Source of the DNA: a virus
Virus record (IMG/VR): IMGVR_UViG_3300022187_000236
Location: 1 to 23,931 of that record
Length of the DNA: 23,931 nucleotides
Strand: one strand, 5' to 3'
The position numbers and the translations under genes are program-made. This document shows positions 1 through 23,931 of the stretch, one piece after another (within the stretch, counting starts at the first letter, position 1; each line of letters starts with the position of its first letter). The notes beneath the pieces are model-generated. The model was not told the DNA's origin. It made no database searches and worked only from the letters and a program-made list of their open reading frames with translations.

Positions 1-545
1 CTGTTAGGAAGTTGTAACTGTTGCGCACCAGTGCTGGCTGTTGGTGTAACACCTTGAGTGGTAAAAAGTTTTTCTCCTTTTTCGTAAACGGATTTAGATA
101 ACGGATCAAAGTAGAAATTGCTTTTTCCAGGAACAGGTACATAATCAGTTGGTTTTTTTGCTCCATAAGCAGCTACCCCTCTAAAAGATTGAGCGCCCCT
201 TGACTTTTTAAACTGTTCACCAACACTTTGTAGATTATTGACTATATTTCTTACTTTTTCAAACTCTTGTTGTCCACCAAGAACACTAGCGCCAAACGCA
301 GGATCAGCAAGTTGTTCCATTGAATATGGAAAAACTGCTTCGTATTGACCAGGGGATTTTGCAATGTTCCTTATATCAAGTCCACCCCAATTCCCAGCAA
401 GGCGCCGAGAAAGAACGTTAGAAGCAACTGCGGCAACATCTCGTCCACCATCTCCCCTATAACCTTCTAAACCGGCCAACACAGCCAAGGCATTTAGCTC
501 TGGGTCTTTTAAGCCGAAAGCTTGTTGTACGGTTCTTGGAGCCAT
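1..545 (-). CDS. Probable SleB/CwlJ-like cell wall hydrolase (C-terminus outside window)
   Basis: The reading frame begins at ATG 545 and is open for 181 codons to the window edge, so the protein is cut at its C-terminus. Residues about 14-75 (ELNALAVLAGLEGYRGDGGR, then DVAAVASNVLSRRLAG and KSPGQYEAVFP) have the layout of SleB/hydrolase_2 cell-wall hydrolases: an acidic residue near the start, an AVASNVLSR helix and a PGQYE/F segment. In that family these enzymes cleave peptidoglycan. In a virion operon the inferred role is a tail- or virion-associated lysin that opens the host wall during entry. The ATG overlaps the previous gene's stop as TGATG, which suggests translational coupling. The downstream part seen here (TTQGVTPTASTGAQQLQLP) looks like a low-complexity linker. 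The family call comes from remembered motif shape, not a search. Confidence 0.55.
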   Translation of the reverse strand, partial: MAPRTVQQAFGLKDPELNALAVLAGLEGYRGDGGRDVAAVASNVLSRRLAGNWGGLDIRNIAKSPGQYEAVFPYSMEQLADPAFGASVLGGQQEFEKVRNIVNNLQSVGEQFKKSRGAQSFRGVAAYGAKKPTDYVPVPGKSNFYFDPLSKSVYEKGEKLFTTQGVTPTASTGAQQLQLPN

Positions 546-1279
546 CACTCTTCTCCTTTACGTTTCTTCATGCCTTCTGCATATTTACGCATAAAGTCTT
601 GAACACCTGCTGCTGCGGTATCCAGTTGACCGATACGACCTTCTTCATCCATCGGAATCACTGGTTGTGCTGGGCCAGGGGGAGTCAATCCTGCCATTAA
701 GGGATTGGCGGTCTTAGGCGTAGTCATATCACCGTACATAGAACGGTTAATAGCTAAACCTAAGTCACGCACTTTATCCATATCTTCTTGCGTTTGCATT
801 GCACGTTGTCCTTGCGCATACAAATCCATCTGTTGAAAATAAGGATTTGCTGCAGCCATCTGCTGAGTGCGTGCAAGTTCTGTTTGATATGCACGTTCTT
901 CTGGCGGAAGAGCAGGTGCTGCAGGAGGAGAAGCACCAAGACTTTGATTTTGACGAATTGGATTGTAACCACCTGCATTGCCTGCAGAACCTACGTTTGG
1001 CAAAGTTACACTTTCGTCATATGCACCTAAATTTTGATTGACAGAAGGGGGAAGTGTTCCATACATTACTCCTTGCTCTTGCCTGCTTCTGAGACCTGTA
1101 CCCCGCCTGGAGCCCCTGGATCTTTCGCCTGTATTAGTTCTTTTTGGAGCGTACGAGCCATCCACCCTTGGCACTACACCAGCACCTTGAAGCCTGTTTA
1201 ACAACATGTTGCTAGCACCAATTAAAGCACTAGTTGGGTTCAATCGATCAATGTAAGAAAGAATGTTGTCTTCAGCCAT
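545..1279 (-). CDS. Hypothetical virion-operon protein, 244 aa, disordered and basic near the N-terminus
   Basis: I do not recognise a family. An amphipathic N-terminus (residues 1-36) is followed by a basic Ser/Gly/Arg stretch (RSRGSRRGTGLRSRQEQG, about 53-70). Then comes a Pro/Ala/Asn/Gln-rich middle, a helical segment rich in Gln, Met and Ala (about 128-180), and a charged C-terminus (MRKYAEGMKKRKGEE). ATG 1279 is preceded by a strong GGAGG with a 5-nt spacer, and that site lies inside the last codons of the upstream gene only 2 nt away. The stop overlaps the start of the putative hydrolase gene. The composition suggests a structural or adaptor protein made with the hydrolase, but that is only context. 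Confidence 0.75.
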   Translation of the reverse strand: MAEDNILSYIDRLNPTSALIGASNMLLNRLQGAGVVPRVDGSYAPKRTNTGERSRGSRRGTGLRSRQEQGVMYGTLPPSVNQNLGAYDESVTLPNVGSAGNAGGYNPIRQNQSLGASPPAAPALPPEERAYQTELARTQQMAAANPYFQQMDLYAQGQRAMQTQEDMDKVRDLGLAINRSMYGDMTTPKTANPLMAGLTPPGPAQPVIPMDEEGRIGQLDTAAAGVQDFMRKYAEGMKKRKGEE

Positions 1280-1281
1280 AA

Positions 1282-1743
1282 TTACCTCCAGTTAAGGTTT
1301 AAATAAACGTTTGAGCCGACAGCTACATCAGCTGGACCGGGCAAAGCTTGAATAAATTCGGCACCAGAACGTTCATAACGGTACCTTGCTTGCATTGGAT
1401 CTTTGTAGTTAGGTACGTAAAGGATCTGTGCAAGTCGGTTGGTTTCGTAGAGATAAATCTCATCCCAAACCTTTAATGCCTCTTTGGCATTACTGGAGCG
1501 AATCGTACGATCAACGTCTCCGGCAATACTTTCAAGGCGAGTAGAAGGTGACGTGGCAACTTCTGTTTTTGCTTCAGCGGTATTGCAACGCCCAATTTGA
1601 GTAATAATTTTATTGTAGAAGTAAGAATCAGGAACTGTGTTCATAGCTTCTTCAAGCCTGGCGTAATCACCAGCCGGAACTGACACCACGTAATAACCGA
1701 GGTGATACCTTACTCTACTTTTGTCAAAGTCGGAAAGCTGCAC
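1282..1743 (-). CDS. Hypothetical phage protein, 153 aa, candidate head-tail connector
   Basis: This is a compact, apparently globular protein with mixed helix and strand and none of the low complexity of its neighbours. It begins with a helix-turn segment (SDFDKSRVRYHLGYYVVSVP) and ends with YERSGAEFIQALPGPADVAV and a strand. The start is GTG 1743; an in-frame TAA lies immediately upstream, so no longer form exists. Its size, fold-like composition and place downstream of the capsid gene suit a neck or head-completion protein. No diagnostic motif supports this and the assignment is positional. No strong Shine-Dalgarno is visible, but a TATAAT box lies 23-28 nt upstream. Confidence 0.7.
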   Translation of the reverse strand: MQLSDFDKSRVRYHLGYYVVSVPAGDYARLEEAMNTVPDSYFYNKIITQIGRCNTAEAKTEVATSPSTRLESIAGDVDRTIRSSNAKEALKVWDEIYLYETNRLAQILYVPNYKDPMQARYRYERSGAEFIQALPGPADVAVGSNVYLNLNWR

Positions 1744-1765
1744 TTATACACTCTGATATGACTTT

Positions 1766-1771
1766 ATTATA
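1766..1771 (-). promoter_or_regulatory. Candidate -10 box (TATAAT) upstream of the 153-aa gene
   Basis: On the minus strand the 35-nt gap between two genes reads TTTTATAATAAAG, a perfect TATAAT. No -35 element is recognisable at 16-18 nt. The same TATAAT word occurs in the gaps near 14816-14821 and 18624-18629, again on the coding strand. AT-rich gaps make chance occurrences likely. Confidence 0.25.
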
Positions 1772-1778
1772 AAAGCAA

Positions 1779-2477
1779 TTAACCAAGACCGCCCTTATAA
1801 AACTCATTCATTAACCGATCAGCAATTGTTGTCTGTCTTTCTTGGTTAAGCAAGTTTTGAAATAAAGCAAGTTTTGCATATTCTTTGTATTGATCGTATT
1901 GATCTTGTTCATTAACTTTGGGTTGGGTTTGAGTACCAGGTTGTGGTTTTTCTTTTGTTGTAGGTGGAGCTAAAGCCTCAACTAAACCTATGTCACCAGA
2001 CTCTGGGCGATTGGGGTCACCATGTCCGACACGAAACACAACTTGACCCTCTGGATTTAAAGCCTCTGAGTAGTACCCATAATCGTCTGCAATGCCCCTC
2101 CGAACCTTTCCACCTGGAATCCCTGGCAAATAAATTGAAGCCCCTTCTACAGCCCCTTTATCAAATCTAGATTCCCCTTTGAATGGGACATAGAAATCAA
2201 ATGAATTCCAACCGGGATGCTGACTATGCGTATGAGCAGCAGCAGCTTGCATTATAAGTTTTGCTCTATCGTCAAACGGAGCATTTAAATCGTATTTAAA
2301 TCCTGAAACGTTTTGATTTGAAAATTCAATTTCTCTACCATGTGATCCATATTGCCTTGCTATAGAGTCAAACGCCTTTACTTGTTCCGCCAAAGGCAGT
2401 TTTTCAAGCATCTTAAGATCAACATGAAATTGATCCTTTCGTCTTGTATAACTTGAGCGTATTGGTCTATATGCCAT
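1779..2477 (-). CDS. Hypothetical protein, 232 aa, weak M23 peptidase-like pattern
   Basis: The N-terminal 50 residues are basic and helical. The centre has HSQHPGWNSFDFYVPF (about 84-99), then GGKVRRGIADDYGYYSEAL and VVFRVGHGD (about 148-156). This order loosely recalls LytM/M23 metallopeptidases (H-x-G-x-D near the start, a GYG strand, then a strand ending H-x-x). The spacing is imperfect and a full zinc site cannot be asserted. The C-terminus is a Pro/Gln linker and a coiled helix (about 185-232). The gene starts at ATG 2477 with an AGGAA 10 nt upstream, directly after a terminator hairpin, so it may begin a separate transcript. It could equally be a tail or baseplate protein with no enzymatic role. 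Confidence 0.7.
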   Translation of the reverse strand: MAYRPIRSSYTRRKDQFHVDLKMLEKLPLAEQVKAFDSIARQYGSHGREIEFSNQNVSGFKYDLNAPFDDRAKLIMQAAAAHTHSQHPGWNSFDFYVPFKGESRFDKGAVEGASIYLPGIPGGKVRRGIADDYGYYSEALNPEGQVVFRVGHGDPNRPESGDIGLVEALAPPTTKEKPQPGTQTQPKVNEQDQYDQYKEYAKLALFQNLLNQERQTTIADRLMNEFYKGGLG

Positions 2478-2503
2478 TGCTTTTTATTTCCTATTCTAAA
2501 ACT

Positions 2504-2528
2504 AAAAAACCCCCTGGAGAACCAGGGG
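2504..2528 (-). terminator. Rho-independent terminator
   Basis: Read on the minus strand, a perfect 7-bp stem (CCCCTGG / CCAGGGG) with a 4-nt TTCT loop is followed by G and six T residues. It lies between the stop at 2536 and the start at 2477. It would end or attenuate the capsid-region transcript before the head-tail/lysin genes, so those genes need either read-through or their own promoter. Confidence 0.85.
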
Positions 2529-2535
2529 ATATAAT

Positions 2536-2976
2536 TCAGACCCTAACTAAATCAGCGGCGAACACGGAATCCCAATCCACTCTTTTAATTTGTCTTAGCT
2601 GTTCCAGGCTTGCAAACTTTTCACCCGACAATGAAAGCTGTAGATCTTTTATCTCCTTTGCCGTTTTAAGACCAATACCTTTGATATGATCAGCAATCAT
2701 CTGTGCCGTAGCACCATTGATATTTAAGCGTGTATCAGGTGGAAAGGAACGAGGCTCTTCTTTTGCCGCCGCATCTTTTACTTGAAGAGTCTTTACTTTC
2801 TTCGTAGCTTGTTGATCGGGTTCGATCTCAGTCTTGTAAGTGGTAAAAATACGACCGTCCTGGTCTTCAACCATGAACCAGTCGCCATTATCCCATTCAC
2901 TGACAACTTTTACCCTTGTGCCGGTTTTTTTGTGCTGATAAAGCATAGGACCAGATAAAACATTACCTGGTCCCAT
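2536..2976 (-). CDS. Helix-hairpin-helix (ComEA-like) protein with SH3-like N-terminus
   Basis: The 146-aa protein has two parts. Residues about 17-52 (TGTRVKVVSEWDNGDWFMVE) look like a small beta-barrel of SH3/KOW type. After a charged Ala/Lys/Glu linker, residues about 82-146 contain LNINGATAQMIADHIKGIGL followed by KTAKEIKDL and SLEQLRQIKRV. This matches the helix-hairpin-helix pattern of ComEA-type DNA-binding modules, where GIG is the hairpin glycine turn. The family binds the DNA backbone without sequence specificity. Between a decoration protein and the terminator, a role at the DNA-filled capsid or head-tail interface is plausible but inferred. The ATG at 2976 has AAGG 5 nt upstream and lies 13 nt after the previous stop. 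Confidence 0.75.
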   Translation of the reverse strand: MGPGNVLSGPMLYQHKKTGTRVKVVSEWDNGDWFMVEDQDGRIFTTYKTEIEPDQQATKKVKTLQVKDAAAKEEPRSFPPDTRLNINGATAQMIADHIKGIGLKTAKEIKDLQLSLSGEKFASLEQLRQIKRVDWDSVFAADLVRV

Positions 2977-2989
2977 AATACCTTAATTA

Positions 2990-3796
2990 TCAGCTAACGG
3001 TACGACCAGTCAGATAACCGTCGATATCTTCGTAGCCTGGAGCGTTATCCGGCTGGAGATAACACACTTCAACCACATAGTAACCAGTACGACCTGCGGC
3101 CTTGTCAGCATCAGAAATGTACCAACCGCTAGCAGAAGGTGAAACTCCTGAATCAGTCGTCTCACTATCCCGCACGAACACTTTGTAAGTGGTCTCGCCG
3201 GTGATTAGTTTGTATACTGCGTTTTGAGCAGTGGTAATAGTGCCTCCAGTGATGAATGGAACTGCGCTATATGCCTCAGTACCAGCAGCAAAGAAAATAT
3301 TACCAGCAGCTCCTTGATCGCCGGAAACCGTACTAGTAAGATTAGCTTGCGCAACACTTTCACCAGAGGTGGTGCTGGAAGCCAGGCCGGTAGCAAACGT
3401 GATTACCTCACCACTATGGGTGTATACACCAGAAGCAACGCGGCCATCGCCCCAGCCAGAGGCAACGGAGATAGTAGCGCGGTACACCAGGGCAGGTAAT
3501 GTAGAAGAACCGCTAATCACCATACCGGTGATGTCGGTGCGGGTGTCATCATTGCGATAGGGGGAAGGAACAATGACATCGCCCGAAACAATAGGACCAT
3601 CACCAGAGGTATTGGTGATAGGCACGTAACCTCGCTGTTGGAAGTAACGAAAACCAGGAATAGCGAGAACAGAAGTGGGACCACCCTTGGAGGAATCGTT
3701 AGAACCACTGTCGTTGGTATCAATATTGCGATACCAACCATTAAGGGGCTCGTTCCAGTTACCAGGGTAGATCTTCTTGGAAGACAGGTAGGACAT
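2990..3796 (-). CDS. Probable virion structural protein (capsid decoration/head protein), 268 aa
   Basis: The sequence is beta-rich and high in Ser, Thr, Gly and Val, with few Lys. Alternating polar/hydrophobic strands run across residues 75-235 and the C-terminus carries GWYISDADKAAGRTGYYVVE. That composition is typical of phage head decoration or fiber-like proteins. It is the first gene after the major capsid gene (33-nt gap) and has a strong AGGAG 6 nt before ATG 3796, as expected for an abundant virion protein. I cannot assign a family. Decoration protein is inferred from position and composition; a tail protein is the alternative. Confidence 0.7.
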   Translation of the reverse strand: MSYLSSKKIYPGNWNEPLNGWYRNIDTNDSGSNDSSKGGPTSVLAIPGFRYFQQRGYVPITNTSGDGPIVSGDVIVPSPYRNDDTRTDITGMVISGSSTLPALVYRATISVASGWGDGRVASGVYTHSGEVITFATGLASSTTSGESVAQANLTSTVSGDQGAAGNIFFAAGTEAYSAVPFITGGTITTAQNAVYKLITGETTYKVFVRDSETTDSGVSPSASGWYISDADKAAGRTGYYVVEVCYLQPDNAPGYEDIDGYLTGRTVS

Positions 3797-3829
3797 TTAT
3801 TTCTCCTAGAAAGTTATATGTATAAGTTA

Positions 3830-4993
3830 TCAGATAGTGCCGTCATCAGCAAGGAAGCTGTAAGCGGTGGTAACAAAGTCCTTGTTCAGGATCTCGAAAC
3901 CAGCGTACAGTTGCCAGATCAGGATGATAAAGCGGCTGAAATCATCGTTGTTGTTGATGAGTACCTGAGCGTTAGGACCACCGATACCCACACCAACGGA
4001 CTGAGGACCGAAGAAGAAACCTTGGGCAACCTCTTGAGAAGAGTAGTTGCTACTGTCAGTAAAGTCAGCGGTAACGTTCTTGGTCGGGAAGTTGGTTGAT
4101 TCGAAGAACTTAACACCTTCGAACTGAACACCAGTCGGCATCACAGGCTCACCAGCCAGGAAGTAACCCTGACCAGCCTGGGGACCCATGAAGAAGCTGG
4201 CGTTGTTAGGCATCATGGGGTTACCCATGTACATGCCTTGACCAGGTGCACCAGCGTAACGTGCGATCTCACGGAAGTCGCTATCACGACGCAGATGCAT
4301 CATGAAGGTGGGATCACAGATGCAGCGATACAGACCATCAGCGAAGGTGGGGACGTTGCGCTTACGCATGTCCTTCACAACTTCCAGAAGGTCAGTGCGA
4401 ACAGAGAACTGCTGCACTTGGTTAGCGTACTCAGTAGCGGTATAATCGATACGACCAGAGGAATCTTTGGTCTTACCACCAGCGAAGTAGTAACCACCTT
4501 GAGAAGAAGAAGCAGCACCGTTGGCTTCGGCTTTGGCGAGTTCGTCAATAAACACGCGATCACGCCAGCGGCGGTAGTCATCGAGCAGCGTTAGGCTACC
4601 GATGGACTGGTGGAACATGTTCAAGTTGCCGGTATCAAGCAGCATACGCTGAGCAGTAATCAGAGTCTCGCGGGCAATCTTGAAGGTAGAAGGTTGGGTC
4701 GGGTCACCCGGATCAGCGGGACCGGTGTATTCCTTCAGCACAACAAGTACCTTCTCTTTGGTGATGTTGCGGCTGTTGGCAGTACCGATCGTTTGATCAG
4801 CAATACGCTCACGGCTGTCCTTGGTACCAGGGGTTCCCCAGAACTTGTAGCGATCGAGCTGAACAGTTTGACCAGGCTGAGAAGTGAAGTCGTGAACCAC
4901 CACGGGCTCAACGGCCATTTCGCAAATATATGCGGGGTGAGGGCGATAAAGCTCCGCACCTAAAATCTTTGGAAAGTCAGTATCAAGAAACAC
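3830..4993 (-). CDS. Major capsid protein (HK97-fold type)
   Basis: The 387-aa protein has the character of HK97-fold capsid proteins, and I recall close relatives in uncultured marine and cyanophage genomes. It starts MFLDTDFPKILGAELYRPHP, has an N-arm with the QPGQTVQLDRYKFWG strand, a spine helix with the WRDRVFIDEL motif, and a P-domain/A-domain C-terminal half rich in Gly, Phe and Asn. It would form the icosahedral head shell. The start is GTG 4993, preceded by GGAGG with a 10-nt spacer, and a 105-nt AT-rich gap upstream may hold a promoter. Codon choice (many C-ending codons) and GC content look higher than in neighbouring hypothetical genes, consistent with high expression. Confidence 0.88.
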   Translation of the reverse strand: MFLDTDFPKILGAELYRPHPAYICEMAVEPVVVHDFTSQPGQTVQLDRYKFWGTPGTKDSRERIADQTIGTANSRNITKEKVLVVLKEYTGPADPGDPTQPSTFKIARETLITAQRMLLDTGNLNMFHQSIGSLTLLDDYRRWRDRVFIDELAKAEANGAASSSQGGYYFAGGKTKDSSGRIDYTATEYANQVQQFSVRTDLLEVVKDMRKRNVPTFADGLYRCICDPTFMMHLRRDSDFREIARYAGAPGQGMYMGNPMMPNNASFFMGPQAGQGYFLAGEPVMPTGVQFEGVKFFESTNFPTKNVTADFTDSSNYSSQEVAQGFFFGPQSVGVGIGGPNAQVLINNNDDFSRFIILIWQLYAGFEILNKDFVTTAYSFLADDGTI

Positions 4994-5098
4994 TTTCTTT
5001 TATCCTCCAGTGTCGCAGGAATTTCGTTTAATCGGATGAAAGATTCAGACCGGAGTCCTATCTATAAGAATTTTAGCAGTCTATAACTTTTTATAAAT
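4994..5098 (-). promoter_or_regulatory. AT-rich leader upstream of the capsid gene, possible promoter
   Basis: This is one of the larger gaps in the operon. On the coding strand it contains TTTATAAAAAGTTATAG and CTGCTAAAATTC, either of which could be a -10-like element, then ends in the GGAGG site of the capsid gene. No convincing -35 box is visible. A promoter here would fit the need for excess capsid protein, but this rests on gap length and AT content only. Confidence 0.3.
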
Positions 5099-5635
5099 CT
5101 ATCCGTATTGCAGGGTAGAAATAGACTGACGTGCACCAGGCATATTGCTAGATGAATATGACTCAGGATCAATACCTTGCTGGAAACCAGGCATACCCAT
5201 GGCACCTGGTACAGCACCAAGGGCAACACCACCAAGACCGGCAGCGGCAGCAGATGCTGGAACCATACCCGCAGCTAAACCTTTGCTGATATTGCGTTCA
5301 GCTTGAGGGCCAACATTCATTTGTTCCAATGCATTTACAACATCAGCAGCTTTGCCAACAGCTCCTGCACGCACTTTGGATCCCTCAGGAAGATTGCGTC
5401 CAACGTTTCCAATAACATTGCCAGCAGGAATTACTGCTTTTTCTTGAATGGCAGAAAGCAACTGAGGCGAATATTTACCGGCAAGACGTGCACCCAATAA
5501 ACCACCGGCTGCACCAAGGCCACCAAGACCTGCAGCTAAGCCAGCAGAACCAGGATCTTCACCTTGAGAAAGGGCATACCCACCGGTTGCTAAACCAGCA
5601 GCGGCAGGTACACCATATTTAAGAGCGCCACGCAT
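5099..5635 (-). CDS. Gly/Ala-rich hydrophobic protein, 178 aa, between scaffold and capsid genes
   Basis: Residues 8-22, 30-53 and about 119-148 are Gly/Ala/Leu-rich segments with glycine-zipper spacing (AAGLGGLGAAGGLLGARLAG). Such segments can insert into or associate with membranes. The central part (about 55-118) is more polar. The gene lies 4 nt downstream of the scaffold-like gene and just before the major capsid gene. It resembles in composition the Gly-rich proteins at 15245-18617, so it may be another internal or ejected virion protein. No family is recognised. Confidence 0.7.
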   Translation of the reverse strand: MRGALKYGVPAAAGLATGGYALSQGEDPGSAGLAAGLGGLGAAGGLLGARLAGKYSPQLLSAIQEKAVIPAGNVIGNVGRNLPEGSKVRAGAVGKAADVVNALEQMNVGPQAERNISKGLAAGMVPASAAAAGLGGVALGAVPGAMGMPGFQQGIDPESYSSSNMPGARQSISTLQYG

Positions 5636-5639
5636 GGGA

Positions 5640-6611
5640 TCACTCCATCACAAACAGTTTGTTCGCCATTACATCAGGTGTAGCCTGGTTGATAACGCGC
5701 CAGGCGTTCTGAGGATCACGCTCCATGGTTGACTTGAAGCTTTCCCAGAAGTTCTGAGGTTGCTGTGGTGCAGCTGCAGCAGGAGGAGCGGGGAATTGTC
5801 CCAGGCCAGGATTCACAGCTTGGGTTGGATAGCCAACAGTTTCAAGCTGAGCTTCGTTTTCATAAACAGGATACGGACCTTCAGGACCAAAGAACTTGAG
5901 AGTGTAATCACTCAGAACATCAGGGTTGGTAAGGATCTCGTTATAAGCCAGATTTTCCTGATGCTCATTAACAGCGAAGTTGGCATAACCTTGCAAGGTG
6001 TCAGTAGCTTGGCTGCCCCAAGCAAGGGCGCTATCAAGAACGCTTTCCAGGTTTAGAGCGTACTGATTTAGAATTGCCGGAGCTTCGGTCCCGTACGCGT
6101 CCACCACCATCCGACTTTCCGGACTCCACCCCAGTACTTCCGCTACGTCCGCTAAGGAGCTGACTGAGTAAGTTTGGGAAGAGTTGCTGGAGGATGTCTG
6201 GTTTGTTGACCAGGTCTGCGGAACCGATTGTGGCGTAGCTTGGACGCTCGGTTGTCCGTAATTCGCCGGGGTATACTGAGTCGGATTGACCTGTTGCGAT
6301 TGTTGACCCTGGAACGGGGATGGCACCGGGCTCCCCAGCAGATTGACCACTTTGTTGAATGCCGTCTCCCAGGGGTTGCTCTGGGGCGCCACCGGTTGGG
6401 ATTGGGGGGCGTACTGAGTAGGGTTTGATTGGTAACTGGTAGTTCCCTGTGGTGCTACTTGAGGCACCGCTTGAGGGTAACTGGTTCCCACTTGATACTG
6501 AACCGGAGCTTGGGCCACCTGCTGTTGAGGAGCTGGTGCGACGTAGCTGCTCGGAGCGACCGCCGGTGCTTGGCTCATCTGTGGGGTCGATTGGACGGTA
6601 GCGTCCTGCAT
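5640..6611 (-). CDS. Probable capsid scaffolding protein, 323 aa
   Basis: Residues 1-150 are Pro/Gln/Ser-rich with two copies of NPTQY[AT]P. From about residue 150 the protein becomes acidic and helical (SLADVAEVLGW, LNLESVLDSALAWG, NEHQENLAYNEIL) and it ends with a basic-acidic helix (NFWESFKSTMERD). A disordered arm plus helical domain, encoded between portal and major capsid, is the usual place and look of a scaffold. The start at ATG 6611 is well supported by AAAAGGAG 7 nt upstream. Its first 192 codons overlap the last 192 codons of the portal in the +1 frame. The scaffold role is inferred from order and composition. Confidence 0.65.
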   Translation of the reverse strand: MQDATVQSTPQMSQAPAVAPSSYVAPAPQQQVAQAPVQYQVGTSYPQAVPQVAPQGTTSYQSNPTQYAPQSQPVAPQSNPWETAFNKVVNLLGSPVPSPFQGQQSQQVNPTQYTPANYGQPSVQATPQSVPQTWSTNQTSSSNSSQTYSVSSLADVAEVLGWSPESRMVVDAYGTEAPAILNQYALNLESVLDSALAWGSQATDTLQGYANFAVNEHQENLAYNEILTNPDVLSDYTLKFFGPEGPYPVYENEAQLETVGYPTQAVNPGLGQFPAPPAAAAPQQPQNFWESFKSTMERDPQNAWRVINQATPDVMANKLFVME

Positions 6612-8361
6612 AACTCATCTCCTTTTGTAATGCTTCTAAAGTGCGATACAGATATGGAGTTAAATCCAATTTGGGATCCGCTGCCATCGGTAAATCCGGT
6701 GCCTGCGGGTGGGGAGTCTGCATCATGCCCCCCACTAAACGAGCAAAGTGAGAGTATGCACCCTGCAACTCGTTTACCATTCTGAACGGGAACCCAGATA
6801 GCATCTCGGCCCGCTCCTCATCTGTTTTTGATGGGAAGAGGTACTTCAGTGCTTCTATACTATCAACACCTAATTCTTGTAAATTTCTTACAACAATAGA
6901 GTTGTTCAGAATGTCCTGCGTAGAATCTTCATACACAGGTCCCAGCCAGCGCCATTGTACCGTAATATCGCCATCTGGGATTAATCCCTTGACGCCGGGA
7001 GGTATCATTTGTGCCTCCACACAAGCCATCATTACTTTTTTAAGTTGCGTTTTATACATTTTTTCAGCTTCTTCATAAGCAGCTTGTTCTTCTGGTCCAA
7101 GCTCTCCCTCTGGTGGAATTGGTTTTTCAATTTGCGCAGCAACAGCAAGTGTGTCTCTGAACAGCTGCTCTTCTTGATAGATAATTAACTCAAAACAACG
7201 CGAAAGACCATGTTCATAGATTGCATTTGCTTTTTTCTTAGATGTTGCCGAAACTCGTCCAAATAATGATTTATATTCCGTAGCAGTAACACCAGCACTG
7301 ATAGATAACTCGTCAACACCACCTAATGCAGTGCGAATTTCTTCTCGGTACTGCCGTACAAACGCATTCTGGTCACCACTAATGGCATCTGGGACGATAT
7401 ACCCAACTCGATCGTTCGGTTCCAGGTTTGCAATGACTCTTGGCACCCGAATCTGCCCATCAACACCGCGAGATACTGGATCTTGCTTAAATGTTGACCG
7501 GCTAAGCCCCATGGGACTGGTAAATCCAGAGTTTGCAGCAATAGATGGGCGCTGTACACCGGTATCGCCACCGATATCAATAAGATCAGTCTTGGGACGG
7601 GAAGAAAGAAGGGTAGGATTACCAAAAAATTGCAGATTCTTCCGCATGTTGCGGACTAATTCGTCATGAATAACAATGTGATTGGCAACTGAGTCAAAAT
7701 CACCGCTGCCTTCCATTGAAAATCCCTTGGGATTATTAAAAATTTCCACACAAGGGATAAATTTTAACGTGTTTTTAAATGTTTTAGTCTTGCCAGGGAT
7801 CGTGTAGTTGACATTATCAAAAGACATTTCTCCTTCCGAGTGCGTTTCCTCAATTACATCTTTTTTGATGGACAATCGGATGTATCGCTTTGCCCCCTGG
7901 GACTCAGTATTGCCGTATCCAGTCAAATCTGCGGAATTAATTTCCTGATTAAACCCATTGCCACGTTTGACTTTATAGCTATAGATGATTACGACTTCCT
8001 CTAATTCTCCATCGGTATTGTAATAGGAGCGATATTCATGAGAACGAAAGTAATAAAGACGGTAGTTCGCATCCGTTGGACGGATGTAAAACATTCCTTT
8101 ACCGTCACAAAGAAAGTAATCCCAGATGGAATCAAGTCGAGTATCTAATTTGTTATATTTAGCAACTTTATCAATAAAATCTTTACGTTGGTTACCAAAG
8201 TTGTCTTGAGCGGGAAAAAATTCAACACCCTGACGGATGCCAAACAATTTCATCTGAGCGATATGAGACGCAACAATGCCTGTGTCAACGCCAGCGCTAC
8301 CATCACGCTCGATGTAAGCGTCAATAATTTCTTTAAGACGGGCTTTGACGTTGCTGGACAT
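6034..8361 (-). CDS. Portal protein with long disordered C-terminal tail
   Basis: The 775-aa protein forms the dodecameric DNA gateway at one capsid vertex and docks TerL. Evidence is the position between the terminase block and scaffold/capsid, plus a core resembling podovirus-type portals: Tyr/Arg-rich N-terminal strands (90-130), a central acidic/aromatic region, and the segment ISAGVTATEYKSLFGRVSAT (354-373) followed by long helices (374-455). The recognisable fold ends near residue 585. Residues 584-775 are Ser/Gly/Pro/Thr-rich with one short helix (ILQQLFPNLLSQLLSG) and a basic end (VRSKPGKRS). That tail coincides exactly with the overlap with the scaffold gene, so it may have arisen by overprinting. 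The start overlaps the previous stop as TAATG at 8361. Confidence 0.85.
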   Translation of the reverse strand: MSSNVKARLKEIIDAYIERDGSAGVDTGIVASHIAQMKLFGIRQGVEFFPAQDNFGNQRKDFIDKVAKYNKLDTRLDSIWDYFLCDGKGMFYIRPTDANYRLYYFRSHEYRSYYNTDGELEEVVIIYSYKVKRGNGFNQEINSADLTGYGNTESQGAKRYIRLSIKKDVIEETHSEGEMSFDNVNYTIPGKTKTFKNTLKFIPCVEIFNNPKGFSMEGSGDFDSVANHIVIHDELVRNMRKNLQFFGNPTLLSSRPKTDLIDIGGDTGVQRPSIAANSGFTSPMGLSRSTFKQDPVSRGVDGQIRVPRVIANLEPNDRVGYIVPDAISGDQNAFVRQYREEIRTALGGVDELSISAGVTATEYKSLFGRVSATSKKKANAIYEHGLSRCFELIIYQEEQLFRDTLAVAAQIEKPIPPEGELGPEEQAAYEEAEKMYKTQLKKVMMACVEAQMIPPGVKGLIPDGDITVQWRWLGPVYEDSTQDILNNSIVVRNLQELGVDSIEALKYLFPSKTDEERAEMLSGFPFRMVNELQGAYSHFARLVGGMMQTPHPQAPDLPMAADPKLDLTPYLYRTLEALQKEMSYAGRYRPIDPTDEPSTGGRSEQLRRTSSSTAGGPSSGSVSSGNQLPSSGASSSTTGNYQLPIKPYSVRPPIPTGGAPEQPLGDGIQQSGQSAGEPGAIPVPGSTIATGQSDSVYPGELRTTERPSYATIGSADLVNKPDILQQLFPNLLSQLLSGRSGSTGVESGKSDGGGRVRDRSSGNSKSVRSKPGKRS

Positions 8362-8579
8362 TAACTATTTTTCTTTTTTTCTTTGTACATCTTAGCAGAC
8401 CTGGCAGCTTTACCAGCTTTTTTAGCTTTTTCTGTATTAGAAACAAACTGTTTTCCTTTCCTGCTACCCTCTCGTTTCTTGCGATCCGTTTCCTCCCTCT
8501 CATCTTTAGACAATGAGGCCCAGGCCTTCTCTGGGAGATAGCGTTTAGTATACCCTTTTTGAATTGCTTTATCTGTCAT
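8361..8579 (-). CDS. Small basic protein resembling the C-terminal part of DUF5872-type proteins
   Basis: The 72-aa protein is strongly basic. Residues about 12-52 (TKRYLPEKAWASLSKDER, then KKREGSRKGKQFVSNTEKAKK) match, from memory, a motif that follows the DUF5872 domain in marine phage and giant-virus proteins (YLP..A...L...E...T..KKR.G...GKQF). No function is established for that family; the charge suggests nucleic-acid or virion packing. It sits immediately before the portal gene (TAATG overlap). The DUF5872-like half itself is encoded two genes upstream at 8835-9119. Confidence 0.65.
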   Translation of the reverse strand: MTDKAIQKGYTKRYLPEKAWASLSKDEREETDRKKREGSRKGKQFVSNTEKAKKAGKAARSAKMYKEKKKNS

Positions 8580-8581
8580 GA

Positions 8582-8809
8582 TTAACCCATCGTCCCCATT
8601 GTTGCTTGCATGATTATGTATTTAATTTCATCTGTATAGTTACTATTTTTAAGATCAGACATTTTAAAGGGATACTGAAACTCAAGTGCAGCTGCCCTTA
8701 ATTGAGGATTTGTTGCTTGATTGGCATACGCTTGCATTAGACGCTGATCCGGAAAAACGTCTGGCGTATAACCAGTTTGCTCGCTTAAATATTTACCCGC
8801 TAACTCCAT
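8582..8809 (-). CDS. Hypothetical protein, 75 aa
   Basis: This is a small, roughly neutral, helical protein (MELAGKYLSEQTGYTPDVFP, then a Gln/Ala-rich helix and IKYIIMQATMGTMG). I do not recognise it. It lies between the two halves of a DUF5872-like pair, 2 nt from the downstream start and 25 nt from the upstream stop. Only a weak GAGAA precedes ATG 8809. Tight spacing on the coding strand is the main reason to accept it as a gene. Confidence 0.6.
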   Translation of the reverse strand: MELAGKYLSEQTGYTPDVFPDQRLMQAYANQATNPQLRAAALEFQYPFKMSDLKNSNYTDEIKYIIMQATMGTMG

Positions 8810-8834
8810 TATTCACATTCTCAATAAATGACGT

Positions 8835-9119
8835 TTATTTAGAATCTTTATATTTCTTGGCGGCAGACTTAGCTTTCTTTCGTTTCTCATATTCATCTTT
8901 TGTCATCCACTTTTCTTTGCCCCATTTCTCAAGTGACTTCTGTTTTTCCCCTTTGCCACCTTTATATCCACCACCCGCTTCTTTGTACTCAGAAGCAAGA
9001 AGCTGGGCTTTGCGTGCACTCCATTGACCTTTCTTCCCGCCACGACTTCCTGCCATGATACGGTCTTTAATCCGCTCACGTAGTTCAGGTTTCGTGTACT
9101 TGCTGTCGTTTTGGGGCAT
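8835..9119 (-). CDS. DUF5872-like small basic protein
   Basis: The 94-aa protein carries KGQWSARKAQLLASEYKEAG (about 31-50), GGYKGGKGEK and SLEKWGKEKW (about 62-71). From memory these are the signature pieces of DUF5872 (GQWSARKAQL...YK..GGGY...SL.KW..EKW). The family is of unknown function and occurs in cyanophages and other aquatic viruses. More than a third of the residues are Lys, Arg or Glu, and the C-terminus is a lysine-rich helix. The start ATG 9119 overlaps the preceding stop (TGATG). The matching C-terminal module is separate, at 8361-8579. Confidence 0.72.
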   Translation of the reverse strand: MPQNDSKYTKPELRERIKDRIMAGSRGGKKGQWSARKAQLLASEYKEAGGGYKGGKGEKQKSLEKWGKEKWMTKDEYEKRKKAKSAAKKYKDSK

Positions 9120-9418
9120 CAGTACACACTCTTAACGTAACCAGGGGGCAGCTGAGCCATGCCACCTAGATTTCCAGCTGCTCCAGGGAGAGCAACTCTC
9201 TGGAACTGAATAGGAATAGCTCCTTCCCGCCCTGGTTCGGTTTGTGGATAAATTCTTACAGGATCATATTGCCTAGGGTCAACACCAGGCTGGTATTGCT
9301 GTTGAAGATTTCTGTATTGATTACCGCCACCAAAGGGAAGATCAACGCCAGCAATCATACTCCCGTACAAATTATTACCTGGTGCACCAGGCATGGCAGT
9401 ATTTCCGTAAAGTCTCAT
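9119..9418 (-). CDS. Pro/Gly/Gln-rich hypothetical protein, 99 aa
   Basis: The protein is low-complexity and probably disordered (NNLYGSMIAGVDLPFGGG, then YRNLQQQYQPGVDPRQYDPV and a Pro/Gly/Ala C-terminus). No domain is recognised. ATG 9418 has GAGGA about 8 nt upstream. The composition resembles small virion-associated proteins of marine phages. The only functional clue is its place between terminase and portal genes. Confidence 0.65.
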   Translation of the reverse strand: MRLYGNTAMPGAPGNNLYGSMIAGVDLPFGGGNQYRNLQQQYQPGVDPRQYDPVRIYPQTEPGREGAIPIQFQRVALPGAAGNLGGMAQLPPGYVKSVY

Positions 9419-9453
9419 ACAAATATCCTCGTATCTAATAATTCTATCTTTGA

Positions 9454-9630
9454 TTAATCATCAACCGTAGCTGCATCATTTAAGCGTTTAATAATAATTC
9501 CTTCATCTTTAATACGCCAATCAAGTATATCGCCCTCTAACCAGCCAAGCGTATCGATTAAATCATCAGGAAATTCGATGAATAAGTCACCGTTATCTGC
9601 TTCTTGAATTTCGATGATGTAGTCAGTCAT
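9454..9630 (-). CDS. AbrB/SpoVT/MazE-like small protein, 58 aa
   Basis: The translation starts MTDYIIEIQEADNGDLFIEF and continues with PDDLIDTLGWLEGDILDWRI and a short KDEGIIIKRL tail. This is the swapped-hairpin AbrB pattern: a strand, 'G-D-L-x-I-x-F-P', a helix, 'L-G-W-x-x-G-D-x-L-x-W', and a final strand. I recall nearly identical small proteins in cyanophages. The family binds DNA as dimers or acts as antitoxin, but no toxin partner is visible, so a regulator of late genes is an inference. ATG 9630 overlaps the stop of the upstream gene (ATGA). Confidence 0.75.
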   Translation of the reverse strand: MTDYIIEIQEADNGDLFIEFPDDLIDTLGWLEGDILDWRIKDEGIIIKRLNDAATVDD

Positions 9631-10004
9631 CGTAACAATTTTTCAATCATCCTATCAAGTTTAGTATTAATTTCCTTAAAATGATCATGCATCTGTTGAA
9701 TTTCTCTAAGAAAGTCAACTTTCAACACGTATTCAATTGGCATACGTTTGACCTGCTCTTCGACTTCGTGGAGTCTCATTTCTGAATCTCGTAAGCGCTC
9801 ATGAGCTTGTTTGACACGTTCGTGAGAGCGGGCCAATACTTTTGAAGCAACCCAGCCGCCGCCAGTAACGGAGCTGATTACGCAGGTCAAAACCAAAGCA
9901 ATGTACTCTGGTCCCACGGCAAATAAATCTTTTGTTACCTTTATTTTAAATCTTAGTAATCCACCTGAAGCTTGCCGCGTTTCATAAGACCATTTATTAA
10001 CCAA
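9627..10004 (-). CDS. Membrane-anchored coiled-coil protein (holin- or spanin-like candidate)
   Basis: Counting from TTG 10004, residues about 31-56 (EYIALVLTCVISSVTGGGWV) form one hydrophobic segment. Residues 57-125 form a heptad-rich, charged helix (SHERVKQAHERLRDSEMRLH) ending in LDRMIEKLLR. One membrane anchor plus a coiled coil beside the terminase gene recalls holins or spanin-type proteins, but no signature proves it. The start is uncertain. TTG 10004 overlaps terL by 52 nt and has no Shine-Dalgarno. GTG 9917 gives 96 aa beginning just before the membrane segment, with the nearest AAGG about 19 nt away. The stop overlaps the AbrB-like start by 4 nt. Confidence 0.6.
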   Translation of the reverse strand: MVNKWSYETRQASGGLLRFKIKVTKDLFAVGPEYIALVLTCVISSVTGGGWVASKVLARSHERVKQAHERLRDSEMRLHEVEEQVKRMPIEYVLKVDFLREIQQMHDHFKEINTKLDRMIEKLLR

Positions 10005-12490
10005 ACGAGAGCGTCAACGCAGTCGTCATGGGAACTTACGCCAAAATTTGTCATCTCTTCAAATAAAACAGTAAAGTTTCTGTAACGATTAAAAATAACC
10101 TTTCGATCCTCGAAAAGTCCCATCACTCCACGGAACCTGGCAAGTTTATCTGCACGGAATCCTTTGATCGCATGCCATACCAGGTTATATAAATTTTCAT
10201 TATTTAAACAGATTCTCTTGAAATCAGCTTCAAGTGAAGCCTGGTACGCAACAGCTTCTGAGTAGATGTCGCAGGTAGAGAAGGTCGGGAAGTAGTTGTC
10301 ATTCGCATCTTTACCAATAACGGACCAGTCGTATAGCAGTTCTTTTAAGGCATCAAGTTTCTCAAGATTGCCCATTGCTCGCATACGTCTGTAATCAATG
10401 ATGTGGATCTTATCGCCAATCCTTCCGCCAAGAACAAATACTGTGTAATCGTTTTTCTCTTTTGTACCAGCGGATAGATCCACTCCAACGCCAAGGGTAT
10501 CGAATTCAGTTGCGATCTCAGCCTTAACAAGCAGCTCTGGTGCCAGAGATAGCTCATTCTGCCTGACGATTTGATTCATGTACTGGAAAGAGAAAGCAAT
10601 AGGTGCTTGCCGTTTCTTTTCTTTCAAGTATTCCAGGGACCACATCTCAGGCCAGTAAGATTCCTCTTCACCTGTTTTCTCATTGTTTTGGATTGCTGAC
10701 AATACAAGCTGCATCCAATTGTTTTGCGGGCAGAAAGTTGTTGCGTGAATATCGTCATGCCTGAATCTTGTGCCAAGACATATTGCCCTACCACCTTCAA
10801 ACATTGTTGGAGAGATAACTGCATTCCAGTTATCCTGCATTGTTTTACGTATATCGGGGTTGCCAATATCTGCAGAGCTCTTGATCGGGTCGTCAATTAT
10901 ACAGTTACCTACATTTAAGCCGTTTGCAATAAAATTATGACTCATGTGATGTACTTCAAGATCATAAACATACTCCGCTCGATCGCTAAAGAACTCAACT
11001 CGGGAAATGGACTCAGCCTTCCAGCTTTGTCCGTTACTTGATGATGTGCCACATGGCACTGACGACACAATGTTATTAAATTTTGAGGGATATTGTTTGT
11101 CTTTTTGTGGTCGATATGATGAACACAAAGATTGGTTCGTAGGGAACCATTTTTTAACTTCTGTTTTTTCTCCTTTGTACCACAACCTACACAAGTTAAA
11201 TTGTCCCTTTGAAGAATCAAAGGGCGAATTTTTTTGAAATCGTTTGTCGAGCAACCGTGTTGATAATTGCTGTTTCCGCATCCCTTCATCTTTTTCGAAT
11301 GAAGTTTGTTGGCACAATCCCGTGAGCAACACTTGGTTGTGTGACTGATTGGCTTGAACGCCTTCTGACAAAACAAACATTTTTTCATTGAAAGTGTTTG
11401 CCTTGATGCCCCAGCACATTGACGGCTGCAGTGTATCGCGGGAAAGTTTTTGCTTAAATACTGAGATAAACGGCTGGACACTAGGGAGAATTTTTGGTTG
11501 CAAATTGGGCAAACTAGATTTACCAGAAATGACTGAGTGGTTTTGTAACAGTTTTCGCAAATCCGTTGTGTGTGTTTCTTTTGGTTTCCGCACGCAAGGC
11601 AAGACTTGATCTTCCAGCTTTCCGGATAGCTTGACAATGGCATCCCCTTTACTAAGATCTCCCGCCCTTTTTTGCCTTCCTTCTTTCGTAATAAAAGGGT
11701 GCTCGGGAGTTGCTGAAATACAACCTCCACTGTTTGTTGTAATTTCAACAATTCCTTTGGTATAACGCCTTGTAACTGCTCCCACTTTGCACCAATTAAT
11801 TTGATCTGTGATGTGGTTTCTTGTGGCAACACGGTAAGCCTCTGGATTTTTATAAATGGAAGCAATTGGAACTTGCCCTTGATCAGTATACACCAAAGTA
11901 TCGCCAGTAAAGCATAAATGGGATCGCTTAGAGGTAACTGAACCTTTCAGGCCTGCAGCGCAGAGAGTAAACTGTTCTTCACCTGTAGTATCAATTCCTG
12001 CAAACTTGTGATCAATAGACCAGTACTCATTACTTGTTACATTCTTGAGTAAGCGAACAGACGGAAACACGTTTTGATATTTTTTGCTATCAATAATACG
12101 TTTGATAGTTGCAGATTTAGATCTTGCAATATCAACTGTGTAAGACAAGTAAAGAATTTGAAGGGGTTTCTTTGCTGTTGTATGTACACCAATTGCCCAT
12201 GCAGTGAATAAACCCAACACGGTACTTTTGGCCGACCCCCTGGGACCGAGTAGATCAATATTCGGTCCAGCAATTTTTACAAGACAATCAGTATCTTCGT
12301 TTGTTACTAATTGCTTATGCCATTCTCTATGGTGATTTGCTGGTGGCTTATCCGCTACGTATTCACAAAAAAAACCAAAGTCTTCTCTTGCACGCTCCAG
12401 GAGGTCTTCATTCTTGCTTTTGCGGATCTTGTGCTTTTGAATAGCAGCCTTTGCATTTCGCCTGTAAGCAAGATGAAGGTGAGAAGGCAC
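9953..12490 (-). CDS. terL: Terminase large subunit interrupted by an intein
   Basis: The 845-aa precursor is the packaging ATPase/nuclease. Walker A is GPRGSAKST (82-90). Walker B is CIIDD (530-534), directly after the intein; coupling-type GTRFRHDD is at 573-580. The RuvC-like nuclease follows, with DLSAG (671), a central acidic cluster near DIYSE (741-745) and HDDCVDAL (821-828). Removing residues 193-529 leaves about 508 aa, a normal TerL length, and joins SHL to CIIDDP. The start is GTG 12490 with no clear Shine-Dalgarno and no in-frame ATG nearby. The gene lies after TerS and three small ORFs and before portal, scaffold and capsid. The protein must splice to be active because Walker A and Walker B are on different exteins. 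Confidence 0.93.
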   Translation of the reverse strand: MPSHLHLAYRRNAKAAIQKHKIRKSKNEDLLERAREDFGFFCEYVADKPPANHHREWHKQLVTNEDTDCLVKIAGPNIDLLGPRGSAKSTVLGLFTAWAIGVHTTAKKPLQILYLSYTVDIARSKSATIKRIIDSKKYQNVFPSVRLLKNVTSNEYWSIDHKFAGIDTTGEEQFTLCAAGLKGSVTSKRSHLCFTGDTLVYTDQGQVPIASIYKNPEAYRVATRNHITDQINWCKVGAVTRRYTKGIVEITTNSGGCISATPEHPFITKEGRQKRAGDLSKGDAIVKLSGKLEDQVLPCVRKPKETHTTDLRKLLQNHSVISGKSSLPNLQPKILPSVQPFISVFKQKLSRDTLQPSMCWGIKANTFNEKMFVLSEGVQANQSHNQVLLTGLCQQTSFEKDEGMRKQQLSTRLLDKRFQKNSPFDSSKGQFNLCRLWYKGEKTEVKKWFPTNQSLCSSYRPQKDKQYPSKFNNIVSSVPCGTSSSNGQSWKAESISRVEFFSDRAEYVYDLEVHHMSHNFIANGLNVGNCIIDDPIKSSADIGNPDIRKTMQDNWNAVISPTMFEGGRAICLGTRFRHDDIHATTFCPQNNWMQLVLSAIQNNEKTGEEESYWPEMWSLEYLKEKKRQAPIAFSFQYMNQIVRQNELSLAPELLVKAEIATEFDTLGVGVDLSAGTKEKNDYTVFVLGGRIGDKIHIIDYRRMRAMGNLEKLDALKELLYDWSVIGKDANDNYFPTFSTCDIYSEAVAYQASLEADFKRICLNNENLYNLVWHAIKGFRADKLARFRGVMGLFEDRKVIFNRYRNFTVLFEEMTNFGVSSHDDCVDALVWLINGLMKRGKLQVDY
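10904..11914 (-). mobile_element. Intein within TerL, 337 aa
   Basis: The intein is TerL residues 193-529. Block A is CFTGDTLVYT (Cys1 at 193), block B is SATPEHPFIT (about 259-268, Thr and His present), block F is YVYDLEVHHMSHNF (507-520) and block G is FIANGLNVGN (520-529), followed by Cys+1 at 530. Cys1, block B Thr/His, terminal Asn and Cys+1 are all present, so splicing is plausible. The penultimate residue is Gly instead of the usual His. Insertion is immediately before Walker B, a highly conserved homing site. The in-frame segment between blocks B and F has no homing-endonuclease signature and is Ser/Gln/Lys/Asn-rich. The endonuclease is encoded across the same bases in another frame. 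Confidence 0.9.
10942..11643 (-). CDS. HNH homing endonuclease nested in the intein in the +1 frame
   Basis: From ATG 11643 this frame encodes 233 aa. Zinc-finger-like Cys pairs recur: CLACGN/CENC (15-32), CPICNQ/CSRQC (45-76), CLFCQK/CCSRDC (89-110). An HNH domain follows: CVGC (151-154), LCVHHIDHKKTNNIPQNLI (172-190) and CRQCHVAHH (193-201), supplying the His-His, Asn and His catalytic residues plus the zinc site. HNH enzymes cut DNA and drive homing. The gene lies within TerL codons 283-517, exactly where an intein endonuclease domain belongs, but offset by one base. A GGAG lies 15 nt upstream of the ATG and an AGGGG abuts it. The frame is also open upstream to TTG 11865, but that part merely re-reads intein blocks A/B. 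Expression is unproven. Confidence 0.85.
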   Translation of the reverse strand: MPLSSYPESWKIKSCLACGNQKKHTQRICENCYKTTQSFLVNLVCPICNQKFSLVSSRLSQYLSKNFPAIHCSRQCAGASRQTLSMKKCLFCQKAFKPISHTTKCCSRDCANKLHSKKMKGCGNSNYQHGCSTNDFKKIRPLILQRDNLTCVGCGTKEKKQKLKNGSLRTNLCVHHIDHKKTNNIPQNLITLCRQCHVAHHQVTDKAGRLSPFPELSSLAIERSMFMILKYIT

Positions 12491-12519
12491 TGGTTAATTT
12501 AACTGCTTGTTAAATAATA

Positions 12520-12711
12520 TCAGATTAATATGCTGTTTTGGCCCCAGCTGTTACTAACCAGTTGGTTAAAAACGTTTGTGGCTTTTTCTCTTTCCTGTAA
12601 ACTAAAACTAGGATCTTGAGCAATATAAGCAAGCTGTTTTAGTGGCGTCTCTACATTCATGTATTTGCCTGACAACGGCACACGAGGAGAAGCTGGCTTA
12701 TAGCTAAACAT
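12520..12711 (-). CDS. Hypothetical protein, 63 aa
   Basis: The small protein starts MFSYKPASPRVPLSGKYMNV and continues with a helical Gln/Glu/Lys segment (SLQEREKATNVFNQLVS). I do not recognise it. ATG 12711 overlaps the upstream stop as TAATG, which is the best evidence that it is translated; no good Shine-Dalgarno is present. It precedes terL with a 29-nt AT-rich gap. Confidence 0.6.
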   Translation of the reverse strand: MFSYKPASPRVPLSGKYMNVETPLKQLAYIAQDPSFSLQEREKATNVFNQLVSNSWGQNSILI

Positions 12712-12890
12712 TATTTTGTCTCTTTATACTTTTTGAATTTATTGGCTGCCTTTGATGCACGCTTAGCTTTAGATGCATCCATTGCATCTTTACGCTTTTC
12801 GTTATCATTTTTGTCGCTACCGTCTTCCTTCTTGGAATTTTTATTCTTGAAATATTCAAGAAGCTGCGGTGGCATTTTTTTCTTGCTCAT
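12711..12890 (-). CDS. Small lysine-rich protein, 59 aa
   Basis: The translation begins MSKKKMPPQLLEYFKNKNSK, continues through a highly charged helix (KRKDAMDASKAKRASKAANK) and ends KKYKETK. I recall similar MPPQLLEYFK-type small basic proteins from cyanophages, with no known function. The frame is 180 nt including stop. Its 5' end overlaps the 58-aa gene by 35 nt, and its stop overlaps the next start (TAATG). A nucleic-acid-binding or packaging accessory role is a guess from charge and place. Confidence 0.65.
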   Translation of the reverse strand: MSKKKMPPQLLEYFKNKNSKKEDGSDKNDNEKRKDAMDASKAKRASKAANKFKKYKETK

Positions 12891-13032
12891 TGTTTCTACT
12901 TGCGTTTAAGAGTTGTTGAAACACCCCTGGGTCAGCTTGAGTTGTTTCAGTACGATTTTTCTTAAGATCATCTATCATTCTAATAAACCTATTCTTATCA
13001 ATTGGAAGTGTCGAGTTTTGTTGTTCTTCCAT
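12856..13032 (-). CDS. Hypothetical protein, 58 aa
   Basis: Starting at ATG 13032, the translation begins MEEQQNSTLPIDKNRFIRMI and ends NNEQEKNATAAS. It is polar and helical with no recognised family. It lies 7 nt after the TerS-candidate stop, with GAAGAA upstream as the only Shine-Dalgarno-like sequence. Its last 35 nt overlap the following gene in another frame. Acceptance rests on tight operon packing. Confidence 0.5.
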   Translation of the reverse strand: MEEQQNSTLPIDKNRFIRMIDDLKKNRTETTQADPGVFQQLLNASRNNEQEKNATAAS

Positions 13033-13039
13033 AGCTTAA

Positions 13040-13633
13040 TTATTCTTCAAATTGTATTTTAGCCCAAACGGACATAGAAGCCTCTTGCAGTGGTCCTTCC
13101 ACAGGATCATCCTTAAAGATCGCTCCAAGCTCTCTGAGAGCCCTGTCAGCCCCTGCCATAAGCAATCCCTTGCGGTCTTTAGACGACAAAAAAGAATCAA
13201 CCTGTGCGATGGTGCTACGTAACTCTTTTTGCATCGCAGCAATGCGAGCAACACCAACATCACGTTTAATCGCAGAAGATTCAATATCAACTCTTAATTT
13301 GCGTATATCTTCTTGCATTTTCTCGATTTCATCCATCAAGATTGCAAGATGATCAGGCTTATCAAACTTACGATGCAACCATTCATCTACGGCAGTAATG
13401 CTGCCGCCATAACCAAGAAAACGTGCATAAAGATAAACTTGAACAGCAGAGAACATTTCCTCTGCAAAAACATAAAAAGACTCCTGGGACGCACTATCTA
13501 GATTGTCATACCAGTGTTCAAAAACTTTAGAATCGATAAGCGCGTTGGGCCTGTTCGTAATCTCTTGCTTCGTCTTGCTGAGAGAAGTCTTGTGCTTGAG
13601 CTGCAGATTCCCTTTGCTGTCTTCCTTCTTCAC
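13040..13633 (-). CDS. Probable terminase small subunit, 197 aa
   Basis: The start is set at GTG 13633 because AAGGAG lies 7 nt upstream; a TTG at 13657 would extend it by 8 codons but has no such site. A basic N-terminus (KKEDSKGNLQLKHKTSLSK) leads into a helical region around EHWYDNLDSASQESFYVF. A long coiled coil follows (LMDEIEKMQEDIRKLRVDIE), then a further helix. Small subunits bind viral DNA and form rings through such helical regions, and the gene precedes terL with only three small ORFs between. No TerS signature is conserved enough to be decisive, so the call is mainly positional. Its first 107 nt overlap the preceding gene. Confidence 0.6.
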   Translation of the reverse strand: MKKEDSKGNLQLKHKTSLSKTKQEITNRPNALIDSKVFEHWYDNLDSASQESFYVFAEEMFSAVQVYLYARFLGYGGSITAVDEWLHRKFDKPDHLAILMDEIEKMQEDIRKLRVDIESSAIKRDVGVARIAAMQKELRSTIAQVDSFLSSKDRKGLLMAGADRALRELGAIFKDDPVEGPLQEASMSVWAKIQFEE

Positions 13634-13784
13634 GCATCTTCTCCTTAGTGGAACCAACAGAAACGTCTTGGAATACTTTAACAGCAGCCGCAGCTTTTTT
13701 TGCTTTATCTTCGTCGAACAAAAAGTCGTAGGTGCTATCCGGTGAATCCGGAACAGAACCAGCTTGGTAAGATTGAGCAGCCAT
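13527..13784 (-). CDS. Ala/Gln-rich hypothetical protein, 85 aa
   Basis: The protein starts MAAQSYQAGSVPDSPDSTYD and then becomes one long polar helix rich in Ala, Gln, Glu and Lys. No family is recognised. ATG 13784 lacks a strong Shine-Dalgarno. The last 107 nt are read in a second frame as the N-terminus of the TerS candidate, whose Shine-Dalgarno is inside this gene, so translation of the two may be coupled. Confidence 0.6.
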   Translation of the reverse strand: MAAQSYQAGSVPDSPDSTYDFLFDEDKAKKAAAAVKVFQDVSVGSTKEKMREEGRQQRESAAQAQDFSQQDEARDYEQAQRAYRF

Positions 13785-13801
13785 AATTAAATCTTTTACG
13801 C

Positions 13802-13960
13802 TTATTCTACCTCTTTTGTTTTTTCTTCTGCTGGTTTTTGCGCATCTAACAAACGTTGACGTTGATAATCAAAAGCTTTTTTGGTAGCTTTTTTATACAG
13901 ACTCAAATCTTTTTGTAAACTTGAGTCTGTATTTGTTTTTTCGTCTTGCCGTTTTTTCAC
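13802..13960 (-). CDS. Small charged protein, 52 aa, GTG start
   Basis: The frame begins at GTG 13960, 4 nt after the upstream stop. It reads MKKRQDEKTNTDSSLQKDLS and continues as a Lys/Gln/Arg-rich helix (LYKKATKKAFDYQRQRLL) ending EEKTKEVE. It fits the series of small charged proteins in this block. It fills an otherwise empty 180-nt gap and contains a perfect 12-bp inverted repeat. No Shine-Dalgarno is evident, so confidence is moderate. Confidence 0.5.
   Translation of the reverse strand: MKKRQDEKTNTDSSLQKDLSLYKKATKKAFDYQRQRLLDAQKPAEEKTKEVE
13895..13932. repeat. Perfect 12-bp inverted repeat with 14-nt loop
   Basis: ATACAGACTCAA at 13895-13906 is matched exactly by TTGAGTCTGTAT at 13921-13932. 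On the plus strand the second arm is followed by TTGTTTTTTCG, terminator-like for plus-strand RNA. On the minus (coding) strand it is followed by A residues. It lies inside the 52-aa frame. Confidence 0.8.
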
Positions 13961-13964
13961 TACA

Positions 13965-14201
13965 TCAGAAATTGGTCATCATACTGGCGAGGCCACCAGC
14001 ATAGATATCTTTACGACCTTCTTTTGACTTTTGTTTCTGTTGTGTCATCTTAGATGACGTAAGACGATTTAACAGTTCTTGGAACTGATTTAAATCTTGA
14101 CTGGTAAAAGTACCTTCAGTTGCACCTGCTTGCCCATAATCAGCTGCGTCCATAATATAAGTTGGAGTGAATTCCTGATTCCACGAGCGAGTCATTGCCA
14201 T
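13965..14201 (-). CDS. Hypothetical protein, 78 aa
   Basis: The protein starts MAMTRSWNQEFTPTYIMDAA, has an amphipathic helix (SQDLNQFQELLNRLTSSK) and a basic segment (QQKQKSKEGRK), and ends GGLASMMTNF. I do not recognise it. No strong Shine-Dalgarno precedes ATG 14201; ATG 14195 two codons later is an alternative start. A 53-nt AT-rich gap with repeated AAATAAATA-like words lies upstream. Confidence 0.6.
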   Translation of the reverse strand: MAMTRSWNQEFTPTYIMDAADYGQAGATEGTFTSQDLNQFQELLNRLTSSKMTQQKQKSKEGRKDIYAGGLASMMTNF

Positions 14202-14254
14202 TGCTTTTGAGCTGTTTTACAAATAAATAATAACATAAATAAATCAAACATTAT

Positions 14255-14791
14255 CTAAAAACTCCAAATACTACCTAACATACCAGTCATTGCGTTCATC
14301 TTGCCTAGCTTCTCTTTACTCTGTAAATCAAACTTTTGCATATATTTAGCAGCTTCTAACTCCATGTTTTTGATATCGCTGTCAATATTTCCTTGAAGAG
14401 TAATAAGGTTTTGCTTTAACTGTGCATCAAGCTCGAATGGAGTAGAGCCTTCTCTTGTAGCATATTCAATTGCTTCGGCACCTTCTCTTAACTCATCTTT
14501 GCCAAAATCTTTGTAATGCTGTTGACCCCACTGAGCTTTGTTCTGTGTTCCACCAGCCTGAACATAGTCTTGATATGCTTGAGACAAGTCTGAACTTGCA
14601 TCTACATAATCAGTGTATGCTTTGAATTTTGATGGAAGTTGAGATACTGCGGTACTTATTTCTTTCTTCTTTTCTGTACCAGGAATAATTTGATCTGTTG
14701 TACCAGGGACAAAAGGAATCTTTGGTCCGGGCCTAAGTGGGCCTGGACCTACAAAATCAACAGTTGGATTTAAATTACCAATGATAGGCAT
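14255..14791 (-). CDS. Hypothetical internal-type virion protein, 178 aa, with a WGxxHYxxFG motif
   Basis: A Pro/Gly-rich N-terminus (VGPGPLRPGPKIPFVPG, 14-30) is followed by helical sequence. Residues about 70-102 read SQAYQDYVQAGG, then WGQQHYKDFGKDELR. The AYxxY...WGxxHYxxFGxxExR pattern recalls short repeats in cyanobacterial secreted and structural proteins, here in one copy. The C-terminal half is a long helix (LKQNLITLQGNIDSDIKNME). It lies among the putative ejection proteins. The function is unknown; motif recognition is from memory. Confidence 0.65.
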   Translation of the reverse strand: MPIIGNLNPTVDFVGPGPLRPGPKIPFVPGTTDQIIPGTEKKKEISTAVSQLPSKFKAYTDYVDASSDLSQAYQDYVQAGGTQNKAQWGQQHYKDFGKDELREGAEAIEYATREGSTPFELDAQLKQNLITLQGNIDSDIKNMELEAAKYMQKFDLQSKEKLGKMNAMTGMLGSIWSF

Positions 14792-14823
14792 TTTATTTTG
14801 CTACATTCTCTTTTTATTATAGG

Positions 14824-15243
14824 CTAACCCATTTGATAACCAATGGGAGAAATTATTGATCCATATCGTCCTGTTTTTGCTCCGGCTTCATCTCGAATAG
14901 GCCTACCATAATATGCTGCCATCTTTGTTTCTTCATCCGTCATTGGCCCTGTTGTTTCTAGATACTGAACAGATTCAGGCCTCATAGAAAGCTGTGACGT
15001 AACAGAAGATGTAATCTCGGAAGGCGTTTTAGCATTAATTAAATCTAAATAATCATATACATCTTGTTGCTCTTGCGCACCAGGCTGTCTACCTAAAAGA
15101 GCTTGAAAACTATCTTTAATAGTTCTATTGAAGAAATCCTCTTTCTGCTGACCTCTAAGTTTATAGCTATTTAAAAGCTTTTGAAAAGTTTCAGGAGTGT
15201 AAGCGGGTTCATAACTTTTGGCAAAGTCTAAAGGATTAGCCAT
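14824..15243 (-). CDS. Hypothetical protein, 139 aa, weak DUF4214-like segment
   Basis: The start is ATG 15243, with GAGGAG about 9 nt upstream; a TTG at 15252 would overlap the previous stop and is less likely. The protein starts MANPLDFAKSYEPAYTPETF. Residues about 43-90 (IKDSFQALLGRQPGAQEQQD, then a helix) have the 'xLLGRxPxxxE' shape of DUF4214-type helical modules known in bacterial surface proteins and some phage internal proteins. The match is short and not decisive. The C-terminus (GRYGSIISPIGYQMG) is polar and Gly-rich. Confidence 0.65.
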   Translation of the reverse strand: MANPLDFAKSYEPAYTPETFQKLLNSYKLRGQQKEDFFNRTIKDSFQALLGRQPGAQEQQDVYDYLDLINAKTPSEITSSVTSQLSMRPESVQYLETTGPMTDEETKMAAYYGRPIRDEAGAKTGRYGSIISPIGYQMG

Positions 15244-15244
15244 G

Positions 15245-15673
15245 TTAAACAACTCCTCTATAACGTCCTGCTAAAGAAGCCATGTAACCGGCTTTAGCGG
15301 GTTCTTCTTGTAAGAATATTCTATCAGAAAGACTTCTTGCTCTTTCCCTGGCAACAAATGGAGAAGTAGCTCCTAGCTCGTAGTCAAATGCTTTGCCAAA
15401 ACCTTGCCTTGCTAATTCAGCTTCAGGAGCAAATAAGTTTAAACCAACTTGTACTTTTGCTGCTTCTGCTCTTGCTTTTTCTTGTCTACTGGCTCCAAAG
15501 GCACTACCAATTAATTGAAGACCTGCAGGAATTGCTGTTAATGCAGCAAGAGGACCAAAACCTAAACCAGCAAGTCCTCCAGCGGCACCTGCAGCACCAC
15601 CTGCAGCACCACCAAGACCACTCAGGCTGCCTACACCCCCTAAAACATCTCCAATACTTCTTAAACCACTCAT
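15245..15673 (-). CDS. Gly/Ala-rich membrane-active-type virion protein, 142 aa
   Basis: Residues 7-60 are dominated by Gly, Ala and Leu with GxxxG-type spacing (GGAAGGAAGAAGGLAGLGFG, then PLAALTAIPAGLQLIGSAFG), enough for one or two membrane helices. The remainder is a charged helix (RQEKARAEAAKVQVGL) and an Arg-rich C-terminus. Such proteins, grouped with large internal virion proteins, may form part of a DNA-ejection conduit through the host envelope. This is inference from composition and neighbours, since no family is recognised. The next gene starts just after its stop. Confidence 0.65.
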   Translation of the reverse strand: MSGLRSIGDVLGGVGSLSGLGGAAGGAAGAAGGLAGLGFGPLAALTAIPAGLQLIGSAFGASRQEKARAEAAKVQVGLNLFAPEAELARQGFGKAFDYELGATSPFVARERARSLSDRIFLQEEPAKAGYMASLAGRYRGVV

Positions 15674-15710
15674 TGTAATATGCTTTTTATTTATTTATTC
15701 TAAACCACTG

Positions 15711-16112
15711 TTATGTAAAATAACGAGTAACAGGAACGGCGGGAGTTGTTCCAAGGCGTTTTAATGCCTCAAAACGTTCTGGGTCATATGCAAATTTTGC
15801 TTGCTGTGCTCTTGAAAAAGCAGCGGGAACATCTTTTAATAAAGAACCTACAGCATTACCAATAATGCCATATTTCATTGCCGTTTCGCCACGTTTTTGA
15901 AAAATTGGCTCATACATTGAAATTAAACGTTGATGATAAGCTGGATCTTGATTCATTAACTGAGTTGCAAGATTGCCAGTAAGGGCTGTTGCCCATAGCC
16001 TATCTTCTTTAGGTAAATCTTCAAAATCAAATAATCCTTTTGCCTGTTGAAAATAAGGCAAGAAGTTTGAGTTAGAACCTGCCAGTTGATTGTTGATAGG
16101 AGTAGTGCTCAT
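15711..16112 (-). CDS. Hypothetical protein, 133 aa, virion module
   Basis: A helical protein (MSTTPINNQLAGSNSNFLPY, then a region with AYHQRLISMYEPIFQKRGE) with a modest hydrophobic stretch (YGIIGNAVGSLLKDVPAAF, about 81-99). No family is recognised. The upstream sequence GGTGATC, 4 nt before ATG 16112, could pair with the GATCACC part of the 16S rRNA 3' end, an unusual but usable ribosome site that includes the preceding TGA stop. It sits between two Gly-rich proteins of the putative ejection set. Confidence 0.65.
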   Translation of the reverse strand: MSTTPINNQLAGSNSNFLPYFQQAKGLFDFEDLPKEDRLWATALTGNLATQLMNQDPAYHQRLISMYEPIFQKRGETAMKYGIIGNAVGSLLKDVPAAFSRAQQAKFAYDPERFEALKRLGTTPAVPVTRYFT

Positions 16113-16118
16113 TTTTGA

Positions 16119-17015
16119 TCACCCAAAGCTAATTGACGGTGCTTGAAGCACATTTTGTGCATAAGGATTAGCTGTCATTGCAGTACGAACCATAGCACCA
16201 GTTTCTGCTTGCGCTCCAGTGGCTAACTTACCTGCTGTTGCTAGCGTACCAAGGCGGGCGTACTGGTTACCCATTGTTGCCATCATTGCTTGATTACGCA
16301 CCAGTTCATTGTTTTTTGCTTTTTCGATCATAGGCATATAACGCTGATCCTGTAAAAACTGCTGCTCTTGAAATGCTTTATTTAGAGTAAGAATATTTTG
16401 AGTTTCAGCTTGCATTGCATTACTAAGCAAACGCAGATCTAATTCACCCATTTTTTCACGCGCTGCTAACTGAGAACCAAGTTCTGCTTCTTTACCAGCA
16501 GTAGGTTCTTTTGTTAATTGTCGTTTTAGATATTCTGCACCGCTAGCTGCTGCTGGCGCACCAAAGAAACCACCAGTTACTGCACCAAGGAGCTGACCAA
16601 CGGGCTTCAGCCTTCCTGGCAGCAACATACCCCCAAGTGCACGCCCACCCATTGCAGCAGCACCACCACCAGCAAGAGCAGCAACAGCACCTGTAGGACG
16701 GCCTTCTGCATACTCTTCAGAGGCAACACCAATGGCAGGAAGAACACCCCCTAATAATGCAGCACGAGGAAACAAAGCAGAAGAACCAAGTGCTTGAAGT
16801 CCTTGCTCTGCGGCTCTTCCAGCTTTACCAGCTTGCATCCGAGCATAATGAGCACGCGTACCAGGGCGTCGTCCTTGTTTAGCAGCTTCAACTTCTTCAG
16901 CAGCCATTTGCCTGGCCTGTCCTTCACGCTGATGGGGTTGCATCCCGAAACTCAAGGGTATTGAAGAAGGATCGTACTGAGAATAATAAGGATTTCCAGC
17001 TAAGGGATTAGCCAT
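16119..17015 (-). CDS. Putative internal virion/ejection protein with Gly-rich membrane segments, 298 aa
   Basis: The first 75 residues are polar and Arg/Gln-rich. Three hydrophobic Gly/Ala segments follow: 84-98 (RAALLGGVLPAIGVA), 108-132 (VAALAGGGAAAMGGRALGGM) and 139-160 (QLLGAVTGGFFGAPAAAS). The C-terminal half is a long Gln/Met/Ala-rich helix (RLLSNAMQAETQNILTLNKA). This pattern of membrane-capable middle and helical tail suits proteins ejected with DNA to form a channel, as known for T7- and P22-type internal proteins. The role here is inferred and no direct homolog is recognised. It is separated from the next gene by 6 nt. Confidence 0.65.
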   Translation of the reverse strand: MANPLAGNPYYSQYDPSSIPLSFGMQPHQREGQARQMAAEEVEAAKQGRRPGTRAHYARMQAGKAGRAAEQGLQALGSSALFPRAALLGGVLPAIGVASEEYAEGRPTGAVAALAGGGAAAMGGRALGGMLLPGRLKPVGQLLGAVTGGFFGAPAAASGAEYLKRQLTKEPTAGKEAELGSQLAAREKMGELDLRLLSNAMQAETQNILTLNKAFQEQQFLQDQRYMPMIEKAKNNELVRNQAMMATMGNQYARLGTLATAGKLATGAQAETGAMVRTAMTANPYAQNVLQAPSISFG

Positions 17016-17052
17016 TGATTTTATCTTATGTCTTATTAATTAGATTCTAACA

Positions 17053-18015
17053 TTACATACCTTGAGTATATTCTTGAACCGTAGGTAATTGTGATTGACC
17101 TTGTGTTGCAAGCATTGCATTAGCAATCTTACCCATTGCCGCACCGGCTAAAGCACCACCGGCCCCTGCAGCAGCAACATAACGTGCCCTAGGTAATTGT
17201 TTTGGACCACGTAAGGCTAATGCTGTCGCACCAGCACCACCAGCTAAGGCACCTGCAGCTTGGAGTCCTACAGGGAAACCAACCACACGAAGCTCTGGTT
17301 CACCTTGTAAGTTCTCCATGGTACCTTTAACGATACCGATACCTAGTGGACCTTTATCGTTATAAAGGTAATTCATGTAATTTGCATATCTTCGTTTCGT
17401 AAGATCAGGAATATCTTCTTGCGCTGTTTCAAACTTAAGTGGACGACCTTGGCGTCCCAGGGCAAATCTATCAATTAACTCAGGTAAGACCTGACCTGTT
17501 TGACGGCGATCTTCTGACCCTTCTTCTGCATAAGATTGAGCAAAGCCCTTGGGGCGACCCAACTCACCAAGATTCGTAATATCAAACGTACCAAGAGATG
17601 CACTGACGGGAATACCAACAGAAGCAAGTTGAATAGCTGCACGTTGTGTTGGACTGTATTCGTAGATCTTACCGCCTACTACTTGCTCTGCAATTTTATC
17701 GGCAATAGCCATTGGGTGGTTATACCGCCAGTACATCTTACGTGTACCGTCTTCCCCAAGATCGGTTAATAGACGTGCTGCAACAGCACCCGTCATCTGA
17801 GCGGGAGTTTTTGCCGTAACACCTTGCCTTGAAAGATCTTTATAAAAACCTCGGGCTTCTTGGGTTATAGGAAGTACGGTATGACTTCTATAAACATCGT
17901 TAAGATCAGCTGTTGTTTCTTTTTTACCCTTAGCATACTTATCGCCAAGTGCAGTTGGCTGCATTGCAGAAACTGCTGCTTGCCACCCTTTTCGTAAGTC
18001 AGTGAGTATTGGCAT
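17053..18015 (-). CDS. Putative internal virion/ejection protein, 320 aa, two C-terminal membrane segments
   Basis: Residues 1-240 look soluble and mixed helix/strand (MPILTDLRKGWQAAVSAMQP at the start; KMYWRYNHPMAIADKIAEQV about 93-112). Two hydrophobic helices follow at about 245-268 and 279-302, separated by LRGPKQLPRAR. The segment ALAGGAGATALALRGPKQLP (256-275) closely resembles ALAGAGAGALALRGRNKIP in the 866-aa protein, so the two probably share a duplicated membrane module. The start ATG overlaps the previous stop as TAATG, with a G-rich GTGGGGG upstream. The ejection-protein role is inferred. Confidence 0.65.
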   Translation of the reverse strand: MPILTDLRKGWQAAVSAMQPTALGDKYAKGKKETTADLNDVYRSHTVLPITQEARGFYKDLSRQGVTAKTPAQMTGAVAARLLTDLGEDGTRKMYWRYNHPMAIADKIAEQVVGGKIYEYSPTQRAAIQLASVGIPVSASLGTFDITNLGELGRPKGFAQSYAEEGSEDRRQTGQVLPELIDRFALGRQGRPLKFETAQEDIPDLTKRRYANYMNYLYNDKGPLGIGIVKGTMENLQGEPELRVVGFPVGLQAAGALAGGAGATALALRGPKQLPRARYVAAAGAGGALAGAAMGKIANAMLATQGQSQLPTVQEYTQGM

Positions 18016-18617
18016 TAGACCCCCACGATCGCACCCATGTTTGCAGCAATGCCACCAAGGTCATACTGCTGAGGTTTCATCATCATCTCTTCTAGCTGTT
18101 GACGCATATAGGTACCTTCTAGACCCTGTGCCTGGAGCATGGTGCCAGGGAAATAAGCATTAGGCATACCCAGACGACCAGCAAGTACACCTTGATTAAT
18201 CAGATCACGTTGAATATTTTGTTGCATGATCTGTTGAGACTGGGAGATGTTACTAGGTGTTACTGACGGCATCTCACTTGCCGCAACAGCAAGACCAGAT
18301 AAACCAGATGCAAGAAAATTTGCTGGTAACTCAAGTTTTGAACGTACTTTTTCCTCCACCAGTTTTTTGGTTTTGGGATCTTGTACCATTCGGGTCGTAC
18401 CAGGGCGTAACTTCCTTACTGCCATGGTTGCGGGGTAGGATGCCGCTACGTCAGCCAGACCGTACTTTAACGCGGTACCAGGATCTGCGCCTGTTAAAGC
18501 AGCAAGACCAGCATTTAATGTGCCACTAAAAAGCGCATCGCGGGCAACATCTTTATTCTTAGTGGCAAAATTAAGTAATCTTGAAAACAACTGACCTTTC
18601 ATCTTATTGCCCCCCAT
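18015..18617 (-). CDS. Putative internal virion protein, up to 200 aa
   Basis: Two starts are possible: ATG 18617 (MGGNKMKGQ...) or ATG 18602 (MKGQ...). The run of G residues before ATG 18602 could serve as its ribosome site, so the shorter form may be used. Moderately hydrophobic Ala/Gly regions occur at about 30-68 (LFSGTLNAGLAALTGADPGT, then ALKYGLADVAASYPATMAV) and 100-115. The middle is basic (RMVQDPKTKKLVEEKVR) and the C-terminal half is Gln/Met-rich (QSQQIMQQNIQRDLINQG). No family is recognised. Composition and order group it with the ejection-type proteins. Confidence 0.6.
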   Translation of the reverse strand: MGGNKMKGQLFSRLLNFATKNKDVARDALFSGTLNAGLAALTGADPGTALKYGLADVAASYPATMAVRKLRPGTTRMVQDPKTKKLVEEKVRSKLELPANFLASGLSGLAVAASEMPSVTPSNISQSQQIMQQNIQRDLINQGVLAGRLGMPNAYFPGTMLQAQGLEGTYMRQQLEEMMMKPQQYDLGGIAANMGAIVGV

Positions 18618-18635
18618 TCAATCATTATAAATTAC

Positions 18636-19211
18636 TTAAGCCTCTTCTGATTTTTTATCTGTTTCTTTTTTGTTATCACTAGTTTTTCCTGCCATTAACT
18701 GTGCAATAGAAGAAGGTGGTTCTATTGACTGTTCAGCTTTGCTAAGGGCAAGTTTCATTAAATTGCCTAAAGGATCAAGATTGTCACGACGAGGATTTGG
18801 ATTTTTTACCCTTTTGGATAAAGTTGGACTTGTTTTATATGCTTGCACCCAATCTTCTCCTGTTTCTAAGAAATCAGGTTGTTGAGTAAAGGGTTCTTCA
18901 ACTATTGGTGCACCAACGTCAAAGTTATATGTGTCCCTATCAAAGCGACCCAGATTAGCAAATACTGAAAAGTTCTCTAAATGACCACTGTTAAAGTTTA
19001 GCCTTGGATTTTGAGATAGTTTTTTTGCTACTAATTTGTTGCCAAGCTCTTCAGACGTAAATCTATTTACATTAAAAGGAGGCTCGCGTTTTTGTGGCGT
19101 AGACGAAAACGCAGTATTGTAATCAATATTGTAATTGCCACCACGAGTAAAAAACTCAGAAACTTTGCTGAGATAATTTCGTGGATCAATTAAGCGACGA
19201 TCTCTGGGCAT
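18636..19211 (-). CDS. Hypothetical protein, 191 aa
   Basis: This is a polar protein rich in Asn, Phe, Arg and Pro (MPRDRRLIDPRNYLSKVSEF, then a middle with RLNFNSGHLENFSVFANLGR). It ends in a Lys/Glu-rich, probably disordered tail (KTSDNKKETDKKSEEA). It has no membrane segment and no recognised family. ATG 19211 overlaps the upstream stop as TAATG. A TATAAT word occurs just downstream in the gap before the next gene. Only its place in the virion module hints at function. Confidence 0.65.
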   Translation of the reverse strand: MPRDRRLIDPRNYLSKVSEFFTRGGNYNIDYNTAFSSTPQKREPPFNVNRFTSEELGNKLVAKKLSQNPRLNFNSGHLENFSVFANLGRFDRDTYNFDVGAPIVEEPFTQQPDFLETGEDWVQAYKTSPTLSKRVKNPNPRRDNLDPLGNLMKLALSKAEQSIEPPSSIAQLMAGKTSDNKKETDKKSEEA

Positions 19212-19429
19212 TACTTTTTAGCTTTTTTGTTTTTGTGTAATTTTACAAGGGTTTTACGCAAATTTGCTTGCTTTACGGTTTTATCATCATACTTTTCAGG
19301 ATTAGACAAAACATTGGATTGTAGCTGTGCTGATGTAATACCACGCCTTTTAGCTTTTGCTGTAAACGCTCCAGGGCGATCAATAGCCTTTTGGATCCAC
19401 TTCTTATCTTTTTTCTTTTTTTCAGCCAT
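19211..19429 (-). CDS. Small basic phage protein, 72 aa
   Basis: The protein opens MAEKKKKDKKWIQKAIDRPG, then AFTAKAKRRGITSAQLQSNV, and ends in a Lys-rich helix. The 'KWIQKAI..PGAFT.KAK..G' pattern is one I associate with small basic proteins of unknown function found in many phage structural regions. ATG 19429 is preceded by GGAGG with a 6-nt spacer and overlaps the previous stop (TAATG). The charge suggests contact with packaged DNA. This is inference. Confidence 0.7.
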   Translation of the reverse strand: MAEKKKKDKKWIQKAIDRPGAFTAKAKRRGITSAQLQSNVLSNPEKYDDKTVKQANLRKTLVKLHKNKKAKK

Positions 19430-22029
19430 TAGATGCCTCCACGTAATTCACGTAAATATTTTTGCACTTGTTGTTGTGCATCAGGACGACCACTTCTTTG
19501 AAGGGCTGCAAGTTCTTGACTTACATTCATAGAACTAATCTTAGTTTGTTTTTCTTCTGGTGTTAAAGAAACAGAAGAAACAATACGTTGTGAGCGTCCG
19601 GGTCCTGTTACTGTAGAAGGATCATATCCTTCACGGCGTCGTCTAGCAAGAATAAGAGCAGCATTAGCAGCATCAGCCTCTGAACCCTGCAAAGAAATCA
19701 TTCCTAAAGTTTCATCATCCAGTTGCGTATAAGGATTAACAGCTGCTGCCATTGAACCTTCTTGAGGGCCTGATTTCTGAATACCTGTACGTGTAATAAC
19801 CCTTCCGGTTTGAGTGCGATCATCTGTAAAAGGCTTGCCTTCTAAAGCTTTACCTGTAAGACCAGTACCAGGCCGGTAACCAAATTGGTCTTTTTCATAC
19901 TCGCGAGCAGATTGATTTCTAGGTGTTCGTAATTCTTGAAGAATATTTCCCAAATCAACACCTCCTTCATCTCTGGTGCCCGCACTAAATTCTGCAACAT
20001 TACGTCCCCCACCACCCTTGGGAGTCATGTCAACCATTTTACGTTCAGAGCGAAGCTCTTGTGTACCAGGGATAGGTTGGCCTGATTCATCAACCTCAAA
20101 ATAAAGGCGCTGTCCTTCTTCAGTTCCTGGTTTAAGTTGAGAAGGAGGAATTAAATCTGCAATATAGTTTTTAGTAAATTTTTCTGCACCTCTGACACGA
20201 GCACCACTTTGGCCACCGTAAACAATTTGGTTTAAGTTTTCACTCAGAACATCAAGACGATCTAATTCATAATTAATATCATCAAGGCGTTGATTAGCAC
20301 GAGTACTTTGCTCTGGTGTTAACCTGCCAGAATTAATAGATGAAAGCACTTCATCTTTGTAGTCCAATATATTGTTATATGTACGATTTACATTAATTAA
20401 CTCAGCATTAGCTTGTGCATTTTTACTTGCTTCTTCCAAACGTACGCTACCTAGCCAATCACGTTTTTTAGCTGCTTGTTCTTGAAGGCGTTCAGCAGTT
20501 GCTTCCATATAAGTTGGTTGCCTTAAGCCAAGCTCAACATTTTCTGTAATAGAAGTACCTGTATAGGGGGTTGTTGTAGTTTTAACTCCAGCAACACGCC
20601 CTGTAGGCACTTTTTCTCCTGCAATAACTACAAAAGGTTTGGCCATATTTTCAAACAACTCAGGATCATAGGTTGCTCCCAGTTGAAGGTTTTGCTTGCG
20701 TCTTGTATATTTGGATCCATATAAATAAGCATCTGAGCCTAGGCGATTAGCAAGCTCTTTTTCAACACGCGTAGGACTAATTGGCAGCCCTTGTTCAGCA
20801 AGCTCTGAAGCAATTTCATCCCTTTCTCTGGCTAAAAAACGAGCTGCAGATGATTCACTTAAAGGTCTATTGATTCTTGAAGTTGTAATTCCTTCTGCTT
20901 GGTCAACAGGGACACCATCTACTGTTTGTGCAGCTGCTTGAGTGATAGGTGCATCAGATGAAACAGGTGCCATTTGTTGGTTAACATCTTCCAGCGCATC
21001 AACTTCCATTAAGTTAAGATCTTCGTTGCGTTGTAGTTGTTGACGCATCCGACCGGTCATCTGATCTTCACCAGAGCCAGCAGCATTGATTTGTTGATCA
21101 GATATCGTAGGCGCTTGTTGTTTCTGAATATTGCTCAATGTATTTTGTGCCATTGCCTGAGCGGCTTCATTGGCTTGAGATGCTGTATCTGGAGTTTGTT
21201 TTAATAAATTAGTGGGTATTCGTTCCAGGTTGTAATTAATTTCCGATAATACCTCTGGGTCATTTGCAAATGTTTTTTGCGCCCAAGTATTAAAGTTGTT
21301 AACTGTTTCAGTCGTCAAAGGTAAACTGGGGTCTTGAACCTTGGCAGCAAGATTGATGACAGACGAAGGAAGTGTTTCGTAGATGTCTTCATCTATTACA
21401 GATTCCATGACATCGCTCATATAACTACGAGCTTCATCAAACTCTTTTTGTTGGTTTCGAGCAATACGTTGCCTTCTAGCGGCCATACCCTCTTCATCTG
21501 CTTCTGCGCGAAGTTGATCAATTACTTTGTTTCCTTCTTTTGCATATAGTGCATCAAGTTTATTGCGCACTCTATCTTCACGCCTTATTTCTCTATCAAC
21601 AATTCCTTGCCTATATTCACGTATTAATTCGTCTGCGCGATCTGTTTGAATTACTGGTTCAGAAACAGTTTCTTGATAAACATCTTGACGAGTTGGTTCT
21701 TTACTCTTGCCAACATTTGCTACTCTACTAACACTGTCTTTGTTTAAATCTTCGATTTTTACACCAGACTGGCCTGTTGTCTTCGTAGACTTAGGAATTT
21801 TATTACGTCCTCTTAAAGCCAGCGCTCCAGCCCCTGCACCCGCTAACGCAAGTCCGATACCCACACCCATAGACACTGGGTCAATACCCTGTTCCTGAGG
21901 CTGCTTAAGTTGATTGCGGCGGAATTGAAGTACCTGTGGCGCAAGCTGAGCACGTTCTTCTGGTGAATCAGGTACCTGCACACCTGTTGCTTGACTATAT
22001 GCGTAGAAGTCTGCTGGTGAAACAGGCAT
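19429..22029 (-). CDS. Large internal virion protein, 866 aa, first gene of the minus-strand module
   Basis: The N-terminus is soluble, then residues 52-73 form a Gly/Ala-rich hydrophobic helix (MGVGIGLALAGAGAGALALR) followed by a basic RGRNKIPKS patch. Most of the rest is Gln/Glu/Arg/Ala-rich helical sequence (VDREIRREDRVRNKLDALYA near 140-160). A Gly/Tyr/Thr-rich part with an RKQNLQLGATYDPELF segment lies near the middle, and the last 150 residues look flexible. No transglycosylase or peptidase motif is evident. Length, helix content and a single membrane module resemble phage internal core/ejection proteins, by inference. ATG 22029 has no clear Shine-Dalgarno. Its membrane motif recurs in the 320-aa protein. 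Confidence 0.7.
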   Translation of the reverse strand: MPVSPADFYAYSQATGVQVPDSPEERAQLAPQVLQFRRNQLKQPQEQGIDPVSMGVGIGLALAGAGAGALALRGRNKIPKSTKTTGQSGVKIEDLNKDSVSRVANVGKSKEPTRQDVYQETVSEPVIQTDRADELIREYRQGIVDREIRREDRVRNKLDALYAKEGNKVIDQLRAEADEEGMAARRQRIARNQQKEFDEARSYMSDVMESVIDEDIYETLPSSVINLAAKVQDPSLPLTTETVNNFNTWAQKTFANDPEVLSEINYNLERIPTNLLKQTPDTASQANEAAQAMAQNTLSNIQKQQAPTISDQQINAAGSGEDQMTGRMRQQLQRNEDLNLMEVDALEDVNQQMAPVSSDAPITQAAAQTVDGVPVDQAEGITTSRINRPLSESSAARFLARERDEIASELAEQGLPISPTRVEKELANRLGSDAYLYGSKYTRRKQNLQLGATYDPELFENMAKPFVVIAGEKVPTGRVAGVKTTTTPYTGTSITENVELGLRQPTYMEATAERLQEQAAKKRDWLGSVRLEEASKNAQANAELINVNRTYNNILDYKDEVLSSINSGRLTPEQSTRANQRLDDINYELDRLDVLSENLNQIVYGGQSGARVRGAEKFTKNYIADLIPPSQLKPGTEEGQRLYFEVDESGQPIPGTQELRSERKMVDMTPKGGGGRNVAEFSAGTRDEGGVDLGNILQELRTPRNQSAREYEKDQFGYRPGTGLTGKALEGKPFTDDRTQTGRVITRTGIQKSGPQEGSMAAAVNPYTQLDDETLGMISLQGSEADAANAALILARRRREGYDPSTVTGPGRSQRIVSSVSLTPEEKQTKISSMNVSQELAALQRSGRPDAQQQVQKYLRELRGGI

Positions 22030-22121
22030 TTATTTTGGTTTAACTCTTTAATACTTTTATTTTAAATCCAAAAACCTAAGAAGTACATGCGATAAAATAA
22101 ATATCATAATGATCAGTAAAA
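22030..22121. promoter_or_regulatory. Divergent intergenic region, probable bidirectional promoter
   Basis: Transcription diverges here: the virion module runs left and a small gene runs right. The 92 nt are very AT-rich. On the plus strand GATAAAATAAATATCATAAT offers TAAAAT and CATAAT as -10-like words. On the minus strand TTTAAAATAAAAG and GTATTAAAG are comparable. No -35 consensus is visible in either direction, and neither start has a good Shine-Dalgarno. Confidence 0.4.
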
Positions 22122-22337
22122 ATGTTACAGAACGATCCGGAAACAAACCTTAAACGTGGTTTAGGTTTAAAAGGCATTGCAAGTAACGCAAAACAAATGC
22201 AAGAAGAAGGTCAAAATCCTCTTGAAATTAAAAAATATATCATGGAAAAACGCCAAGATTTAGCAGAAGATGCGCCGGATAAAGAGAAGCAAGAAAAAGC
22301 AATGCAAGCAGCAGCAAAATACCAACAAAGTGTATAA
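22122..22337 (+). CDS. Hypothetical helical protein, 71 aa
   Basis: The protein begins MLQNDPETNLKRGLGLKGIA and is otherwise a highly charged helix (EIKKYIMEKRQDLAEDAPDK, then KQEKAMQAAAKYQQ). I do not recognise it. It is the first plus-strand gene after the divergent promoter region and stands alone: no gene follows for more than 600 nt and a terminator-like hairpin lies 141 nt downstream. No Shine-Dalgarno is visible. Its composition matches the small charged proteins of the virion module rather than the small genes at the right end. Confidence 0.6.
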   Translation: MLQNDPETNLKRGLGLKGIASNAKQMQEEGQNPLEIKKYIMEKRQDLAEDAPDKEKQEKAMQAAAKYQQSV

Positions 22338-22398
22338 CAGCACACAAAGTTAGAAGCCAAAATTGTCGCAATTGTCAGGTTTTGACGTTAAATTAGGA

Positions 22399-22427
22399 TT
22401 TTTTGTAATTTTTTAATTTACAAAAAA
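22399..22427. repeat. AT-rich 10-bp inverted repeat
   Basis: TTTTTTGTAA (22399-22408) and TTACAAAAAA (22418-22427) are exact reverse complements separated by nine A/T bases. It is too AT-rich for a strong terminator. It could be an easily melted site or a protein-binding palindrome. Confidence 0.7.
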
Positions 22428-22477
22428 CGTAAATGTGTCTTGGTACGTGCCAGGATTTTATTTTTATGCGCCTTAAC

Positions 22478-22508
22478 GGCGTTAAAAACGCCATATTTTT
22501 TGTTTTTC
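22478..22508 (+). terminator. Rho-independent-type terminator
   Basis: GGCGTT (22478-22483), AAA loop and AACGCC (22487-22492) form a 6-bp hairpin followed by ATATTTTTTGTTTTT. It would stop plus-strand transcription from the 71-aa gene. Upstream GCGCC (22469-22473) can pair with the same GGCG, so two mutually exclusive hairpins are possible. Confidence 0.7.
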
Positions 22509-22605
22509 TTGCAAAACACCCAGTTTATACCCTATTTGGGCTAAAAATTATCTGACACATCTCACACCCGGTATATGGCGGGGTATGCGTATAGAAAAAA
22601 AGAAA

Positions 22606-22622
22606 GGGTGGGATGGGATGGG
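22606..22622 (+). other. G-quadruplex motif, loops of 1, 2 and 2 nt
   Basis: GGGTGGGATGGGATGGG is four G3 tracts with very short loops, preceded by a purine run (AGAAAAAAAGAAA) and followed by AGG. Short loops predict a stable intramolecular quadruplex. It is intergenic, and I saw no comparable run elsewhere in the window. Confidence 0.8.
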
Positions 22623-22647
22623 AGGTAATACCTTACAACGGGAGAAG

Positions 22648-22689
22648 TTTTCAACAGGATGTGGAGAACTCACAGGAAGGTGTGGAAAA
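22648..22689. promoter_or_regulatory. Cluster of three DnaA-box-like 9-mers
   Basis: TTTTCAACA (22648-22656, plus), TTCTCCACA (22660-22668, minus) and TTTTCCACA (22681-22689, minus) differ by 1, 1 and 0 bases from TTTTCCACA. As I recall it, that is the usual cyanobacterial DnaA box. All three lie within 42 nt, in mixed orientation, next to AT-rich DNA. Confidence 0.55.
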
Positions 22690-22726
22690 CTTTCGGAGTA
22701 AGTATATTTGCTTATGTTCTTTTTTT

Positions 22727-22769
22727 GCGGCCGAATGCCGCCGACGCGTTATCACCAAGCGGCCGAATG
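22727..22769. repeat. 11-bp direct repeat GCGGCCGAATG, two copies
   Basis: GCGGCCGAATG occurs at 22727-22737 and 22759-22769, starts 32 bp apart (about three helical turns). The first copy also forms GCGGC-CGAAT-GCCGC, a 5-bp stem with a 5-nt loop. The pair could be an iteron-like or operator-like binding site. Confidence 0.6.
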
Positions 22770-22966
22770 ATACCACAGGTTATCTCCACGCCGTATTAAT
22801 AACCGGGAAGAGTGGTAATACCAGTAACCTCATTCTAACATAGCTCAGCTTTTTTGTCAAATCTAGGACAATCCCGCGCCTGGATGACAGGAATGATTGT
22901 TAGAGATTGAGGTTAATCGGGGGCTGCGCATCCGTACAACGCAGATTGTTCCTTCGTTTCAATCCA

Positions 22967-23155
22967 ATGCAACCCAAGACATTTGCTTTTGTTACTGACT
23001 CGTTCTACTACGAGTTTGTGATTTGCAATGAAGTTGCCCGCGTTACTAAGCGGGCGTTTAAAGCGCACAGTTTTAATTTTTACGATCAATCTACAACCAT
23101 GTCGATTGATAAAGCTAGAGATTATTACAAGCAGCTCCAGGCTGTAACCAACTGA
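22967..23155 (+). CDS. Small hypothetical protein, 62 aa, first of the plus-strand small-gene array
   Basis: From ATG 22967 the protein reads MQPKTFAFVTDSFYYEFVIC, then NEVARVTKRAFKAHSFNFYD, and ends LQAVTN. It looks like a compact alpha/beta fold rich in aromatic residues. I have a faint memory of similar small proteins in marine cyanophages but can name no family. A longer TTG-started form (22907) would run through unlikely coding sequence and is not preferred. No Shine-Dalgarno precedes the ATG. The stop codon TGA (23153-23155) lies at the base of the first tRNA-like junction element. Confidence 0.65.
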   Translation: MQPKTFAFVTDSFYYEFVICNEVARVTKRAFKAHSFNFYDQSTTMSIDKARDYYKQLQAVTN

Positions 23156-23238
23156 CGGTAACCAGCCCGTACCAGGGGTTCGATTCCCCTGGCAGTTATT
23201 GCCCAACCGACCGGAGATGGGCACCGGCACAACAGGAG
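23150..23238 (+). ncRNA. Intercistronic tRNA-like element, copy 1
   Basis: A closing stem AACTG (23150-23154)/CAGTT (23193-23197) encloses ACGG/CCGT (23155-23170, 8-nt loop) and a 7-bp arm CCAGGGG/CCCCTGG (23172-23192) whose TTCGATT loop is a standard tRNA T-loop. Almost every base is used, giving a tight three-way junction like a tRNA without a D arm. ATTGCC follows, then a TGCCC...GGGCA hairpin (23200-23223) and AGGAG for the next gene. The upstream stop codon TGA straddles the junction base. The fold was worked out by hand; copies 2 and 3 support it. Confidence 0.65.
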
Positions 23239-23244
23239 ATTCCT

Positions 23245-23430
23245 GTGACCAAGCGCGTTTACTTCGCAAGCATCACTGTCTTCCTTGCGGTGATGGCAGG
23301 TGCTGTTCAGCTAGGTGTCAACCAGCTGGATAAGGCTACTGCACAACAGTGCAGAACACATGATTGGCCTGCTGACAAGCATGCCATTCACATGGATTTC
23401 TGTACAACGTACGGTTATCCAACCAACTGA
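23245..23430 (+). CDS. Small membrane or exported protein, 61 aa
   Basis: The GTG start at 23245 has AGGAG 6 nt upstream. Residues 4-24 (RVYFASITVFLAVMAGAVQL) form a hydrophobic helix after a basic Lys-Arg, so it is either a signal anchor or a secretion signal. A likely outside domain with QQCRTHDWPADKHAIHMDFC and a final TYGYPTN follows; its two Cys could pair. I recall similar small Cys/His/Trp proteins in marine cyanophages and picocyanobacteria, function unknown. Its stop TGA sits inside the second tRNA-like element. The ending ...TN-stop, with identical ACCAACTGA, is shared with the previous gene. Confidence 0.72.
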   Translation: MTKRVYFASITVFLAVMAGAVQLGVNQLDKATAQQCRTHDWPADKHAIHMDFCTTYGYPTN

Positions 23431-23510
23431 TCCGTTAAAGCGGCCAAGGAGGTGCAAACCCTGGTCCAGTTATTGCCCCCTGTGGAGATGGGCACCACAC
23501 ACAACAGGAG
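23425..23510 (+). ncRNA. Intercistronic tRNA-like element, copy 2
   Basis: The layout matches copy 1. A closing stem AACTG (23425-23429)/CAGTT (23467-23471) encloses a short CCG/CGG hairpin (23432-23443) and an arm CCA-A-GG/CC-TGG (23444-23464) with TGCAAAC in the loop. Then come the invariant ATTGCC, a TGCCC...GGGCA hairpin (23474-23494) with the shared GGAGATGGGCACC, and ACAACAGGAG as the ribosome site. Arm sequences differ from copy 1 while pairing is kept, although this copy is the weakest (bulged A, 3-bp middle stem). The TGA stop of the membrane protein is at 23428-23430. Confidence 0.6.
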
Positions 23511-23514
23511 CGCC

Positions 23515-23763
23515 ATGAGCGTCTTCAACACCGCCAGCGACAACGGCCTTCAGCAAGAAGGTTTACTCCTTCCCACCAGGGAGGAACTGGGTGCACGCGC
23601 CTTCGACACCATCCGTTTCTGGATGGAAGAAGGATACTCCCAAACTCTTGGGAGAGAACAAGCGTTACAGGTTGCAGCCTGGGCGCTGAAAATAGCTGGA
23701 GAATCTGATCTTCAGCACCAGGTTCTTGCGGAGCTTGTAGAGCTTCCTGAGAACTACGGCTGA
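23515..23763 (+). CDS. Small helical protein, 82 aa
   Basis: ATG 23515 has AGGAG 4 nt upstream, in a leader shared with the previous gene. The protein reads MSVFNTASDNGLQQEGLLLP, then a helix (REELGARAFDTIRFWMEEGY) and a second helix (LGREQALQVAAWALKIAGES), and ends LPENYG. It looks like a small acidic helical bundle. No family is recognised. A longer in-frame form from 23452 would translate the tRNA-like element and is rejected. GC content is higher than in the virion module, suggesting different codon use for this array. Confidence 0.7.
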   Translation: MSVFNTASDNGLQQEGLLLPTREELGARAFDTIRFWMEEGYSQTLGREQALQVAAWALKIAGESDLQHQVLAELVELPENYG

Positions 23764-23836
23764 GCTGTAGTACTCCACACAATGGAGGGCTAGGTGCAAC
23801 TCCTAGCCTCAGTTATTGCCACCCACTGAGGGTGGC
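23758..23836 (+). ncRNA. Intercistronic tRNA-like element, copy 3
   Basis: GGCTGAG (23758-23764, containing the TGA stop) pairs with CTCAGTT (23808-23814). Inside are CTCCA/TGGAG (23773-23787, 5-nt loop) and GGCTAGG/CCTAGCC (23788-23808) with loop TGCAACT, which keeps the T-loop T1/A5 positions. CAGTTATTGCC is again present (23810-23820). The following hairpin is stronger than in copies 1-2: GCCACCC-ACTGA-GGGTGGC (23818-23836), then TTTGATT, resembling a weak terminator. The stems differ in sequence from copies 1 and 2 but keep their positions. Confidence 0.65.
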
Positions 23837-23848
23837 TTTGATTACATC

Positions 23849-23931
23849 ATGAACAGCTTCATGGAAAACTTTCCAACAGAAGCATTTCTATCTGTACTGA
23901 TAGGTACATGTCTTGGCTTCAGTATTGGTGC
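23849..23931 (+). CDS. Partial small membrane protein (C-terminus outside window)
   Basis: From ATG 23849 the open frame gives 27 codons to the window edge: MNSFMENFPTEAFLSVLIGT, then CLGFSIG. Residues about 11-27 are hydrophobic, so a membrane helix or signal is likely. ATG 23861 is an alternative start. Unlike its neighbours it has no AGGAG; the strong hairpin of element 3 lies 12 nt upstream. The function is unknown. Confidence 0.5.
   Translation, partial: MNSFMENFPTEAFLSVLIGTCLGFSIG

Follow-up and report, generated by a model that had tools for sequence, protein, structure and literature searches.

A 578-nt overlap between a portal gene and a probable scaffold gene appears to be selected in both frames across the Synechococcus phage S-EIV1 lineage

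The lambda lysis genes Rz and Rz1 form an out-of-frame overlap of two genes of one pathway in a tailed phage, and in this they resemble the portal/scaffold-like pair described here, but they are shorter, act in lysis and not in capsid assembly, and have one gene nested in the other. The overprinted virus genes described in PMC8227390 likewise use one stretch in two frames with both frames selected, and the present pair differs from them in consisting of a portal gene and a probable scaffold gene of a tailed dsDNA phage. Viral +1 overlaps were reported to have a median length of 14 nt with an interquartile range of 8-26 nt (PMC8903798), against 578 nt for the overlap here. A further long out-of-frame overlap in a phage gene is the ShiLan domain, an out-of-frame HNH insert of phage methylases (PMC11855218); the ShiLan HNH is mobile and patchy, whereas the portal/scaffold overlap is fixed in its lineage with two selected frames. 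In phage P22, a portal ring with 60-300 scaffold molecules makes up the nucleation complex, and this cooperation of portal and scaffold in procapsid nucleation is the partnership proposed here. The P22 portal residues that bind scaffold are described in the same source as not yet identified, and its passages on P22 mention no gene overlap, unlike the situation here (PMC9320234). While overprinted genes are already known, no report of a portal/scaffold dual-coding overlap was found by title or abstract start among the open-licence papers listed.

The window, which is the whole stretch of DNA analysed (23,931 nt, IMG/VR record IMGVR_UViG_3300022187_000236), belongs to the lineage of Synechococcus phage S-EIV1, a widespread group of cyanobacterial viruses. 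The genes of concern follow each other in the order portal, scaffold-like ORF, small ORF and major capsid protein (Table 1). We consider it likely from the sequence comparisons below that the 578-nt stretch encodes two selected segments, namely a mostly disordered portal tail and the Pro/Gln-rich arm of a probable scaffold. The scaffold-like ORF lies in the +1 frame relative to the portal gene, and the first letter of its start ATG is the second base of portal codon 584. The two ORFs, the length of their overlap, the start at portal residue 584 and the 192-residue Ser/Gly/Pro-rich portal tail were exactly as the first-pass annotation had given them, and in the scaffold arm that it called Pro/Gln-rich, Pro and Gln together made up 55 of 191 residues and charged residues just 10. 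The strong scaffold start signal that it reported was also recovered, as AAAAGGAG upstream of the ATG in the window, with AGGAGATG invariant in the relatives. Furthermore, the overlap was richer in G and C than its flanks, as had been noted: GC per 300-nt window was 0.54-0.60 for starts 6000-6500, compared with 0.37-0.50 for starts 6600-8500 and 0.49-0.51 for starts 5600-5900. The open overlap exceeds chance, since shuffling the synonymous codons of the scaffold arm in 13 of 75 complete genomes gave on average 1.9-4.7 portal-frame stops while none was observed in any of the 13 (the stop-free share of the shuffles was 0.002-0.136).

Table 1. Coordinates in the window of the portal and scaffold-like genes, their overlap and neighbouring features
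Feature	Position	Strand	Description
Portal gene	6034-8361	minus	ORF, 775 aa
Scaffold-like gene	5640-6611	minus	ORF, 323 aa; disordered arm, helix 80-93, helical C-terminal half (predicted)
Dual-coding stretch	6034-6611	minus	578 nt; portal residues 584-775 and scaffold-like residues 1-192
Single-frame portal part (core), residues 1-583	6612-8361	minus	Predicted secondary structure to residue 583
Single-frame C-terminal scaffold-like part	5640-6033	minus	4-fold divergence 0.286, which is 0.86 of the core rate
Ribosome-binding stretch AAAAGGAGATG of the scaffold-like gene, within the portal gene	6616-6626	minus	
Portal tail motif QLPIKPYSVRPPIP, residues 642-655	6397-6438	minus	QLPIxPxSxRPPIP in relatives; consensus of 59 relatives
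Portal tail motif IGSADLVNKPDILQQLFPNLL, residues 712-732	6166-6228	minus	Consensus; holds the only predicted helices of the tail
Scaffold arm motif NPWETAFNKVVNLL, residues 79-92	6336-6377	minus	Consensus NPWESAFNKVVNLL; predicted helix 80-93
Small Gly/Ala-rich ORF, 178 aa	5099-5635	minus	Between scaffold-like and capsid genes; rival scaffold candidate
Major capsid protein gene, 387 aa	3830-4993	minus	phrog_1357 major head protein, E 5.3e-17

The product of the larger ORF is a phage portal protein, as seen from both sequence and fold matches. It matches phrog_20475 over residues 4-735 (E 1.1e-273) and, weakly, phrog_64 ‘portal protein’ (E 1.3e-4). A low-confidence AlphaFold model of the protein (mean pLDDT 41) gave 26 PDB matches at E<=0.001 in Foldseek, all of them portal or portal-containing tail entries by title. 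The same low-confidence model gave VIA Z scores of 5.6-7.5 (under 8), mostly over model residues 45-464, and the titles of the 50 VIA matches listed all name a phage portal, connector, neck, vertex, tail or whole particle. The first-pass annotation placed the end of the portal fold near residue 585, which roughly holds in that the last core helix of the model spans residues 568-583; beyond it the model is coil except for two short helices (721-727 and 731-736). The tail is thus predicted to be mostly disordered, as had been suggested. Its description as low complexity agrees with its composition, but the tail is not unconstrained and carries conserved motifs. For example, scaffold-silent sites in portal residues 648-663 change at a rate of only 0.02 (4/211), and those in residues 712-727 change at 0.06. 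Mean identity is lower for the portal tail (0.63) than for the overlapping part of the scaffold-like protein (0.69). At the other end of the portal gene, its start codon and the stop codon of the gene before it overlap (TAATG, 8359-8363), and the window shows no clear Shine-Dalgarno sequence there, unlike the strong one of the scaffold-like gene, and some relatives seem to begin the portal at GTG.

The second protein was named scaffold-like from the position of its gene between the portal and capsid genes, and it is from this gene order that we regard it as probably a capsid scaffold. Comparisons with PHROG, Pfam, PDB and known folds gave nothing of note for it, which says little given how quickly scaffolds diverge and the poor quality of the model (mean pLDDT 49, with a helix at 177-228). 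Within portal residues 664-679, a segment lying over part of the scaffold arm motif, the portal-silent rate was 1/311. In one relative (L035), a short helical stretch, YADYAVNAHNLLAGYADFAVAEH, was observed to be tandemly duplicated in the C-terminal half of the scaffold-like protein. The small Gly/Ala-rich ORF that follows likewise gave no family match of note, and its product may itself be the scaffold, or else an internal protein.

Relatives were collected in two sets. The first set comprised 205 loci including the window, S-EIV1 and one MAG contig, of which at least 113 were distinct and complete (nine truncated loci were dropped and the rest were duplicates). The second set of 187 loci (L212-L398) added at least 90 further distinct complete loci, leaving out 56 repeats or members of the first set, 14 with short or truncated cores, 26 truncated loci and one with broken frames (L219). 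Loci entered the first set if tblastn matched them to the second protein, and the second set if they had an ATG at a fixed offset; only L108, which is cut off before the scaffold, and the frame-shifted L219 failed these conditions among the matches listed. Scans for loci went outward from L079, L112 and L237 and, like the pattern scan described below, all stayed within the lineage, among the matches listed. The overlap was kept with both frames open in all 203 distinct complete relatives among the matches listed, and no relative lacking it was found among these. Its length ranged from 506 to 644 nt in the first set and from 518 to 692 nt in the second. Among the same 203 relatives, again within the matches listed, AGGAGATG was invariant with the ATG at the same place, and the full AAAAGGAGATG was present in 190. 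A pattern scan that was not ranked by similarity found at least 118 loci, 96 of which were complete with the overlap; the remainder comprised ten that included the portal stop but had a cut-off scaffold gene, ten with both frames open to the contig end, one that was too short and one that was broken. L219 has no open overlap frames, and as its several frame shifts also lie outside the overlap it was taken as a sequence error. In L267, a truncated contig and one of the ten with a portal stop but a cut-off scaffold gene, the portal stops early, 99 codons past the motif, leaving an overlap of 185 nt that ends about 9 nt from the contig end; this is probably a contig-end artefact and is still the sole contrary case. 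Both loci probably reflect errors of sequence or assembly.

The only isolate with a clear portal relative among the matches listed is S-EIV1 (KJ410740.1), whose portal core is 78% identical to that of the window. It has the same gene order, with a portal of 767 aa, a scaffold-like ORF of 325 aa and an overlap of 554 nt. The record conceals this overlap, since its annotation of the second gene covers only the part past the portal stop, at 59863-60264 (133 aa). The capsid gene of S-EIV1 also appears to be mis-annotated (L002, KJ410740.1 60784-62010); the 387-aa homologue, at 60859-62007 on the plus strand, is overlaid in the record by one minus-strand CDS and a short plus-strand one.

Divergence at 4-fold sites was measured over 40 phylogenetically independent pairs of the first set with the portal core as the neutral yardstick. 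The core diverged at 0.334 and the single-frame scaffold part at nearly the same rate (Table 1), while within the overlap scaffold-silent sites diverged at 0.140 (0.42 of the core, 0.36-0.48) and portal-silent sites at 0.056 (0.17 of the core, 0.14-0.20). Synonymous suppression in both frames had been proposed beforehand as a check on dual coding, and it was observed. The scaffold-silent changes were then divided by their effect on the portal, with expectations taken from the 4-fold exchanges of the core and conservative defined as a BLOSUM62 score of at least 0. Changes silent in the portal too were not reduced (17 observed against 13.6 expected, 1.25), whereas conservative changes were reduced (276 against 490.7, 0.56), radical changes more so (96 against 600.4, 0.16) and stops were absent (0 against 111.2). 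The result was repeated with 35 pairs from the 90 other loci, where the ratios were 0.99 for silent (12/12.1), 0.66 for conservative (254/383.0), 0.18 for radical (78/433.0) and zero for stop changes (0/82.3), and the divergences were 0.332 for the core, 0.151 for scaffold-silent and 0.061 for portal-silent sites of the overlap.

As a control we used a second long dual-coding overlap of the window, at 10942-11865 on the minus strand, which lies 3-4 kb upstream inside TerL (9953-12490, minus). TerL contains an intein (PF14890, residues 206-526), and the insert overlaps a 307-aa ORF in the +1 frame with an HNH domain (PF01844, E 1.4e-4). Among the matches listed, the insertion of about 1011 nt was present in three and absent in 72 of the 75 distinct relatives with both TerL halves, and the HNH frame was found in each of the three insertions with 64-100% identity. 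HNH-frame silent sites were observed to change near the neutral rate and intein-frame ones were not, which indicates that the HNH frame is the selected one. Intein-frame changes over the HNH gene occurred close to expectation in the silent (3/2.7), conservative (40/35.6, 1.12) and radical (23/25.5, 0.90) classes, with stops at 0/11.4; these counts come from three pairs among three sequences and are not independent. A frame that is merely open, with radical changes at 0.90, therefore differs clearly from the portal tail with 0.16-0.18. This HNH is akin to the out-of-frame HNH of PMC11855218 but sits within a recognisable intein. One relative (L004, IMGVR_UViG_3300025687_001353) is 99.5-99.7% identical to the window over the portal core and scaffold and has no TerL intein, which suggests that the intein was recently gained or lost.

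The graded tolerance by portal effect, together with this control, argues that the portal tail is a selected protein segment. With both frames open in all complete relatives and purifying selection seen in each, the dual coding proposed in the first-pass annotation is upheld; judged from the substitution patterns, the two genes are a functional overlapping pair under protein-level purifying selection in both frames, which is stronger on the scaffold frame. The constraint appears to be split in part along the overlap, with the motifs of each frame located where the other is loose, as the silent rates of the two frames oppose each other. As an example, in portal residues 648-663 and 712-727, where scaffold-silent rates are low, the portal-silent rates are 0.10 and 0.14, while in residues 664-679 and 760-775 scaffold-silent rates are 0.17 and 0.18 and portal-silent rates are 0.00 in both. 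The two rates anti-correlate in 8-codon windows (rho -0.63, p 0.0014) and 12-codon windows (rho -0.55, p 0.036), and the correlation has the same sign without significance at 16 and 24 codons. Plain amino-acid variability of the two frames shows a positive correlation (rho 0.55), as expected from shared nucleotides.

The overlap had been attributed to the loss of an earlier portal stop, for which we found no support: none of the 203 distinct complete relatives among the matches listed stops near residue 585. A tblastn search of the portal core (E up to 10) against 50,697 phage records found no portal homologue outside the lineage and returned only S-EIV1; a tblastn search of the capsid protein against the same phage records likewise found S-EIV1 as the only relative, with three weak matches at E 0.2-0.5 being ignored. 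The portals (one putative) of distant phages reached via TerL gave no profile match, and the genome contigs yielded one phage contig (L140). In 105 of 113 genomes the portal tail resembled the remainder of these genes more closely in codon usage than the scaffold arm did, and under the codon-usage criterion for the newer of two overlapping frames as given in PMC8227390 this would make the scaffold arm the newer frame. We therefore lean, weakly, towards a scaffold arm younger than the portal tail; the lean is weak because the codon usage of both is atypical, being on average below the uniform expectation.

Several other explanations of the overlap were considered. The portal tail might be a non-functional read-through whose frame stays open because a stop or frameshift is harmful, with the scaffold arm alone selected. 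The low complexity and mostly predicted disorder of the tail would fit this, as would the stronger constraint on the scaffold frame, but among scaffold-silent changes those radical for the portal fall to 0.16-0.18 and those conservative for it to 0.56-0.66, with both-silent changes at 0.99-1.25, the mainly-open intein frame shows no such reduction (radical 0.90, conservative 1.12), and the QLPIxPxSxRPPIP and IGSADL...QLFPN motifs recur across the relatives, making this reading very unlikely. We give slightly less credence still to an RNA structure or packaging signal as the cause of the suppression. Suppression of silent sites alone cannot separate such a signal from two proteins, and the first 16 codons past the start signal are almost invariant; against this, changes silent in both frames are unsuppressed in both sets, although their numbers are small (17 against 13.6 and 12 against 12.1 expected), and tolerance is graded by amino-acid effect. 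Least probable of all is a scaffold-like protein that begins after the portal stop with no dual coding, as the 133-aa GenBank homologue annotated at 59863-60264 of KJ410740.1 would have it. The full S-EIV1 ORF begins inside the portal gene, all 203 relatives among the matches listed share the same upstream start signal, changes that are silent in the portal but alter the scaffold arm are reduced to 0.17, and the window has Val and not Met where the short S-EIV1 ORF begins.

Two further explanations accept the overlap and differ on its products. Any +1 or -2 shift of the ribosome within the overlap would join both proteins, and the internal Shine-Dalgarno-like stretch could promote such shifting, giving some portal-scaffold fusion that ties scaffold to the portal vertex; as the conserved ATG and its start signal already account for expression with no shift, we think this highly improbable. 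A good deal more weight, though still well short of an even chance, is given to real dual coding in which the second protein is another head protein, either minor structural or internal, and the 178-aa ORF or an unseen gene provides the scaffold. A Pro/Gln-rich arm is unusual for a scaffold, the protein has no family or fold match, and a further ORF lies between its gene and the capsid gene. The gene sits immediately behind the portal gene and ahead of the capsid gene, which speaks for a scaffold, and the long helix and disordered arm of the low-confidence model are compatible with one.

The second protein has a dedicated start, with a strong ribosome-binding site of its own within the portal gene. 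Taking the scaffold reading, this internal start may allow many scaffold copies to be made per portal copy, which would suit a protein needed beyond the 12 copies of the portal. Portal C-termini face the capsid interior, which is also the place of the scaffold, and together with the conserved motifs in the disordered tail this would place the tail to meet scaffold, capsid or internal proteins. The tail most likely acts as a flexible arm that presents its short conserved motifs to such proteins, and would do so as the portal either nucleates the procapsid or is built into it. The shared DNA would keep portal tail and scaffold arm inherited together. The earlier suggestion of a physical link between portal and scaffold is plausible; that the disordered tail itself binds the scaffold arm or its folded part, the two proteins being physical partners, is a more tentative proposal to which we assign rather low odds.

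Same-strand out-of-frame overlaps in viruses usually span a few bases, and here about 500-690 nt of two head genes overlap throughout a large lineage with selection measured on both frames. In such genomes gene callers can hide half a protein, as in the S-EIV1 record. The portal tail is marked as a selected part relevant to the meeting of portal and scaffold, which is described as unresolved for P22 in the passages of PMC9320234. If the two proteins are indeed partners, one stretch of DNA would encode both halves of the contact that starts assembly with one portal vertex per capsid.

Follow-up and report, generated by a model that had tools for sequence, protein, structure and literature searches.

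A putative HNH homing endonuclease encoded in the +1 frame of a terminase intein in cyanophages and other phages

The DNA analysed here, referred to as the window, comprises positions 1 to 23,931 (23,931 nt) of the viral record IMGVR_UViG_3300022187_000236. Its terminase large subunit (TerL) gene very likely contains a mobile intein whose homing endonuclease is encoded outside the intein polypeptide, by a separate gene read from the same DNA in the +1 frame; splicing, nuclease expression and cleavage are inferred. In the usual picture, the homing nuclease of an intein is either an in-frame domain or a free-standing protein encoded between two split halves. In this TerL gene, a single stretch of DNA is read in two frames, one for a splicing domain and the other for a nuclease, and selection on each is measurable. 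For the nuclease to mutate or decay without loss of splicing, the changes must leave the TerL frame open, so the homing cycle can be read in the DNA itself.

Results and discussion

The TerL intein

All features of the window described below lie on the minus strand. The TerL precursor (9953-12490; 845 codons, GTG start) matches Terminase_6C (4.8e-11), and its frame is free of stops throughout. Within it, an intein of 337 codons (10904-11914; precursor codons 193-529) separates the N-extein (codons 1-192; 11915-12490) from the C-extein (9953-10903), which begins with the Cys of the Walker B motif CIIDDP, so that the insertion site lies immediately before Walker B. The intein runs from C1 at 11914 to N337 at 10904. 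For comparison, 35 full copies were read, the window included, from the isolated phage S-EIVl and IMG/VR contigs; 17 of them, below 97% identity, served as representatives.

The insert can be assigned to the class 1 inteins by its motifs and Hint fold, with splicing activity inferred. The Pfam model Intein_splicing matches at 3.7e-14 across the central gap, and the NCBIfam models of the intein N-terminal and C-terminal regions both match. In the alignment, C1 (the block A nucleophile) and T69 and H72 (block B TxxH) are invariant, and N337 is followed by Cys at +1 in 17/17 representatives. The penultimate His of block G is absent, with G, L or S preceding the terminal Asn in the copies examined; some active inteins are known to lack this residue, hence its absence is not decisive. 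Structure prediction of the TerL-frame product gave two confident Hint halves around a disordered centre: an N-terminal half (residues 1-98; 11621-11914; pLDDT 75-91) with Cys1 and the block B sequence TPEH, and a C-terminal half (residues 294-337; 10904-11035) with blocks F and G. The intervening filler (residues 99-293; 11036-11620; pLDDT 26-41) is stop-free, poorly conserved and predicted to be disordered. A Foldseek search with this model recovered mini-inteins, including those of RadA, DnaB and RecA. The first-pass annotation had reported blocks A, B, F and G in the TerL frame and only filler in its endonuclease slot, and both claims held.

An HNH nuclease in the +1 frame

Over most of the same DNA, the +1 frame encodes an HNH protein. 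Drawn from the candidate start TTG29 (11829), which is not settled, the reading frame spans 10942-11829 (295 aa) and remains open until a stop at intein codon 324 (10942-10944). Its HNH motif (11041-11193) reads CxxC ... HHIDH ... N ... CRQCHVAHH, and is preceded by a region of paired cysteines resembling a zinc ribbon (11314-11601), which matches DZR_2 at 0.00099, below that model's cut-off. The HNH and Cys residues are invariant. In profile searches, the product was recognised by Pfam HNH (8.6e-5) and by PHROG HNH families (up to 1.7e-15). Upstream, intein codons 39-98 (11620-11799), which lie over the N-terminal Hint half, encode a further domain with the motif LIGAxWxQL...QLPSTLSLR...EILVxG and a pLDDT of about 81-92.

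The predicted structure of the +1 product has a mean pLDDT of 79, with values of about 81-94 over residues 11-120, the overprinted N-terminal domain included; the pTM of 0.49 leaves the relative placement of the domains uncertain. Foldseek returned only weak matches to HNH folds (best E 2e-3), and searching PDB sequences with the HNH profile gave no match. On its conserved catalytic motif, we regard the product as an HNH homing endonuclease; that it cuts the empty allele site-specifically is inferred from the distribution and the recombination pattern described below.

The arrangement recurs in independent genomes

The same arrangement, without any indel, was found in S-EIVl, an isolated freshwater Synechococcus phage (996 matched bases over 996, with about 75% identity in the aligned pieces), whose record annotates TerL only. 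Scanning IMG/VR with the +1 protein gave 38 HNH loci, all in phase +1 wherever the TerL flank was readable, and with an insert of 1011 nt at these readable loci except for two of 633 nt. Phase and length are also unchanged at loci whose TerL extein shares as little as 48-53% identity with that of the window. The contigs bearing the insert come from many unrelated samples, with 57-75% DNA identity. All 35 full copies measure 1011 nt and have no stop in the TerL frame and 21-29 stops in the +2 frame, and a nonsense codon interrupts the +1 frame in only one of them. A scan of bacterial genomes with the HNH profile yielded just three matches, all distant.

Selection acts on both frames

The intein DNA is under dual-frame selection: the TerL frame is kept open and the +1 nuclease is under purifying selection. 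When the +1 (nuclease) codons of the 17 representatives were shuffled synonymously (2000 shuffles), 11.5-18.8 TerL-frame stops per copy were expected, and the lowest shuffle still gave 4-9, versus none observed in any of the 17. At the wobble positions where a T would create a TerL-frame stop, T occurs at 0 of 642, compared with 1082 of 2115 elsewhere.

Outside the nuclease, divergence at TerL-frame fourfold sites is high: the C-extein has 0.61, and the intein ends have 0.63 (codons 1-17) and 0.70 (codons 322-337). Across the nuclease it is low (0.17 in codons 18-92, 0.15 in 93-290 and 0.14 in 291-318). Divergence drops from intein codons 37-42 onward, and coding constraint on the +1 frame sets in at codon ~37-39 (precursor codon ~230). 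Accordingly, the +1-frame pN/pS is 0.94 before codon 37 and falls to 0.46 in the N-terminal overlap, 0.37 in the HNH core and 0.35 in the C-terminal overlap, while in these nuclease regions the TerL-frame values are 1.0-1.4 (1.16 in the HNH core). Since the constraint starts near codon 37 rather than 93, the nuclease is overprinted on both halves of the splicing domain, covering most of the N-terminal half and part of the C-terminal one. Of the first-pass claims, that of an HNH enzyme encoded out of frame within the intein held on motif, profile and 35-copy evidence, as did the claim that both frames must avoid stops; the restriction of the enzyme to the central slot (precursor codons 283-517) failed on the 5' side.

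Homologous inteins in Gordonia and Streptomyces elements

The same Walker B position is also occupied by TerL inteins in gp5 of Gordonia phage Clown (L086:1817-4576) and in Streptomyces plasmids and related IMG/VR contigs, among them plasmid NZ_CP108353 of Streptomyces sp. NBC_01353 (L133:2380-5094); these inteins, too, have an HNH in the +1 frame. Their nuclease is homologous to the cyanophage HNH (E 1e-37 in a profile comparison). The seven Streptomyces-type copies are all in phase +1 and have in common an ATG, at intein codon 53, that lies just ahead of the constrained region: fourfold divergence (n=7) amounts to 0.30-0.54 up to codon 60, beyond which it is mostly below 0.15. These copies constitute an independent replicate of the dual-frame pattern.

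Standard annotation misses such nucleases. As in S-EIVl, gp5 of Clown is annotated as a terminase only, and in the gene table of NZ_CP108353 the place of a single TerL is taken by an HNH and a 'hypothetical' piece.

Expression of the nuclease

Internal initiation is our inference for how the nuclease is produced; which codon serves as its start is unsettled, and +1 frameshifting is not ruled out. The candidate starts in the cyanophage set are GTG28, TTG29 and TTG39. TTG29 occurs in 16 of the 17 representatives, and so does TTG39, which is TTA in the window; every representative has at least one of the two. The cyanophage set has no conserved Shine-Dalgarno site, and no sigma-70-like promoter was found along the coding strand. 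A start at the conserved TTG93 was considered and rejected: constraint on synonymous sites is already present from codon ~37, codon 93 is TTA in two representatives, and the N-terminal part upstream of it is predicted to fold.

Proposed mechanism and alternative explanations

Under the proposed mechanism, the TerL frame would be translated through the insert, the Hint halves would fold around the disordered loop and the intein would excise itself, restoring TerL; this step is inferred from sequence and structure prediction. Ribosomes would also start internally on the same mRNA, at a weak codon in the N-terminal splicing half, yielding an HNH nuclease of approximately 285-295 aa. In co-infected cells, this nuclease may then cut intein-less TerL genes at Walker B, and repair would copy the whole 1011-nt element, as inferred from the distribution. 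TerL depends on splicing, so no mutation may introduce a stop into either frame, a requirement that accounts for the fixed insert length and the absence of stops.

Among the alternatives, programmed +1 ribosomal frameshifting survives best; it would replace internal initiation and produce a fusion of the TerL N-terminal part, the N-terminal Hint half and HNH. The abrupt onset of +1 constraint at codon ~37-39 in the cyanophages and the TTA, not TTG, at codon 39 of the window speak for it. Against it stand the ATG shared by the Streptomyces copies just ahead of their constraint and the presence of TTG29 or TTG39 in every cyanophage representative. We consider frameshifting unlikely, but cannot exclude it.

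A second alternative is that the HNH gene is a fossil, dead and with its frame surviving by chance or shared descent. Dead copies do exist, as described below. Nevertheless, the +1 pN/pS of the core, the invariant HNH and Cys residues and the depressed synonymous change across lineages indicate continued purifying selection, which makes this reading very improbable.

The insert could also be an RNA-level element that harbours an HNH reading frame, such as a group I or II intron; phage introns often encode HNH endonucleases, and a cyanophage is among the examples (PMC3428280). This is practically ruled out: an Rfam search detected no group I or II intron, its sole match being a snoRNA model at chance level (E 0.37), the intein motifs and fold are complete, and an intron would not require an open TerL frame, yet stops are avoided.

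Finally, canonical inteins, such as that of the KLEP7 RNA ligase, do have their endonuclease in frame, and the HNH could be such a domain displaced by two sequencing or assembly indels. This is refuted by independent genomes, since 35 copies, one of them from an isolate, share the phase, phase and length recur in contigs of such low DNA identity, and TerL-frame stops are strictly avoided.

Sequencing error is thus excluded as the source of the HNH frame in the TerL intein. The first-pass annotation had named two outcomes that would refute its reading, namely relatives with the HNH in frame with the intein and homologues with a +1 frame riddled with stops; neither appeared. On the origin of the arrangement, it had proposed either a fused endonuclease moved out of frame or an HNH gene that invaded a mini-intein. 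The former is weakened as a recent event, because the same-phase family spans several phage groups, and the latter is neither supported nor refuted by these data.

Mobility and decay

The intein is patchily distributed and has been transferred between TerL lineages. In a scan of TerL genes, nearly all loci lacked it, and their exteins were joined exactly, with 0 nt between them. The HNH tree strongly supports a position of one contig's copy (L096) outside its TerL clade, a move across two TerL families, albeit on a long branch. Cleavage of empty alleles is inferred.

The TerL extein of the window is about 99% identical in protein to that of an intein-less relative (L009). Their DNA is identical from ~60 to 480 nt left of the intein site and approximately 6% different to the right of it. 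At ~11915-11975 of the window, at the left edge of the intein, identity changes sharply to ~6% divergence, possibly marking a boundary of co-conversion or recombination. A recombination break beside the insert would fit homing, yet it could also reflect ordinary phage mosaicism.

At the +1 splice residue, many intein-less genes carry Val, whereas the intein-bearing representatives have Cys. In the TerL scan, this applied to most intein-less relatives, which are perhaps unable to host the intein.

Three loci document loss of the nuclease. In L100 (insert at 4724-5734), the +1 nuclease has a nonsense codon at intein codon 151 and the TerL frame remains open. The two 633-nt inteins (L119:988-1620 and L120:4685-5317) have lost exactly 126 nuclease codons and kept the TerL frame; they appear to represent decay toward a mini-intein.

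Relationship to known systems

The closest published case is the ShiLan-type hidden HNH in methylases of actinobacteriophages (Arsenault, Gosselin and Gogarten 2025, PMC11855218), and a further phage with an out-of-frame HNH insert in a methylase and no splicing domain is reported in PMC12613952. The ShiLan-type inserts and the TerL intein share an out-of-frame HNH, an open host frame and a patchy distribution. The authors of PMC11855218, however, found no self-splicing domain in the methylase insert, whereas in TerL a complete intein surrounds the nuclease, which overprints it. Over 125 residues, the Clown nuclease shares 35% identity with the insert region of the methylases in two Mycobacterium phages, Totinger and Mantra, the latter named in PMC11855218.

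Like canonical bifunctional inteins, the TerL intein is mobile and patchy, and its Hint domain is interrupted at the usual endonuclease slot; unlike them, it has disordered filler in that slot and a nuclease outside the intein polypeptide, in the +1 frame of every full copy. In the 'fractured genes' of Dassa et al. 2009, the intein is reported to be split, its halves flanking a free-standing endonuclease. Such systems, for example the RNR of Yersinia phage TG1, likewise have a separate nuclease reading frame between intein halves, but the TerL reading frame is continuous, with splicing inferred to occur in cis, and its nuclease overlaps the halves rather than separating them. The HNH genes of group I introns (e.g. 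I-PfoP3I, PMC3428280) are similarly nested in a self-splicing element, although splicing there takes place at the RNA level and needs no open host frame.

Out-of-frame HNH inserts without a splicing domain were, therefore, already known, and what appears new is a nuclease overprinted on a continuous intein. We found no report of such a gene in the literature searched, which did not cover a preprint by Gosselin, Arsenault and Gogarten on 'non-canonical architecture' (bioRxiv 10.1101/2025.01.02.630785), cited by PMC11855218 for overlapping frames in actinobacteriophages. By its title, that work concerns actinobacteriophages, not cyanophages, and it may already describe related, Clown-like cases. 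'Non-canonical inteins' (Gorbalenya 1998) is reportedly also among the most relevant prior papers. As naturally overlapping gene pairs present in several host groups, these inteins could serve to test the origin of overlaps, the use of internal starts and the spread of nucleases.

Overprinting in another nuclease family

A different nuclease family shows a comparable arrangement. The helicase gp40 of Xanthomonas phage FoX3 (L129:2680-5046) contains an intein (5e-11), whose +2 frame encodes a LAGLIDADG nuclease over codons 130-393 (Pfam 1e-21). No second copy of this helicase intein was found for a selection test. The overprinted LAGLIDADG probably has an independent origin. In a bolder reading, which we consider likely, overprinted nucleases form a recurrent third intein architecture, besides the in-frame and the split or free-standing ones, with more than one origin (HNH in the +1 frame of TerL, LAGLIDADG in the +2 frame of a helicase); the N-terminal domain of the TerL-intein nuclease would be a folded domain lying on top of the Hint fold and kept for a long time by dual-frame selection.

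The free-standing arrangement, which contrasts with that of the TerL intein, was observed in Yersinia phage TG1 (L127:1708-5355), Campylobacter phage WX1 (L125) and Listeria phage LIS04 (L126), in which genes are split by intein halves; a separate reading frame lies between the halves and bears an endonuclease annotation in TG1 (HNH) and LIS04.

Follow-up and report, generated by a model that had tools for sequence, protein, structure and literature searches.

Near the right end of this viral DNA a run of small genes is separated by junctions of similar build, and the question raised by the locus is what these junctions are and what they do for the phage. The window, by which we mean the whole stretch of 23,931 nucleotides that was analyzed (IMG/VR record IMGVR_UViG_3300022187_000236), comes from a relative of the freshwater cyanophage S-EIV1, with 74% DNA identity over 5640-8340. 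As far as 22029, the genes to the left of the junctions are on the minus strand; they resemble those of Synechococcus phage S-EIV1. The large terminase gene (9953-12490, minus strand) has an intein inside it (Pfam Intein_splicing, E 4e-14), and within the terminase stretch an HNH/zinc-ribbon endonuclease frame of 307 codons runs on the same strand in a different reading frame (10942-11865, minus strand). The plus-strand series of small genes starts at about 22967, and the contig terminates within it. A hairpin, CTGCGCATC..ACGCAG, stands ahead of the first array gene at 22922-22946, and also in S-EIV1 (L040, ~4070-4095, minus strand). Three small genes are complete, none of them with a PHROG or Pfam match, and each (61-82 codons) ends with its TGA inside the closing stem of its junction; the first ATG after the third junction is at 23850.

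Three Junctions of Two Modules Each

The order of parts is a closing stem (P1), a hairpin (P2), a T-loop arm (P3), the bases [A/C]UU and, as a second module, either a pseudoknot or a hairpin with an ACUGA loop. The genes and the three copies in the window are as follows.

22967-23155, plus strand: ORF 1, 62 aa, stop TGA 23153-23155 within P1 of copy 1
23150-23200, plus strand: copy 1, tRNA-like 5′ module (covariance model E 5e-8; recovered in the MFE fold)
23150-23154 and 23193-23197, plus strand: copy 1 P1, AACTG/CAGTT
23155-23158 and 23167-23170, plus strand: copy 1 P2, ACGG/CCGT
23172-23192, plus strand: copy 1 P3, CCAGGGG (23172-23178), T-loop TTCGATT (23179-23185), CCCCTGG (23186-23192)
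23198-23200, plus strand: copy 1 linker after P1, ATT
23201-23227, plus strand: copy 1, 3′ module, H-type pseudoknot, both helices of which co-vary in the family
23201-23204 and 23219-23222, plus strand: copy 1 pseudoknot helix, GCCC/GGGC
23211-23214 and 23224-23227, plus strand: copy 1 pseudoknot helix, CCGG/CCGG
23232-23247, plus strand: Shine-Dalgarno hairpin, ACAGGA/TCCTGT, with the GTG of ORF 2 (23245) in its 3′ arm
23245-23430, plus strand: ORF 2, 61 aa, GTG start 23245, stop TGA 23428-23430 within P1 of copy 2
23425-23474, plus strand: copy 2, tRNA-like 5′ module (covariance model E 4.5e-11)
23425-23429 and 23467-23471, plus strand: copy 2 P1, AACTG/CAGTT
23446-23466, plus strand: copy 2 P3, broken, AAGGAGG (23446-23452), T-loop TGCAAAC (23453-23459), CCTGGTC (23460-23466)
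23475-23498, plus strand: copy 2, 3′ module, pseudoknot; GUGG/CCAC and GCGG/CCGC pair types co-vary in the family
23475-23478 and 23490-23493, plus strand: copy 2 pseudoknot helix, GCCC/GGGC
23482-23485 and 23495-23498, plus strand: copy 2 pseudoknot helix, GTGG/CCAC
23515-23763, plus strand: ORF 3, 82 aa, stop TGA 23761-23763 within P1 of copy 3
23758-23817, plus strand: copy 3, tRNA-like 5′ module (covariance model E 6e-6)
23758-23763 and 23809-23814, plus strand: copy 3 P1, GGCTGA/TCAGTT
23773-23777 and 23783-23787, plus strand: copy 3 P2, CTCCA/TGGAG
23788-23808, plus strand: copy 3 P3, GGCTAGG (23788-23794), T-loop TGCAACT (23795-23801), CCTAGCC (23802-23808)
23815-23817, plus strand: copy 3 linker after P1, ATT
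23818-23836, plus strand: copy 3, 3′ module, hairpin GCCACCC ACTGA GGGTGGC, with a conserved ACTGA loop and stems that vary in other phages

A preliminary description of this DNA had placed three plus-strand junctions here, and its coordinates, closing stems, T-loop 7-mers (TTCGATT, TGCAAAC and TGCAACT) and the stop codon embedded in each are all borne out. The sequence CAGTTATTGCC, which it gave as common to the three junctions, is exact in the window at 23193, 23467, and 23810 only. It took each junction up to CAGTTATTGCC, but the structure continues from there, in copies 1 and 2 into a pseudoknot and in copy 3 into a hairpin with an ACTGA loop. A covariance model trained with copies 1 and 2 and without copy 3 finds exactly three places in the window, and these are copies 1, 2, and 3. 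The pairing of the arms, described as largely kept, holds for copies 1 and 3 (z of -2.9 and -3.1 against shuffled sequence) but not for copy 2, where about three inner pairs of the T-arm are left and the fold has no advantage over shuffled sequence (z of +1.0). The T-arm of copy 2 resembles a chimera in which two arm types have been joined.

A Co-varying RNA Family

Scans of IMG/VR with exact patterns gave 38 and 114 DNA stretches, and more than 160 distinct copies were found across viral contigs, together with relatives in marine cyanopodoviruses; the further copies in related phages that the preliminary description had called for are therefore present. It had also named beforehand a lack of compensatory changes in homologous junctions as refuting a functional RNA, and such changes are found. 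In 61 pseudoknot-type copies, standard pairs fill 95.0% of pair cells, double-sided changes occur at 14 of the 25 pairs, and the covariation score is 0.391, compared with 0.156 in shuffled sets (0/500) and no more than 0.105 with the partner strand slid. Helix 1 of the pseudoknot shows G-C/A-U and C-G/U-A exchanges, and in helix 2 GCGG/CCGC exchanges with GUGG/CCAC and GCAG/CUGC.

Given that CAGTT was part of the search pattern, P1 is near-invariant in this 61-copy set and was tested separately, using as the sole anchor a downstream hairpin with an ACTGA or AATGA loop and nothing upstream, which gave 61 unique contexts. In 59 of these a T-loop motif whose stem has at least 4 bp lies exactly 12-13 nt upstream of the anchor, and sliding to five other positions gives 0/61. 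P1 has a perfect partner strand in 49 of the 61, compared with a mean of 27 and a maximum of 37 when the 3′ strands were swapped (300 trials), and most of the contexts that lack one pair at four of five positions. The apical ACUGA loop is strongly conserved, and the AUU of the linker is predicted to be single stranded. We consider it virtually certain that the element is a conserved functional RNA family, as had been proposed from the window copies.

The family is undescribed and absent from Rfam. Rfam 15 gave no family at gathering score over the element in the window (E up to 5), in S-CBP2, or in other marine members (E up to 0.5), and full-text literature searches, with subscription papers outside their coverage, found no description of it. 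The nearest likeness is to tmRNA and cyano_tmRNA (RF01851, RF00023), where the T-arm sequence AGGGGTTCGATTCCCCT aligns with the T arm of the model. This match amounts to only 13 bits over 17 nt and scores below the gathering thresholds (13.2 against 70 bits in the window, 14.4 against 47 in S-RIP1), and the element is without a coding domain.

The 5′ Module Resembles the Top Half of a tRNA

P1 and P3 together make 12 bp in 138 of 165 copies and 13 bp in another 25; the split between them varies (5+7, 6+6, 7+5, 6+7, 8+5) with a nearly constant sum, which resembles the acceptor and T stem of tRNA. The loop is [U/A][G/U][C/U][A/G]A N [mostly pyrimidine], that is, the T-loop consensus, and a 12-bp stack capped in this way is as found in a tRNA gene. 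Position 56 of the loop and the base that ends the P2 loop change together (C and G in 107/134 of the GC type; U and A in 6/7, a type that reflects few independent events), resembling the G19-C56 elbow pair of tRNA. The minihelix with a T-loop noted in the preliminary description is hence sharpened by a 12-13-bp ruler, a loop consensus, and co-varying elbow contacts. A full cloverleaf is not formed, as the anticodon arm is missing and ARAGORN calls no tRNA in the window.

We also scanned with this ruler, fixing P1+P3 at 12 or 13 bp, requiring a long frame to have its stop codon at P1, and leaving the downstream bases free. This gave 167 unique matches and none in reversed and complemented controls. 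The bases that follow P1 are A in 135/167, then U in 148/167 and U in 161/167. A C directly after the discriminator occurs in only three matches, which have ACC after the stem and look like genuine tRNA genes with CCA. An unpaired discriminator with no C next to it thus follows the 12-bp stack, as in a substrate of RNase Z.

The Stop Codon Is Embedded and the Next Start Follows at a Narrow Spacing

A frame of at least 35 codons terminates between P1 and P3 in 165 of 185 unique copies, compared with 22% of random windows. UGA accounts for 78% of the embedded stops but for 44% of those that end long frames in the contigs concerned, and P1 compensates for the identity of the stop: AACUG/CAGUU goes with UGA, AGCUAG/CUAGCU (NATL2A-133) and AGGUAG/CUACCU (9515-10a) with UAG, and GCUA/UAGC (L172) with UAA. 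In Syn5, S-CBP3, P-GSP1, and the late copy of P-SSP7 the stop codon lies in the P2 hairpin instead. Start codons mostly come 31-48 nt after the AUU, with about 80 nt from stop to start. Many pseudoknot-type copies have a Shine-Dalgarno hairpin comparable with that behind copy 1, often with both the Shine-Dalgarno sequence and the GTG start inside it.

Occurrence in Cyanophages and Shuffling of Flanking Genes

The preliminary description looked to marine phages for the element; marine relatives do carry it (P-SSP7, NATL2A-133, 9515-10a, Syn5, S-CBP2/3/42, P-GSP1, and S-RIP1), but the phage of the window is of the freshwater S-EIV1 type. Whole records of ~50-95 kb have 1-6 copies, which cluster within a few kb and with few exceptions share one strand. 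S-EIV1 has two copies for ~130 annotated genes, so that most of its gene junctions are without the element. In marine and estuarine Autographiviridae divergent copies lie in early genes and ahead of the capsid gene, and those shortly upstream of the capsid gene in P-SSP7, P-GSP1, S-CBP3, and S-CBP42 have no start codon directly after them. In P-SSP7 the discriminator base of the element lies at about nt 1046 and about nt 20679. In NATL2A-133 and S-CBP2 the gene that opens the array has the leader hairpin as well, with no tRNA-like part before it. Searches at E≤0.5 found no element in S-CBP1, S-CBP4, P-SSM2 (T4-like), P-SCSP1n, P-RSP2, or S-TIP28, and plasmids yielded no copies. In bacterial chromosomes of 84,980 species the freshwater pattern gave four matches, in unrelated taxa and without the conserved surroundings of the family.

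Clustering of the neighbors into gene families, with short upstream tails and stricter starts, gave 131 distinct upstream/downstream family pairs in the 161 copies that have both neighbors, with 30 families found on both sides. The copy in L105, like copy 2 of the window, joins halves of two arm types, and this diversity of pairs and the chimeric arms together show that cassette shuffling is real. The type of 3′ module is weakly linked to one side (55% the same per upstream family and 63% per downstream family, 50% expected).

A Candidate Cut Site between Genes

We tentatively favor the reading that a mimic of the tRNA top half punctuates polycistronic phage mRNA through an RNase Z-type cut after the discriminator; the cut we infer, and we rate the whole as a serious possibility that stops just short of probable. 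P1 and P3 would stack into an acceptor/T-arm-like helix of 12-13 bp, with the T-loop contacting the P2 loop; from this stack a single unpaired base, discriminator-like, and then UU would emerge. The upstream gene would have its stop codon built into the 5′ half of this tRNA-like part, and the 3′ part, pseudoknot or ACUGA-loop hairpin, would be the 5′ leader of the next gene. Once the last ribosome had gone from the stop codon the 5′ part would fold in the infected cell, and host RNase Z, the tRNA 3′-processing nuclease, would cut after the discriminator, between CAGUUA and UUGCC. Polycistronic RNA would in this way become single-gene messages that begin with a pseudoknot or hairpin and close with a compact, presumably protective tRNA-like 3′ end, in which the stop codon of the message itself is contained.

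RNase Z cuts directly after the discriminator regardless of base identity and is repressed by a C directly after it (PMC7479834). A cut of this type would explain the ruler, the T-loop, the absent C, and the keeping of the stop codon on the upstream product, the conserved [A/C]UU behind the stem agrees with it, and the leader hairpin at the first array gene of NATL2A-133 and S-CBP2 is expected if primary and processed mRNAs both begin with it. RNase P, which the preliminary description also had in mind, is unlikely to cut the junction, since its cut 5′ of P1 would take away the stop codon. Against a cut by RNase Z stand the lack of an anticodon arm and of an ARAGORN call, an Rfam match limited to 13 bits of T-arm, the two copies only in S-EIV1, and the absence from six phages at E≤0.5; the narrow spacing of starts fits a translational element as well. 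A wider claim, which we put forward as possible and with real reserve, is a dedicated cyanophage mRNA punctuation, in which a stop-containing tRNA-top-half mimic is cut by host tRNA 3′-processing and perhaps CCA-tailed, making the genes self-contained, freely shuffled cassettes.

Translational coupling, in which the terminating ribosome opens P1 and the junction and pseudoknot deliver this ribosome or a new 30S subunit to the start that follows, has a counterpart in the repY-repZ pair of IncB/IncI plasmids, in which a pseudoknot turns on translation once the leader has been terminated. A stop codon inside P1 or P2, tightly spaced starts, and starts within small hairpins would all suit it, but we think it unlikely given the ~80 nt from stop to start, the capsid-gene members without an adjacent start, and the first gene of two arrays, which has a 3′ module and no upstream junction; nor does coupling need a T-loop, a 12-13-bp ruler, or UU. 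Ribosome recycling at the stops, as suggested in the preliminary description, or re-initiation has some plausibility and is weakened by those same members ahead of capsid genes. Somewhat less likely again is a stabilizer of mRNA 3′ ends, the tRNA-like fold stopping 3′-5′ exonucleases and RNase E or another nuclease cutting the AUU linker. Its anatomy would be identical to that of an RNase Z substrate and the linker is predicted single stranded, but the near-constant stack and the kept contact between T-loop and P2 loop would go unexplained. A MarR-type factor of a cyanophage is reported to increase the expression of host RNase E in infection (PMC9692554), and we count this in favor of the stabilizer.

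We regard as improbable a recombination joint of gene cassettes, attC-like or homologous between repeats, that shuffles small accessory genes. Integron attC sites work as single-stranded DNA in folded form and have a GTT core, the cores being RYYYAAC...GTTRRRY, and integron cassettes resemble the array in that small genes end in a structure of which the pairing, not the sequence, is kept, and gene order is shuffled. The many gene-family pairs and the chimeric arms of copy 2 and L105 speak for such a joint, but there is no invariant DNA core: P1 varies (UGAUU/GAUCA, AGGUAG/CUACCU, GCACG/CGUGC), so the attC GTT site is not kept, and the right end of the main type reads GTTATTG. The G-U pairs and the T-loop, found on one strand only and always the coding strand, point to RNA, and the shuffling may simply have followed from the presence of repeats. 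The cassette recombination raised in the preliminary description hence stands as regards strongly shuffled gene order, whereas a DNA-sequence-specific site is disfavored because all arm sequences vary with pairing kept. A regulatory aptamer, by which early genes are under the control of a ligand, for instance a phage or host protein that binds the T-loop, the elbow, or ACUGA, would fit the strongly conserved ACUGA loop and T-loop and the clustering of copies in one operon of S-EIV1-like genomes, but is very improbable with flanking genes from many unrelated families and copies also ahead of late capsid genes.

Relation to Known Junctions and tRNA Mimics

The t-elements of plant mitochondria are named as cleavage sites (PMC8003010). 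They and mitochondrial tRNA punctuation share with the phage element a tRNA-like fold between genes of a polycistronic RNA, co-transcription in the phages being suggested by gene order only, and a cut by tRNA-processing enzymes is proposed for t-elements and, putatively, here. The phage element differs in its occurrence in dsDNA phages of cyanobacteria, its 12-13-bp stack and T-loop with no anticodon arm, the stop codon that it holds, and the fixed second module that follows. In T7-like phages the RNase III sites (R0.3 to R18.5) are likewise structured junctions between genes, which split polycistronic RNA into stable messages; they are hairpins cut by RNase III, with no T-loop, tRNA-like stack, or embedded stop codon. 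The 3′ ends of TYMV and BMV and the CrPV-type IGR IRES, which lies between two ORFs, are also viral mimics of tRNA parts with a pseudoknot nearby. These belong to RNA viruses of eukaryotes, and in TYMV the acceptor is made from the pseudoknot and ends in CCA, whereas the phage element keeps its pseudoknot apart and encodes no CCA. We know of no other case in which mimicry of the tRNA elbow, a stop codon inside the element, and a pseudoknot leader occur together. Synechococcus and Prochlorococcus phages, the model phage P-SSP7 among them, gain a strongly co-varying RNA family not described before, and if it is a true cut site, bacterial viruses would use a tRNA punctuation resembling that of mitochondria.

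Structures Neighboring the Element

In L011 (~4000-4090, plus strand) a copy is seemingly altered by an additional hairpin 3′ of the T-arm (CCAGCAGC/GCTGCTG). S-EIV1 (KJ410740; L040, ~745-820 and 1420-1480, minus strand) has two intergenic repeats, CCCTGGGC...GTATAAGTCCCAGG and CCCTGGGC...GTGTAAGTCCCAGG, which on sequence grounds look like another structured junction of the operon that carries the element. A Glutamine-II riboswitch is present in P-SSP7 (20522-20575; L149, 1386-1439) and in S-RIP1 (L154, 1297-1349), and the late copy of the element in both phages lies 3′ of this riboswitch and of a short YRG-peptide gene, the stop of which is in the tRNA-like element. The arrangement recalls host Yfr6, a short ORF behind a Glutamine-II-riboswitch-like 5′ UTR (PMC2864571). 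In S-CBP2 we had suspected by eye an RNase P RNA at 880-1090, for which Rfam gave no match even on a 311-base stretch. The same region (KC310806, 857-1279; L126) has the leader hairpin GCATCTCACTGAGAGATGC, preceded by a GC-rich stretch, and an ATG near 1115 within the annotated frame of gene 2, the annotated start of which is probably wrong.
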